A stretch of 64,000 bases of DNA, from the NCBI GenBank assembly GCA_015520045.1, contig WAQW01000003.1, positions 1-64,000 on the forward strand, in the 5' to 3' direction. The notes under the pieces were generated by a model, which worked only from the letters and a program-made list of their open reading frames with translations, did not search any database and had not been told where the DNA came from. Shown here piece by piece: positions 1 to 64,000 of this stretch. This stretch comes from Thermoplasmata archaeon. GTDB taxonomy: Archaea > Thermoplasmatota > Thermoplasmata > Thermoplasmatales > Thermoplasmataceae. The stretch's first letter is position 1. Each line of letters starts with the position of its first letter. Position numbers and translations under genes: made by a program.

Positions 1-86
1 ATCTTCCATTGTTTATTGCCTCCTTGGTGGATTTCAGGAGGCATCCTTTTCTTCTTCATGAGATTTCCCCTATGGACTTCTCCCAT
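1..86 (-). CDS. possible truncated N-terminus of an unknown ORF running off the window edge
   Basis: Minus-strand reading frame from the ATG at 86 (MGEVHRGNLMKKKRMPPEIHQGGNKQWK...) stays open to the edge; too short to identify. Confidence 0.2.
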   Translation of the reverse strand, partial: MGEVHRGNLMKKKRMPPEIHQGGNKQWK

Positions 87-887
87 GGTTTCTGGCTCTA
101 GTTAGTACTGTTAGTACCAGATCCTTATACACAAAATTCGGTACACTATCCAGTATCAGCAAAGTTTCATTTCATTCCATAGATTCTCCGGTATGCAGAA
201 TGCTGAACTGAAACGTGAAAACTATTATGGTGCATAAACATTTAACTTTCAAGGAACTATTTCCTGCCTGCTCAGGCAAAACATTCCTGCGGTTCATCAA
301 CTCGAAAGATTGTTATCGTCTTTTTAAAATTGTCATGGTACAATCTTCACATATGAGATTAAATCAGCTGATGAAGATTGCCTAGCAATAAAGGAAAATG
401 GATAAAGATTCAGATAAACTGCACCATAGCATATCTCTTTTTGTGAGTGGATAGCCAGAATCTATGGTTGAATAAAAGAGCAGGGGAAGCGAGATGTAAT
501 TTTTTGACCTTCTAATGGCCCAATGCCTGCATTGGTAACATAGCAACCACTCGAATATTGTATATGATCTTTACATGATATTGTATTAAGATCGTACTGA
601 TTCTCGCCTCATCCGCATAAAGGCCTATCCTGGCCAGTTTGGTACCTTTGGAGATGTATCTTTATTGGGCAATGCAAGAATCGGGAACTGATTAGTGAAA
701 AGATTCTCATCTTGGTGAAGTGGTATAAATGGAGATTGTTTTATGCAACTATACTGCCTTGAAATGTGAATGCTAAGATAATAAGAACTGTTCTAAGAGG
801 ATGAGGTGTAACCGCTTAACCATCCGTACTAAAGGGTCTTCAATTTTTGGGGCTTCCTCACCGAAGGAATACCTAAAGATTGTAGAA

Positions 888-2036
888 TTAGGCTGTTACC
901 GAAATCTCCTCCTCAATCCTATCAGCAGGTACGTTTGTATTGAAGAGAGCTTTACTCTCTCCAGCGAGGCCGAATATCTGTTTCGGCAGCAACTCATACG
1001 TGTAGGAATAACCTCTCACACAGGTTCTCACACACTTGTTGCATGATTCTGCTTGCTTCACATATTCCTTGAACTCTTTACTTGAGAAGTAATCCTTAAA
1101 GGAGCCTTTCCTTAGGTCGTAGGCGTAAGAGTAGTCGCAATTGTATATCTGCTTATCCGGTGTTACGTAAACAAACATTTTGGGAAAATGGCATTTCCAA
1201 GGTCTTGAGAGGACATAATCCTGAAGCACAACGTTAGTTTCAAGAAGGGGATAGCCTTTCTTTTTTAGTTCCCAAATAATTCTGTAGAACTCCTGAAGTT
1301 TTTCCTTGCTTAGTCCTATTCTGAAATTAGGGGTTGTTTTTTCGTCTGTGAGACCGAAATCCAGAGTTTCTTCTACAGAGTTATATGATATTCCAATGCC
1401 CAGTTTCTTTGCGAGTTTTGCCATGGGAACTATGGTATCCCAGTTCAACTTGCTTATAGTAGTTACAAAGGATATTTTGGCCTTCGTAATCCTTTTCATT
1501 TCCGCTATTCCTCTCATTACCTCCTGAAAGGTCCCAGCCCTACCTCGAATAATGTCATCGTATTCGTTATGATAATCAACGGAAACAAAAGCAAAATCGA
1601 GATTTTTGAGCAGAGGCGCTTTTTTCTCGAGGAAAGAACCATTTGTGTTCATAACAGTTACAAAACCTTTCTCCTTTGCGTAATCCACAATATCCCCTAT
1701 GTCCCTCCTGATGAGAGGTTCACCGCCGAACATGTAGTAACCCCTCATGCCTGCATCATATGCTTCATCCAAAAGATCAAATACTTCATCGGTTTTCATA
1801 TCATACTTCATTTTTGGGGTGTTTCTCCAGTATGTGCAGCTCTGGCATCTGGAGTTGCATCCCCAGGTCATTGCGTGAGCAAGGAAAAATGGTGTGTGCG
1901 TGAAGAGGCGAGATTTGAGCATCGATGTGAAAGTTCCAAAGAATCTCTTCCAGTCCTCTCTAGCGATCTTAGTACCACTTTCCGGTCTACCCAAGATATC
2001 AGAACCACCTATCATTTCTATCAAAGAAATAACCAT
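888..2036 (-). CDS. radical SAM protein with SPASM/HpnH-like C-terminal Cys cluster
   Basis: CNSRCQSC (CxxxCxxC), GGEPL motif, C-terminal CNKCVRTC. Confidence 0.85.
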   Translation of the reverse strand: MVISLIEMIGGSDILGRPESGTKIAREDWKRFFGTFTSMLKSRLFTHTPFFLAHAMTWGCNSRCQSCTYWRNTPKMKYDMKTDEVFDLLDEAYDAGMRGYYMFGGEPLIRRDIGDIVDYAKEKGFVTVMNTNGSFLEKKAPLLKNLDFAFVSVDYHNEYDDIIRGRAGTFQEVMRGIAEMKRITKAKISFVTTISKLNWDTIVPMAKLAKKLGIGISYNSVEETLDFGLTDEKTTPNFRIGLSKEKLQEFYRIIWELKKKGYPLLETNVVLQDYVLSRPWKCHFPKMFVYVTPDKQIYNCDYSYAYDLRKGSFKDYFSSKEFKEYVKQAESCNKCVRTCVRGYSYTYELLPKQIFGLAGESKALFNTNVPADRIEEEISVTA

Positions 2037-2692
2037 TATGAATATTTGAATTTTATCCCATTAAATTGTCTTTTTTGTGAATGCTATGCCCCTTCTATAA
2101 TGCACTCGATCATAAAATTAGGAAAGTAAACTCTCGAGCCATGCTGGATGGATCTCATTAAGTAACTTTTCCACATGGATATCTACGGCAATGAGCAGCC
2201 AAGTATGAGGGTTCTAAAACAATCTTTTCAATTTCGATTCACATTGCACCTCACCCTCTATTCTACAAGATTAATGCATATGTTGGTGCAAAATGCAAAG
2301 CATCGACACTGTTTGATTATGTGATTTTTCTTGCTTCCCAGTTTAGGGTTTTGATAGCATGTTCATCGCGTGTCGTTCATAACTGAACCTTGCCCATTTG
2401 CATGGAACCACAGACAGAAAGGAGAATAAAACCAGAGAAACCAATGAGACCAGTGCTCAGTTCCCCTGCAAACTCATGGTGTGCTGAACACTGTTGATAC
2501 ATTTTGCTAGACCAGATTTAGATCATTTGTATCAATAGGATAAAAACAGTGGAAAATGGATGAGAAAAACAGTTAGGACAGTTATAACCATACAAGATTT
2601 GGAGTGTTAAAAGAGAATGCTTTTTATAATATTGGTCAATCATTATTTCTGTGCAGAGGACTGCCCTTATACAGAAGACCCCATTGCAGGGG

Positions 2693-3472
2693 ATGGATAG
2701 TGTTGATCAGGAGCTCTTTGAACAGACTTTCTCCATAATCATTCCCGCGTACAACGAAGAGCAAAGAATAGGACCTGTCCTTCGTGATATTTCTGAATTT
2801 ATCTCAAGGAATCGGCTTCCTTGGCAGGTTGTTATAGTCATTGAAGGTGATGATAATACCGAATCCCTTGTTTCACAGTTCGCTGCAAAATATCCCTTCA
2901 TCCAGTATATTCGCTCTTATGGAAGGGGCGGTAAGGGGAATGCTGTGAGAAGAGGTGCCCGTATCGCGACGGGAAATTATGTAATTCTTATGGACGCGGA
3001 TAACAGCATAAAGTTTCTGGATGTAGTGAGTGCCCTAAAATATCTGGTTGATAGCGATGGTATTTTTCTCTCGAGGTATGTGGTGCCCAATCACATTCCC
3101 GCAATAAGGAGGTTTGTTAGCAGAGGATTCAATCTTATGGTAAGGGCCTTTCTCAAGATAGATGTGAAAGATACACAAACGGGTTATAAGATTATTGATG
3201 GAAGGTTGTTCCGCGCATCCATTTCAAGGGTGGGTGTTACCAATACTTTTTTCGATATTTCCCTGATCTACTATCTTCAAAGGAGTGGTGCAAGGATAAG
3301 GGAGGTACCTGTGGCATATCAACATAGTGATGGAAGCAAGTTCAACGCGCTTGCTGAAGTGATGGGACAAGGAGTTTCTCTTGTAGCATTTCTCATAAGG
3401 CACTCAAGGTTCTACAGGTACGTTCCAAGAAAGATAGTTAGCCTTTATTACAGAAAATTCAAGTGGATATAG
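2693..3472 (+). CDS. family 2 glycosyltransferase (dolichyl-phosphate glucosyl/mannosyltransferase-like)
   Basis: FSIIIPAYNEEQRIGPVL, GKGNAVRRGARIATGNYVILMDADNS, DTQTGYKII. ORF track starts at 2651; ATG at 2693 is a plausible start. Confidence 0.88.
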   Translation: MDSVDQELFEQTFSIIIPAYNEEQRIGPVLRDISEFISRNRLPWQVVIVIEGDDNTESLVSQFAAKYPFIQYIRSYGRGGKGNAVRRGARIATGNYVILMDADNSIKFLDVVSALKYLVDSDGIFLSRYVVPNHIPAIRRFVSRGFNLMVRAFLKIDVKDTQTGYKIIDGRLFRASISRVGVTNTFFDISLIYYLQRSGARIREVPVAYQHSDGSKFNALAEVMGQGVSLVAFLIRHSRFYRYVPRKIVSLYYRKFKWI

Positions 3473-4358
3473 CCTCAAGGATCTTCCTGACACCCTTTTT
3501 AACATCGTAGCGGGGAAAAAACTGGAGTTCTTTATTGGTTTTCTTCATATCAGCCCTGGTGAAAGTCTGATAGGTTTTGAAAGGTATATCCTCATAGCGG
3601 GGTTCAATATCATAACCCACCTCCTCCTTCACAATTCTAAAAATCTCATTAAATTTTAGCGATGTACCCGTACCGACATTGTAAACTTCTCCTCCTCTAC
3701 CTAACTTAGCCGCTGCTATATTGGCGCTGGCCACATCCTCAACATAGATAAAGTCCCTTTCTTGTTCTCCGTCACCGTATATTACGGGAGATCTTTTCTT
3801 GATAAGATCGGAAATGAATTTGTGTATCACACTGGAATAATATCCCTTAGTGTTTTCACCAGGACCATACGTGTTAAAGTACCTCAGCGAAACAACCTCT
3901 GTATCTGTGTTGTCAGAAAAGAATCGGGCCGTCATCTCGTTTATGCTCTTGGTCATTGGGTAGACACTTATGAATTCTCGGGGAGTAAAGTCTTCCCGAA
4001 ATATCCTTCCGTTTCCATATATGGCAGATGATGAGGCTAGGATAACCTTCCGCACGCTGTTACGCGCAGCAGCATCTAACACATTAAACGTTCCCTGAGA
4101 ATTTACCTCAAAACCTGTGGCCGGGTCATCTTCAAATTGAGGTGGAGAAGTAACTGCTGCATTGTGAAAAACATAATCACAATCCCTGAAAGTTTGGTAG
4201 AGGCAATCTCTCGAGAGAATATTGCACTTTATCTTATGATCTGCAACACTCGTCCCATCAACAATGTCCAGAGAGATGGTTTCCCAACCTAATTCTTTAG
4301 CCTTCCAAATTATATTCCTTCCGATGAAACCCTCTCCACCCGTAACGACGATTCTCAT
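3459..4358 (-). CDS. NAD-dependent epimerase/dehydratase (UDP-glucose 4-epimerase-like, SDR)
   Basis: VTGGEGFIGRNI Rossmann motif, YPMTKSINE catalytic YxxxK, SLRYFNTYGPGE. Confidence 0.9.
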   Translation of the reverse strand: MRIVVTGGEGFIGRNIIWKAKELGWETISLDIVDGTSVADHKIKCNILSRDCLYQTFRDCDYVFHNAAVTSPPQFEDDPATGFEVNSQGTFNVLDAAARNSVRKVILASSSAIYGNGRIFREDFTPREFISVYPMTKSINEMTARFFSDNTDTEVVSLRYFNTYGPGENTKGYYSSVIHKFISDLIKKRSPVIYGDGEQERDFIYVEDVASANIAAAKLGRGGEVYNVGTGTSLKFNEIFRIVKEEVGYDIEPRYEDIPFKTYQTFTRADMKKTNKELQFFPRYDVKKGVRKILEAIST

Positions 4359-4681
4359 AGGGCGGTAAGAACGCTATCGCTATTTAGCCTTTATTCGAAG
4401 AATTCAGGAAAAAAGTAACTCTAATGGTGACACGTGAAACACTGTTCAAAACACAATCTTTCAGGGGTATAAATCTACCCTGAGCATGGAACGTTTTCCT
4501 CTAAATCTTACCGGAGTAAGAGAATGGTGAATTTCTGAGATTTTACGGTACTGTCCTTTAAGTTTAATAATCTTAAGTCCCGGATGTGCTCGAACATTTT
4601 ATACCGCAGGTTAATCAGTTGACTTCAAAAGGAACAGCCCCGGGAGGCAAGCTTTTAAGGTACGGTTACTTGGGAGTAGTG

Positions 4682-5545
4682 ATGCTTAAGTTACTTGGTA
4701 GAACCGACGTTAAGATCACGGCCATTGGAATAGGTACGTGGCAAATGAAAAGGGATGATAACTCTGTGCAGGTTATCAGAAAAGGCATCGAAGCGGGGTC
4801 GAACTTCGTCGATACTGCTGAACTGTACAGGAATGAAGATATGATCGGGAAAGCCGTTGCTGATTTGGATGATGTGTTCGTTGCCACGAAAGTTTCTCCA
4901 ACACATTTCCGGTATGAAAAGGTTCTCAAGGCATGTGATGGTAGCCTTAGGAGGTTGGGTGTTAAGCAGATTGATCTTTATCAACTTCACTGGCCAAATC
5001 CGCACATACCAATAGAAGAAACCATGAGGGCGATGGAAAGATTGGTGGATGAGGGTAAGATACGCTATATAGGCGTTAGTAACTTTGATCTGGACGAACT
5101 CCAACGTGCTCAAGAGTCAATGAAGCGTTATGAGATTGTCTCTAATCAGGTTGAGTACAGCCCATTTGTGAGGTACATAGAAAAAGATCTGCTTTCTTAC
5201 TGTGAGAAGGAAAAAATTTCTGTGATAGCGTACAGCCCCCTGAAACACGGCCACGCTCTTGAATCTCTCTCTAGAGAGAGGAATCCATTTGCGCAACTGG
5301 CAGAGAGCAGGAAAGCAACAGTACCGCAGATTATACTCAGATGGCTGATATCCAAGGGAAATGTCATAGCCATACCAAAGACATCTCATGCTGAAAGGGT
5401 TGTTGAGAATGTAAGGAGCCAGGACATAGAGCTCTCTGATTCTGATATTCACGAACTCGATGAGTATGCTTCAAGACTTAATTCGCGCTCAACCAAAGAT
5501 CGCCTTGGTGGGATAACTAACTTTGTACTCAGGTTTTTTCGTTAA
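4682..5545 (+). CDS. aldo/keto reductase
   Basis: GIGTWQM, DTAELYRNE, IRYIGVSNFDLDEL, SNQVEYSPF, IPKTSHAERVVEN. Internal ATG preferred over the track start at 4586. Confidence 0.9.
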   Translation: MLKLLGRTDVKITAIGIGTWQMKRDDNSVQVIRKGIEAGSNFVDTAELYRNEDMIGKAVADLDDVFVATKVSPTHFRYEKVLKACDGSLRRLGVKQIDLYQLHWPNPHIPIEETMRAMERLVDEGKIRYIGVSNFDLDELQRAQESMKRYEIVSNQVEYSPFVRYIEKDLLSYCEKEKISVIAYSPLKHGHALESLSRERNPFAQLAESRKATVPQIILRWLISKGNVIAIPKTSHAERVVENVRSQDIELSDSDIHELDEYASRLNSRSTKDRLGGITNFVLRFFR

Positions 5546-5642
5546 TTGTATTGAACGGTAATGTTGCCTTTATAAGTGGATTTAGTTACTTATTTTTGAG
5601 TATCTACCAAAATATTTATCACCATTGCAGAAATTTCCTATT

Positions 5643-6344
5643 ATGATAGAAAGGGCACTTGAAGATCTCCGTAGTGGACGCCCAATTCTTATATTTGATG
5701 GAGAGGGGCGTGAGGGAGAGACAGATATTGTGATCCCATCTCAGTTCGCCTCTCCGCGTATGATAACCAAAATGAGGATGGATGGAGGGGGGCTTCTGTG
5801 CGTCACGGTAAGAGAATCTGATTCGCGGAAGCTTGGCCTTTTTTTCTTTGATTCATTTTTCAGGAAGATCGGGCAGCCTGACAGCAGGCTCTTCTACAGC
5901 GGTGATCTGAAGTATGATTCGGACAGTGCTTTCTCTCTGCCCATTAATCATCGCAGTACTTTCACCGGTATTCCGGATATCGATAGATCTAAAACGATAA
6001 CAGAATTTGCCCATTTTCTCGGTAATCTTCAGAAATACAACGGTACAGCTAAAGATCATTTCGTCGAGCAATTTCGTTCCCCCGGACATGTCTGGATTTT
6101 GATCGCGAGGGATGGTTACTTCTCCAGAAGGAGAGGGCACACCGAGTTATCGACCTATTTGGTTGAGCGATCAGGATTGATACCGTCTGCGAGCATTGTT
6201 GAGATGCTATCTTCTGATGGGCACTCTCTCAGTAGGGATAAGGCGAAAGAGTATGCAGCCAGAGAGTCACTAACATTTATAGAGGGCAAAGATATTGTCT
6301 CCGCGTGGAAGCATGATTCGCGTAATGGCTACAGGGGTCTTTGA
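5643..6344 (+). CDS. ribB: 3,4-dihydroxy-2-butanone 4-phosphate synthase
   Basis: GRPILIFDGEGREGETDIVIPSQFASP, GGLLCVTV, SPGHVWILIAR, RRGHTELS; first gene of a riboflavin cluster. Confidence 0.9.
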   Translation: MIERALEDLRSGRPILIFDGEGREGETDIVIPSQFASPRMITKMRMDGGGLLCVTVRESDSRKLGLFFFDSFFRKIGQPDSRLFYSGDLKYDSDSAFSLPINHRSTFTGIPDIDRSKTITEFAHFLGNLQKYNGTAKDHFVEQFRSPGHVWILIARDGYFSRRRGHTELSTYLVERSGLIPSASIVEMLSSDGHSLSRDKAKEYAARESLTFIEGKDIVSAWKHDSRNGYRGL

Positions 6345-6744
6345 TATCATTCACAGAGGACATCTCCATTTCCTTAAGGAGGCCAAATCTCTGGGGGATG
6401 AGCTTGTTGTTGTTGTTGCCAGAGATTCGACTGCCAGAAAATTTGGAAAGGAGCCCATAATGGATGAGGAGACAAGGCTCAGCATAGTTCGTGAGTTGAA
6501 GCCGGTAGATCGGGCTCTTTTGGGCCTTGAGGGAGATATATTTCAGATCGTTAAGGATGTTCGTCCCGATATCGTGGCTCTTGGATATGATCAGCACTTC
6601 GATGAGGAGGATATAAAAAGGGGTTGTGAGAGTGTTGGTGTAAACGCTTCTATTGTTCGCCTTTCCAGGTTGCCCAATGATAATAAGGCCAGCTCCACAA
6701 ACATAAGAAAGAGATTACTTAAATCAATCGAGGAGGTGCTATGA
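6313..6744 (+). CDS. ribL: archaeal FAD synthase (nucleotidyltransferase)
   Basis: MATGVFDIIHRGHLHFLKEAKSLGDELVVVVARD and SSTNIRKRLL; sits between ribB and riboflavin synthase. Confidence 0.9.
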   Translation: MIRVMATGVFDIIHRGHLHFLKEAKSLGDELVVVVARDSTARKFGKEPIMDEETRLSIVRELKPVDRALLGLEGDIFQIVKDVRPDIVALGYDQHFDEEDIKRGCESVGVNASIVRLSRLPNDNKASSTNIRKRLLKSIEEVL

Positions 6745-7229
6745 AGATCTTCGGAGTCGTGGATACGACCTTTGCTCGTTTCGATATGGGCGGTTCTGTT
6801 ATTGATGAGCTCCACCGTTTGGGGACTGGTTTCCGTGTTGTGAGGCGGACCGTTCCCGGCATAAAGGACATTCCTGTGGAGGCTTTGGATCTCTTTACAT
6901 CTCAGCAGTGTGATATAGTTATAGCCTGTGGAATGCCAGGAAAAGAGCCTCTTGATAAGATATCAGCTTCGATAGCATCGCAGGGAATAATGGAGGTTAT
7001 GCTTAAGACTGGCAAGCACATCCTCGAGGTTTTTGTTCATGAAGAGGAAGCTAAAGATGGAGCTGAGCTCGCCTGGCTTATGGATAGGAGGGCGAGGGAG
7101 CATGCGCAGAATGCATATTATATGATATTCAACCCCGAGATGTTGAGGAGAAATGCTGGAAAAGGTCTTCGGCAGGGTTTTGAAGATGTTGGACCCGTAG
7201 GGGAACGTAATGGTGGTATGGTACATTAG
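6741..7229 (+). CDS. ribC: archaeal-type riboflavin synthase
   Basis: MKIFGVVDTTFARFDMG...RTVPGIKDIPVEA...CGMPG; resembles lumazine synthase-related archaeal RibC. Confidence 0.9.
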   Translation: MKIFGVVDTTFARFDMGGSVIDELHRLGTGFRVVRRTVPGIKDIPVEALDLFTSQQCDIVIACGMPGKEPLDKISASIASQGIMEVMLKTGKHILEVFVHEEEAKDGAELAWLMDRRAREHAQNAYYMIFNPEMLRRNAGKGLRQGFEDVGPVGERNGGMVH

Positions 7230-7238
7230 GTGATTTGG

Positions 7239-7646
7239 ATGAAAATTGGTATAGTTGTGTCTGAATACAATTACGATATAACGATGAACATGCTGGCCAG
7301 AGCTCAGGAAGAGGCTAACTTTCTGGGTGTTGAGGTATCAAAGGTTCTAAAGGTTCCGGGAACGTTTGATATCCCTCTCGGTGTCAAGAAGCTTTTAAAC
7401 AGAGAGGATGTTGATGGTGTGGTAACTCTCGGTGCCGTGATAAAGGGTGAAACTGATCACGATCAGATAGTGATGCAGAATGCAGCCCGTAAGATAGAGG
7501 ATTTATCTGTTGAATACGGTAAGCCCGTTGCGCTTGGAATATCTGGTCCCGGTGAGTCCCGTCTTCAGGCTGAGGCCAGAATAGAAGGGGCTAAGAATGC
7601 GGTGCACAGCGTTGTAAAGATGATCAGAAGGTTGAAAGAGCTCTGA
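7239..7646 (+). CDS. ribH: 6,7-dimethyl-8-ribityllumazine synthase
   Basis: KVLKVPGTFDIPLGVKKLL, GVVTLGAVIKGETDHDQIV, PVALGISGPG. Confidence 0.93.
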   Translation: MKIGIVVSEYNYDITMNMLARAQEEANFLGVEVSKVLKVPGTFDIPLGVKKLLNREDVDGVVTLGAVIKGETDHDQIVMQNAARKIEDLSVEYGKPVALGISGPGESRLQAEARIEGAKNAVHSVVKMIRRLKEL

Positions 7647-7885
7647 CTGGATTACACGTATAAATCGGACTGGTGATTTTCAGGCAAATTCTCAGTTTAC
7701 CTAGGGTATCTTATCTTGGGATTCGGAGAGAAACGAGCTGTGGTCTTTTACACAACATATCAAGCTTCGCATAATCTTTATTCTGCGTGTAGATAAATGT
7801 ACCGTTATGAAACAAATATCAGAGTTATTCAGCGAAAGATCATGTGAATCATAGTACAATCAAGGATTCGTGACTGGGGCTGTCC

Positions 7886-8686
7886 TCAGCTCTGATCGCT
7901 ATAGACAAGAATCTTTTTAGAATAAGCATTGTAGGCATGGATGCTCTCAAAGCTTGTACACTCAACTTTAAACTCCTTCAGGGGTCCCGGATCTTTGATT
8001 TTCTCCTTTGCCAGTGAAATAGCACGCCTTGAAACATCCTCAACCAGAAGTGGATTCTGATGGGAACGAAGGAGCATTTCGTTAATCTGATCATTTGAGC
8101 CTGTGAAGGATAAGGTATTCCCGAACGCCTCTTCTCCGATCTCCGAAAGTAAATTTAAATAACTGACGGTTTTTTCAGCCTTTATGGAAACTGTTATTCT
8201 AGATCTCTGGCTGTGAGTTATCACCGGGATATCAGGGTAATTCTTCAATAGAGGATGCATTTTCTCAAGTCTTGTTCGCATCTCGCCCATACTGCACGGA
8301 CATGCAGTCAAGCCCTCTCTTTGAACTGAAAGAGTGAATTCTGGCTCTCGGCCGATGGTGAAGGAGGAAGAAACTGTTAAAATCTTCAGGCCTCCTTTGC
8401 CCTCTCGCAGAATGATAGATCCCTCGACGAACGCAGAAGAACCTTTTGTATCCGGGATCCTGATGGCTTCTCTGGCAAATCTCTCGGGTAAGTGCTCAAG
8501 ATCAATCTTCTCCACCGGTGAGGTGAGGATGCCCTGAAGTGAGCCAAAATTTGCCATCTTCCTTGACGGGGGAATGTTTACATAAAGGGAAGCGGAACCA
8601 AAGAACTCGAAATGTCCTCCCTTCGAGGACCATGAAATGCTAAGAGGGACATTCTGGATGCCCGTCAGAAGGTTCTTCTCCATCAT
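7886..8686 (-). CDS. mptA: GTP cyclohydrolase MptA/FolE2 family (GCYH-IB)
   Basis: GLTACPCS metal/substrate Cys motif, THSQRSR, KNPLLVEDVSR-like QNPLLVEDVSRR. Confidence 0.88.
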   Translation of the reverse strand: MMEKNLLTGIQNVPLSISWSSKGGHFEFFGSASLYVNIPPSRKMANFGSLQGILTSPVEKIDLEHLPERFAREAIRIPDTKGSSAFVEGSIILREGKGGLKILTVSSSFTIGREPEFTLSVQREGLTACPCSMGEMRTRLEKMHPLLKNYPDIPVITHSQRSRITVSIKAEKTVSYLNLLSEIGEEAFGNTLSFTGSNDQINEMLLRSHQNPLLVEDVSRRAISLAKEKIKDPGPLKEFKVECTSFESIHAYNAYSKKILVYSDQS

Positions 8687-8703
8687 CTGTGCTATGTCAC
8701 TCC

Positions 8704-9060
8704 TCAGTTTCGGGTCCCAGCATAGCTTTTTTTCAGAGCCTCTTCAACTTCCTTGTATTTTTGTTCAAGGGCCTTTTGCTGCTTTTCAAGTGTTTTAATC
8801 CTGATGCTGCTCAGCTCTCTTTGTTCCTGAAGCTCATCTATCAGTTTCTTTTTATCACTGACCCTGTAGAGTATCCCACCAACACTTTTGTAGATCGGTG
8901 ATGAGTCATCAACTTTCTCGAGCTCCTGGAGGGTCTTCTCTATTTCCTTGACCTTTGCATCGAGCTGGTACCGCTGGGTAACGGTTTCTTCAATTTGCAG
9001 TTCCAGTTGTTCAGCTTGCTTAATCTGGTTCTGGATGTATGCGCTTAAGTTCGGTTCCAT
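8704..9060 (-). CDS. pfdB: prefoldin beta subunit
   Basis: Coiled coil - VGGILYRVSDKKKLIDEL - coiled coil, 118 aa. Confidence 0.9.
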   Translation of the reverse strand: MEPNLSAYIQNQIKQAEQLELQIEETVTQRYQLDAKVKEIEKTLQELEKVDDSSPIYKSVGGILYRVSDKKKLIDELQEQRELSSIRIKTLEKQQKALEQKYKEVEEALKKSYAGTRN

Positions 9061-9061
9061 C

Positions 9062-9298
9062 TCACATCACTTCGCTCTTAATTTTGTAAGCCAGCAACAG
9101 TAATCTATTGATGCTGGAAATTGCTGGTTTAATTGATGCAGTATCGGGTGCACGTATATAAATGTAAAAATTATCATCATCCTCTTCCAGGAGAACGGAA
9201 GCCCGCCCAATTTTTTCATCGATCTCTGGCATGATAGATGTTACCGGAATATTATATTCGTTTTTTGGCAATTTCATTCTTATCGTTAGTAACTCCAC
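9062..9298 (-). CDS. pcc1: KEOPS complex Pcc1-like subunit
   Basis: 78-aa protein of Pcc1 size and pattern (DNFYIYIRAPDTASIKPAISSINRLLLLA), adjacent to prefoldin beta as in many archaea. Confidence 0.7.
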   Translation of the reverse strand: MELLTIRMKLPKNEYNIPVTSIMPEIDEKIGRASVLLEEDDDNFYIYIRAPDTASIKPAISSINRLLLLAYKIKSEVM

Positions 9299-9345
9299 CA
9301 GTTATGATCGCACAAACTTTTAAAGTTTTATGTTATTCGGTCTCC

Positions 9346-9420
9346 GGGTCTGTGGCCTAGCATGGATAAGGCACCGTCCTTCTAAGTCGGGGATCGTGGG
9401 TTCGAATCCCACCAGGCCCG
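9346..9420 (+). tRNA. tRNA-Arg (anticodon TCT)
   Basis: Acceptor GGGTCTG/CAGGCCC, D-arm GCCT/AGGC, loop CTTCTAA, T-arm GTGGG TTCGAAT CCCAC. Contains a T77.T87 mismatch in the anticodon stem. Confidence 0.93.
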
Positions 9421-9600
9421 CTTTAAGTGTGGTTTGTTATGGTACTGAATATTCATCGAGCTCTGTTAATTTAAATATTTTTCAAGATAGGCTGTTGCTT
9501 AGATATCATAGAATCCATATTCAATGAATATTCAACAATACACTAATTGTACCATCTTTAGTGCCCTACTTATCGAGCTTCAATGCGAGTTCCCCGATCT

Positions 9601-9765
9601 TTAACCTATGTGCTTCAAGGTAATGACAAAGCCTCTGCCTTTAACAAGAGTAAACAATATCTCAAAAGCTTCTTCGATATCCTTATTGGTCATCATCACC
9701 ATTGAATCAAGCATTTCCTCCAATTCATCGTCGTTAACTTGAAGGAGAGATTCTTTTATGAACAT
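9601..9765 (-). pseudogene. small ORF or decayed gene remnant
   Basis: MFIKESLLQVNDDELEEMLDSMVMMTNKDIEEAFEILFTLVKGRGFVITLKHIG*; frame is open further upstream to about 9833 but without an ATG. Confidence 0.3.
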
Positions 9766-10021
9766 TAAAACGAGCTTTTCGCTTACTCCCGTATTCAGTA
9801 TGCCCTTTAGCTTCTCGAGAAGGTACCATAATGCCCATTAGGAATCTAGAGATGAGGGTTATGTCGGTTCAACTTTTTCCATAAAAGATACTCTCGAATG
9901 AATGATGGTAAAGAGGAAGAAGCAGTATAAAACGGAACAATACTCAGGGTATCACAGTAACAGCCGGTGTTAGAAAAACTAATAAACAGCATTACCATTC
10001 AAGCAGGCAGGTTGAATATCA

Positions 10022-10459
10022 ATGGCAAGAATGCATACGAGAAAGAGAGGCAGATCGTCATCGCACAGGATATATGATACGGGTAAACACGAGTGGATCA
10101 AACAGAGCGATGATGAGATAGTCGAGTTAATCAAGCAGATGAAGTCAGAAAAAATGTCCAAATCCCTGATTGGAATCAGACTCAGAGATCAGTATGGGAT
10201 TCCTGGTACCAAGTACGTGGTCGGAAAAAAAATATCTACCATCCTGAGAGAAAACGGCATTGAAGAAGATGTCCCGGAAGATCTGTATTTTCTCATAAAC
10301 AAATACAAGAATATCAAGAAGCACCTTGCACTGAACAAGAAGGATACCCACAACACAAGATCAAAGGATCTTATCATGGCGAAAATCCTCCGCTTGATTA
10401 AATATTACAAGCGGAAGGGGAGGCTTCCGTCTAACTGGAAGCTAGAAAGATCATTATAA
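10022..10459 (+). CDS. rps15: 30S ribosomal protein S15
   Basis: MARMHTRKRGRSSSHR... IGIRLRDQYGIPGTK... LPSNWKLERSL; classic archaeal S15. Confidence 0.97.
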   Translation: MARMHTRKRGRSSSHRIYDTGKHEWIKQSDDEIVELIKQMKSEKMSKSLIGIRLRDQYGIPGTKYVVGKKISTILRENGIEEDVPEDLYFLINKYKNIKKHLALNKKDTHNTRSKDLIMAKILRLIKYYKRKGRLPSNWKLERSL

Positions 10460-11796
10460 TGTCCCCTGATGGCATACTACCAGAAGAGCTGAGATCAGAT
10501 CTCTCCGTTGCTGCAGAACGGGTGAGGGAAGCCCCTGACATAAGGATTATTGCGCATTATGATGGTGACGGAACCAGCGCGGCTATTATTCTTGCCAGAG
10601 TTCTCGAAAAGCTTGGAAAGCTATACCACATCTCCTTCATCAAATCGCTTGATGGCGAATCTTTCACCGAGAGGATAGAAGAGGAGGATACATTCACCAT
10701 AATAGTCGACGCAGGATCCGATCAGATCAAAAATTCACCAGACAGAGATAACGTAGTTATTCTTGATCATCACTTCTATTCTGACTCTGATGCAAAGGCA
10801 ATTAACATTAATGCACGGAAGTACGGATACAATGGCACAACGGAAGCCTGTGGTGCAACAATGGCTTTTCTGTTCGCAATAACGGTCGATAATGAAAACC
10901 GTGATCTCCTTCCATTTATGATCTCGGGCGCCATAGCCGACAAGCAGGACCTCGGTGGTTTCCAAGGTCTGAACCAGACACTTATAGATCATTATTCGTA
11001 CCTATTAAAAAAAGAGAGGACAATAAACCTTGAGGGAGGGAGCATAGTCGAAGGGATAGTCTACTCCACTGACCCTTTTTTTAAGGATCTCACCGGCAAC
11101 AGAGAGAAGACCACCTCATTCCTTCAGAAAATCGGTATAGATCCAGAAAAGTCTCCGCTTGAACTCACTGAGGATGAGAAACGCATCCTCTCTAAAAAAC
11201 TCGCGTTGAGACTTATTGCGCAGGGGGTGGGAACTGATGCTCTGACTTATCTTGAAGCAGACATCATGAGGTTTGAGGGAATTGAATTCACTTCGAAGGA
11301 GCTTGCTTCCATCATAGATGGAAATTCAAAAATCGACAGTAATGCTACGGCAGTTCAGTACTTCCTGGGTGATCACAGTGTCAGAAAAGAGCTCCTTGAC
11401 AACTGGCGCATATTCAAAACAAAGCTCATAGATTACACCTATCGTTCTCTTGGCCAGATCTTTCATGAGGATTTCGTCAACTATTTCTATGCTCCAGAGT
11501 CTGAAATGGCTGGTGCGATTTGTGGTCTTCTTATGCTCTACCTGGCACCTCAGAATAAACCCCTGGTTGGTTTCAATGTTGGACAATCTGACACAAAGGT
11601 CTCATCACGGGCCACCAGAAGAATGGTTAGAAAAACCCTCAATCTGGCGAAGGTTCTTGAAAATGCTGCCAAGGAGGTTGGTGGATCAGGAGGCGGACAC
11701 GATATAGCGGCTGGAGCTGTTATTCCAAAAGGCAAAGAGAAATTGTTCATAGAGACAGTAAACCGCATCATTGGAGAAACATACGGCATATTCTAA
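10459..11796 (+). CDS. RecJ-like DHH-family exonuclease/phosphoesterase (GINS-associated-nuclease type)
   Basis: IIAHYDGDGTSAAIILARVL, IVDAGSDQ, VILDHHF (DHH), C-terminal GGSGGGHDIAAGAVIP; directly downstream of S15. Confidence 0.9.
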   Translation: MSPDGILPEELRSDLSVAAERVREAPDIRIIAHYDGDGTSAAIILARVLEKLGKLYHISFIKSLDGESFTERIEEEDTFTIIVDAGSDQIKNSPDRDNVVILDHHFYSDSDAKAININARKYGYNGTTEACGATMAFLFAITVDNENRDLLPFMISGAIADKQDLGGFQGLNQTLIDHYSYLLKKERTINLEGGSIVEGIVYSTDPFFKDLTGNREKTTSFLQKIGIDPEKSPLELTEDEKRILSKKLALRLIAQGVGTDALTYLEADIMRFEGIEFTSKELASIIDGNSKIDSNATAVQYFLGDHSVRKELLDNWRIFKTKLIDYTYRSLGQIFHEDFVNYFYAPESEMAGAICGLLMLYLAPQNKPLVGFNVGQSDTKVSSRATRRMVRKTLNLAKVLENAAKEVGGSGGGHDIAAGAVIPKGKEKLFIETVNRIIGETYGIF

Positions 11797-11953
11797 TCAC
11801 GCAGTCTTAATGGCCAGCACAAGGCTTCCTTATGGTTGCTAATAGATCGATGGTAACCTGATATGTTTTCCTGTGAATAATGCAGATAACATTGAGACCA
11901 CCGGAATCAGGAGGGTACAAAAGATTTTAAATCTAAATCCAATAACTTATTGA

Positions 11954-12601
11954 GTGACGCGAGTTGGGCTATACACTGAGAATTTTTTATTCTATCACGA
12001 GGCCATAAAGCTCCTGAAGAGTTGGTCAATTCCATTTTCAGATGTTGATCCTAGGAATGAGATTCTGGAAGATATTAAAGTGATTATCAGTTCAGATTCT
12101 GATCCTCGTATTTGGAGATTCCAGTTCAGGGGAAGGGATCCCCTTCAGGCCTTGAGAAAAGCTATTCCATCACTTTTAGGAAAGAGTTGCTTCTCTTCAC
12201 TTGTGGTCGGGATTGATCCCGGTCCCAGACCCGGTATCGCTGTTTTGGCCGATCAGGTTCTTCTTGAGGCTTTCGAGATTGTGGAGCCGAAGGAAACTGG
12301 TGAGTTTATTCAGAGAATAATTGAGGATTACTGCTACCGGGATATCAAGATAAGACTCGGAAACGGTGATATGCCCAACCGGATCATTATCGAGAGAGAA
12401 CTGGAAAGAGAAGGTATTGTGAGTTCCATAGTGGACGAATCCAACACGAGTTTCCCACACAGACTTCATGACAACGCACTTTCTGCAGCAAGGATTGCCA
12501 TGGGAAAATTTCATAGTGCAGGAAAGAGCGATATCAGAGGGATTCCGAGAAAGCAGTTCATGGAAGTTGAGTTCACGACGCTCAGAAAAATCCTTATTTA
12601 A
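11954..12601 (+). CDS. predicted RNase H-fold (RuvC/YqgF-like) protein
   Basis: VVGIDPGPRPGIAVLADQ beta-hairpin Asp motif; C-terminal HDNALSAARIAMG resembles the RuvC-type terminal acidic helix. GTG start. Confidence 0.55.
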   Translation: MTRVGLYTENFLFYHEAIKLLKSWSIPFSDVDPRNEILEDIKVIISSDSDPRIWRFQFRGRDPLQALRKAIPSLLGKSCFSSLVVGIDPGPRPGIAVLADQVLLEAFEIVEPKETGEFIQRIIEDYCYRDIKIRLGNGDMPNRIIIERELEREGIVSSIVDESNTSFPHRLHDNALSAARIAMGKFHSAGKSDIRGIPRKQFMEVEFTTLRKILI

Positions 12602-12650
12602 CAGGCATAAAGAGAGATAAAAATAGACCTATCCACGTTAAATTGATAAC

Positions 12651-13466
12651 CTATTTCCTCTTCCACTTCGGCATACCTGGTGTCCTCTTTTTTCCAGCTG
12701 CAAAGGCCATGAATGCCATAAATGCTATCACCGCCGCGGCGATATAATAAATCCATGTGTAGTTCGGAGGAGTACCGTAATAAAATTTAGAGGTATACTG
12801 AGATACGGCTCCGTTAACCATCAGCGCGGCACTGTTAACAGAAACTGTGAGAGTGTGCTCACCACTCGAAAGCTTCACCGTTAGTGCAAGGGTAACACTC
12901 ACAACTACTTTCCCGTGGGGAGCGATGTACGGAACCACCCTGCTTGCCACGGAAATACCATCGATGAAGAAGTTGATATGCGTGTTGTACACCGGAACAG
13001 AAGATGGATTGCTCACCGTGGCGTGGAGAATCATTGGGCTAACAACTTTCAGAGGATACATTGATGAAAATTTAACGGTACCAGAACCATCGGTTGCACT
13101 GAGAACAACATACATATAGACCATCTGAGGGGTGGTGGGAGCCGTTATGTTGAAGCTGAAATAGGGGTTGTTGACACTATAATTGTGATAGGTGTTGGTG
13201 GGTCTGAATCCGGTAAGATTGTTTCCAGCGAAATAGACTGTTAGATTGTAGTTTTCGAATCCATAAGTACCATTAACGTAAACGGTAACATTCTCTCCTG
13301 TGTATGCAACACTCCTGTACTGAACAACAGCGTTGAAAACGGATGGGTACGCCTTTCCAGCAGCAGTGTATGTTGCGGAATGCGATACTGAAGCTGCGGG
13401 CAATACAACAATAGCAAGAAAAAAGAAAACTGATAAGGTTTTCAGAAACGCGGGTAGACGACGCAT
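12651..13466 (-). CDS. secreted/surface protein with signal peptide, CARDB-like domain and C-terminal TM anchor
   Basis: N-terminal hydrophobic signal, several N-x-S/T sequons, C-terminal TM followed by KKR. Overlaps the upstream gene by 1 nt (TAATG). Confidence 0.75.
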   Translation of the reverse strand: MRRLPAFLKTLSVFFFLAIVVLPAASVSHSATYTAAGKAYPSVFNAVVQYRSVAYTGENVTVYVNGTYGFENYNLTVYFAGNNLTGFRPTNTYHNYSVNNPYFSFNITAPTTPQMVYMYVVLSATDGSGTVKFSSMYPLKVVSPMILHATVSNPSSVPVYNTHINFFIDGISVASRVVPYIAPHGKVVVSVTLALTVKLSSGEHTLTVSVNSAALMVNGAVSQYTSKFYYGTPPNYTWIYYIAAAVIAFMAFMAFAAGKKRTPGMPKWKRK

Positions 13467-16400
13467 TATCTCCCACCCCTCTTCTTCGAACGGGAGCCCG
13501 ATACGATGAGCCCCACAAGGACAGACACAACGATCAAGATCACTCCGATTATCAGATTACCATACGGGTTGCCCGTGTAGTTCGAGATGATTCCAACACC
13601 AGAGGGATACGGTGAGACCTGAGGCGATGAAGGGTAGATAGCATGTATTGAGATACTCTTCGAGATGTTTGATGGGCCAGAAACGTTGAGGATCACACTT
13701 CCACCTGCAACATGCCTGTTGGTAACATTTGATGGTGTAAAGAGCACATACACGATAACGTAGGAGTGGTACTGGACATAGACATGATTCACGGGAGATG
13801 CATTGAGCACAAGAGATGCATTCCATCCGTAATAGTACACACCAGTACTGTTTAGAGATAGGTTGAGCCGTATAGCTGCGTTACCTGTGTTGGTTATGTT
13901 TACAGGAACCTCAAATAGTGTGCCATTGGCTATCGCAACAGAGGATTCCAGGTTGAGTGAAAGATTGTAGACAGGCTTTACCTTCACCTTCAGATACCCC
14001 ATAAATTTCCCCTTTATGCCATAGTGAACCGCTATGGGTGCCTCCTTGTAACCGGCAGGAATATTCTCCGGAAGTGTGATGGTTACCGAGTCATTAACAG
14101 TTTGACCGGGCATTAGATGGAAAATACTATTGGTGAAGTTCATCTTCCACGTGTAGTTACCGGAATCAAGATTTACGGTAACATTACTGTTTCCGGTATT
14201 TCTAAGAGAAAAGTTGTAATCCACGGTTGAACCCGGATAGACGTCTCTGACTGTACTCTTAAGGGTTACATTAAAACTGTAGATGCTAACCTTCTGAAGA
14301 TTTAAATTGACATATGTTGTTTTCCCCGCAAGCAGCACCTGCACACTGGAGGAGTAGTTCACAAGTATCTTTGCACCCGAATAGTTGTCGAATGAAACGC
14401 TTCTTTTTGCGGTGAACTCATACGAACCATCAGGGAGAATCAGTGATCTCCTGGACGAGTTGAACGTGAATGAGAGATTTCCGGAAAGGAGAGTGACATT
14501 CGTGTAAATTAATTTTCCATTAAGTGCAGTGTTAACATATACCAGTGAAGCATTCATCATGGTGATGTTGTACGAATAGTTTCTAAAGGCCGAGACTTTC
14601 TTTGTTGTCAGATATGCCTTCCCTCCAGAAACAGATTTAGCATACAGAACGTAGTTGCCCTCTGGTGCGCCTATGCTATAACCGCCATACGCATTTACAA
14701 GAGTACTGTTAACCACCACGCCGCCCGGAGTAAAGAGGGTTACCTCTGAACCCGCCGGGGCGTTGATGGATCCTCGAATGACGGACGAAACATTCAGCTT
14801 GATAACATTTACCCTGATGATCGTAGCCTGAGTGATAGAAACCTCAACCGATCCGAATATCTTAAAATCTCCTTTGCTGCCTGTGATGGTGTTGTGATAC
14901 GTCACAGTATAATCACCAGCTGGCAGCACAAGATGCGCGGAGGTAACATTAATTATCATCCTGCCAGATATAACATTGTAATATCCACCGAACAGGGAAA
15001 GATTATTCTCCAGAGTTATAGAATAACCCTGACTGAAAACTGGTGACAGTGTCGTGTTGTGATTTACATAAGCATAACTTATATTTACCAGGGACCCTTT
15101 AACAGCGTACATTGTGTAATTTCCCGGAATAAGCATTGAAGGGTTGACCTCCTCACCCCTTGCATTGTAAAGTTGAAGTTTTGCATCGGGAACTTTTATA
15201 GATACAACGGGAGTGTAAACTGGAGTGAAAGTTATACTCTTCACAGAAGGTACCGAAACAACGGGTCTCGACATGTTGACGTACATATTCCCAGACTGGA
15301 CGCTGATACGGTAAATCCCACTCTGGACCTTAAAATGAGCAATGCCGAGATTTATCTGACCCGTGTAGGTATGCGCACCGGTGAACTTCACAATGCCACC
15401 AGCGAGTTCGGGTGATGCTTTAAACGTGACGTTGACCATAACAGGATGCAGCCCAGCAGAGACAGCAGTTTCGACTGATTTGATAAGCATTGGAGAGTAA
15501 CCTGGGTAGTAAACTTTGATAGAAAAAAGAGACCTATCCAATCCCTGATAGTAGAGAAGAGAAACACCGCGAATCGAAGGAGAAAAGTACACCGGATAAT
15601 TCGAGTAGTAGAGAATAGATACGGGGCCAGAAAGTTCACTCTGGCTGTTGTAAACTGATGAAATGCTGGCATCAAAACTTCTCACGGAGATGTTGCTGGG
15701 ATTGATTTGCATAGATACCGTTAAGCTCGTGTTTGATGCTACGTACCTACCATTGAAACCGAAATATATATTGCCGACAGAGGAGGCGTAGGCTGAGAAA
15801 TAGTACTGGCCACGCGTGAGCACAATAGAATAATTGTGAGATGTCAGGAGGCCTGTCCTGAGAATGGCGGAATTGGAAGTTATCTCAAACACCTGGGAAT
15901 ACGATGTCAGCCCTTCCACCTTGCTGTGAACAGTAACGTTATATCCCTGAGTTAGAGTTATATTTAGAGATGTTCCCTGATCAAGAAACACAGTTTTCAT
16001 GAAGACTCCATCGCCGGATGATGCGTAAACTGTGTAGAGACCTTCAGGAATAACGGTTGAGTATTCAGTTCCTTCAACCTTTATGGTCTTCGTTATATTC
16101 GCAGCACTCCCTCCAGCGAAGAATTTTATCGTTAACGGCGAAACGGCACCGCTTATTCTACCGTATATTCTCACCGAAACCTCTGGTGTGAGGTTGGCGG
16201 TTGTGTTCAATCCCCAGGAAGAGAATGATACATTTTGCTCATAGGATGTCGAGTTCAGCACAGAAGCGGTAACTGAATAATTGCCAGGATAAACCCACAA
16301 AATCGCCCTTCCCGAGGAGTTCGTAAGGTTCCAGGTGCTGTAGGAAGGCGATACAGCGGAGACGTTGTAACCTTCCAGTGGGAGACCATTACGCATTACT

Positions 16401-19400
16401 TTTGCATATATGACATCGTATGTCACATAAACGTTGTACACGGTGGATGAACCGACCCTGACAAGAGCGTGCATAAGGTTTTTGTAGACCTTCCCACCGG
16501 TTACAACCGAAACGGAATAATTGTAAGGCGGTAAATTCTTGATCTGGTAGTCTCCTCCAGTGATATTTGCGGTAACACTGTACCCGTAGGTGCTGTTAGA
16601 ATAGATGATTTTGCCAGATTCAATGGGCTTCATAAAGAAGCCAACCTGCCCTTTGTGTACCTCTCTCAGAAATTCGTACTGGAAGTGGACATTCCCGCTC
16701 ACCTCAGTGTTGTTCAAAACATAGTTGTGAACTATGTAGTAATCTGGAAGGCCTGTTGTGGCATTGTAGGATGTGGGGATTCTGTTGGCCTGATCCTTTG
16801 TAATGTTGACCTTGAAGCTCCCTATGACAGATTTACCTGTGAGGAAGAATTTTGTAAATTTACCGGTTGATATTATTACAGTATCATTCCCCGGCAAACC
16901 AACCAGGTGGTAGTATCCATTCTTGTTCGTTTTCGTATACTCATGCGGAACGCCATACTGATCGAATATGGTAACGTAAATACCCTGTGTCGGTATCCCT
17001 GATTTCGTGACAATTCTTCCAGATATCTCCGCACCAGGATAGTAAGCAACTATGGGTGAGGCAAATCCCATAACCTGATCAGGTGGAGGGAAAATAAGTA
17101 CTGTACCCTTCTTCTCAAGCCTGTACTGATAAGCCTGCTGGAGTGAGATCACCTTCCAGGAATGCGGATGGGCTCTTGCATTATGGTAGGGATTGTAGAA
17201 TATGGGAAAATATTCAACAATGAAATGACTCATGTTCCAGGCTGGTTCCAAACTCATATTGTTTTGCCCATAGTTTATCCCTGGCAAGCCCTGCTTCTGG
17301 CCAACGGCGTAGGGTGGGTATCCAAATATAAAGCGGTATATGCTCGTGTTGTAAAATGCAGGTTTGTACTGGATCTTATACCCCACCGGAATCTTGCCGG
17401 GAGGCAATTGGCTGAGAGGATAGGTACCATTCTGAGTTACGGCAAAGATGTTGTAGTACTGATAAGGAACGATCTCTCCCTCATAATTGTAAGAGGGATG
17501 ATCAGTGAGATACGCTGGAGCATAAAATATACCTGTGTTGTTCCCTGAGAACGGCAGGAGAGATGCTCCGTAGGTGGTGAGCCCAATGTACTTAATATTG
17601 AAACCGGTTATCCGGATAATATTTTGATAAGCATTAACCAGCGTAGATGTGTTGTAGTAATGCGATAGCTGCCCAGAGACGAGGGCGAAATAGGCATTGA
17701 GGCGACTTATATCGGGGATATACTTGCCGTAGATTGATGGATGCTCCTGGATCAGATATGCGTATTTCAGAGGATCCTTTACGAAATTGCTTATGTTTTT
17801 GGCTTCCCTGTATCCAAACCAGTATGATAAAGCATTGAAAACCTTCGGGGTAAGGGATTTGTTATGCTCATAGGATCCCTGTATATCTCTAGCCAGAAAC
17901 AGTGATATTATCATACTCTGATTCTGGGCCAGCAGAACCTGACCTGCTACCTCATACCCTTGTTGAAAATCATCCGCAACAGTGGGATGTTTACCCTGAA
18001 CCAGTTCCTGGAAACCATAGTCCCACCATGAGACATAAGCAGGCCTCTGATCGAGAGGAACGTTTCGGTCCTGATTTCCCAGCCATAGCAGGCTCTGGCT
18101 GAGTGGTTGGCTATCATTGGTTACATAAAACCCATACGTTCCGACGAATTGCCCGGCGTTCTGTGAATAATTCACAGGCCGCATGAAAGATGGAAGGGAG
18201 TAGTATATCTGATTGTTTATCTGACCCGCATTGTTTGCAGGAACAGCAGCGTTAACCATTGCTGATCCGGCGGGTATTGTCAGGGTGAGAACGAGTATAA
18301 TTACAAAAGCAGCATGGAGTCCTTTGATATTGCCCTTTATGGACTTCCTGATCCCCATCTGAATGGAAACTTTTCTCTTCTTGAGATCACTCAACCTGAC
18401 GGTGTCTGCCAAGAATATGAGAAATCCTGCACCCAGAGCGGCGTATGCCGGGGCTGCCGTAACGTTAAATCTTGCTGCCGCGAAACTCATATATATTGAT
18501 ATTATTGAAAAGATGAAAATGAAAAGCATTGATTCATTCTTGCTTTTGAGGTATCTATAAACGATATAGGCTATTCCTGACAAACCCAGTATGAACTGAA
18601 AAGCGCCAAATCCACTCACATACTCACCAAGAGGCGGAGAGGCTGCTTCTGCAATAGTGCGGTACACCCTGCTCTTTACAAAGTAACCACTACCGCTTAG
18701 AAGATACGTTATGAAAGAGTGGTAGAACACATCTATGAAGACAAAACCGATAAGACTGATCACAACAAGAAGTGATACGGATATCAGCCAGGGTTTTCTA
18801 CCGATAATGTTCACAAGAACTGCAAATCCAATGGTCACAAGACCGAGGTATAGCTGTGGCATATACCAGTATGAGGCATTTCCAAGATTTACATAATAAT
18901 AGGGGGGCAGGGTTAGAGCAAAAATAAAGTAGAGAATCACCACAATGAGCAAATATCCACTGGGCTTCTCCCTGAAGAGATTCAGTATCAACTGAACGAA
19001 TATGTAGATTACTATGATAGCCTCAATATATGCATAGCCCTGCCAGGCGAGCGCCAGTGCTCCCAGGGACGTTCCAGCTAGCATTGCATATATAGCTCCC
19101 ACCCTATTCTTCCGCAGATAGCTCAGAACCGCAGGGAGGTGCCCCTTAACGTTCAGGAAGGGGCCCAGTATTCTCTCCTTGGAAAGGCTATTTATCGATT
19201 TCTGGAAGAAGTATATGCTAAGAAAAGCAAAAATAAGTTCTGGGGTGTGCATCCTTCCATCGGAGAGCACACCTGACGATAGGTTGCTCGGCATAAGGGC
19301 ATAGAGGAGAGCAGCCACCATTCCAGCTCTCTTACCAAAGAGTTCCTTGGTTATCAGGTATACTGGAACAATCAAAAGCGCTCCGAACACGGCGTCGAAC

Positions 19401-19765
19401 TCCAGAAGAGTTAACTTTGCCGCCGTTATAATATTCATGAACGGAGACAGCATAAAGGCTACCATTATTATGAAAAAGTGAAAGAATGGGGTTCTTGGGT
19501 TAACTGAACCCACGGGGTAATTCAGCGCACTGTCAAAGGTGAGCCATCTGTGGTAGTGCAAGGTGTAAACAATAGACCTGAAATTGTAGAACGGATCACT
19601 ACCCCCAGATGTTGGAAAATACGATCCGTTAAACGTAGCTGGCATGGCATATATATTGGCCAGAAACAGGTACATTATGATAAGCACGGGAAGTACGACC
19701 AGTTCTGGCATCTGCTTAACTTTGCCCAGTGATTCTTTTAGTTTCATGAAAGATAAACCTAGCAT
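13466..19765 (-). CDS. aglB: oligosaccharyltransferase AglB/STT3 with very large C-terminal extracellular extension
   Basis: SGGSDPFYNFRSI, GVLSDGRMHTPELIFAFLSIYFF, catalytic WWDYG (WWDYGFQELVQGKHPTVADD), about 10-13 N-terminal TM segments; then >1000 aa of carboxypeptidase-regulatory/CARDB-like repeats and a final TM. Confidence 0.92.
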   Translation of the reverse strand: MLGLSFMKLKESLGKVKQMPELVVLPVLIIMYLFLANIYAMPATFNGSYFPTSGGSDPFYNFRSIVYTLHYHRWLTFDSALNYPVGSVNPRTPFFHFFIIMVAFMLSPFMNIITAAKLTLLEFDAVFGALLIVPVYLITKELFGKRAGMVAALLYALMPSNLSSGVLSDGRMHTPELIFAFLSIYFFQKSINSLSKERILGPFLNVKGHLPAVLSYLRKNRVGAIYAMLAGTSLGALALAWQGYAYIEAIIVIYIFVQLILNLFREKPSGYLLIVVILYFIFALTLPPYYYVNLGNASYWYMPQLYLGLVTIGFAVLVNIIGRKPWLISVSLLVVISLIGFVFIDVFYHSFITYLLSGSGYFVKSRVYRTIAEAASPPLGEYVSGFGAFQFILGLSGIAYIVYRYLKSKNESMLFIFIFSIISIYMSFAAARFNVTAAPAYAALGAGFLIFLADTVRLSDLKKRKVSIQMGIRKSIKGNIKGLHAAFVIILVLTLTIPAGSAMVNAAVPANNAGQINNQIYYSLPSFMRPVNYSQNAGQFVGTYGFYVTNDSQPLSQSLLWLGNQDRNVPLDQRPAYVSWWDYGFQELVQGKHPTVADDFQQGYEVAGQVLLAQNQSMIISLFLARDIQGSYEHNKSLTPKVFNALSYWFGYREAKNISNFVKDPLKYAYLIQEHPSIYGKYIPDISRLNAYFALVSGQLSHYYNTSTLVNAYQNIIRITGFNIKYIGLTTYGASLLPFSGNNTGIFYAPAYLTDHPSYNYEGEIVPYQYYNIFAVTQNGTYPLSQLPPGKIPVGYKIQYKPAFYNTSIYRFIFGYPPYAVGQKQGLPGINYGQNNMSLEPAWNMSHFIVEYFPIFYNPYHNARAHPHSWKVISLQQAYQYRLEKKGTVLIFPPPDQVMGFASPIVAYYPGAEISGRIVTKSGIPTQGIYVTIFDQYGVPHEYTKTNKNGYYHLVGLPGNDTVIISTGKFTKFFLTGKSVIGSFKVNITKDQANRIPTSYNATTGLPDYYIVHNYVLNNTEVSGNVHFQYEFLREVHKGQVGFFMKPIESGKIIYSNSTYGYSVTANITGGDYQIKNLPPYNYSVSVVTGGKVYKNLMHALVRVGSSTVYNVYVTYDVIYAKVMRNGLPLEGYNVSAVSPSYSTWNLTNSSGRAILWVYPGNYSVTASVLNSTSYEQNVSFSSWGLNTTANLTPEVSVRIYGRISGAVSPLTIKFFAGGSAANITKTIKVEGTEYSTVIPEGLYTVYASSGDGVFMKTVFLDQGTSLNITLTQGYNVTVHSKVEGLTSYSQVFEITSNSAILRTGLLTSHNYSIVLTRGQYYFSAYASSVGNIYFGFNGRYVASNTSLTVSMQINPSNISVRSFDASISSVYNSQSELSGPVSILYYSNYPVYFSPSIRGVSLLYYQGLDRSLFSIKVYYPGYSPMLIKSVETAVSAGLHPVMVNVTFKASPELAGGIVKFTGAHTYTGQINLGIAHFKVQSGIYRISVQSGNMYVNMSRPVVSVPSVKSITFTPVYTPVVSIKVPDAKLQLYNARGEEVNPSMLIPGNYTMYAVKGSLVNISYAYVNHNTTLSPVFSQGYSITLENNLSLFGGYYNVISGRMIINVTSAHLVLPAGDYTVTYHNTITGSKGDFKIFGSVEVSITQATIIRVNVIKLNVSSVIRGSINAPAGSEVTLFTPGGVVVNSTLVNAYGGYSIGAPEGNYVLYAKSVSGGKAYLTTKKVSAFRNYSYNITMMNASLVYVNTALNGKLIYTNVTLLSGNLSFTFNSSRRSLILPDGSYEFTAKRSVSFDNYSGAKILVNYSSSVQVLLAGKTTYVNLNLQKVSIYSFNVTLKSTVRDVYPGSTVDYNFSLRNTGNSNVTVNLDSGNYTWKMNFTNSIFHLMPGQTVNDSVTITLPENIPAGYKEAPIAVHYGIKGKFMGYLKVKVKPVYNLSLNLESSVAIANGTLFEVPVNITNTGNAAIRLNLSLNSTGVYYYGWNASLVLNASPVNHVYVQYHSYVIVYVLFTPSNVTNRHVAGGSVILNVSGPSNISKSISIHAIYPSSPQVSPYPSGVGIISNYTGNPYGNLIIGVILIVVSVLVGLIVSGSRSKKRGGR

Positions 19766-19979
19766 CTGCGTACTACCGGTCAGCTAAATGTAATCTCCAT
19801 ATAAAAAACTACTTAGATGGTGTTCAAGCACGAAAAAAATAAGCAATAAATCCATCGCTCCGTCGGATAGGCAGATCCATACGAATGATAGGAGATCAAA
19901 TTAACACATTGATGAACTCGCTCACCGTGAGATGCAGTATTGAACGCACCTCTTAAACGAATACATAATCAATTGGTTT

Positions 19980-20492
19980 TTATCTGAAGCGTATTTCATC
20001 ACTGTCACTGTCGTAATCAAGAATGCGGGCATAGCGCCCCCATCCAATGATGATGTCAAAGGTTCTCCTCTCGTTGTCGGAAGGAAAATAATTATGTATG
20101 AAGTTCTGAAGCCACTCTTTCTCCACCGATTTGTCCTGCAATTTTTGTAACTCATGAAGAAGAGTTTTGAAAGGTTCTATATGTAGTATTCTCTCCCTGA
20201 CAATATCTCTCCTCTTTTCCACATCCGCCTTTAAAAATTCCCTGCCCAGGGAGGTTACAAAAACGTCTCCGTTGTCAACCTCGATAAGGCCGAGAGATTC
20301 AGCGTCCTGCAGCAGATTAAGAAGGGTGACCCGTTCCTCATCAAGCTGATCATCCAGCCTCGCTATGTCCAGAGGTTCGTTGAAATCCTCCAGAATCTCC
20401 ATCAGTCCGATAAGATCACCAACTCGCCTTGTTTCTAGCATTCTTTTTGTTTCCCAGCTGTGAATATCTATACGCATATAATTTTTATGCAT
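19980..20492 (-). CDS. free-standing AAA-associated C-terminal domain protein (AAA_assoc_C type)
   Basis: RMLETRRVGDLIGLMEIL...LLNLLQDAESLGLIEVDNGDVFVTSLGREFLKAD...HIEPFKTLL pattern of the C-terminal domain of archaeal NitT/TauT-type ABC ATPases; no Walker motifs. Confidence 0.7.
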   Translation of the reverse strand: MHKNYMRIDIHSWETKRMLETRRVGDLIGLMEILEDFNEPLDIARLDDQLDEERVTLLNLLQDAESLGLIEVDNGDVFVTSLGREFLKADVEKRRDIVRERILHIEPFKTLLHELQKLQDKSVEKEWLQNFIHNYFPSDNERRTFDIIIGWGRYARILDYDSDSDEIRFR

Positions 20493-20506
20493 GAAATGAT
20501 CTCTAG

Positions 20507-21523
20507 GTGTTGAAAAATCTGAAGCTGCAGTTAATGAACATACTCCAGGTGAGGAAAGAGAGTGGTGCGTGGCAGACGGAACTCGAAAGCCTTTCGGGAT
20601 ACTCCAAATCGCATCTTTCAGAAACGCTAAAAGTCCTTGAATCCAACAAACAGATCGTCCGAAAAAAGGAAGGAAATCTGCTTCTGCATGTCTGGAGTTC
20701 AGATTTTTTTCCCGGTCACCAGGAAGACCTGTTCAGAGTTGGTATTCTGAGATCTACCGAATACATACCGTATCTGCTGAGCCTTACCGGAATCCTTTCT
20801 CAGAGGGGCATAAAGATGAGGATAAGGGTTTTCGATTCTTCCATCGACATTTTGAAATCACTTCTTCTTGGATCTCTTGAGGTGGCACTGGCCCCATTCT
20901 TGACCCAGCTCATCTATGCTTCTCTGAATCCACAGGTCAGGTTCCTCCACGCCATAGCCTCAGGTGGATCGGCAATATACCAGAACAGGATCTCAACCAG
21001 CAAGGTCTGCATGGGAAGTGAGATATCCACCATGAGTCTTCTCATCAAGAAGTTTCTCACCTATAACGAGGAAATACAGTATCTACCTTACAGGACCCCC
21101 CGTGAGGGTATAAGGTCAATTGTTGAAGGCAGGGCAGGATACGTGGCTCTTTGGGAACCTTATTGCCAGATACTGAGCAAGGAAGAGAACATATCTCCCA
21201 TTTTACAATACGGCGATATGCTTGGGGAAACACCCTGCTGCATAGCATCGACCACCACAGAATCCAGAGAAATTCATGGCCAGATCCTTGAAGAGGCAAG
21301 GCAGGAATATTCATCCATAGAGGTGAACAAGATTCCGAGCCTGACTGATTTCAACAAATTTTCGGAGATGCTGTTCGGTGATGTTGAAATGGAGGATGTG
21401 AAGAGATCCCTGTCTTCATATCATTTTTCCCCCGATCTAACGGAAGAGGATATTCTCCAAGTTTCAGAGGAAGCGGGTCTTATGATACCAAGGCACAGAA
21501 TAATTTCGTGGCTGAGAAAATAA
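20507..21523 (+). CDS. N-terminal HTH fused to a type-2 periplasmic-binding-protein-like domain (NMT1/SsuA-like)
   Basis: Winged-HTH LSGYSKSHLSETLKVLESNKQIVRK then FRVGILRSTEYIPYLLSLTGILSQRGIKMRIRVFDSSIDILKSLLLGSLEVALAPFLTQL; no signal peptide. GTG start. Confidence 0.7.
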   Translation: MLKNLKLQLMNILQVRKESGAWQTELESLSGYSKSHLSETLKVLESNKQIVRKKEGNLLLHVWSSDFFPGHQEDLFRVGILRSTEYIPYLLSLTGILSQRGIKMRIRVFDSSIDILKSLLLGSLEVALAPFLTQLIYASLNPQVRFLHAIASGGSAIYQNRISTSKVCMGSEISTMSLLIKKFLTYNEEIQYLPYRTPREGIRSIVEGRAGYVALWEPYCQILSKEENISPILQYGDMLGETPCCIASTTTESREIHGQILEEARQEYSSIEVNKIPSLTDFNKFSEMLFGDVEMEDVKRSLSSYHFSPDLTEEDILQVSEEAGLMIPRHRIISWLRK

Positions 21524-21524
21524 A

Positions 21525-21881
21525 CTAACGGCGGATAGCTACGCAGTAATGCCTTCTTCTCGCGTCTTGCAGGCAAACCTTAATATCGATCAGCCCCGAC
21601 ATTCTGAGTCTTCTCAGCGCGAAGAATACCGTTCTCCTTGGCAATTGGCTTTTCGCGATCAAAGCGCTCAGATCTATTATCCCCTCATTCCTGATGATCT
21701 CGAGAATCAAGAGCGAAGAAGGGGGAAGGGAGATCTCCAGCTGTTCCATAATAAACGACGCGGATTTACTATTTATCAGGTTTGTATCGAAAGCTGAGAT
21801 TTTGTTACACATAGCTTTATTTTGAATCATATATGGTTGAAGTTCAGTACTCATCATATGGAAATCTTTCAGTTTATGCAT
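21525..21881 (-). CDS. small winged-HTH (MarR-like) transcriptional regulator
   Basis: LPPSSLLILEIIRNEGIIDLSALIAKSQLPRRTVFFALRRLRMSGLIDIK wHTH pattern. Confidence 0.6.
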   Translation of the reverse strand: MHKLKDFHMMSTELQPYMIQNKAMCNKISAFDTNLINSKSASFIMEQLEISLPPSSLLILEIIRNEGIIDLSALIAKSQLPRRTVFFALRRLRMSGLIDIKVCLQDARRRHYCVAIRR

Positions 21882-22097
21882 CTTCTTCTGATTTGTGAGA
21901 GGATCGCTGCGAAAAACCTGGAATTCCCACCTATGAAGAAGTATTGAATAACTCCTTTTAAATCACGGGGGACGATACATCAGTGTGCTCTGATCGTTTC
22001 CTAAAAGCTACCCATAAAAAAGGAGAGCATTTCATTTTCGCATAACGGTTAAAGCGCTGACGCAAATTATTTTAATACAATGTAAGATTCCACCACC

Positions 22098-22949
22098 ATG
22101 CCCCTGAAGGTTAAGGAATTCATGACAAAAGACCCAATAAGTCACGTTGTTCCCAGCCCCATCAATGAGATCGTCTCAATTCTAATAAAGAACAACATAA
22201 CCGGCATTCCGCTACGAAACCAGGACGGAAAGTACGTCGGTATGGTAAGCAGGAAAGACATCTTCAAAAATCCGGAAGAGACCCAGCTGGCTATGGTTAT
22301 GAGAAAATCAGAGCCCGTGAATGAGAACGACTCAATAGAGGACGCAGCCAAGATAATCGTTTCTCAGGGGCACAGGCACATCACGGTTGTTAATGATGAC
22401 AACGAGATAGTTGGTATACTCACTCCACAGAATTTTCTTTCCTTTGTTAGGGAAAAATTCGGTACCATTCCGGTGGATAGATTCTCATCAAAATTTGTAT
22501 ATCCTGTGTGGAACAAAACGCCCCTTCCCGTGTTCTACCATATCATTCAGATAACGTCTCTATATGCTTTCCCCGTTATAGACAGAGATGGTAAGCTGAT
22601 AGGAATTGTTACTGACCGGGACATCTTTGACAACATAGACCTTAGAACCGAGCTCATAAAATCGGAGACCGGCATGGCTGACGATGAGGATCCCTGGTCA
22701 TGGAGTGGCATAAGGAATGTTTTCTCCTATTTTGTTCAGCGTAACCGGATTTCGCTGCCCGATATTCCACTTGATGATGTAACCATCAAGAATCCATACT
22801 ATGTGGTATCCGACTCTCCCCTATCCGATGCTGTAGAGGTTATGCTCAAAGGCAACTACAACCAACTTCCCGTGCTATCCGGTGGAGGCAAACTCCGTTC
22901 CATGCTTTACGATATAGATATACTCGGTGTTTTCCTTGAAGAGTACTAA
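22098..22949 (+). CDS. CBS-domain protein (four CBS motifs)
   Basis: Repeated pattern: VKEFMTKDPISHV..., VGMVSRKDIF, VGILTPQNF, IGIVTDRDIF, LRSMLYDIDILGV. Confidence 0.88.
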   Translation: MPLKVKEFMTKDPISHVVPSPINEIVSILIKNNITGIPLRNQDGKYVGMVSRKDIFKNPEETQLAMVMRKSEPVNENDSIEDAAKIIVSQGHRHITVVNDDNEIVGILTPQNFLSFVREKFGTIPVDRFSSKFVYPVWNKTPLPVFYHIIQITSLYAFPVIDRDGKLIGIVTDRDIFDNIDLRTELIKSETGMADDEDPWSWSGIRNVFSYFVQRNRISLPDIPLDDVTIKNPYYVVSDSPLSDAVEVMLKGNYNQLPVLSGGGKLRSMLYDIDILGVFLEEY

Positions 22950-24408
22950 GGACGAGTTAGACAGGATTGTGGAGCTCGCCAAGAGAAGGGGTTTTTTCTG
23001 GCCATCCTTCTCAGTGTACGGTGGAGTATCCGGTTTTTACGACTATGGCCCGCTCGGTGTTTTGTTAAGAGACAATATCATAAAGATATGGAAGGAGAAG
23101 ATCCTTTCAATCGGAGGGATCTTCATAGACACTCCCAATATCTCACCGGAGGAGGTTTTTCAGGCCTCCGGACATCTTGAGAGGTTTTATGATCTCGCCG
23201 CTGTATGTGCGTCTTGTGGGAGTAAGTTTAAAGTTGAAACGCTTCTGCAGGATAATGGTATTGACGAAAGTAGATATGGTGAGTTTACAACCGCGGAATC
23301 GTTAAATGAAAACAACATAAGGTGCCCAAGGTGTGGATCGAAGTTCAGGGAGACTACAAATCTTTCTCTTATGTTCGAATTGCTCAGCAGATACGGTGAT
23401 CGGGGAAATCTTTATCTTAGACCTGAGACCGCTCAGGGAGTTTTTGTTAATTTCAGAAATCTCCTGAACTTTAACAGAGATAAACTACCAATAATAGCGG
23501 CGCAGCTCGGTAAAGGTTTCAGGAATGAAATTGCTCCTCGCCAGGCCCTCTTAAGACTTAGGGAATTCTATATGGGGGAGGTGGAGGTGTACCTCAGCAA
23601 TGATCAAAATTTTCAGCCGGAATCTAAGATGAAGCTAAAGCTTTTGCCAAGAGATGGTGTCACCCGTTTTCTCTCTCCGGCTTCTGCAGTTCAACAGAAG
23701 ATCATAAGGGATCCCAACATGGCATATTTCATTGAAATTGTATATCAAATCCTCCTGGATGTTGGGATCTCACCAGAAAGAATCAGATTCAGGCAGCATA
23801 GAGAAGATGAACTATCTCATTATTCCTCTGATTGCTGGGACGCGGAAGTAACCATTTCGGGTGAATGGGTAGAGGTTGTTGGTGTAGCTGACAGGGGCAC
23901 CTATGATCTGACGAGACATCAGAAATATTCCGGTTTCGACCTCACCTCAAAGGATCGACAGGGTAAAAAATTCATCCCGAGGGTAATAGAGCCATCGTTT
24001 GGATTTGATCGGATTCTTCTGGCGTCAATGATCTCATCTTACAGCGAGAGGAAGAAGGGCTACAAGGTTCTAAGCCTACCCAAGAGAGTTTCACCTTACA
24101 GCGCTGCAATATTACCCCTACTCAGAAAGGATGGTCTCAGAGAATGGGCGCTTAACCTTTACAGTAAATACAAACGCGTGGATCCATATGCTACCTTTGA
24201 TGAAAGCGGCTCCATAGGGAGGAGATATGCAAGGCAGGATGAGATAGGAACGCCCTACTGCGTAACCGTGGATTATGATACACTTAACAACGGTACCGTT
24301 ACCGTGCGTGACAGGGACTCCACGAAACAGATCAGAATTAAATCAGAGATCCTTCTCAGGGATGGTGGCATTTTAACAGCCTCAAAAGAATTCGATTTCA
24401 CCGGATGA
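22927..24408 (+). CDS. glyS: glycyl-tRNA synthetase
   Basis: RRGFFWPSFSVYGGVSGFYDYGPLGVLLRDN, two CxxC pairs (CASCGSKF/CPRCGSKF), YLRPETAQGVFVNF, GFRNEIAPRQ, EPSFGFDRI. Confidence 0.96.
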   Translation: MFSLKSTKDELDRIVELAKRRGFFWPSFSVYGGVSGFYDYGPLGVLLRDNIIKIWKEKILSIGGIFIDTPNISPEEVFQASGHLERFYDLAAVCASCGSKFKVETLLQDNGIDESRYGEFTTAESLNENNIRCPRCGSKFRETTNLSLMFELLSRYGDRGNLYLRPETAQGVFVNFRNLLNFNRDKLPIIAAQLGKGFRNEIAPRQALLRLREFYMGEVEVYLSNDQNFQPESKMKLKLLPRDGVTRFLSPASAVQQKIIRDPNMAYFIEIVYQILLDVGISPERIRFRQHREDELSHYSSDCWDAEVTISGEWVEVVGVADRGTYDLTRHQKYSGFDLTSKDRQGKKFIPRVIEPSFGFDRILLASMISSYSERKKGYKVLSLPKRVSPYSAAILPLLRKDGLREWALNLYSKYKRVDPYATFDESGSIGRRYARQDEIGTPYCVTVDYDTLNNGTVTVRDRDSTKQIRIKSEILLRDGGILTASKEFDFTG

Positions 24409-24601
24409 TGTGGATTATCCTTGCAGGGCAGAGAGCTTCAGCAAGCAGGGCATCTTTTAGCTGTTCTTCCTCCACATGATCTGATGCGGGAGATGCTTTA
24501 CCATCCCTATCCATGTGCCAGAAATCCGGATCTATGGCGGTACAAACAGCATCTCCAAGGCATTCTTCTCTCCTGTAAACGATCCTGTATCTATGACTCA
24601 T
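24398..24601 (-). CDS. small ferredoxin-like protein, last gene of suf cluster
   Basis: MSHRYRIVYRREECLGDAVCTAIDPDFWHMD...ALCPARIIHII; CxxDxxC...CP pattern. Internal start preferred over the track start at 24673. Confidence 0.75.
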   Translation of the reverse strand: MSHRYRIVYRREECLGDAVCTAIDPDFWHMDRDGKASPASDHVEEEQLKDALLAEALCPARIIHIIR

Positions 24602-24977
24602 CCCGCTTTCCACCTGCAATCTTCTTGAGTGCGTTGAGTGATAACAACGCACATTTCTCCCTGACAGGACCAAGGTAGATACCCAGACTCTTTAAAAATA
24701 CTTCTTCCCTTATCTGCTCAACCTCGTGGATCTCCATACCCTTGACCCTTTCTGTGAGGATGGATGCGGCAGCCATGCTAACAGAACACCCTCTCCCTAT
24801 GAATTTGATATCCTCTATCCGGGAATTTCGGATATTTACCGTAAAGTGAAGTGCATCCCCGCAGACGGGGTTATACTCGGTGATTGCGGACGTTGGATGT
24901 TCGATCCTTCCGTAATTTCGCGGATTTCTGTAATGATCCAGGATCATTTCTTCGAAGCCCTCATTTCCCACATTCAC
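24591..24977 (-). CDS. sufU: SufU/IscU-type Fe-S scaffold
   Basis: ILDHYRNPRNYG, EYNPVCGDALHF, FIGRGCSVSMAAASILTE, KCALLSLNAL. Confidence 0.92.
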   Translation of the reverse strand: MNVGNEGFEEMILDHYRNPRNYGRIEHPTSAITEYNPVCGDALHFTVNIRNSRIEDIKFIGRGCSVSMAAASILTERVKGMEIHEVEQIREEVFLKSLGIYLGPVREKCALLSLNALKKIAGGKRDES

Positions 24978-26239
24978 AACCCCCTAGAAATTTCAAGAAG
25001 AGCTGACATGAACAGATCAACATCGCTCTTTCCATTGTATATGTAAAATGAGGCTCTTGCCGTCGCAGCGAGTCCGAGCAACCCCATCAACGGCATAGCA
25101 CAGTGATGACCAGATCTTACCGCTATTCCCCTTTTGTTGAGTTCAGCAGCAATGTCGTGGGGATGAATGGCCCCTCGGGCCAGTGTGCTGTCCTCAGAAA
25201 GATCATCGACACTGAACGATGGCTGGTTACCTATGTTGAAGGCGTAAACTCCTCCTCTGTGCGTAACATCCCTTGGACCGTAGGATCTCAGATTTCTTAT
25301 TGACATTTCATCTTCCAGATTGAGGATATGCTGCATAAGATCCATCTCATGCTTCTTAACGTTCTGCATTCCGAGTCTCCGCAGATAGTTAACAGCAGCG
25401 GAGAGCCCTACCGCACCCTCAACATTTGGCGTTCCGGCTTCAAATTTTAACGGAACATCCGCGTAGGTAGAAGATTCATATGTGACGGTTCTGATCATCT
25501 CACCGCCCCCCATGAATGGTATCAATTCATCGAGAGCTTCAGGTTTCCCGGCAAGGCCTCCAATCCCTGAGGGGCCCAACATCTTGTGACCAGAAAATGC
25601 ATAAAAATCGCAGCCTATTTCATCAACATTCACGGGCATGTGGGGAACAGCCTGCGCCCCGTCAACGATGCTGACAATACCGTTGTCCCTGGCATAGGAG
25701 CATAGCTCTTTCACAGGATTTATACTTCCAAGAACGTTGGATACGTGGGAAACAGAGAGAATCTTTGTTCTTCTGTTGATCTTCGATACAAGATCATCAA
25801 CATCCAGCAAACCTGACTCTGTCAGCTTTGCGTACCTTATTCTCACCCCCTTACTCTGAAGAAACTGCCACGGTACGATGTTGGAATGATGTTCCATCTC
25901 TGTCAGGAGTATCTCATCTCCGCTCTCGAGACGGGTTCCCAGAGAATAGCTCAGAAGATTAAGTGCCTCAGTTGTATTCCGCACAAAAACCAGAGATGAG
26001 GCATCTCTGAGACCAACGAATCTTGCAATGTTCTCCCTCGCCTTCTCGTACATGTCTGTGGCCTCTTCACTGAGTGTGTAAATCCCCCTGTGGACATTGC
26101 TATAATGGTTCTCATAGTAATCTATCACAGCCTCTATAACCTGTTTCGGTTTCTGTGTTGTCGCTGCATTGTCCAGGTACACCACATCTCTTCTGCTGAG
26201 AAGAGGGAAGTCTTTTTTCACTTCCTCCGAATCAAACAT
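24974..26239 (-). CDS. sufS: cysteine desulfurase SufS
   Basis: YLDNAATTQKPKQVIEAV, YSNVHRGIYTLSEEAT, DFYAFSGHKMLGPSGIGGL, VRSGHHCAMPLM. Confidence 0.96.
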   Translation of the reverse strand: MFDSEEVKKDFPLLSRRDVVYLDNAATTQKPKQVIEAVIDYYENHYSNVHRGIYTLSEEATDMYEKARENIARFVGLRDASSLVFVRNTTEALNLLSYSLGTRLESGDEILLTEMEHHSNIVPWQFLQSKGVRIRYAKLTESGLLDVDDLVSKINRRTKILSVSHVSNVLGSINPVKELCSYARDNGIVSIVDGAQAVPHMPVNVDEIGCDFYAFSGHKMLGPSGIGGLAGKPEALDELIPFMGGGEMIRTVTYESSTYADVPLKFEAGTPNVEGAVGLSAAVNYLRRLGMQNVKKHEMDLMQHILNLEDEMSIRNLRSYGPRDVTHRGGVYAFNIGNQPSFSVDDLSEDSTLARGAIHPHDIAAELNKRGIAVRSGHHCAMPLMGLLGLAATARASFYIYNGKSDVDLFMSALLEISRGL

Positions 26240-26245
26240 GCTCCC

Positions 26246-27481
26246 TCACTCCTCTCCCTTTGCGGAAAAGGACGAAAGACGGGCAATATGATTCAAAAGA
26301 ATATCACTGTCGCTCTTTTCCAGCAACCATGAAACAAAACCATCCACAATCATGCTGGTTGATGAGGTTTCATCAATTCCTCTTGAGCGAAGATAGAAAA
26401 GCTCATCTCTATCGATCGTGCTGATAGCTGATCCGTGTTTGGACCTGGTGTAACTATTCCTGATGATGAGTGAGGGTTTACTGTTGGCATACGCCTCCCG
26501 GGACATCAGCAAAATCTTTGAATCGTAGAAACCGGATGACATTACACCACTCTCTTCTATATCAATGGATCCGCGGTGCAGCATGGTGCTGTGATCCCTG
26601 CTGATCCCTCTAACGCGAACATTCGAAGAGGTGTTTTTTCCCGTCTGAAACGTATTGTCACCTATATCTACCTTCTGATCTCCCGCACTGAAATTAACAC
26701 CGTTCACCTCATATGAAGAATGATCGCCCCTGAGTTCTCCCTCTGTGTGAAAGATCACTCTCCCTCCGCCAGAGTTAACATGGAAAATTCGGAGATTGGA
26801 ATTTCGATCAAGGAAGGACCGCAGGTAGCATATATCAGTAACACCAACAGATTTCTCCTGAAGATAGTTGTACTGGAGCCTGGAGTTTTCCTCGAGAAAT
26901 ATGTAGATGTTGCGCCCTTGAATCGATTCCCCTGATAGATGACTCCGGTAGATGTCAGTAACAGTGGCAGAGGCACCTTTTCTAAGATAAATAACCGATT
27001 TGGAAGCTGAGCTGTAATTCGCGTGAAGAGACGTCTCTATAGAAATTTTTCTGTTCTCTGAGTTCTCGTCCACGAGAAGAAAATACCCTGAAGTCCACCC
27101 GGAGTTGATGATCTGCTCCATCCTCTTCGTTCCGATCTCTTTAAAGACTCTGCTGGCCATCAGATCGGGATAGTGCTCGATTGCGTCCGAGAGGGGCTCA
27201 AAGACTATCTGTCCGGATAATGTTGGTACCTCCTCATCTCTTATGAAAATGTCCGGCTCATACCTGGGCTCCTCAGCATAACCAGCTGAAACTCTTTTCT
27301 GCCCTATCATTCTGATAAGGTCTTCTTCATCGATCTTAACGTAGTCTCTGGTCGTTGGACTTTCCCTGAAGTTTCTCGGGGAACTGTACAGGAACTTTCT
27401 GAATGCCTTAGACCTGTAGGCAAAGGTTGAGTCATCGAAGCGCTCTCTTATCATATCTTCATACTCTTCTGTCCTGATCAT
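26246..27481 (-). CDS. sufD: Fe-S assembly protein SufD
   Basis: GGRVIFHTEGELRGDHSSYEVNGVNFSAGDQ, RGISRDHSTMLHRGSIDIEE, IDRDELFYLRSRGIDE; immediately downstream of sufB. Confidence 0.9.
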   Translation of the reverse strand: MIRTEEYEDMIRERFDDSTFAYRSKAFRKFLYSSPRNFRESPTTRDYVKIDEEDLIRMIGQKRVSAGYAEEPRYEPDIFIRDEEVPTLSGQIVFEPLSDAIEHYPDLMASRVFKEIGTKRMEQIINSGWTSGYFLLVDENSENRKISIETSLHANYSSASKSVIYLRKGASATVTDIYRSHLSGESIQGRNIYIFLEENSRLQYNYLQEKSVGVTDICYLRSFLDRNSNLRIFHVNSGGGRVIFHTEGELRGDHSSYEVNGVNFSAGDQKVDIGDNTFQTGKNTSSNVRVRGISRDHSTMLHRGSIDIEESGVMSSGFYDSKILLMSREAYANSKPSLIIRNSYTRSKHGSAISTIDRDELFYLRSRGIDETSSTSMIVDGFVSWLLEKSDSDILLNHIARLSSFSAKGEE

Positions 27482-28920
27482 CCCACAGCACCAAACTTAC
27501 TCATTTCCAGTCTTACGAGCCTGTTCATCTCAATAGCGAATTCCATTGGTATCTCCTTCATGACATCATCCAGGAATCCGAGTACTATCATGGAGCTCGC
27601 CTCATCCTCAGAGAGCCCCCTTGAACGCATGTAGGTGAGTTCTTCTGTTCCAATTCTCCCGACGGATGCCTCATGCGCAAACTGTGCCGTCGGTTCATGC
27701 ACCTCATCATGAGGATATGTGATGGACTGTGAATTATCATCGATGAGCAACGCATCACACTGCACAAAACTCTTTGATTCCAGCGCGCCCTTGTTTATTC
27801 TCAGGAGACCCCTATAAATGGCAAGACCGTTATCAACACTGAGACTCTTCGCAATTATTCGAGAGTTTGTGTGTGGAGCCAGGTGGATTGCTTTGGCACC
27901 GGTATCCTTCACCGTATCTGAGGTAGCGAGAGATATATTAAGATTCGATGTTGTCGCATAGGGTCCCCTTAAATACGATGATGGGTAAAGCATCGTTACC
28001 TTTGAGCCCAAGGAACCACCTACCCATTCCATCTTCGCACCCTTCTCCACCCACGCCCTCTTGGTAGGAAGATTATATACACTTTTCGACCAGTTCTGGA
28101 CGCTCGTGTATCTAACCTGGGAATTCTCCTTTGCATAGATCTCCACGATTGCACTGTGGAGAGAGTTTCTGTCATATATGGGAGCGGTACAACCCTCAAC
28201 GTAGTGTGCTTTTGAACCTTCATCGGCGATAACTATCGTATGCTCGAACTGGCCGCTCGATTCTCCATTCATTCTGAAGTAGGTCTGCAGGGGCATGTCA
28301 ATGTGGACACCCCTGGGAACATATAGGAAGGATCCACCACTCCACACGGCGCCGTTGAGGGCAGCGAATTTGTTATCTGTGAAGGGGACAGCCCTGCAGA
28401 AGTATTCCTTAACCACATCAGGATACCTCTGAACGGCAGAGTCCAGATCCATGAAAATAACTCCCTTATCCTCCCACGTCTTCTTGAGATTGTGGTACAC
28501 GCCCTCACTATCGTACTGTGCTACGGATCCAGCAAGGTACTTTCTCTCCATTTCTGGAACACCGAGCTTTTCAAAGGTATCCTTTATCTCTTGAGGGACT
28601 TCCTCCCAGTCATTGGTCTTCCTGTCATCCGGTTTGATGTAGTAGGTGGTGTTCTCCCAATCAATACCGGATAGGTCTGGACCCCACTCAGGAACCTTCT
28701 TCTTCTGGAATATCTCAAAAGCCTTCAGTCTCAGCCTTCGCATCCAGTCCGGTTCCTTTTTTATCTCAGAGATCTCTTCAACAACAGATCTGGTGAGACC
28801 TTTTCCAGTGCTGTACACTGGCCTGGAGTTATCGTGAAATTCAAACTCACTCCTGCTGGCGTACTTCAGTTCTCCCAGCAAATCCTCAAGCTCTTTTTCC
28901 CTTTCAAGCCTAACTTCCAA
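27478..28920 (-). CDS. sufB: Fe-S assembly protein SufB
   Basis: VAQYDSEGVYHNLKKTWEDKGVIF, HYVEGCTAPIYDRNSLHSAIVEI, QNWSKSVYNLPTKRAW, RIGTEELTYMRSRGLSEDEA. Confidence 0.96.
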   Translation of the reverse strand: MEVRLEREKELEDLLGELKYASRSEFEFHDNSRPVYSTGKGLTRSVVEEISEIKKEPDWMRRLRLKAFEIFQKKKVPEWGPDLSGIDWENTTYYIKPDDRKTNDWEEVPQEIKDTFEKLGVPEMERKYLAGSVAQYDSEGVYHNLKKTWEDKGVIFMDLDSAVQRYPDVVKEYFCRAVPFTDNKFAALNGAVWSGGSFLYVPRGVHIDMPLQTYFRMNGESSGQFEHTIVIADEGSKAHYVEGCTAPIYDRNSLHSAIVEIYAKENSQVRYTSVQNWSKSVYNLPTKRAWVEKGAKMEWVGGSLGSKVTMLYPSSYLRGPYATTSNLNISLATSDTVKDTGAKAIHLAPHTNSRIIAKSLSVDNGLAIYRGLLRINKGALESKSFVQCDALLIDDNSQSITYPHDEVHEPTAQFAHEASVGRIGTEELTYMRSRGLSEDEASSMIVLGFLDDVMKEIPMEFAIEMNRLVRLEMSKFGAVG

Positions 28921-29680
28921 CGGTCACACCCCTGACCCACTCATAACCTTCCTTCTCAATGCTGTTTGCAACATCGACACCGCCATTAATCGCTATCGTG
29001 CCATTTAAAAGAACATGAACGAACTCGGGTTCTATGTCTTTGAGTATCCTCTGGTAATGCGTTATAATGAGAAACGCAACGGATTCACTGTGATAGGCCC
29101 GAATTTCCTCAGAGATCAGTTTCAGAGCATCAACGTCCAGGCCAGAATCTATCTCGTCAAGGATAACAAACTTTGGCCGGAGTACCACCATCTGAAGGAT
29201 TTCAAGCCTTTTTTTCTCACCACCCGAGAAACCATCGTTTACGGATCTGGAGAGAAATGATTCGTCAAGACCAACCCTCTTTAAATAAGATCTGACCATC
29301 TTGTAAAAATCGGTAACCCCCATCTTCTCGTCCGGATGCATCTGATTGTATGCAGCCCTCAGAAAGGAAGATATTTTCACTCCTTGAAGCTCCACCGGTT
29401 GCTGATAGGCGAGGAACAATCCGCGCCTGGCCCTTTCTTCGGGTGGAAGATTGCTGATATCCTTTCCATCAAGCATTATGCGACCTGAAACAATCTCATA
29501 ATCGGGATGTCCCATCAAAACATATCCAAGCGTGCTTTTACCGGCGCCATTCGGCCCCATAAGAGCGTGTATTTCACCGCCTCTAATCTTCAGTGAAAGG
29601 TTTTTAAGGATAACTTTGCCCTCTCCTCTCACTGTCCGTGCTGTTAGATTATCTACGAACAACTCAGACATCTCAATCAC
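28910..29680 (-). CDS. sufC: Fe-S assembly ATPase SufC
   Basis: GPNGAGKSTLGYVLMGH, LAYQQPVELQGV, FSGGEKKRLEILQM, ILDEIDSGLDVDALK. Confidence 0.96.
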   Translation of the reverse strand: MIEMSELFVDNLTARTVRGEGKVILKNLSLKIRGGEIHALMGPNGAGKSTLGYVLMGHPDYEIVSGRIMLDGKDISNLPPEERARRGLFLAYQQPVELQGVKISSFLRAAYNQMHPDEKMGVTDFYKMVRSYLKRVGLDESFLSRSVNDGFSGGEKKRLEILQMVVLRPKFVILDEIDSGLDVDALKLISEEIRAYHSESVAFLIITHYQRILKDIEPEFVHVLLNGTIAINGGVDVANSIEKEGYEWVRGVTVGS

Positions 29681-29768
29681 GGTGCATGATAGTTTTGTGA
29701 TATATAAACATATATTCCTGTTTAAATTGTATAAAACTTAAATATCTTATGATAATCCACAACAGAAA

Positions 29769-30443
29769 ATGGAAGGAGACGTTTCAAATATTGAGCTGCT
29801 TATGGGTCCAACCAGATCCAGAATTCTTCACGAACTCGCATATTCTGATAAGAATCTGGATAGCATAGCAGGCCTTCTGAAGATAGGAAAAAATGCTGTG
29901 AAGGAACATACCGATCTCCTCGAGAAGAAGGGGTACATTCAGTCTTACTTCAAGAATGAGGGTGTAGGAAGGCCAAAGAAATACTTCAGACTGACAGAGA
30001 AGGGTATTTCTCTCTTTCCGAAGCAGTACTCACTCCTTGCAAAGCTTCTGATAGAAGAGATCGAGGAGGACTTAGGGCAGGGATACCTTAATGAGCTGTT
30101 GGGAAGGGTCGCCAGAAGGATGCTCTCCTCAGAAGATGTTAAGGATCATGATCATAGTAACGCAAGTAGAGAAGATAAAATCAAGAGACTCAAGGAGTTC
30201 GTTCTATCACTTAATCGCCTCGGCTATTTTGCGAAAATTGAGATCGATGCTGATCGTGTAAGGATAATACGTCACAACTGCATATTCTATGAACTGGCCA
30301 AGACCAATGAGCAGATAATATGCGGTGAACTTGGTAAGAATATTGTTAAGGATGGTGTGGGTACCTCATTCACCATAAATGAAACCATTTCGGGAGAAAA
30401 ACGTACCTGCGTCGTGGAAGTTAGAATTCCTGAAGAAGCCTGA
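29769..30443 (+). CDS. SufR-like HTH transcriptional regulator with C-terminal Cys residues
   Basis: ArsR-like HTH (TRSRILHELAYSDKNLDSIAGLLKIGKNAVKEHTDLLEKKGYI), then RHNCIFYELAKTNEQIICGEL...C; divergent from sufC. Confidence 0.75.
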   Translation: MEGDVSNIELLMGPTRSRILHELAYSDKNLDSIAGLLKIGKNAVKEHTDLLEKKGYIQSYFKNEGVGRPKKYFRLTEKGISLFPKQYSLLAKLLIEEIEEDLGQGYLNELLGRVARRMLSSEDVKDHDHSNASREDKIKRLKEFVLSLNRLGYFAKIEIDADRVRIIRHNCIFYELAKTNEQIICGELGKNIVKDGVGTSFTINETISGEKRTCVVEVRIPEEA

Positions 30444-30469
30444 CTCTGCTCCAGATGGCTTTGTGTGTT

Positions 30470-31087
30470 TTAACGACCCCGATTGAAATCGATTGCGAAT
30501 TTGCAGGCTGGCTTCCCTGAGATCTGGGTTTCGTGAAGTTCTATCGTTGCTCCAAGAATTGCACCATAAATATTCTTCTCCACCTCGCACGTGGAGGGGT
30601 ATATTCTGGCAAATTTCGCCAGAGGGCATTTGGTATGAATTACCTCAGCATAGTTCTCATCAACCACGCTCACCGTTGCCCCGAAACCCTCCTCATCCCA
30701 CAGCTTAACCAGCTGCTCCAGTTTCTCCTGAGGGCTACTTCCTGATATTCTCAAGATAAATTTTTGCTTCAGATCTTTCCCGACGGCATCAATATATCTG
30801 GTGATCCATTGCTCACCGTTTTCGTTTGATAAAAACTCAAAGAAGCGCTCCAGATATTTGGCACCATCATTGAAATAACTTATACCAACCTCTGTCAAAT
30901 GGTACAGAAAGTATGGCCTGCCCTTATCGCTCTTCACAACCTTACGCCCAAGAAGTCCTTCGGTTTCCAGGGACTTCAGATAATTGTGCGTGTTGCTTAC
31001 ACTGAGATTAAGTGTGTTTGCTATGTCCCTAACTGTCAGGGAACCTTTTATTTTAACCTCGTATATAATGCGCTCCTTGGGACTCAT
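30470..31087 (-). CDS. second SufR-like HTH transcriptional regulator
   Basis: HTH SLTVRDIANTLNLSVSNTHNYLKSLETEGLLGRK; HTKCPLAKFARIYPSTCEVEK...PACKF resembles the SufR Cys pattern. Confidence 0.72.
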   Translation of the reverse strand: MSPKERIIYEVKIKGSLTVRDIANTLNLSVSNTHNYLKSLETEGLLGRKVVKSDKGRPYFLYHLTEVGISYFNDGAKYLERFFEFLSNENGEQWITRYIDAVGKDLKQKFILRISGSSPQEKLEQLVKLWDEEGFGATVSVVDENYAEVIHTKCPLAKFARIYPSTCEVEKNIYGAILGATIELHETQISGKPACKFAIDFNRGR

Positions 31088-31161
31088 CTATTAAAGGTTT
31101 ATTTCATAATCCTCATAAATATTTATCTATAAACCACAAACTTAATAAACAGATACTAGGG

Positions 31162-32661
31162 TCATCCATAGGTTTCGTCATCGGGAAACCTGTTGTAGTA
31201 CTGATAGTAGGAATCCCCACGCTGGGAGATGGTGTACTCTGATGTTACGGCAGCCTCGAAATTACCATACACTTTGCGGATCTTCTCCTCAACGGGTAGA
31301 TATATTTCCAGAGCTTCCTTAACGTGTTCCGGTTCAATAAGTTTAGATCCAGCGAAGACCGCTATATCTCCTGAAGCACGGATCAGACCTCCAAGCTCTC
31401 TCAGCCGTAACGTGAGTGCATTTTCCCGGTTATCTATCAATTTTGCTCTCCTCTTCCCCTCCTGAATGATAAGATCTGCAGCCTCCATTGACATATGTGG
31501 TATCTTTCCATCATTAGCGATCTCCTGAGCTATGAACTGAAGATACTTGATCCTGTTCTCCTGATTATCTGGTATTGAAACCTTCATGAGAATCTCATAG
31601 CCATTTCCAACAATGCGTGATCTGAGTGCACTGAGTATGTACTGGAGATCCTGAACATTACAAGCTGCAACGAGAACAAAATCGCAGGGTACGTTGTCTA
31701 CCCTCACGCTTGCACCTGCACTCTGCGGGTTCCTGCCGGATATGGGAAAAACCTTCTCCTGCATGGCAGTTAGTATGTACCTCTGTAGATCGCCAAGGTG
31801 ACTTATCTCATCGATGAAGAGTACGCCTTCGTGGGCTTCATGAATGGCCCCAGCTATAACACGTTCATAGGGTAACGTCCCGAGCTGAGGATGGCCACCA
31901 TAGGGATCGTGTCTAACATCACCGAGCAGTTCCGTTTCACTCGCGCCGGTCGCCAACACAAAGGGGTTCCTATCTATGGGAACAATCGTTTTGCTTGGAC
32001 TCTTCTTCTCCATCTTTCGTTTCCTTTCCAGAGTTTTCTGATCGAGAACACGTATCTTATCTCCGGCACGTTCGTAAACAATAACCTCCTCACGATCTCC
32101 GACCTTGACTGTTGATGATATGCGCTCATTAGAGTTCTGAACTCCAAATGCTGCACCAAGCACATTGAAAACGTCCCCGAACGGACCTGCCTGTCCCGTT
32201 TGAATCTTTGAAGCCCCGCACGAGGGGCAGACGGTCTCAGTTGGAAGGGAGTAATGCCCACATTTTTGACACCTGTAACCAAGCCTCTCCGCAACGTGAA
32301 GTGGAGCACTTTCAGGATCGATCAAAACTCCCTCTGTTGCGCTTGCCTCAAGTTTTTCGGCCTTCACCTCATCATAGCTTTTAACCTCAACGAATGGCCT
32401 TTCCGGCTGTATGGGATTGTGAACAACCCTCAGTTCTTCTCTGGGACGGGGAATGGAGAGGGCTATGGCCTGAGCGATCATAGATTTGCCAACGCCAGGT
32501 GGACCTACCAGCAGAAGGTTACGCCTCTGTTTCGCAGCTATAGATGCGTACCTTACTGCCTCTTCCTGACCGATGATCCGATCAAGTGGATTCTTCGGTA
32601 TATCTATAAACGATGTATCTGGAATATCAGCCGGATTGAAATTTATGTATGATTCTCCCAT
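31162..32661 (-). CDS. LonB-like AAA+ ATPase with zinc-ribbon insertion and no protease domain
   Basis: Walker A GPPGVGKS, CQKCGHYSLPTETVCPSCG insertion, Walker B GVLFIDEISHL, Lon-like LPVEEKIRKVYGNFE; ends without the Ser/Lys protease domain. Confidence 0.85.
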   Translation of the reverse strand: MGESYINFNPADIPDTSFIDIPKNPLDRIIGQEEAVRYASIAAKQRRNLLLVGPPGVGKSMIAQAIALSIPRPREELRVVHNPIQPERPFVEVKSYDEVKAEKLEASATEGVLIDPESAPLHVAERLGYRCQKCGHYSLPTETVCPSCGASKIQTGQAGPFGDVFNVLGAAFGVQNSNERISSTVKVGDREEVIVYERAGDKIRVLDQKTLERKRKMEKKSPSKTIVPIDRNPFVLATGASETELLGDVRHDPYGGHPQLGTLPYERVIAGAIHEAHEGVLFIDEISHLGDLQRYILTAMQEKVFPISGRNPQSAGASVRVDNVPCDFVLVAACNVQDLQYILSALRSRIVGNGYEILMKVSIPDNQENRIKYLQFIAQEIANDGKIPHMSMEAADLIIQEGKRRAKLIDNRENALTLRLRELGGLIRASGDIAVFAGSKLIEPEHVKEALEIYLPVEEKIRKVYGNFEAAVTSEYTISQRGDSYYQYYNRFPDDETYG

Positions 32662-33980
32662 GCTACTACCCGCATATTGGATGGTTTTTTCGTTACCTGC
32701 CCGATTTTCACACCATATATAGTTCTGATCCCCTTCTCATAGGCGATATCAATAAGCCTCTGAGTTATCACACCCCCGGTTAGGATTGTGTTTCCCTCCG
32801 TGATTGAGGAGAGGCTCTCAACAGACTTGGAAAGGGGGAATGATGCCACGAGATCACCAGATTCAAGATATACCTCCGTCATCTTTTCCCTCTTTAGTTC
32901 ACCAATTCTGCCCTTTATGCTTCCCGGGTTTGAAAGTGAGAATGTGGTGTTTTCAGGCTCCGGTTTGCTTCTTCTGCCATCTCTGATGGATTCTTCGGGC
33001 CTGGGAAGACTTTCAGGTTCAGCCCTCTTGTGCGTGGAATTACGCTTCTCAACTACAGGCGCTCTGGTTTCTTTTGCCCCGTTTTGCGACGTTGCGTTCA
33101 GATGCCCCTCTCGTTCATTGTAATGCTTAAGTTCCTCCATCATGCCCTTAGAACTGAGATACTGCTCTGTGGGAGTTTTATATCTCAGAGCCTTGACAAT
33201 TTGCTTATAGGTCAGCTCCTCGACCTCCGTTCCAGGAGGAGCTCTGGCAACAAAATCCACCTCTGCAACCTGAAGCATTTCCTTTAGAATCAGATCACCG
33301 CCTCTATCACCGTCAAGAAAAACGATGGTCGTACGTTTCTTTGACAGTTCCTGAACGGTCTTTGGAATGCTCGTTCCCTGAACCGCTATGGTGTTCTTGA
33401 TACCGTATTTCAGGAGATTGAGAACATCATTTCTGCCCTCAACGACTATGATAGAATCGGACTTGGAAATAGCGGGACCAGCAGGCAGATGTTCCTCGCC
33501 ATAGGAAAGTATCTCCGATTTCTCAACCTCCTCTTTCACCGCCTGTATGAGATCATCCGATATTCCCTTGGAGTTGTTGTTCATCTTCTGATAGAGCTCT
33601 TTCGCTCTTTCAACGATTCGAAGTCTCCTCTGGATCCTTACATCCTCCATGGATTCTATCTCAACTTTCGCCTTACAGGGACCGATGCGATCAATCGATT
33701 CAAGAGAAGCAGCAAGAATAGAGGTTTCTACCTGGTCAAGACCAGATGGTATAACCACCCTCCCTTCAGTTTTGCCTTTTTTGCTATCGATCTCTACTTC
33801 TATTCGGCCTATCTTACCGGATTTCTGAAGATCACGAAGATCGAGCTCCTCTCCAAGAAGACCTTCCGTCTGACCAAAAATTGCACCGATAACATCTGGT
33901 TTCTCAACCACCCCGTCTGTAAGTATCTTTGCTTTTATCAGATATTTTGTTAAATTTGGATCTACATTCAATATATTCAC
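32643..33980 (-). CDS. dnaG: archaeal DnaG-like primase (Toprim)
   Basis: DPNLTKYLIKAKI, GVVEKPDVIGAIFGQTEGLLG, SDSIIVVEGRNDVLNLLKYGIKNTIAVQGTSIP, TTIVFLDGDRGGDLIL. Confidence 0.95.
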   Translation of the reverse strand: MNILNVDPNLTKYLIKAKILTDGVVEKPDVIGAIFGQTEGLLGEELDLRDLQKSGKIGRIEVEIDSKKGKTEGRVVIPSGLDQVETSILAASLESIDRIGPCKAKVEIESMEDVRIQRRLRIVERAKELYQKMNNNSKGISDDLIQAVKEEVEKSEILSYGEEHLPAGPAISKSDSIIVVEGRNDVLNLLKYGIKNTIAVQGTSIPKTVQELSKKRTTIVFLDGDRGGDLILKEMLQVAEVDFVARAPPGTEVEELTYKQIVKALRYKTPTEQYLSSKGMMEELKHYNEREGHLNATSQNGAKETRAPVVEKRNSTHKRAEPESLPRPEESIRDGRRSKPEPENTTFSLSNPGSIKGRIGELKREKMTEVYLESGDLVASFPLSKSVESLSSITEGNTILTGGVITQRLIDIAYEKGIRTIYGVKIGQVTKKPSNMRVVAWENHT

Positions 33981-34198
33981 CTTCCTGAGGTTTGCGAATG
34001 CCCGATAAACCAGAATAAAGGAGTTCTATTCCGTCTATCATCATTTGCCAACCTAATACTAAAAAATATATAATGTATTCGTTTGATTGTTTCGTACTCT
34101 TAAAAATCCATGGCCACGCCTTTCATAGACGATCAGCTTTTCACGCCTTATGTCATAGAATTATATTATATTCTATCTATGATGAGCTCCTTACAGGG

Positions 34199-34295
34199 GA
34201 TCTGTTAGAACTAGCACCATTCTAGTAATGGAAGTCAGGTGAGATTGAATATAAATTTTAGTTTATAGATCTGTTAGCACTAGCACCATTCTAGT
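34199..34295. repeat. two copies of a 28-nt hairpin-containing direct repeat
   Basis: GATCTGTTAG[A/C]ACTAGCACCATTCTAGT at 34199-34226 and 34268-34295 (1 mismatch); second copy extends to GCACTAG-caccatt-CTAGTGC (34277-34297). Confidence 0.9.
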
Positions 34296-34363
34296 GCCGA
34301 GACAGGTTTTCTTGCTGATCCTTCATATTATATATATACACGTATAACATGATCCCGTAACTT

Positions 34364-35695
34364 ATGAAAAGATTCGGAATAGCAGGAATACCTTTAACGA
34401 GTAAAGGAAGAACCCTACTTGATTCAATTGCTGATGTTCATTTTTTAGGTCTCACCTCCCTTGAGGTTCAACTCCTCAGGGTAAACGTAGAGCAGGTTCC
34501 CTCTATGGAACACAGTGGAATGTTTCCCAGGGACGTTGAAGATTCCATTGTTGTAAACGTATTGCGCCCCGATGAAAACGGCAATTATGTGTCCATAGGA
34601 ACCGATAGCATTATTGAAGAGGAGGATATTGTAGAGAAGCTCTTCTGGAATATGGCAAGAAATTACGACGAGATCCTCGATGCTGGGGAACTCTCCAGAG
34701 AGCTCGATGTGGAGCTCTCGCTTCACGCACCATACTATATGGACCTACTTGGTGATGATGATATTTCCACCCGTTCTTACGAACATCTGAAATGGTCAAT
34801 GGTTATTGCCAAGGGTATGGGTGCGAAGCGCATCATCACACATACTGGCTTCTATCATAAGGGGAAGAAAGAAAGTCTCAGGAGGGCCAAGGACATATAC
34901 TCCACTCTAGGCAATGAGTTTCCTGTGGAGAAGGGTTTCCCATACATCGGGGTAGAAACATCCGGAAAGAGTGAGATATTTGGTACTGTGGAGGAGCTAA
35001 TCTCCATCGCCAGAAGGGTCAAAGAGGTTGAGCCTATAATGAATCTGCCTCACATTCATTCTCTGTCAAACGGGGGTCTTATAGAACTTAAGAACTTTGA
35101 GGAAATGGTGAATACGTTCAAGAAATTCGCGAAGAATGAGCTCTATGTTGAGTATGCTGGAGTTAGCTATCGCTCTGGCAATGAGGTAAAAATTATGCCC
35201 ATAAAATATGGGGATCTTAAATTTGAAACGTTTTCAGAATTACTCGTTGAAGATGAAGACGATTACAACATCATTTCATTTTCTCCCTTATTGGAACACG
35301 ATGCCCAGTACATGGAGCTTATATTTCTGAGATCACTGTCGAGAAAACTTCAGAGATTGGAAACGTTGAGGAAGAGAGCCAAAAAGGTGGAGACCGTGAC
35401 ACGAGAGTACAACATAAAAAAAGGTCGAAAAGTTGACAATGATACGATAAAAGAAGCATGTAATGATATTTTTGGAAATGCAAAAGTGGCTTCAAGCGGT
35501 CATATAATAAGCAAAACCCCGGGGCTGAACAAAATCGAGGCATTCACCGACGGAAAAAAACTCTACGTAACCACGGAGAGTTCACCCAACCGGTCTGATT
35601 ATGCAAATGCTGTGAAACTCTATAACGAATTCATAGAAAGGATCACCGGGACAACATCGAAAGAAAGAAGAAAGAGACTTCAGAAGAAGAGGTGA
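34364..35695 (+). CDS. endonuclease IV/xylose isomerase-like TIM-barrel protein with basic C-terminal extension
   Basis: LSLHAPYYMDL, RIITHTGFY, YIGVETSGK, NLPHIHS, FSPLLEHDAQ metal-ligand-like positions; KERRKRLQKKR tail. Confidence 0.75.
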   Translation: MKRFGIAGIPLTSKGRTLLDSIADVHFLGLTSLEVQLLRVNVEQVPSMEHSGMFPRDVEDSIVVNVLRPDENGNYVSIGTDSIIEEEDIVEKLFWNMARNYDEILDAGELSRELDVELSLHAPYYMDLLGDDDISTRSYEHLKWSMVIAKGMGAKRIITHTGFYHKGKKESLRRAKDIYSTLGNEFPVEKGFPYIGVETSGKSEIFGTVEELISIARRVKEVEPIMNLPHIHSLSNGGLIELKNFEEMVNTFKKFAKNELYVEYAGVSYRSGNEVKIMPIKYGDLKFETFSELLVEDEDDYNIISFSPLLEHDAQYMELIFLRSLSRKLQRLETLRKRAKKVETVTREYNIKKGRKVDNDTIKEACNDIFGNAKVASSGHIISKTPGLNKIEAFTDGKKLYVTTESSPNRSDYANAVKLYNEFIERITGTTSKERRKRLQKKR

Positions 35696-35702
35696 CCCAT
35701 TT

Positions 35703-36662
35703 TTGAATGGCATGCTGGCCAGATCAAGGGCGTTTCCGACAATTGGACTTATTCTGCTTGGGGGACTTTCCGATACGAGGAAGAGGTTTCCTCTTCATGC
35801 TTCTGCAGGTATAGCCTATACGAATCTGAAGAGTGAGACCTACAGTGAAACCTCGATATTCACGGGAGACAACCCCATCGGTACGATTGATGGGGTTCCG
35901 GTAAGTGATAACTACCGATCACCTTTTGCTGTAATCAGAAAATACAGAGGCGTTTTAGATCAAGCCGGGTATGATGTTTCAAAGCTTGGCTTTAGATCTG
36001 AAAACAGAGGTATCGTAAGTGGCAGCTCTGATTCTGGTGCAGCGGCTTTTGGGGCTTCTCTAGAGGCCATCTCTAAAACTTCTCTGGATCTGCAAGAACT
36101 TGAAAACGATCTCAGAGTTATCTCAGAGAGCGTTGGAAGAAGCCTCCACGGCGGATTGACTGTCACTGAGGTTGTGAACGGTGTTCCTGTTACAGATCAG
36201 CTTGCCGGACCAGATGCCTTCTCCGGCTACACCATCGTGGCCGGGCGATTTAACCACAAGAGGAAACCTTCAGATGCCATACACACCAACATAGTGAAGA
36301 GCCCTGAGTATGAGAAAAGAATAGAATCAGCTAACAGAAAGGCAAAGTTACTGAGAGAACTCGTGGATGATAGAGACTGGGACGGCGTTTTTGAGCTCGC
36401 AAAAGAAGACACCGATGAGTACCACAGGATCATAGAATCTGTCGGAGTTCGCATAATAGAGGACGACATGCGAAAATTTATCCGCATGCTTAGAGAACTA
36501 TCACGGGAGGTATGGTGCCCATATATTGTAACAGGCGGACCAAATGTTTTTGTCATTACACACCGAGATGATGCAAACTTCATTGCGGAGAAATCGATCG
36601 ACTATGGTGCATCACCCGTTATTCTCAAAGTAACCGGGGGACCCATCACCTTTTCCCCCTGA
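35703..36662 (+). CDS. mevalonate-3-kinase-like protein (GHMP/diphosphomevalonate decarboxylase family)
   Basis: AFPTIGLILLGGLS, LHASAGIAYTN, GIVSGSSDSGAAAFGASL, ENDLRVISESVGRSLHGGLT, YIVTGGPNVFV closely match my recollection of the Thermoplasma M3K. Confidence 0.85.
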   Translation: MNGMLARSRAFPTIGLILLGGLSDTRKRFPLHASAGIAYTNLKSETYSETSIFTGDNPIGTIDGVPVSDNYRSPFAVIRKYRGVLDQAGYDVSKLGFRSENRGIVSGSSDSGAAAFGASLEAISKTSLDLQELENDLRVISESVGRSLHGGLTVTEVVNGVPVTDQLAGPDAFSGYTIVAGRFNHKRKPSDAIHTNIVKSPEYEKRIESANRKAKLLRELVDDRDWDGVFELAKEDTDEYHRIIESVGVRIIEDDMRKFIRMLRELSREVWCPYIVTGGPNVFVITHRDDANFIAEKSIDYGASPVILKVTGGPITFSP

Positions 36663-37440
36663 AATGCATCCACAGCCGTCTGTATGGGAAGAATATAACC
36701 GTTATACCTGCTGATATGGTTGTTATAAGGTACATATACGCTCCATGGGGGACCTGGTTCTCCTGCTTCTGCAGCCCGAGTTTCCACAATATCGTCAGTT
36801 TGATTAACCCGAACCAGGGAATCTCACCTATCACCTTTCCAACAATATTTGAGATTTTAACGGGTGGATCCTGAAAACCGAAGATGCCATCTTGATCTGC
36901 GGCGGCATATGCCTCAACACTCTCATTGTATGAAACGTTGAGGTTGGCCAGATTGTAGTCACCGCATGTTACAAAACCTGATTCATTCCTGTATTGTTCA
37001 ATGTAAACGAGAAGGTTTCTATGTGAATACCCAACGTTCTTTATGATGACATAGCTGTGTGTGACCACCAACCAGGACTGGTTGTCATATCCCAGAACTA
37101 CGGGGTTGCCATCAACCCACTGAAGATAAAACATTGCGCGGTGGATGATCGAAATACCGTCAGGAGCTCTATAAACAATCACATTGCCGTAATCTCCAAA
37201 TGATTGAAAGCCCGACGAACGCCCCAGTACATACGTCTCGATCCCACCTATTCCCGATACCTTCTTAATGATTGCAATATCACCAGTGTTAAGAACCAGT
37301 GGTTTCCAGGAAGCAGAGTGCTGCATACTCTCAGACGTAACGATCGTCACTGGAGGAAAAACACCGGAGTAGACCTGAAAAATCAAGATGGCTGCAACAA
37401 AAATTACAACTGTGACGTTCCGTACACGTTCTTTCTTCAT
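36646..37440 (-). CDS. archaeal/ER-type signal peptidase I
   Basis: N-terminal TM, VTSESMQHS catalytic Ser region, NTGDIAIIKKV, IIHRAMFY, VLGYDNQ, VGKVIGEIPWFG, C-terminal TM. Confidence 0.88.
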   Translation of the reverse strand: MKKERVRNVTVVIFVAAILIFQVYSGVFPPVTIVTSESMQHSASWKPLVLNTGDIAIIKKVSGIGGIETYVLGRSSGFQSFGDYGNVIVYRAPDGISIIHRAMFYLQWVDGNPVVLGYDNQSWLVVTHSYVIIKNVGYSHRNLLVYIEQYRNESGFVTCGDYNLANLNVSYNESVEAYAAADQDGIFGFQDPPVKISNIVGKVIGEIPWFGLIKLTILWKLGLQKQENQVPHGAYMYLITTISAGITVIFFPYRRLWMHFRGKR

Positions 37441-37565
37441 CTCATACTGACAGGTAAAATGAAAATAAATAAATGCAGATCTCTTACCTTATGTTTGTCT
37501 GCATACCTCAAAAGCAAAGAATAGTGGCAAAGGTTAAATCGTACATTTTAATAACAATCCAATAA

Positions 37566-37730
37566 ATGGCGAACAAAAAGGAAGAGGGGCTACAATCTGG
37601 CGCTGGGTTGATAAGATATTTTGAGGAGGAGGAAATAAGAGGTCCAGCTCTTGATCCCAAGTTAATAATATATATCGCAATAGCCCTTGCGGTAATCGTA
37701 GAACTTGTAAAAGTATTCTGGCCCATCTAA
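37566..37730 (+). CDS. preprotein translocase subunit Sec61-beta (SecG-type)
   Basis: 54-aa ORF absent from the track: MANKKEEGLQSGAGLIRYFEEEEIRGPALDPKLIIYIAIALAVIVELVKVFWPI; AGLIRYFEEE and single C-terminal TM are diagnostic. Confidence 0.92.
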   Translation: MANKKEEGLQSGAGLIRYFEEEEIRGPALDPKLIIYIAIALAVIVELVKVFWPI

Positions 37731-37968
37731 CAATGCAGATGATTCCATAAGCTTCCCAAACTCTCATAAAGGGTCCACGTTTTTTAAACAGCTGAAAGGT
37801 TTGGATTATCCTCCTGATCACACTAGAAATTGTTCCTTGTTGAATTTTCCATTATTCACGTTGTTTACGACAGGTGGAAACAGAATGGGATTCATCCGCT
37901 TCCGTGGATTCGCCTTCTTCCTATTCTAAGGGAAAGAAATAAATTGTTTATTTTAATGCCCCTGCAAT

Positions 37969-38043
37969 GCTCCGGTGGTGTAGCCCGGCCAAGCATTAGG
38001 GGCTCTCAATCCCTCGACCCGGGTTCAAATCCCGGCCGGAGCA
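37969..38043 (+). tRNA. tRNA-Glu (anticodon CTC)
   Basis: GCTCCGG/CCGGAGC acceptor, loop CTCTCAA, T-arm CCGGG TTCAAAT CCCGG, discriminator A. Confidence 0.94.
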
Positions 38044-39017
38044 TTTTAAATTCTGCTATGGATGATCTCCAATTATGTATTTCTCTTCAGAACCATGATC
38101 TCCTTGAATTAACCAGATCCCTTCCTATACCTATAGAGATCAAGCCGCACAATGATGCAAACCATATTATAAATTTCTTCATGCTTCCTTTTGAAACCGT
38201 TGTGCAGCCGCTATTTTGATTGAACAATATTGCATCAAAAATACATCCAAAGATCCCATTCCCTGCCCTTTCTTGCTCTATTTGATGTGATACAGAGACT
38301 TCGATCCGGTAGAATGCTCATTTCCTGCTAATGCTCATACTTCATTATTCTCTTGCATTCTTCCTTTTGGTAGTTAGATTCCTTCAAGTTTCTTAACACG
38401 GGATCGACGGATGACAACTCTTTTTTTAGTCTTTCGGAAATATGGGGCTACCCACCCTACCTGTTTATAGTGACAACAAACATACTCTTATCCACACAGG
38501 CTTAGTTCTTCTTGATGATTCAAATAGGGCCATATTTTACTACGAAGGAAATGGTGTCTTCATTATTTCATAAACATAGAGCAATACTGGCTTTCCAGGC
38601 ATATAAATTTCGCCCAAATAAATGGGGGTTTTATCGTTATAATCAATTGCGCTACAACGGACAAGCAGGTACTCCAAAAGATTGTGCTGTTTTCAACATT
38701 GAAGAATTAGAATAGAAATGCTGCCTCAATGGTGAATAAAAACGACCAGACCAAGATAAAATATGACCTCTGAGGAAATTCTATGGTGAACACAGAATTT
38801 TAAGAGGTCGTTGAGCCCACGATCATACACCTGATCATCACCCGCTCGATGATATACTCAGCAGAATCGCGCAGAATTATTCCTGATCAAGAGGATCCTT
38901 CGGCTAGAAGGCCCGATTGTCTTGTTCTAAACAATCATCAATGAAGAATTGCAAATTCAGTAAAAATGATAAATGAGAGTAAAAACTCTGCTCTCTCACG
39001 CACTACATCCGCTATTA

Positions 39018-39572
39018 TTAAATGAGGCCTACTTTCTGAAGTTCAGTTTTAACGTGTATTACGGCCTGTTCGATCTCACTCTCTTCCTTTGCTCCAGTGC
39101 AAACCACTTTGCCTGAGCCAAAGAGCAAAAGAACAACCTTCGGTTCTTCGACACGATAGACGAGTCCTGGGAACTGTTCCGGCTCGTATTCAACATTCTC
39201 AAGTCCAAGAGACATTGCTATGTCCGTTAGGTTCAGTTCCTCTCCAAGATCGTAAACTGCAACAATATTCTGCACTATGATGTCAGGTTTATCATAAACC
39301 TCTATACCTGCATCCTTGAGCTTTTTGATTATTATGTCGATAGTCCTCTTCACGTTCTCTAGATTTTTAGCTCCGGTACAGTTGACCTTTCCGCTTCTGA
39401 ATATCAACACAGCAGTTTTTGGTTCCTGGAGACGATATATCAAACCAGGAAACTGTTCCGGCTCGTATTCAGAACCCTCCAAAGCAAGGGCAATTCTGCT
39501 CAGATCAAGATGCTCTGCGAGTGACGTGGACGCCACAATATTCTCAACGGTTATCCTCTCCCTTTCACTCAT
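39018..39572 (-). CDS. tbp: TATA-box-binding protein
   Basis: Two direct repeats: NIVASTSLAEHLDLSRIAL...YEPEQFPGLIYRL...FRSGKVNCTGAK and NIVAVYDLGEELNLTDIAM...YEPEQFPGLVYRV...FGSGKVVCTGAK. Confidence 0.98.
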   Translation of the reverse strand: MSERERITVENIVASTSLAEHLDLSRIALALEGSEYEPEQFPGLIYRLQEPKTAVLIFRSGKVNCTGAKNLENVKRTIDIIIKKLKDAGIEVYDKPDIIVQNIVAVYDLGEELNLTDIAMSLGLENVEYEPEQFPGLVYRVEEPKVVLLLFGSGKVVCTGAKEESEIEQAVIHVKTELQKVGLI

Positions 39573-39737
39573 AACAATTCCTCTTCCTTTAAATAGCCAC
39601 TATATATATAAAACATTGCTAGTGGCTTCTTTTTACCCCCGGTTAAGATCATAAAATCGGCGATCAAGAACCTGAGCCCGGAAAAATGGTGTCCACTTCC
39701 AGATCGTAAGATATTATATCTTTTCCCCTTTTCATTT

Positions 39738-40046
39738 TCACATATGAAGGGCATCTCTGGCGTAATCAGACATCATCTCGGGATTCCATGGAGGATCCCA
39801 AACAAGCTCTATGTCAGCGGCTTCCACTCCCGGTATATTTTCAACCACCTTCTGAGCCTCAGCAAGTATCCAGGGCGTCACAGGACACGTTGGAGCGGTC
39901 ATCGTCATTTTTATATAAACTCTATCACCGTTGATCTGCACATCATATACGAGACCCAGGTTCACGACATCCATACCTATCTCGGGATCAGAAACCTGCT
40001 TCAGAGCTTCGAGTATCTCTTCCTTGCTCACCATTGATGCTCCCAT
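39738..40046 (-). CDS. MIP18/DUF59-family Fe-S assembly protein (SufT-like)
   Basis: EEILEALKQVSDPEIGMDVVNLGLVYDV...MTAPTCPVTPWI...ELVWDPPWNPEMMSD. Confidence 0.92.
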   Translation of the reverse strand: MGASMVSKEEILEALKQVSDPEIGMDVVNLGLVYDVQINGDRVYIKMTMTAPTCPVTPWILAEAQKVVENIPGVEAADIELVWDPPWNPEMMSDYARDALHM

Positions 40047-40476
40047 TTTTGGAAGTTATATAATCATTTTGTAATCTCGAGACAGTCAAATTTTCGTTGA
40101 TCACCTGCGAATCGATAGAATGTTTCAGTGGGCCTCCGTGGATTTTGAACCTCTTTTTGAGTGATTCCAATCAAATGGGAAAGTCATCGTTATAACAACA
40201 CGTCCTATCCAATGATCTGGGGAATCCGTATGAAATTTGATTTATTTGTTATGGCTCTCGTTTTTGCTCAGGATCAGAGAACGGATAATCAGGTGGATAA
40301 TCAGAAATTTCAACCAAGAATTGACAATCTCGTAATCTCAAACACTTATCCCACTGACACACGAAAAAGTGACAAAGAGAATGGAGGAATGAAACGCCAT
40401 ACGGTGATAACACATTTTGAGATTCAGGAGTTAGGATGCCTCCAGATTATCTCAGGTCATCGGGAGCGGATGCAGC

Positions 40477-41454
40477 TCAAAATCTCAATCCGTAGAATCC
40501 TGGACTCAGACGCGGTATAAATGCATTTCTCACCGATTCAAAAACAAGGTCTTTCCTTGAAATTCTTTTCCCAGAATAGTAAGAAACAATTCCCTCTCCG
40601 GATCCAATACCTCTAACGTTGTGGACCTTTTCGAAGGCAGCACTAATGTCATTACCTTCTTTCACAGAATCTACGAGATACTGTGGGATGAGGAAACCAC
40701 TACTCGTCCCAACGGTCTCATTTCCATACCTATCAAGAACAACGCATACGTGAAAATCACTGTAGCTTCGGTAATCTCCGAAGGAGAATAGACCAGATTC
40801 TATGCCTATACTGTAATCAACATTATTGCTGTGGCTTCTGGCACGCATCCTAGCCATTTCAAGGGTGTCTTCGGAGAAGGGCTGATCATCCTTGGTAGTG
40901 TAATCTGTGTTCTGAAATATACTGTAGGGTACCCCGAGTTCGATCAGGTACCTCTTAACGCCCTCAACCTTTATGGAGTTCCTCGTCGAGATCGAGAAGG
41001 AAACGGGTTCCTTCCTAAGGCCATTTTCATCGATTTCACCAGACGAGATCCTTCGAGAACTTATTGGAAAAAGATCTTGAGCAAGCTCATAACGAACCAC
41101 ATCTATATGCAGTGGAGTGAGGCTTCTCTTCTCACGTTCTCTGTTAATCTTTAGAGCGGTAACCAGAGTCTCTTCCGAAACAACTATGATATCATATAGG
41201 GGAGAAACTGAGGCATCACCGAAGGGGTTGCTCAGTGGGAGAATTTCAGCACTGCATGCTATCGATCTGAGAAAAAGCTCCAGATTGCGTTTCCTCTCCT
41301 GATAAGGAGGGACACCGTACGATTTCCTCCGTGAGGCGAATTCATCTGTTGAAAGACCTATTACTGTTTTCTCGTACGCGCACGCTCTCTCTATGAGTTT
41401 CTTATGGCCCCTGTGCAGGGACGCAAAGGTTCCTCCCACAACCGCTACATCCAT
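40477..41454 (-). CDS. fusion: archaeal phosphopantetheine adenylyltransferase (CoaD) + DUF84 (inosine/xanthosine triphosphatase) domain
   Basis: N-term VAVVGGTFASLHRGHKKLIERA...GLSTDEFA...PISSRRI; C-term STRNSIKVEGVKRYL, SIGIESGLF, FLIPQYLVDSV, GIGSGEGIVSYYSGKRISRKDL. Confidence 0.88.
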   Translation of the reverse strand: MDVAVVGGTFASLHRGHKKLIERACAYEKTVIGLSTDEFASRRKSYGVPPYQERKRNLELFLRSIACSAEILPLSNPFGDASVSPLYDIIVVSEETLVTALKINREREKRSLTPLHIDVVRYELAQDLFPISSRRISSGEIDENGLRKEPVSFSISTRNSIKVEGVKRYLIELGVPYSIFQNTDYTTKDDQPFSEDTLEMARMRARSHSNNVDYSIGIESGLFSFGDYRSYSDFHVCVVLDRYGNETVGTSSGFLIPQYLVDSVKEGNDISAAFEKVHNVRGIGSGEGIVSYYSGKRISRKDLVFESVRNAFIPRLSPGFYGLRF

Positions 41455-41489
41455 GATATATCAAGGTCAAATAGATAATAAACGTGCTC

Positions 41490-42746
41490 TCAAAGATGGG
41501 CAGTCTTTTCTCTGATCAGAGAGGCAAGTCTCTTTATCCCTTCCTCAATCTTCTCATCGGTGGGAAATGTGAAGTTCAGCCTCATTTCGTCTCTCCTCTC
41601 CATATGGGGATAAAAGGCCGAACCGCTAACATACATAACACCACGTGAAATAGCTTCCTTGGCCATGAGTGTTGTATCGATCCTGGAATTGACACGTGCC
41701 CAGAGAAACATTCCCCCATCAGGCTTTGTCCACTCTGAATCATCCGGAAAGTGATCAGCCAACGCCCTGAGCATGATATCCCTCTTTCTTCTGTACAGAT
41801 CGATGGACTTTGGAATCTGTTTCTTCATTATTCCCCGTGAGAGATACTCTGCTGCTATGTACGTGGAGAGAGTGTTGGTCGCGAGATCGAGTGCTTGCTT
41901 CAGCAGATTGATGCGATCCACAAATTCCTGCGGACCTGCAATAAACCCAATTCTCAGACCAGGAGTCATGATCTTTGAAAAAGTACCCATGTAGACAACT
42001 GAGTCATTCTTATCGAGGCTTTTAATGGAGGGTATCCTGCTTCCTGAATATCGAAGCTCACCGTATGGATTGTCCTCTATTATGGGAATGTCGTTCTCTT
42101 CGGATATTTCGAGAAGATGTTTTCTTCTTTCAAGGCTCATGGTGCGTCCCGACGGATTCTGGAAAGTAGGTATCACATATATGAATTTAGGAGGCTTTCC
42201 GGAATTCTTCAGCGATCTTATCTCATCCTCAACCTTCTCCGTCATTATGCCATCATCATCCATCTCAACACCATGAATGTCGACCTTGTTTGCATTATAT
42301 GCACTCAGAGCTCCAATATATGTTGGCATTTCAGTGATGACCGGATCAAAGGGATCACAAAGAACCTTGGCGGATGCATACAGTCCCTGCTGAGATCCGG
42401 ATGTCACTATTATGTTGTTCTCAGACACTTTGATTTTCTCAGTTTCCGAAAGCATTTTTGATATCTCTTTCCGCAATGTTACGATTCCGGCGGTGGATCC
42501 GTACTGAAACACATCTTTACCGTGATTTTCGATCAAATAATCTATTATCTCCTTAAGATCGTCAATGGCAAATGCCTGAGGATTCGGCATTCCCCCTCCG
42601 AAAGATATCACATCATCAGAGGAGGCGTACTTCAAAAGCTCCCGAATCTCAGATTGCTTCATTTCCGATAACATATTTGAATATCGATAATCCATAACAA
42701 TCCAGATGATATTGCTAAAAAACATATAAACAGTACCACATCCCAC
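41490..42746 (-). CDS. PLP-dependent aminotransferase, MocR/LysN-like class I
   Basis: ISFGGGMPNPQAF, GSQQGLYASAKVL, YVIPTFQNPSGRTMS, YMGTFSKIMTPGLRIGFIAGP. True start probably M at about 42691. Confidence 0.9.
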   Translation of the reverse strand: MGCGTVYMFFSNIIWIVMDYRYSNMLSEMKQSEIRELLKYASSDDVISFGGGMPNPQAFAIDDLKEIIDYLIENHGKDVFQYGSTAGIVTLRKEISKMLSETEKIKVSENNIIVTSGSQQGLYASAKVLCDPFDPVITEMPTYIGALSAYNANKVDIHGVEMDDDGIMTEKVEDEIRSLKNSGKPPKFIYVIPTFQNPSGRTMSLERRKHLLEISEENDIPIIEDNPYGELRYSGSRIPSIKSLDKNDSVVYMGTFSKIMTPGLRIGFIAGPQEFVDRINLLKQALDLATNTLSTYIAAEYLSRGIMKKQIPKSIDLYRRKRDIMLRALADHFPDDSEWTKPDGGMFLWARVNSRIDTTLMAKEAISRGVMYVSGSAFYPHMERRDEMRLNFTFPTDEKIEEGIKRLASLIREKTAHL

Positions 42747-42766
42747 CGGTAAGAAAGTATTTTATA

Positions 42767-43318
42767 ATGTGTAAAATAAAGTGTTGCGTGAATCCTACAT
42801 ACGTTGCATGGAAAGTTACGGTCATCGGTGAAAGATCTTCGGGAAAGACCTGCCTTATATCGAAGATCTGCTATGATAGCTTTGACAGTAATGGATGTAA
42901 GAACCCTTTCAGAACTCTGATCAAGAAATCGGTGAAGCTTGACAATGATGGCGTGTCTAGCAAAGCAGATATATTTTTTCATGAGATCAACGAACTGAAT
43001 AAACCCGAAAGATACGTAATCGGTTCAAGCGCCATCATCGTTACCTTGGACGTTACGAACTCAGACGCCTTCAGGAATACAGACTTGTTGTTGAAATACT
43101 TGAAAACGTTCAAGAAGAACAAACTGCAGATTCTCGTGGCCACAAAGATAGATAGAAAATATGAAGCAAAAATCTGGGATGAAGAACTAACGGAGCTCTC
43201 CCAGAAATATGATATCGCATACATCAAGACCAGTTCCAAAACAGGAGAGGGGATTGACGAGCTGTTGCAGGAAATTTCCAGCACTCTAACCAGAAGGATA
43301 ACCTTAAATGAAAGATGA
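42767..43318 (+). CDS. Ras/Rab-like small GTPase, G3 motif degenerate
   Basis: G1 GERSSGKT, RYVIGSSAIIVTLDVTNSDAF, G4 TKID, G5 TSSKTGEGIDEL. Confidence 0.8.
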   Translation: MCKIKCCVNPTYVAWKVTVIGERSSGKTCLISKICYDSFDSNGCKNPFRTLIKKSVKLDNDGVSSKADIFFHEINELNKPERYVIGSSAIIVTLDVTNSDAFRNTDLLLKYLKTFKKNKLQILVATKIDRKYEAKIWDEELTELSQKYDIAYIKTSSKTGEGIDELLQEISSTLTRRITLNER

Positions 43319-44258
43319 AGTGTTCTGTCCACCGTACAGGTTCAGGACGTTGCGTGTCAGCTATTCATCCCTTATGAACAGGTACAGACTGGGTAGGGTT
43401 CTCGATCAGAAACTTTACGTGACGCCTCTGGAGTGTGCCTTTCTGCTCTCGAGGAAAAAAATTATTCCTGCTATTCCAGAGAAAAAGGACGAGATAGAGA
43501 AATTTTTAAGCGGACTTCCTGACTTTAATATCAGATTTCCTGCTTACTTCCTTCTTAAGAAAGCAGGATTTATCGTTAAGAACGACGGGCGTGAGATGAT
43601 CATAAAGAAGAGGAAGAACGGAAAGGAGAAGAGGCTTGAAGTGTTTAGAACAGACGATGAAATCGATCTTTCTTCAGTGAATGACGATTCTGATTTTCTG
43701 CTTTCAGTAGTGGATCAGGATGGTGACGTGACAACATTCACTCTATCACACGAGGAAATGTCCGGTTCTGCGATGATCGAAGCTCCCACCATCCGGAAAC
43801 AAGCGAATAAAATAATGCTGGAAGATGATAAGAGTGTTCCATCATGGATAGGCTTCCGCAAAGGAAACATAAGGTTCCTTACAGATCCGGAACTCTCCTA
43901 TCTCATGCGATCTCACAGATCAGAAGATGCAGTCAGGCAGATCTACAGGGACCTCACAGAAAGAGGATTCATACTGAAATCGGGTTTCAAATACGGAGCT
44001 CTCTTCAGGGCATATCAGAAATCTATTGAAGATCACGCAGAATACCTCATTGCCCATTCTGGGAAAAGTTTGAAGATCCTTGATCTTGTAAGGATCGCAA
44101 GAATATCAAACACAGTGAGGAAAAAGTGTGTTATAGCATTTCCTAGGGAGGGAAAGATTCAATACATCCTGATAAAAAGGGTGAAGGATTACAACCAGCT
44201 ATATACAGATCAGATCTGGGCCTCGAAATCTTCAACCTTCAATTCGAAATCGGAATAG
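43308..44258 (+). CDS. endA: tRNA-splicing endonuclease (fused, double-unit EndA)
   Basis: YVTPLECAFLLSRKK, C-terminal RGFILKSGFKYGALFRAYQKSIEDHAEYLI and KCVIAFPREGKIQYILIKRVKD. Confidence 0.88.
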   Translation: MKDEVFCPPYRFRTLRVSYSSLMNRYRLGRVLDQKLYVTPLECAFLLSRKKIIPAIPEKKDEIEKFLSGLPDFNIRFPAYFLLKKAGFIVKNDGREMIIKKRKNGKEKRLEVFRTDDEIDLSSVNDDSDFLLSVVDQDGDVTTFTLSHEEMSGSAMIEAPTIRKQANKIMLEDDKSVPSWIGFRKGNIRFLTDPELSYLMRSHRSEDAVRQIYRDLTERGFILKSGFKYGALFRAYQKSIEDHAEYLIAHSGKSLKILDLVRIARISNTVRKKCVIAFPREGKIQYILIKRVKDYNQLYTDQIWASKSSTFNSKSE

Positions 44259-44815
44259 TCCGGAGCGATCTTCCCTCTGTTCTTTAGAACTTCTCTGGCA
44301 AACAACCAGTAAATAATGGCGAGTGACTTTCTGCCCTTGTTGTTTGTTGGTATGACTAGATCCACAAAGTCCGTTTTATTGTTAGCATCGCACAGTGCGA
44401 TGATTGGTATACCAACCTTTACGGCCTCCTTCATAACTTGTGAATCGGCCATTGGATCAGTAATCACCACGATTTTTGCTTCCATGTAAGAACGCAAACT
44501 GGGATTGGTCAATGTTCCCGGAATAAATCTTCCAACAGATGATTTGCAACCAATGGCATCAGCAAATCTTTTCACAGGTCTGTAGGCATACTGTCGTTGA
44601 GCGACCACGAGTATGTCTTCAGGATCATATCTGGACAGCATTTTACCGGCAGTTATCAGTGCCGCATTGGTCTTCTTTATGTCCAGCAGATAGAGACCAT
44701 CATTTCTAATCTTGTAGATGTATTTGAGCATATTCTTCGACCGCATCTGAGTGCCTATGTGAACACCAGACCGCTGATACTCTTCTTCTGGAACCAGTAG
44801 TTCTTGATCAACCAT
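44210..44815 (-). CDS. rps2: 30S ribosomal protein S2
   Basis: GVHIGTQMRSKNMLKYIYKIRNDGLYLLDI, RFIPGTLTNP, VVITDPMADSQVMKEA, IPIIALCDANN, NNKGRKSLAIIYWLFAREVL. Confidence 0.96.
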   Translation of the reverse strand: MVDQELLVPEEEYQRSGVHIGTQMRSKNMLKYIYKIRNDGLYLLDIKKTNAALITAGKMLSRYDPEDILVVAQRQYAYRPVKRFADAIGCKSSVGRFIPGTLTNPSLRSYMEAKIVVITDPMADSQVMKEAVKVGIPIIALCDANNKTDFVDLVIPTNNKGRKSLAIIYWLFAREVLKNRGKIAPDYSDFELKVEDFEAQI

Positions 44816-44939
44816 TTAATCACACTTCAAGTAGCTTGACTGGTAATGGAACGCGATATATAACATTTTTTTGATTTCGATAAGTTAAACAGACCATTTC
44901 TGGTGTATCTCCTTTCACCGATGCGGCCTATCTGATCAC

Positions 44940-45311
44940 CTAATCGACTGTGGTTATCGATTTTATCTTCCTTCGCACATACCTGTAAAATCTGAACTCG
45001 TACCACGACAGAACAAAACCAACAAAAAGGGCGAGAATTATATAATATAGCAGGAACAAGTTCTTCCCACCATAAAAGAGGATCACCGATTCCATGGCAA
45101 TCCTGATGCTTGGAAGAGCATACCATACCTCTGTCAGAAGAAATATATCAAAAACAATGTAAATCAAAATGAGTGAGACCCTGATAAAATCTGTAAAAAT
45201 GTACAGAATTATCTGTTTTCTGGTAGCCTCACCCCGGTCAAATATATCCTCTTCCTCGGAGATCCTTTCCCTTATTGTTTTTTCCCTTACTTCAATTAAC
45301 TTCTTGGCCAT
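44940..45311 (-). CDS. hypothetical membrane protein
   Basis: 123 aa, charged N-terminus, two to three hydrophobic segments; overlaps the OppF-like stop region by 20 nt. Confidence 0.5.
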   Translation of the reverse strand: MAKKLIEVREKTIRERISEEEDIFDRGEATRKQIILYIFTDFIRVSLILIYIVFDIFLLTEVWYALPSIRIAMESVILFYGGKNLFLLYYIILALFVGFVLSWYEFRFYRYVRRKIKSITTVD

Positions 45312-46758
45312 ATTCTATTTCTTCTGGTTTGTTCTCGTCGTAGTAGTTATAGTCATAGATAAGGCACGATACGAAGTGCCCCTTTCTGACTTCCTTCAGT
45401 TTCGGAGTGTCCGGTTCAATCATTGTAATTACGATCTTAGAACCATCCTCACTCCTCTCCACGGTATCGATTGCTTTAAAAACAACCCCTTCATCCATGA
45501 GGGATTCCTTCTCAATGAGATCCTTGAAGAGTTTTAGAGTATCCTGATCCACTGTGACGTTTTCTCCGAAATTCACCTCGATGATGTTTTCTGCCTCGTT
45601 AGAGATTATCTCCTCCACCGTATATTTCATATCTGTTACCTCTGGATTCCTCGTCGGATCGAGCATAATCCGCAGCGGTTCCCTTAGATCTCTTGGAGAC
45701 CACCCACAGTTTCTCATGGCGACGGGACATCTTGGATGGAAGTAACATCCCTTGGGAGGATTTGCGGGACTGGGAATCTCACCCTTAAGAATTATCCTGG
45801 TCTTCTTCGATTCTATATCTATGGTGGGTATTGCCGATAGAAGCGCCTTCGTGTAGGGATGGAGCATTTCTTCGAAAATTCTGTCCGTAGAGGCGAGTTC
45901 CACGACCTTACCAAGGTACATCACCGCCACTCGATCAGACATAATTCTTATCACGTTGAGGTGATGGCTTATAAACAGATATGATAGGCCCATTTTAAAC
46001 TGAAGATCCTTCAGTATGTTAAGGATCTGTGCCTGAACAGAAACATCCAAAGCCGAGGTGGGCTCATCAAGAACCAGTAGCTTGGGCTCTATCGATATGG
46101 CACGTGCTATACCTATTCTCTGCCTCTGCCCACCGCTGAATTCGTGGGGGAATCGATATAGATGATCGGCGCTCAGACCTATGTCCTTTATGATCTGCAG
46201 AAGCTTATCGGTTATCTCCTCTCGAGATAGATCAGTTAGCAATCTCATTGGTTCTGCTATGATATCCTTCACGAGTTTCCTGGGATCAAGTGAACTCATC
46301 GGATCCTGGAACACGGGCTGCATAAAACGCCTCAGCCCCCTGATTGCCGATTGCTTTTTCCTTGTAAGCGAATTCTTCTTCCTCAACTTGAGAAATTCCT
46401 CAAATTCACCTTTGAGATCAGCCGGTATCTTTGATTCATCGAAATCAGCCTTCTCGGGATCATAATAGGGTTCAAATTTGCGATCAAGTTCCATTATCCT
46501 GGACATTTCTTCGGCTGGAAGATTAAAATAAACATCCCCAGATGTGGCGGGAATGAGACTCAGCACAGCCCTACCAAGTGTGGTCTTTCCACAACCGGTC
46601 TCTCCCACGATGCCCAGAGTTTCTCCTTCGAGAAGTGCGAAGGAGACATCATCCAGAGCTCTAATTTCGGTTCTCAGTGCCTTGAAAACACTTGACTGTT
46701 TGAAGTACTTCCTGAGGTGCGATACAAACAAAAGTACATGTTCTCCACTTGTTATCAT
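45292..46758 (-). CDS. Opp/Dpp-type ABC transporter ATPase (OppF-like) with insertions
   Basis: GETGCGKTTLGR, FQDPMSSLDPR, FSGGQRQRIGIARA, VLDEPTSALDVSVQAQIL, GCYFHPRCPVAMRNC. Confidence 0.93.
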   Translation of the reverse strand: MITSGEHVLLFVSHLRKYFKQSSVFKALRTEIRALDDVSFALLEGETLGIVGETGCGKTTLGRAVLSLIPATSGDVYFNLPAEEMSRIMELDRKFEPYYDPEKADFDESKIPADLKGEFEEFLKLRKKNSLTRKKQSAIRGLRRFMQPVFQDPMSSLDPRKLVKDIIAEPMRLLTDLSREEITDKLLQIIKDIGLSADHLYRFPHEFSGGQRQRIGIARAISIEPKLLVLDEPTSALDVSVQAQILNILKDLQFKMGLSYLFISHHLNVIRIMSDRVAVMYLGKVVELASTDRIFEEMLHPYTKALLSAIPTIDIESKKTRIILKGEIPSPANPPKGCYFHPRCPVAMRNCGWSPRDLREPLRIMLDPTRNPEVTDMKYTVEEIISNEAENIIEVNFGENVTVDQDTLKLFKDLIEKESLMDEGVVFKAIDTVERSEDGSKIVITMIEPDTPKLKEVRKGHFVSCLIYDYNYYDENKPEEIEYGQEVN

Positions 46759-46770
46759 ATTATCCCTCCA

Positions 46771-48477
46771 TCATTCTTCCAGTTCAACGGATTCCTCCAC
46801 CTCGTCTGAATACAAGAAGCAGGCAACTTTGTGTTCTGGTTCTATTTCGACAAGAGCAGGCTTCTTCTCAGAACAGATATCCATCCTGAACTTGCATCTG
46901 GGATGGAATCTGCATCCCGTGGGCGGATCGATCAGGTTCGGAACACTACCCGGTATAGATTCCAACCTTGCGGCCTTGTCAACCTTCACGTCGTGCCTCG
47001 GGATTGAATTCATGAGCCCGATTGTGTAGGGGTGCTTGGCATTTTTGAACAGCTTCTCCAGAGGTGCCTCCTCCACGAGGTTTCCTCCGTACATAACACC
47101 GACCCTATCACACATCTCAGCGATAACAGCAAGATCGTGCGTTATGAACAAAACCGATTGACCCCGCCTTTTATCTATGACTCTGTTAATAAGGTTAAGG
47201 ATCTGCGCCTGGGTAGTAACATCCAGCGCTGTGGTCGGCTCATCAGCAATCAGAACCTTTGGTGATGATGAAAGAGCCATTGCAATCATTGATCTTTGCA
47301 ACATACCGCCACTGAGCTCGTGTGGGTATGAATTCATGATTGCCTCTGGGGCGGGGATGTTTACCAGTTCCAGGAATTCTATAGCCCTCTTCTCTGCCGC
47401 CATCCGAATATTCTTATCTCTAACCCTCTTACTCAAAATTCTCTTGAAGTAGAGAGCAGGATACACCCTCCTCATCTGCTCTTTTGCCCTTTTGATCTCT
47501 TCCTTAATCTGAAGGGTCTCCTTCTCCGACTGACTCGTCCTCGTATCCAGGTAATTGCGCATCTTGCGGAGCTCATCGCTTCCGGCGGGGGAGCTAGCGC
47601 TTAATTCCTGAATCCTCCTACGTATTCTCTTTATCTCACCCTCGATGGATACGAGCTTAAGCTGAAGATCATCGACCCTATCGCTCAACCTGAAGTAATC
47701 CCTCATCCGGGCGTACTTTTCAACTTTCAGGCCCAGCTTAGCAGTCTGTGCGATGTTAACGAATTCGGTCGCCATCTGCTCAGGATCAGATATGTTCTCA
47801 GCTGTCTGCTTTATGTATTTCTTGACGGAATAGAGAGAATAATCAAGAATGAACTGATCAACGATATTGGACCTTTTCTGATAATCAGGTTCTCCAAGAA
47901 TAGCCTCTGCAACCTTCAAAGCATTCTTCTTCGAAAAGGTTTCAAGCCTGACCAAAGAGGATATCAGATCAGTAAGGTTGTGAAGGAGTATGGGTTCTGT
48001 CAGCTGGAAACCTATGGTCAGTACCGGGTTCATAGACAAGAACGGTTCCTGGAAGATCATAGACACCCATTTCCCACGGATAGAGGAAAGAATCTTGTTG
48101 TGTCTTCGAAGCGCTGTTTTGTAGTGCTTTACCTTCACATTTGTTGGAGACTTTATTTTGACCCTGACCAATTTGTCCAGATCGGAATAGATGTTGAATC
48201 CATTTATGTACACATCTCCGTCTAGAACTCTTCCTGGAGGATCCGGAATCAAGTCAATTATGGATGTGGCTGTGACGCTTTTACCGCTCCCACTCTCACC
48301 GACGAGCCCGTAGACCTCACCTCGCCTTATGGAGAGGGATAGGTTTTCAATAGCCCGTACTATTCCTTTCGATGTGAAGAAATAGGTCTTGAGATTTTTT
48401 ACCACCACGTTATTTTCCTGTATCTCCTTGGCCAGCTCATCGTGCTGTTCAGATTTTGATAATTCTGCTTCAACCAT
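46771..48477 (-). CDS. Opp/Dpp-type ABC transporter ATPase (OppD-like) with long coiled-coil insertion
   Basis: GESGSGKSVTATS, FQEPFLSMNP, LSGGMLQRSMIAMAL, IADEPTTALDVTTQAQIL, GCRFHPRCKFRMDIC. Confidence 0.93.
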   Translation of the reverse strand: MVEAELSKSEQHDELAKEIQENNVVVKNLKTYFFTSKGIVRAIENLSLSIRRGEVYGLVGESGSGKSVTATSIIDLIPDPPGRVLDGDVYINGFNIYSDLDKLVRVKIKSPTNVKVKHYKTALRRHNKILSSIRGKWVSMIFQEPFLSMNPVLTIGFQLTEPILLHNLTDLISSLVRLETFSKKNALKVAEAILGEPDYQKRSNIVDQFILDYSLYSVKKYIKQTAENISDPEQMATEFVNIAQTAKLGLKVEKYARMRDYFRLSDRVDDLQLKLVSIEGEIKRIRRRIQELSASSPAGSDELRKMRNYLDTRTSQSEKETLQIKEEIKRAKEQMRRVYPALYFKRILSKRVRDKNIRMAAEKRAIEFLELVNIPAPEAIMNSYPHELSGGMLQRSMIAMALSSSPKVLIADEPTTALDVTTQAQILNLINRVIDKRRGQSVLFITHDLAVIAEMCDRVGVMYGGNLVEEAPLEKLFKNAKHPYTIGLMNSIPRHDVKVDKAARLESIPGSVPNLIDPPTGCRFHPRCKFRMDICSEKKPALVEIEPEHKVACFLYSDEVEESVELEE

Positions 48478-48479
48478 AT

Positions 48480-49574
48480 TTATCTCCTCAATTTGGGATC
48501 AAGGACATCTCTAAGACCATCACCAAGCAGGTTAACGGCGATCGTGAAAATGACCAGAAACAGAGCCGGTATCAAGAAAGGCCACCAGTTCATAGGTGTA
48601 GCAAACAGATATCTGGTCTGATCACCCCACGTTATCATGTTTCCGAGTTCTGGCAGATAGATGCTCGTATAGTGGAAACCCAAGAAATCAAGAGTGGCAA
48701 AAAGAGCTATCACTGTTCCTAGATCTAGAGATATCTGCACGAACACAGGAGCAAGGACGTTTGGAAGGATATGTACGAACATTGTCCGGATCCTTGAGGA
48801 GCCGGACGCGGTGGCAGCCTCCACAAACTTATTCGACTTGACGCTAAGTGCCTGTCCCCTTGTTAACCTTGCATATATTGGCCACCATATGATTATAAGT
48901 GCCAGAAGTACGTTGTTAATACTAACGCCCATAACGTACAGGATTGCCATGGCCAGAACCAGAAACGGAATACTGAAGAATATGTCTGTAACCCTCATGA
49001 TGGCTTCATCCGTTGCACCACCATAGAATCCTGCGAAGGTCCCGACTATTGTGCCTATGGCAGCCCCAATAAGAACGATTACAACAGTGTATGTAAGATC
49101 CCACTTAAGAGATGCGAGCATGACAGGAAATATGGGCAGATTGTATGCCGTGGAACCGAATATCCACCACCATCCCGGAGTGTTTGTGGGACCATGAAGA
49201 GTGGGAGGTATCAGAGTGATTATGGCACCAGATCCGTAGGGCGGAACACCATATGATACACCTATCGTAAAAGGTATCAAACTGCCCGTTATGGGACTGG
49301 GATATAATATTGGTTTACCGAGATACGTGCTCATGTGGAAGGTGACGAGAGCGTCAGAAAGATCAAAACCGCTTTTGATGCCTAGATATGCAGGATAGAC
49401 CCAATCCAGGATCGCAATGATTGCGTAGATCACAACAATTATCAATCCTGCAAGAGCGATCCTGTTCTTGACGAACACCTTTAATGTTGAGATGAAATCC
49501 TCCGCTCTCGGATGCTTCTTTGAAACGATTTCTGATTCCAGAGTTGCTTCTACTGTTAAGTCCATAATAACCAC
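48480..49574 (-). CDS. Opp/Dpp-type ABC permease (OppC-like)
   Basis: GAAIGTIVGTFAGFYGGATDEAIMRVTDIFFSIPFLVLAMAI, WWPIYARLTRGQALSVK; C-terminal NLLGDGLRDVLDPKLRR. Confidence 0.94.
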   Translation of the reverse strand: MVIMDLTVEATLESEIVSKKHPRAEDFISTLKVFVKNRIALAGLIIVVIYAIIAILDWVYPAYLGIKSGFDLSDALVTFHMSTYLGKPILYPSPITGSLIPFTIGVSYGVPPYGSGAIITLIPPTLHGPTNTPGWWWIFGSTAYNLPIFPVMLASLKWDLTYTVVIVLIGAAIGTIVGTFAGFYGGATDEAIMRVTDIFFSIPFLVLAMAILYVMGVSINNVLLALIIIWWPIYARLTRGQALSVKSNKFVEAATASGSSRIRTMFVHILPNVLAPVFVQISLDLGTVIALFATLDFLGFHYTSIYLPELGNMITWGDQTRYLFATPMNWWPFLIPALFLVIFTIAVNLLGDGLRDVLDPKLRR

Positions 49575-50684
49575 CTAATACCTAATTCTCGGATCCAGGA
49601 GTGCGTATATAACATCAACCACCAGATTTGCTATAACGATTATAATACCGAAAAAGAATGTTGTACTCAGCACACCATATGGTGCGAAGTCAAGCACTGA
49701 GTTCAGTGCAAGCAAACCCATACCATGGTAGCTGAATATATCTTCTACAACCACCACACCGCCCAGAAGGGTCGCAAATGCCAGCACCATAACGGTGATC
49801 GCTGGTATCATAGCGTTTCTTCTGACATGCGTCCGTATTACCCACGATTCGGGAACGCCTTTAGATCTTGCGGTCTTCACATACTCCTGCGACAGGCTAT
49901 CGACCATTCCAGATCTTATAAATCTCAACAGCCCTGCGAGGAGACCATAGGTTATCGTGAGCACAGGAAGTATCACGTAGATAAATGCTCCCCATGAGAA
50001 TGAGAAATCACCATTGAGCATCCCATCAAGAATCGGTATATGCGTGGGATACGTTGTCCCGGCTCTGAACCATGATGGGGGTGACGTGAATGTGGGCATA
50101 GTCCCACCAATGGGAAGCCCGGTTACCCCTATGAGCCTGGGTACAACCCCGGCTCTGGAAAACAAAAGCTGAAGTAGAATTCCCAGAACAAAGACAGGAA
50201 ATGCATATCCCACCAGGGAAAACACTCTTCCCACGTTATCAGATACCGAGTTTGGTCTTGCCCCTATATATGTTCCAATTGGAATTGAAAGGATAACAGA
50301 TAGCAGGGTAGCAAAAAAAGCCAGCTGAACGGTATTGGGTAGGGACTTTTCAATACCCTCTAAAACCGGCAGACCACCAAACATGGGGAACTGCGTTGGA
50401 AAGAAACCCCACGTTCCGTTGACAAGGCGTTCAAGGAAGAGAATGTACTGCTGTGGGAAGGAGAGATTCAGGCCAAGTGCAATCTTTGCCTTTCTCAGCT
50501 GTGCTGCTATGTCTTTTGAGTGAGGATTGATGTACTGAGATACCAGCTGAGTTTCATGTGTTAGTTCCAATGAGTACAACAAAACGAAGGTGAAAAGCGT
50601 CAGACCAATAAGTGTTGGTACCATCAGAACAAGCCTGCGTATTATGAAATAACGTATCTTCATCTTATTGAGTAGCGATTTCAC
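49575..50684 (-). CDS. Opp/Dpp-type ABC permease (OppB-like)
   Basis: RRLVLMVPTLIGLTLFTFVLLY, GLLRFIRSGMVDSLSQEYVKTARSKGVPE, VIYALLDPRIRY. Confidence 0.94.
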   Translation of the reverse strand: MKSLLNKMKIRYFIIRRLVLMVPTLIGLTLFTFVLLYSLELTHETQLVSQYINPHSKDIAAQLRKAKIALGLNLSFPQQYILFLERLVNGTWGFFPTQFPMFGGLPVLEGIEKSLPNTVQLAFFATLLSVILSIPIGTYIGARPNSVSDNVGRVFSLVGYAFPVFVLGILLQLLFSRAGVVPRLIGVTGLPIGGTMPTFTSPPSWFRAGTTYPTHIPILDGMLNGDFSFSWGAFIYVILPVLTITYGLLAGLLRFIRSGMVDSLSQEYVKTARSKGVPESWVIRTHVRRNAMIPAITVMVLAFATLLGGVVVVEDIFSYHGMGLLALNSVLDFAPYGVLSTTFFFGIIIVIANLVVDVIYALLDPRIRY

Positions 50685-50872
50685 ATACTAAATATTTTCT
50701 TTTATAAAAGGCGGTGTGTTTTCAAATCCCATACAGACCGGCGCTGACAGGATTCAAGGAACAGGACTACCTATATCCCCGGAGTCTAAAACCTGATGAA
50801 CAGATATCATTCCCCTCCAAGGATCTGATTTCAGTTTGCAAAAGCATATAGGGTGTGAGGACAAATATAACT

Positions 50873-51961
50873 TTACATTACGTTTTCGTCCATCTGCGAG
50901 GATAGGCTGACATTGTAGACCCGTGAATTACTCTGTAATTTGAGTCTCGGGGAAAGTACGCTGTCCTTTATTTCACAGCTCTTGCCAATCTCTGTTCCAT
51001 CCATTATCACTGAGTTAACAATATGGCTGTTCTCACCTATCTGAACGGAGTTAAGAATCAGAGAGTTCTCAATTTCCACACCACCCTCTATCACAGCATT
51101 ATCGTATATGGCGGATGAATTTATTCTGCTGCCATCACCCACCGCCACGTTCCTCCCGATGAACGTTCTTCCCATCAGGGTGCCCCGTATTTTTCTGGGA
51201 GAGGTTTTTATTATCATTCTTCCCGTGATGTTGTGGTTGGAGTACTTCTTTCCATACTTTTCAGTCATTGTCTGGTTGGCACGGATCATATCCCTCGGCC
51301 TTCCTGTATCGATCCAGGTACCTTTGCCAACGTATCCGAATATCTCCTCACCGTCGGCAATAAGCTCGGGGAACAGCTGCTTTCCGAAGTCGTAGGGAGT
51401 TCCATAGGGAATTCTCTCTATTATCTCTGGTTCTATAACATAAATTCCGGCATTCACAACATTGCTGGATGTTTCTCCGGGAGATGGCTTTTCCACGAAC
51501 CTCGTTATCCTGTTATCTTCAAGCTCCACCACTCCAAGCTGTGAGGTGTCTTCCACCTCACTCAGCACTATTGTTAATTTAGAATTATTCTTTTTGTGAA
51601 AAGCTATGATATCTGCTATATCAAAATCAGCCAGTATATCACCACTTCCAACAATGATTGTATCATTGATGAATTCTTCAACGAGCTTTATTCCACCAGC
51701 GGTGCCCGCAGGAGCCTTTTCCACCGAGAAGAGTATGTTCTGATCCTCATGCTTCAGGTCAAGAACGCCGGATATAAGTGAGTCAAATTTATAGCCGGTG
51801 GTTATTATGAGATTCTTCACACCAGCCTTATAGAAAGATTCTATGGTGTACTCGATACAGGGCGTGCCTGCGATGGGTATCAATGGTTTTGGAATGGAAT
51901 ACGTTATTGGCCTGAGCCGTGTTCCCTTTCCTCCGGCCATAACAATTCCCGTAATCACCAT
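50873..51961 (-). CDS. sugar-1-phosphate nucleotidylyltransferase with left-handed beta-helix
   Basis: VMAGGKGTRLRPITYSIPKPLIPIAGTPCIEY, GSGDILADFD, hexapeptide-repeat C-terminus (NSAIYDNAVIEGGVEIENSLIL). Confidence 0.92.
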   Translation of the reverse strand: MVITGIVMAGGKGTRLRPITYSIPKPLIPIAGTPCIEYTIESFYKAGVKNLIITTGYKFDSLISGVLDLKHEDQNILFSVEKAPAGTAGGIKLVEEFINDTIIVGSGDILADFDIADIIAFHKKNNSKLTIVLSEVEDTSQLGVVELEDNRITRFVEKPSPGETSSNVVNAGIYVIEPEIIERIPYGTPYDFGKQLFPELIADGEEIFGYVGKGTWIDTGRPRDMIRANQTMTEKYGKKYSNHNITGRMIIKTSPRKIRGTLMGRTFIGRNVAVGDGSRINSSAIYDNAVIEGGVEIENSLILNSVQIGENSHIVNSVIMDGTEIGKSCEIKDSVLSPRLKLQSNSRVYNVSLSSQMDENVM

Positions 51962-51991
51962 ATTCCTGTATTTTTATAATTTATTAATAGT

Positions 51992-52290
51992 TTGGGATAA
52001 TTTACTTATGGACCAGACTGCGTTTCTGGTTATCACCGGTTGACCGATAAGTAGTATTCTCAATATCTGATTCGCTCTTTGCTGGTTACATTTAAAACTG
52101 CATGATCTGGTGATGCAGGCTGTACTTGGGTAACTCAGAACACATAACACTGAAACTCGAAAACCAATTCTTTTATAAATGTTGAAAACCCAGTAATAGC
52201 GTGGATAATTGATTGCTTATGCCAGATTGGGATAATTGTTTTTGATTTTAGATGTTACGCAAATATGAGTTATTTTACAGTATTATCGGT
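51992..52290. other. AT-rich intergenic region with direct and inverted repeats (origin-like candidate)
   Basis: TTGGGATAATT at 51992-52002 and 52227-52237; ACCGATAA at 52043-52050 with its reverse complement TTATCGGT at 52283-52290; GTGGATAATTG at 52201. Confidence 0.35.
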
Positions 52291-52364
52291 TGTTCTATCA
52301 GTATACACATAATATTTCTCATTTTTATACAATAGGATAACCATTTTTACATGCATTTTGCTGA

Positions 52365-53024
52365 ATGATCATAATGTCCTATCTAAGGATCTCAATATCT
52401 CCGGAACTGGATATCAGAGACCTTATAGAACTTATCAGGGAGCTTCACGAATCCTTCGAGATCATTCGTATTTTGGTTTCTGATGGGTTTACACTCGATA
52501 TAAGAGTCTTGAAAAAAGAGAGATATATAGCATTTCAAAGGGTTCTCAACCCTCACCAGCTTGGAAAGATCCTCATGGATACGGGAAGGGAGCCCCACAT
52601 AATAATCCTCAGATCTGAGATAGTAGATTCTTGGGATATCATAGATGTCCAGGCGCTCTATGACATATTGAGAATCAAAAGTTATGGATCATACTGCCAG
52701 GTATATCTCAACATCGTGGGAGAGGGAGGTGTTTTTGAACAGTATCTTGGTGGGACCATAAACAGAATACAAAGGAGAATGGAGGTGAGTAAAGTGGGAA
52801 GAACGGTACCAACAGTCAGGCAGGCCATAGATGATATGGTATCCAAATACAGAAAACTGGGAGAGCTTATGGGCGCTTCTGATAGAGAATTGCTCGAGAG
52901 CCTCCTGATTAGTGGAAAAAGACATTCTACCGATATAGCACTCTCCGGTGTGGATTACGAGACAGGATTCATCCTGTCAATAATGTTCGAGATGATGAAA
53001 ATAATAAAAAACAATAACAGGTGA
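52365..53024 (+). CDS. unknown protein translationally coupled to the PolB2-like gene
   Basis: 219 aa; stop/start overlap GTGA with the downstream gene; no family recognised. Confidence 0.75.
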   Translation: MIIMSYLRISISPELDIRDLIELIRELHESFEIIRILVSDGFTLDIRVLKKERYIAFQRVLNPHQLGKILMDTGREPHIIILRSEIVDSWDIIDVQALYDILRIKSYGSYCQVYLNIVGEGGVFEQYLGGTINRIQRRMEVSKVGRTVPTVRQAIDDMVSKYRKLGELMGASDRELLESLLISGKRHSTDIALSGVDYETGFILSIMFEMMKIIKNNNR

Positions 53025-55069
53025 GTTTTTTGCAAAAGGATGGGAGGATACTGATCAATGCAACGGGTGTGGATACCGTTAAATTGTGGTTCTTTCGATA
53101 TGGAAAGATTGAATACGAACATCACAGAAACCACACCTGGATCTTTGTGACAGGTACAGACTTTGATATAGATTTCCTCGAATCACAGCTAGATCTCGTA
53201 TCCGATATTCATCTTGAGAGATCGATAATGCATGATATTTATGGGCAGAGGAAGGGATTGAAGATCCACCTCAGACCATCGAGAATAAGAGATATGATCC
53301 ACGCTGTGAACACGATCGGTTTTGGGAGGAAATTTCAGATGTACAATTCAGGCATAGATCCGATCCTCAGGTACATCTCCACGAATGATCTTGAATTCTT
53401 CAGCATAGACAACCTCAGGGATCTTGAGCCAGAGATCCAGTCGATTAAGGTGGTACCTCTCATTCACGGAAACAGGGTAGATGGCTTCACACTCAATGGA
53501 ACACGGTATCCCCTAAATTACGATTCTCTCTCCACTCTTAAGAACCAAATGGAGGAGAGCCATATCATTATATGCAGCAATGAACAAGGTGGTTTCCGGA
53601 AGATCCTAGAAGCCGGAAGTACATATGGCATAGCTTTTCCACCATACAGGGAAACGCCTGGCAGAGCTTATGTGAGTTATAACCATGTCATGTATAGTGA
53701 AGCTTCATTAAAAATTTGGGGAAAAATATGCATACCCATTACCTCTTTTATATACTCAGAGGCTGGTATGTATGGCGTTTATCAGGTCTCGCGGATATCA
53801 TCTCTTCCGCCGGAAACGGTTGCGAAGATAACCCCGGGAACAGCTGTATCGGCACTCGAGATATCTCATGCACTGAAGAACAATATTCTGATACCGCACC
53901 ACAAACGAGATTATGAGGGTGAAAAATCTATTGGAGAGCTGTTTGAACTTGACCGGGGAGGGCTCGTCTTGCAACCCGCCCCGGGCATCTACGAGAATGT
54001 GTATGAACTGGATTTCTCCTCGATGTATCCCAGCATTATAGTGAGGTACAATCTATCCCCGGAAACCTTATCAAAGGTACATGGGAAGAAAATACCGGGA
54101 ACTCCTTATTTTGTGCTCACAGTGAGAAGAGGATTCTTACCGGAATCTCTCTCAGAGCTTTTGGGCATGAGACTATTTTACAAACATATAAGAGCGGAAC
54201 ACCCAGCGTATGAGGCAAGAAACATTGCGTTGAAATGGTTACTGCTGACCTCTTTCGGGTATACAGGATACAAAAATGCTAAATTCGGTAAAATAGAAAT
54301 CCACGAAGCCATAACTTCTATCGGCAGATGGGCACTCTCAAAATCCATCAAAATGGCACAGGATCGCGGTTTTAAGGTGATCCATGGAATTGTTGATTCC
54401 CTATGGTTGCAGGGTGATGGTGATGTTGCCTCTCTCGTAAGGGACATAGAGAAGGAGACATCCCTTGAAATAACCGTTGAGGGGCATTACCGGTGGGTAA
54501 TTTTCTTTCCCACGATGGATGGTCTCGGAGCTACCAACAGATATGTGGGGCTGAAAGATGATCGAACGTACAAAGTCAGAGGCATAGAGCTGAGAAGATC
54601 AGATATACCACCCATAGCGAAGAGATTTCAGATAGAAGCGCTCGAACTGTTGAAAACCTGTAACACATCGGAAGAGATACTCAGAAAAAAGATGGGCATT
54701 GAGAGGTTAAAGGATCGATATCTAAAAAAACTGCTGAGACCGGATCCTGAAGACCTGTACGTGAAATTAAAGGTTTCCAAAAGGCTCTCAGATTACAGGG
54801 TGAACAATCTCCAGAGAAGGACGCTCCTGGAATTCAGAAGGAAGGGTGTTGAACTTCAACCCGGGCAGTCCGTTAGCGTTGTTGTAAAACCAGAGGGGAT
54901 GGAAAAAATCACAGATGATCACGATGATGGGTTCAACAGAGAGTATTACAGGCGCATTCTCAGAAGAGCGTTCAAGATGTTTGACTTCATCTTTTCTCTG
55001 GACAGAACTGTCAAAGATCTCAGCTCATACGATCAAGAACTTCCTCAACCTTCTTCTCAAGAACCCTGA
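53021..55069 (+). CDS. B-family DNA polymerase, PolB2-like, degenerate motif C and exonuclease region
   Basis: Motif A YELDFSSMYPSIIVRYN, fingers ALKWLLLTSFGYTGYKNAKFG, motif C HGIVDSLWLQ in place of YGDTDS; no recognisable DxE exonuclease motif. Confidence 0.85.
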   Translation: MSFLQKDGRILINATGVDTVKLWFFRYGKIEYEHHRNHTWIFVTGTDFDIDFLESQLDLVSDIHLERSIMHDIYGQRKGLKIHLRPSRIRDMIHAVNTIGFGRKFQMYNSGIDPILRYISTNDLEFFSIDNLRDLEPEIQSIKVVPLIHGNRVDGFTLNGTRYPLNYDSLSTLKNQMEESHIIICSNEQGGFRKILEAGSTYGIAFPPYRETPGRAYVSYNHVMYSEASLKIWGKICIPITSFIYSEAGMYGVYQVSRISSLPPETVAKITPGTAVSALEISHALKNNILIPHHKRDYEGEKSIGELFELDRGGLVLQPAPGIYENVYELDFSSMYPSIIVRYNLSPETLSKVHGKKIPGTPYFVLTVRRGFLPESLSELLGMRLFYKHIRAEHPAYEARNIALKWLLLTSFGYTGYKNAKFGKIEIHEAITSIGRWALSKSIKMAQDRGFKVIHGIVDSLWLQGDGDVASLVRDIEKETSLEITVEGHYRWVIFFPTMDGLGATNRYVGLKDDRTYKVRGIELRRSDIPPIAKRFQIEALELLKTCNTSEEILRKKMGIERLKDRYLKKLLRPDPEDLYVKLKVSKRLSDYRVNNLQRRTLLEFRRKGVELQPGQSVSVVVKPEGMEKITDDHDDGFNREYYRRILRRAFKMFDFIFSLDRTVKDLSSYDQELPQPSSQEP

Positions 55070-56135
55070 CAGGGGTATCGTTTATCATTATACTCTTGGA
55101 TACCCCTTTCCTACTACCATGACCCTCAATGACGCTCTCTATCATTCCCAAATCTTCCAGTTTGCGTACTATCCGGTAGATCATCGACATGGTGGGACTC
55201 CGTCTAAGCCTGCTCTCCATGAGGATCTCCGTGTTCATAACGATACAGGGAATGTCTGTCTTTGTGAACCTGTACAGGCATCTGCAGGTGGCGAGAAGAA
55301 CTATCAGCTCCTCCTCACTAAGCTGTACCAACTTACTCTCCGTGATGTAGGGGTTTATCAGGGCGTTAGCGGCTCTCACATCATCACTCCCTATTATACC
55401 AGAAGAAACGTAATCAGCGATATACGAGGATTTCTGGAGAAGCTCGATTGCCAATCTCGCACTCCCATACTGAGACGATACCTTGGCGATCATTCTCAGG
55501 ATCTCAGGGCTGTATGTTCCATCATAGAGGGCATCCCTGGCTCTCCTCATTATGATTCCATAAAGTTCACTGAATGAATACCTGGAGAATCTCAAGGTTG
55601 AAATTGGGAGCGGTGAGATCTTTCGAGAACCCCTCAGAAATGTACCGGGATCATCCACGGAAATGAGCACGGTGGACAGTGTCAGATTGTACGCCTCGGA
55701 GGATCGGAGAAGCATCTGCAGCCCGGCCAGATCATTTCTGAGCAGGTTTGATGCTTCATCTATTATCAGAAGGATGTTCATTCCCTTCTGCTTCTGCCAG
55801 TTCGATATCTGCCGAAAAATCTCTGTTGTCGATGGCCTCGCAACACCGGAATTTCTGAGCTTTAACATAACGTCTGCCAGTATGGATCTTGTGGTGGGGT
55901 GTGAAAGAGCGTTAAAATAGAAAGATCTGAATTCCGTGTGATTCAGTAAGGTGAATTTTGACGTTGTCGTTTTACCGACCCCGGGAGAGCCGTAAATAAA
56001 CAGTGTGGTGGATATTCCATCTCTGAGAGGTTTCACAACGAGCTCTTCAAGCCTCTGAATCTCCCTCTCCCGGAAGGGTAGTTCCGAGGGTATATAGACC
56101 GGATCGAGAACCTCGGCGTTTTTAATGATAGTCAT
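55020..56135 (-). CDS. Orc1/Cdc6-family AAA+ replication initiator
   Basis: LPFREREIQRLEELV, Walker A YGSPGVGKTTTSK, Walker B LLIIDEASNL, C-terminal winged helix (TMSMIYRIVRKLEDLGMIE). Confidence 0.9.
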   Translation of the reverse strand: MTIIKNAEVLDPVYIPSELPFREREIQRLEELVVKPLRDGISTTLFIYGSPGVGKTTTSKFTLLNHTEFRSFYFNALSHPTTRSILADVMLKLRNSGVARPSTTEIFRQISNWQKQKGMNILLIIDEASNLLRNDLAGLQMLLRSSEAYNLTLSTVLISVDDPGTFLRGSRKISPLPISTLRFSRYSFSELYGIIMRRARDALYDGTYSPEILRMIAKVSSQYGSARLAIELLQKSSYIADYVSSGIIGSDDVRAANALINPYITESKLVQLSEEELIVLLATCRCLYRFTKTDIPCIVMNTEILMESRLRRSPTMSMIYRIVRKLEDLGMIESVIEGHGSRKGVSKSIMINDTPVRVLEKKVEEVLDRMS

Positions 56136-56358
56136 CCTGCTCGTTCAGTTATTGAAATGAGCATATAAGAATCACACATTGCCATTCAATTGCAAACTTT
56201 ATTCAGAGTCAGCCTATTTTCCCCTTGCTTTCTAAGAGCCATACAGGTCACGTTGCGAATGAACCATCTTTACACGCCGGTGATCACACTCAAAAAATGG
56301 CAGGAAATTCACGCCGGGAAAGATCAGCAGGGTATTATTTATACGTGCAAATAATGAC

Positions 56359-56991
56359 ATGATTGATATGGATATTGGTTCTGGACGAAAAATAGTGGTA
56401 ATGGCATCCGGTCGAGGAACCACCTTCGAGGCCATCGCACGGGCAACCTTAAGCGGTAAAATAAATGCGGAAATCGGTGCACTCATATGCAACAACCCGA
56501 CTGCCGGAGCGATCGATATTGCCAAAAATCTCGGAATTAGATATCATATTATTCCTCGCGGCGGAAAGAGAATGAATCAGAAGCTGGAAAAGTTGCTAGA
56601 TCAGCTATCACCAGATCTCGTGGTTCTGGCAGGTTTCCTTAAGATTATTCCTCCGCACATAATAGAAAGATACAGAGAAAAGATCATAAACACACACCCA
56701 TCTCTCCTTCCATGTTTTGGTGGCATGGGATTCTACGGAATAAAGGTGCATGAAAGCGTGATTGCCAGTGGAGCGAAATTCAGCGGTTGTACCGTTCACT
56801 TTGTTTCTGATGACGTGGATGGTGGACCGATCATCTCCCAGGAGGTAGTACCGGTATCGGGCAACGATGATGCTCAGAGCCTGGAGAGGAAGGTGCATGA
56901 AAAGGAACTGGATCTCATAGTTCGCACGATAAGGGACCTTCTTGGAAGGAAATACAGGATCGTTGGCAAAAGAGTCATATTCTATCAGTAG
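56359..56991 (+). CDS. purN: phosphoribosylglycinamide formyltransferase
   Basis: VVMASGRGTTFEAIA, DLVVLAGFLKIIPPHII, NTHPSLLPCFGG, GCTVHFVSDDVDGGPII. Confidence 0.94.
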   Translation: MIDMDIGSGRKIVVMASGRGTTFEAIARATLSGKINAEIGALICNNPTAGAIDIAKNLGIRYHIIPRGGKRMNQKLEKLLDQLSPDLVVLAGFLKIIPPHIIERYREKIINTHPSLLPCFGGMGFYGIKVHESVIASGAKFSGCTVHFVSDDVDGGPIISQEVVPVSGNDDAQSLERKVHEKELDLIVRTIRDLLGRKYRIVGKRVIFYQ

Positions 56992-57925
56992 GGCTACGCA
57001 CATCCACAGTATGTCCACGGTAAGAATAACGGATTAGAAGTATAATACCGGCAACGCCTGTCACGAACATAATAAGGTAAAAAGGAATAAGCAGTGGAAA
57101 CGAAGCTCTGTATACTTCAAAGAGGCCTGATGGGCCATTCATTAACCAGTGCATTAGTATATCAAGGTATGGCCCAAATTTGAGATATGCGAAACCGAGA
57201 GCTATACCGGCGATCGCGACGGGAAGTATTTTCCCGAGATCCCAGACTCCAAAATAGACATGTGCATATGCCCATATTGCACTCGTGATAATCACCAGTA
57301 TCAGATCCCATCGATTTAGCTTCAGCCCATACCTCTCCCGGTAAAAACCTGGAGCAAAGAACGATAGCGCGGAATCCCTCAGATTTCCCGTTTTCATATA
57401 GATCATGAGGAAAATAAATATTCCCAGAGGAAGGATTCTGAAACCGAATTCCTCCACGAAAGGAGCATATATAAGGGAGTTGTATAACATATAGGGGTTA
57501 GTTCTCAGGAGTTTTTCCAGGGGAGCCCCTCCCAGGCTAACACCGAAGGCCTGCTCGATTAAAACGGACACAATACTTAGGAGGAAGATTGCCGGCGTGA
57601 CGACTGCAAAGTATCCGGCTGGGGAGTCGATGAGCCTCTTTTTCTGTGTGGTGGATTTGAAGAACAGTACTGTAAACAGTCCGAAATACAGGATAACCAT
57701 GATCTCCGTTAAGATCAGCACCGGAACATTTCCCAATGTTACGGGCAAAATCATAATGAAGAGGTAAACAGGAACAGAAAGAGAATAATATCGTATGTTT
57801 CCGGCGTTAAAGAGATAAAACAGGGATGCCACAAAAACTGCAAAAGATATGGAAACCATGCCTAGAGCGTACAGACTGGATATTCTGAATCCAACATGAT
57901 CATCGCCGGGTGGTGTGTCGACCAT
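56975..57925 (-). CDS. CPBP-family (CAAX/ABI) intramembrane metalloprotease
   Basis: PFVEEFGFRILPLG (EExxxR), WAYAHVYFG, MHWLMNG, multiple TM segments. Confidence 0.85.
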   Translation of the reverse strand: MVDTPPGDDHVGFRISSLYALGMVSISFAVFVASLFYLFNAGNIRYYSLSVPVYLFIMILPVTLGNVPVLILTEIMVILYFGLFTVLFFKSTTQKKRLIDSPAGYFAVVTPAIFLLSIVSVLIEQAFGVSLGGAPLEKLLRTNPYMLYNSLIYAPFVEEFGFRILPLGIFIFLMIYMKTGNLRDSALSFFAPGFYRERYGLKLNRWDLILVIITSAIWAYAHVYFGVWDLGKILPVAIAGIALGFAYLKFGPYLDILMHWLMNGPSGLFEVYRASFPLLIPFYLIMFVTGVAGIILLIRYSYRGHTVDVRSPTDRI

Positions 57926-58262
57926 AAATTCATAGTGATTATATTTTAATCATATAAATAATGTTGTTTTTCCTTATGGAACCAACACCACTGGATTAAG
58001 CCTCCCCGGGCAAGCTTTAATGATACTGTTAAGACCGACGGTAGAAGAGATCAGGATATTGAAAAATGGATACCAGCACCTGATGCTGGAAGATCCTGAA
58101 TCTGATCATGGAAAAATAATCTGTTTCTTTTTAAAATAAGCATAAAATTAATCTAAAAATGATGGAGATATCTGAGATAAATTGTTCAACTTATCTACAC
58201 ATCATTTTTTGTATGATTCCCAATCCGTAAGAGAACATGAAAATTAGTAGGGTAGAATAATC

Positions 58263-58670
58263 TCAGGACAGATCTACAGCAAATTTATAGCCATACTGGA
58301 TTATTCCCCCGGGCCCATCCTCGTGGATTCTCCTGAACACACTGTGCACTCTTTTACCGATCTCGATCTGGTCAAGTGGAGTGTCAACAATCTGTGCTGT
58401 GATGGTTGGACCCTCATCCAGATCTATCAGGGCGAGTACATACGGTCTCTGCCTCTTGAATGCCCTTGGAGAATCATGAACCACAGTGAAGCTGGATATT
58501 GTTCCCTTTCCGCTGAGTTCCACCTCTCGCATCTTTCCTATTGAGTCTCTGTGGCAAATCGGGCAGACGTCTCTCGGTGGAAAGAATATTCTCTTGCAGT
58601 TCCCACACTCATGCGCCACAAGCCTGTACCTGTGATCCGATTCTCTCCAGATACGTGATAATTCTCCCAT
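58263..58670 (-). CDS. DUF35 OB-fold zinc-ribbon protein (acyl-CoA associated)
   Basis: CGNCKRIFFPPRDVCPIC zinc ribbon, GKGTISSFTVVHDSP; operon with thiolase and HMG-CoA synthase. Confidence 0.92.
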   Translation of the reverse strand: MGELSRIWRESDHRYRLVAHECGNCKRIFFPPRDVCPICHRDSIGKMREVELSGKGTISSFTVVHDSPRAFKRQRPYVLALIDLDEGPTITAQIVDTPLDQIEIGKRVHSVFRRIHEDGPGGIIQYGYKFAVDLS

Positions 58671-59846
58671 TTAAGCACCTCCCAGTATGTGAACTATGGA
58701 AGTGGATCCACTTCCACCCATGTTATGCAGCATAGCATACTCCAGACCCTTGATCTGCCTTTCACCGGCTCTGTTCTTGAACTGAAGGTAGGCCTCAACG
58801 GCCTGACCAACGCCTGTCGCACCAAAGGGATTGCCCTTTGCCTTCAATCCTCCAGAGGGATTCACGGGAATGCGCCCATCGAGCTTGATATCCGCTTCAA
58901 CGAGATCTTTGGCCTTTCCCTTCTCCGCAAAACCGAGATCCTCGAGAGCGATCAGACCGTAGATGCTGTAGGAATTGTGCAGTTCAACCATCCCTATCTG
59001 ATCATTTCTGATGCCAGCCTTCTCAAGAGCCTTACGTGCGGCGATCACTGTGGAATCCAACCTATAAATACTTTCTCTGCTGTGCAGTGCAAGAAAATCC
59101 TGAGCAATGGATGATGCTATTATCCTCACACCATCGATCTTGTTTTTTTTCACAAATTCCTCAGACGCCAGCAACAGTGCTGCAGCCCCGTCGCCAATGG
59201 GACTGCAATCCATTATATTAAGTGGTTCAGCCACCGGTAAAGAATTCAGGGCGGTCTCCACAGATATACGATTTCTGAACTGAGCATCTGGATTCTTTGA
59301 AGCATTCTCGTGATCGTTCACTGAAATTCTGGCCAGAACCTCCTTGGAGACGTTAAAATCTTTCATGTATTTTCTTGCAGTCAGAGCGGCAACTGCAGCC
59401 GGTGTTGCACCGAAGAACGCTTCCCACTCACTGTCAAGCAGGGTGCTCGTTTTATCCAGAATCTCAGATCCATAGATGTCAGTGAGTTTTTCAACCCCTC
59501 CGATCATTGCAACGTTGTATTCTCCTGATCTGATGGATAGGTAAGCTTCCCTTATTGCTGCAGCTCCCGATGCCGTGGACGCTTCTACCCTCAGAGCCGG
59601 AATGTGATCAGCAGCTATGCCCGAAAAATCAGAGATGAGTGATCCTATATCGTTCTGATAACTGATACCGGCTCCCAGGGTGTTACTTCCATAGAGGATG
59701 TCAATATCTTTGGTGTACACACCTGCGTCCTCCACGGCCTTGAGGCCTGCCTCAACAGCAAGCTCCCTCAGTGATTTATCCCACAACTCTCCAAACTTTG
59801 TTTCTCCTGCCCCAATAATATACACATCATTCAAGGTTACCACCAA
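58671..59846 (-). CDS. acetyl-CoA acetyltransferase (thiolase family)
   Basis: [74 protein letters not shown]. Confidence 0.92.
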
Positions 59847-60882
59847 ACACTATTTTCTTCTTAAATTTAGCATAGATGGAATAGTCTACATACTCAACAT
59901 TGTTGAGGAACTGTTTGATTGTGGATGCAGATTCTCTCTCCATATCATCTATGTGCTCCGTGACGGTTATATCGAATGCATCTGAACCGGCACCAGAGCC
60001 AAATGACACAGCGAGAATTCTATCACCCGGAGAAGCTTCATCAAGAACTGCCGAAAGGCCGGTCATCATTGATCCAGAATAGGTGTTTCCAATGTAAGGA
60101 GTCAACAGACCAGTTTTGAACTGTTCTTCTGTGAAACCGAGCTTTTTTGCGGCTCTTGATGGAAATTTACCGTTTGGTTGATGAAAAACAGCATACCTGT
60201 AATCCCCAGGCTCGGAGTTTGCCCGCTCCATGAGCAGTTTCGCTGCGCTCATTACATGCTTGAAATAGGCAGGTTCTCCCGTGAATCTTTCACCATGCGT
60301 GGGATAGGGTTGCCCCTCCCTTCTCCAGAAATCTGGTGTATCCGATGTCACCGAGAGAGTGTGGTTTATCTCCGCTATAACGTTGTCTTTTCCTATTATT
60401 ATGGCAGTTCCACCGGCAGAAGCTGAATACTCAAGGGCATCGCCCGGTGCTCCCTGCGAAGTATCAGATCCTATGGCCATCCCCAGTTTAATGTATCCTG
60501 CATCAACCATAGCCTTGGCGTTTTGTATCGCCGCAGTACCAGCCTTACAGGCAAATTCATAATCCGCAGAAAACAGAGAAAAATCGACGCCAAGAGCCGA
60601 AGCCACTATGGTGGCTGTCGGTTTGACCGCATACGGGTGAGATTCGGAACCGACGAATATAGCACCAATATCCTTTACATTTATACGACCTCTCTTAACA
60701 GCATTTCTGGCTGCCTCGACCGCAATGGTGGCAGTATCCTCATCAGGCGCCGGCACCGACTTGCTCAGAATATAAAGCCCCTTCTTTATATGCTCAGGAT
60801 TCTCACCCCATATTCTGGCGATCTCCTCCGGCTTGATCCGGTACTTTGGAATGTACGAACCATAACTAACTATCCCAGACAT
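59827..60882 (-). CDS. hydroxymethylglutaryl-CoA synthase
   Basis: [74 protein letters not shown]. Confidence 0.95.
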
Positions 60883-60963
60883 GTTTATCGTCGGGATAAC
60901 TGGTAAGTATATTTAATACTGACGAATAGAGAATCGCTAATTGACGAACTAAAAAGAAAGGAT

Positions 60964-61158
60964 CTAAAAATTGTAGTGACGTCCCTGCTCGCTCTCTTCA
61001 GATCCCATGGAAAGAGCAGAAACGATAATGGAGCTGGAAATCCAGATGACCGCTATCATGAGAAGAAGGGCATTGGGAGCTATCCACACCGCTATGATGA
61101 ATATCATAGCAGGAAGAAGATATTTGATAACTCCCCAGAAGTAGGCGTAGTAATCCAT
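60964..61158 (-). CDS. small hydrophobic membrane protein
   Basis: 64 aa, two TM-like segments, in line with the downstream ribosomal operon. Confidence 0.5.
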   Translation of the reverse strand: MDYYAYFWGVIKYLLPAMIFIIAVWIAPNALLLMIAVIWISSSIIVSALSMGSEESEQGRHYNF

Positions 61159-61165
61159 ACTATGC

Positions 61166-61483
61166 TTATCCGAACAGTGAGCTCAGTCCCTCTATAGCGT
61201 CTTCTTCTGCGGCCTCTTCATTTTTTTCCTCTTCTTTGCTCTCAGCTTTTTCCGCAGGTTTCTCAGCTGGAGCCTGAGGAGCAGGCTGCGCAACCTGAGC
61301 ACTCGCAGCGTTCTTTAGAACCTCATCTATATTAACATCCTTCAGACTTGCCACGAGCGCCTTGAGCCTCGCTTCATCCGGTTTTATACCGGCTCCCTCA
61401 AGCACCTTTTTCAGCTTATCCTCATCTATTTCGCTTCCCGCGGAATGCAAAAGAAGCGCACCATATACGTATTCCATCTTCAT
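61166..61483 (-). CDS. rpl12: 50S ribosomal protein P1 (L12e)
   Basis: [30 protein letters not shown], Ala/Glu-rich linker, ending EGLSSLFG. Confidence 0.96.
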
Positions 61484-61494
61484 ACCTCCTTAAT

Positions 61495-62445
61495 CTATCC
61501 GAAGAGTTGCCCTAGGCTCGATTCTACATCGTCGGAATCGTTCTCCGTGGGCTCTTCCTCTTTCTCATCCATGCCACTTTCCCTGGTTTCTGACTTTTCA
61601 TCACCACCACCGATAGTGGCACTGAGTGTGAGTGCTTCCCTAATCGCTTTCAGTATAAATATTTGTATGTTGCTCTCATCGATGACACCAGAATTTAGTG
61701 CCAGAGCCTCAGCCTCTATTCTCCCCCTGACCAGAAGCTGCGGGAGAATCTCTGGCGTGAAGAACAGAGAATTCAGGGCAACACTCCTGGCGTGTGCATA
61801 CGCAGAGAGTACATCTACAAGAACCTTCTCCGGGGTTATGGACATTACACCCTTATCGAAGTATACTCCATCCATCAGAGAGCCCCGGGCTGTGAGACCT
61901 ACTGTGAATGGTTTAATGTTGAGTTTCTGAAGGATGGAAGCTTTTTCCTTTGAAATGACCTCTCCCTTTTTTACGAAGACACTCTCTTTCTTAATGGCAA
62001 TAGTCCCCTTCTCTATTCTTGCCTGAAGACCTGCCTTTTGAAACACCGATATCATGGGGCCCGGTGGAAATCCGGTATCCATGGGTTCTATGACAATATC
62101 GTCTGTGGCCGTCTCACCACCCCTGGGAGGAGTGGGCTGTTTGTTCGCTTCCAGAATGGCATAGAGATTGCTTGGTTCGAGATCTGTCGTGACCAGGGCA
62201 ATCTGGCCACCCATTATATCCTTGAGCTTCTCTCCTTTCTTTATGCTAGCGCCATCAAGAGCCTTCTCGAGAAGTGTGTTCTTCACAACCCTGATCTGTG
62301 CCTTGTCACGCAAGATCCTTCTCAGATTCTGGAAATTCCTGGCATCAAGACCTGCGAAATCAACAAGAGCGATGGTTCTGCTCGACTCCATCTGCTTCCT
62401 CAGAAGTTGTACTTCCTCAACCTTATTCTTGGACGGTTCTCTCAT
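61495..62445 (-). CDS. rpl10: 50S ribosomal protein L10 (acidic P0)
   Basis: RTIALVDFAGLDARNFQNLRRILRDKAQIRVVKNTLLEKAL; acidic tail SSLGQLFG. Confidence 0.96.
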   Translation of the reverse strand: MREPSKNKVEEVQLLRKQMESSRTIALVDFAGLDARNFQNLRRILRDKAQIRVVKNTLLEKALDGASIKKGEKLKDIMGGQIALVTTDLEPSNLYAILEANKQPTPPRGGETATDDIVIEPMDTGFPPGPMISVFQKAGLQARIEKGTIAIKKESVFVKKGEVISKEKASILQKLNIKPFTVGLTARGSLMDGVYFDKGVMSITPEKVLVDVLSAYAHARSVALNSLFFTPEILPQLLVRGRIEAEALALNSGVIDESNIQIFILKAIREALTLSATIGGGDEKSETRESGMDEKEEEPTENDSDDVESSLGQLFG

Positions 62446-63095
62446 GATAGTGATTCACCCCTCAGCTTCACTGGCTTCCCCATTGTTGTCTTCACGTAAA
62501 CCGAAGAAATGTTGCCAGAACCTTTCTCGAGTCTCTCCATTACCCTCTTCAGAATTGCCATGATATTCTCTGCGAGTTCCCTGTTATCCATCTCTTTCGT
62601 TCCAACCGGAACATGAAAGGTAATCTTGTCTCTGGTACGTATTCTCACACTCTTACGCAGAGTGGATATCAATCCCTCAACATCCTGACCGGGTGTAAGG
62701 GGCTTTGGCATTTTTCCTCGAGGGCCGAGAACCTGACCAAGCCTGCGACCAACTATGGGCATCAAAGATGTATCTGCGATAAAATAATCAATCTGGTTGA
62801 CGATCTTCTTGAAGCTCTTCTTGTCATCACCGAATTTGTTCAGTTCCTCAGGACCAAAGACAAAATCCACCTTGTCCTTAACCTTGAATCTTGTCTCCTC
62901 CGATCCAATGACACAGACCTTGATGGGTTTTCCCCTGCCATGGGGGAGTGCGACCTCCTCGGTTATTCTATTCTTTGGATCAGACAGATCAACTTCTTTC
63001 AGATTGATGGCAAGCTCCATGCTTTCCAAAAACTTTCTCTCTTTCGATTCTTCTTTTGCGACCTTAACCGCTTCAACTATCAGATCTTCCTTCAT
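62442..63095 (-). CDS. rpl1: 50S ribosomal protein L1
   Basis: EEVALPHGRGKPIKVCVIG, GRRLGQVLGPRGKMPKPLTPGQDV, GTKEMDNRELAENI. Confidence 0.97.
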   Translation of the reverse strand: MKEDLIVEAVKVAKEESKERKFLESMELAINLKEVDLSDPKNRITEEVALPHGRGKPIKVCVIGSEETRFKVKDKVDFVFGPEELNKFGDDKKSFKKIVNQIDYFIADTSLMPIVGRRLGQVLGPRGKMPKPLTPGQDVEGLISTLRKSVRIRTRDKITFHVPVGTKEMDNRELAENIMAILKRVMERLEKGSGNISSVYVKTTMGKPVKLRGESLS

Positions 63096-63139
63096 ACCAC
63101 ACCCCCGTAGTGATCACGAGTGTAACACTCTTCTACAGG

Positions 63140-63613
63140 TTAGCTTACCTTTATACTTCCACTCTTTATTAATCTCTGCATCTCTCTAGGATCCTTTCCC
63201 TCCACCGTTATGCCCATGGAGACACAGGTTCCCAGAACCTCCAGGACACCTGATTCCAGGGTTTCGGAGAGCATCATGCCGGATTTCTGCTTCGCGACCT
63301 TCTTGATCTGGTCCAGAGTAGCATCAGCAACCGTCTTCTCCTTCCTTTTCGAGGCTCCCTTCTCAATTTTGAGCTCTTTCTTCAGAAGGGCCACCGTCGG
63401 AGGAATTCCTATGGTTATCTCATAGCTCTTGGAGACGGGATCTGTCACGGTAACTGTGACGGGCACCTGCATTCCCAAAAAATCCTTCGTCTTCTCGTTG
63501 ATATCTTTTATTATCTGACCGAGATTCAGACCCAGAGGGCCCAGAGCGGGACCGAGCGGAGGACCGGTAGTAGCTTTGCCCCCTTCAACCATAGTCTTAA
63601 CAGTCTGCACCAT
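63140..63613 (-). CDS. rpl11: 50S ribosomal protein L11
   Basis: TMVEGGKATTGPPLGPALGPLGLNLGQIIKDINEKT. Confidence 0.97.
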   Translation of the reverse strand: MVQTVKTMVEGGKATTGPPLGPALGPLGLNLGQIIKDINEKTKDFLGMQVPVTVTVTDPVSKSYEITIGIPPTVALLKKELKIEKGASKRKEKTVADATLDQIKKVAKQKSGMMLSETLESGVLEVLGTCVSMGITVEGKDPREMQRLIKSGSIKVS

Positions 63614-63811
63614 TTCTAACCACTGAATTGCACTCCCTTATTGCTGCCATCTCTTAAACCTTTTGCAGTTTAGCCCGCTCCCTCATCTTCAGATTGTAGA
63701 TATTTCCTGCCTGAATGGTTTTTCAGTTCTCCAACGTGGAATCTGAGCTGATTTATTATATCGGGTAGATTAATATGCTACTTCCCAATCGGGTGAACCA
63801 GCCTGATTTAC

Positions 63812-64000
63812 ATGAACATCTATGAAGTATCTGGTAGGACTGAAGCAGAGAGAGTCTCGGGAACCGCCATTCTCGTAGATATATTCAGAGCAACAACAAC
63901 AGTATCGGTGGCCCTGAAGAAAGGGGTACAATATGTGGTGCCATTCCTCAGGATACGGGATGCAAAAAGATTCTCAAGGGAGAATGGTAACGTTGTAACC
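63812..64000 (+). CDS. 2-phosphosulfolactate phosphatase-like protein (ComB family), truncated by window end
   Basis: MNIYEVSGRTEAERVSGTAILVDIFRATTTVSVALKKGVQYVVPFLRIRDAKRF; VDIFRATTT motif. Not in the ORF track. Confidence 0.7.
   Translation, partial: MNIYEVSGRTEAERVSGTAILVDIFRATTTVSVALKKGVQYVVPFLRIRDAKRFSRENGNVVT

Follow-up and report, generated by a model that had tools for sequence, protein, structure and literature searches.

A probable PolB2 mutasome operon in Thermoplasmatales with an apparently fused iRadA-PPB2 reading frame and a conserved upstream direct-repeat element

We found that the window, the whole stretch of 64,000 nucleotides that was analysed, very probably carries a Thermoplasmatales version of the PolB2 translesion "mutasome" operon. 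Its genes are arranged in the order iRadA-PPB2-PolB2 next to the usual Orc1/Cdc6 neighbor, and its expression would be induced by DNA damage through the mechanism proposed below. The DNA directly shows the families to which the parts belong, the order of the operon, a Shine-Dalgarno sequence and GTG specific to PPB2, and an upstream element that is conserved. The polymerase module itself is already known, and the conserved promoter element, which the preliminary description of the locus had missed, seems to be the new part; a literature search found no description of it.

The genome containing the locus is archaeal, 1.14 Mb in size and 76% complete, and its relatives belong to Thermoplasmata. 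All three previously noted open reading frames were found at their positions: a 219-amino acid ORF on the forward strand (52365-53024, from the first-called start), PolB2 on the same strand (53021-55069; 682 amino acids, GTG start), and, convergent with PolB2, an Orc1/Cdc6 paralog on the reverse strand (55020-56135) whose Walker A and B motifs are intact. The first two share a 4-nt GTGA overlap. The true start of the 219-amino acid ORF is probably ATG 52374 (MSYLRI) and not 52365, because this codon aligns with the starts of the relatives and places the upstream element at -61. The tail-to-tail order of polB2 and orc1/cdc6 was kept in all 38 loci, comprising the window and 37 close relatives with sequence there. 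The 50-bp antisense overlap between the two genes, described earlier, is present in the window, but its length is not a fixed property, as 29 of the 38 loci overlap by 12 to 84 bp and 9 have a gap of 5 to 49 bp. The upstream genes adjoin the polymerase in every relative with sequence there, so that the conserved neighborhood on which the preliminary description depended was seen throughout.

The 219-amino acid ORF had been regarded as an unknown protein that might be a dedicated partner of the polymerase. The partnership is upheld by our analysis; however, the ORF is made up of two known components, iRadA and PPB2, both described before (PMC4104785, PMC11791011). No match was obtained when the ORF alone was searched against Pfam, NCBIfam, and PDB, and it was resolved only by family alignments; an alignment mixing iRadA and PPB2 misaligned both and was discarded. 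Residues 1-143 (52365..52793, forward strand) align with a 138- to 160-amino acid protein encoded directly 5' of PPB2 in the relatives. The profile of this short iRadA matched the longer iRadA of distant operons with a P value of 1.9e-5, with only 63 columns covered, and the longer iRadA matched RAD51/RadA at an E value of 7e-13, with Pfam Rad51 detected in 9 of 13. A direct sequence search of the PDB with the short iRadA found nothing. The AlphaFold2 (AF2) model of the ORF showed an alpha/beta domain predicted with confidence, followed by a disordered linker (133-149) and three helices, and Foldseek searches with this model returned UvsX, RadA, and RecA folds with a probability near 1 and a modest E value (2e-3). 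Because the short form matches the long iRadA, the long form matches RAD51/RadA, and the Foldseek matches have the RecA fold, we assign residues 1-143, from alignment, profile, and model, to a severely degraded iRadA (inactive RadA) domain in which the P-loop region is missing.

The remaining residues (144-219), VGRTVPTVRQ..., correspond to PPB2, which in the relatives is a gene of its own beginning MGRTVPTVRQ. The N-terminal arm of the window copy is GRTVPTVRQ, and the pattern GRT-PT-RQ is kept in the relatives. PPB2 was matched by its HMM in 78 of 81 loci, the other three ending at a contig edge, and its helices in the AF2 model of the ORF span residues 151-166, 171-192, and 198-216. The valine of VGRTVPTVRQ is encoded by GTG 52794, which lies 5 nt downstream of the Shine-Dalgarno sequence GGAGGTGA (52781..52788, forward strand; 8/8 match). 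Within the long ORFs of the window, only 1 of 774 internal in-frame start-like codons had a Shine-Dalgarno match of at least 8. By its sequence, this segment (52794..53024, forward strand) is a three-helix PPB2 of the arCOG07300 type with its own Shine-Dalgarno and GTG, giving 76 amino acids, (M)GRTVPTVRQ..., when read from the internal start. We rejected the iRadA tail "LYxWEEQ" as a protein motif, as it is largely forced by the PPB2 MGRT codons in the +1 frame; in overlapping relatives, the TGG GAA GAA inside ATGGGAAGAA corresponds to these codons read in that frame. Locus L042 (position 5754) and the other overlapping loci are therefore dual coding, with the MGRT codons of the PPB2 docking arm also specifying the WEE(Q) end of iRadA.

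The window contained the only in-frame fusion that we saw in the family. Every other family locus has iRadA and PPB2 as two genes, which commonly overlap by 19 to 37 nt in another frame or nearly abut. Because the relatives carry two separate genes, the fusion looks unique to the assembly of the window. It might thus not be real but the product of a single-base assembly error or a recent indel that joined adjacent genes, a strong contender against which we lean only slightly. The frame starting at 52721 stops at TAA 52790-52792, with a single base between it and GTG 52794, and therefore one indel would separate iRadA and PPB2; the same spacing between the stop and the start occurs in relatives, and the genus has one other genome, which is without the locus. 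On the other hand, homology in frame 0 persists up to YLGGTIN (compare YLGNRTIN in L052), and true iRadA-PPB2 fusions with an internal Shine-Dalgarno are documented elsewhere (PMC11791011).

By Gibbs sampling of the 130 nt upstream of 37 family operons, we identified a 14-bp direct-repeat element, CATTTnCTCATTTT, which was present in 36 of them about 60 nt upstream (mostly 59 to 63 nt) and had an information content of 19.1 bits as compared to about 7.3 in shuffles. The element is a tandem repeat of TCATTTT with an 8-bp period, and its commonest form, CATTTTCTCATTTT, contains ATTTTC. The window copy, TATTTCTCATTTTT (52313..52326, forward strand), has a spacer one base shorter and sits 61 nt before ATG 52374. 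In other families of Thermoplasmata, CATTTTTTCATTTT or a close copy occurs at a comparable upstream position; ahead of more distant operons, among them those of Methanomassiliicoccales, the element was not found. A version with TATTT as the first half-site was rejected as background, since its matches were mostly intragenic and only one of the six intergenic ones lay at promoter spacing.

Searching 61 family genomes with YATTTNCWCATTTT yielded 164 matches, as compared to 20 for the reversed control. A start codon was found 56 to 70 nt downstream of 26 of the 33 strict matches outside long ORFs and at the same distance from 122 of 1087 (11%) random intergenic places. The copy number was only 0 to 14 per genome, which argues against a general promoter element. 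The regulon sample comprised 80 hand-chosen matches, which are not all independent, several being from one genus. NurA genes (PF09376, E 1e-13) were found behind the element in three loci (L156, L163, and L181), which suggests that the regulon includes end resection by NurA-HerA. The element also precedes, at about 45 to 80 nt, a family of small proteins (66 to 97 amino acids, LLEEIRKLDAERIGIRELRKHNxDLYGYYxxWLxRKEN) that is without a Pfam family and occurs in at least five genera (L159, L167, L174, L177, L182, L185, L189, L192, L196, L220, and L222). Further element-linked families of small proteins span 46 to 69 amino acids; those of 56 to 69 amino acids are all without a known domain (L147, L149, L166, L168, L171, L172, L178, and L186; L152, L165, and L173; L199, L201, and L202; L200 and L223). 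In the genome of the window itself, no exact match to the family element was found, and its own nurA (L254) had no clear copy upstream. The window-type element had one further exact match in this genome (contig C57 of G000), inside a 774-codon open frame, and elsewhere in the genome no regulon was found. Thus, by its sequence, the regulon looks eroded in the genus of the window. In one genome, IS605 TnpB elements carry the element upstream (L148, L151, L154, L155, L157, and L158), which perhaps couples transposition to the same signal.

We infer from the matched genes and by analogy that the element may mark a damage regulon of Thermoplasmatales. Only tentatively do we extend this to the proposal that CATTTnCTCATTTT is the operator of this undescribed regulon, bound by the linked Orc1/Cdc6 and sharing descent with the UV box of Sulfolobus, and that it belongs to an ancestral archaeal "SOS-like" response run by Orc1/Cdc6. 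It is also plausible, though less likely than not, that CATTTnCTCATTTT is a general promoter feature or the site of another regulon, one that does not concern DNA damage. Such a reading would accommodate the many downstream genes that are small and have no assigned function, as well as the IS605 copies; however, the known genes behind the element include the polB2 operons, NurA, and orc1/cdc6.

The candidate regulator at the element is most likely the linked Orc1/Cdc6, which by analogy would act as a non-initiator. The protein is 36 to 45% identical to its counterparts and 21.5% identical to the other Orc of the genome, and has Walker A and B motifs and a winged-helix C terminus. Its sequence marks it as a distinct paralog, separate from the other Orc, and, like an Orc1-2-type protein, it is both distinct from the initiator and linked to damage genes. 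The association of orc1/cdc6 with polB2 has been noted before (Makarova 2014, PMC4104785; Timinskas 2025, PMC11791011). The exact element lies ahead of orc1/cdc6 in only three loci of one clade (L033, L049, and L051) and was not found in the other orc1/cdc6 promoters examined; the window has only the weak element-like site TATATGCTCATTTC (56154..56167, reverse strand), which has two mismatches and is not above chance alone. Because the other orc promoters are without the element, it is from linkage and analogy that we name Orc1/Cdc6 as the regulator. We consider it unlikely that the protein is instead an origin-binding initiator or the marker of a second origin. The retained Walker motifs and winged-helix C terminus would suit such a function, and a role in alternative initiation has been proposed by Makarova 2014 (PMC4104785); however, the protein forms a distinct clade, is far from the other Orc in identity, and is tied to polB2 in every one of the 38 loci, and the damage regulator of Sulfolobus is the non-initiator Orc1-2 (PMC9738581).

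The assignment of the polymerase to PolB2, put forward in the preliminary description, was corroborated by phylogeny. In a maximum-likelihood tree, it grouped with 25 other PolB2 at 100/100, apart from eight active PolB3 paralogs drawn from genomes of the same family, PolB1 being outside this tree. It also passed the NCBIfam equivalog NF004416 (586 bits, cut-off 516), and its AF2 model (pLDDT 86) has the B-family fold, with archaeal B-family polymerases as the best PDB matches. Motifs A (DFSSMYPS) and C (HGIVDS) were confirmed and are invariant in 15 family members gathered by similarity alone; we relied on this set and excluded loci L033-L112, in which the invariance of HGIVDS is partly imposed by the search pattern. 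In motif C, the first aspartate is replaced by isoleucine, while the second, like the aspartate of motif A, is kept and invariant. An invariant D311, followed by K or R in nearly all members, precedes motif A (D(K/R) loop motif). The in-family PolB3 paralogs retain YGDTDS and the exonuclease motif FD[IV]EN; the latter is absent from PolB2, in agreement with the earlier observation, and its exonuclease domain is degenerate. The PolB2 of S. islandicus (motif C IID) is catalytically active and needed for damage-induced mutagenesis (PMC11791011, PMC8764526, PMC7390963). By analogy with this enzyme, which carries the same type of substitution, the residual or translesion activity suggested earlier is likely. 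A catalytically dead, purely structural PolB2, as the lost first aspartate and degraded exonuclease might imply, is very improbable, given the activity of the S. islandicus enzyme (PMC11791011, PMC8764526) and the two invariant aspartates.

PCNA-box-like tails (e.g., QRDIREYF) end the PolB2 of many Thermoplasmata (L033, L042, L047, L049, L051, and L068-L081), and in the distant operons L101, L103, and L110 such a tail (QTTLDEY) sits on iRadA; no recognizable one was found at the C terminus of the window PolB2. In the incomplete assembly of the window genome, PolB2 was the sole B-family polymerase match, the replicative PolB3 of the relatives being missing from the bin.

In the mechanism that we propose, DNA damage would cause the regulator, most likely the linked non-initiator Orc1/Cdc6, to act at the CATTT-n-CTCATTTT element, which directly precedes the core promoter, and thereby raise the expression of the operon. 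iRadA would hold PolB2 through a contact resembling the one that joins RadA subunits in a filament, and a PPB2 trimer would dock its N-terminal MGRT arm into the PolB2-iRadA cleft. The complex, which would not proofread, would then extend primer ends that are mismatched or carry a lesion. The iRadA and PPB2 of the window would be translated as a single chain, and a second start at GTG 52794 would provide free PPB2 that has the arm for docking.

The window has the same three components as the known PolB2-PPB2-iRadA mutasome (Sulfolobus Dpo2; PMC11791011, PMC4104785), in an order that is one of the variants reported for it. The two also share the replacement of the first aspartate of motif C by isoleucine, the decayed exonuclease, and the orc1/cdc6 neighbor. 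In contrast to the known system, iRadA of the window family is only about 138 to 160 amino acids long, starts after the P-loop region, and is without the C-terminal PCNA-box present in distant operons, and in many family members the start of PPB2 overlaps the iRadA tail in another frame. Internal Shine-Dalgarno fusions of iRadA and PPB2 have been reported for the mutasome (PMC11791011), and to these the window adds an apparent one. Thus, a known polymerase module gains a lineage variant, with a P-loop-less iRadA apparently fused to PPB2 and an internal start.

The UV box of Sulfolobus, A(N)TTTC, occupies positions -44 to -39 of UV-inducible promoters, ahead of the BRE (PMC5817253), and is bound by the non-initiator Orc1-2 (PMC9738581). 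The Thermoplasmatales element resembles the UV box/DDRE in being T-rich and non-palindromic, in lying upstream of the core promoter, in its association with damage-type genes, and in having an Orc1/Cdc6 paralog as the candidate binder. However, the UV box is a single hexamer, while the element is a 14-bp tandem repeat of TCATTTT and a predicted operator, and its number per genome is far below the 214 genes of S. acidocaldarius. That site, position, and candidate regulator all resemble those of Sulfolobus gives a lead but no proof. The element is a concrete candidate for the cis-code of a euryarchaeal damage response, for which we found none described. It names candidate regulon members, including small uncharacterized proteins, and, if the proposal is correct, the regulon holds several of these, one conserved across at least five genera. 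It also offers a route to learning whether the Sulfolobus response driven by Orc1/Cdc6 has an ancient origin. Last, bacterial PolB2 operons place the same polymerase complex beside a damage regulator, but there it is LexA instead of Orc1/Cdc6.
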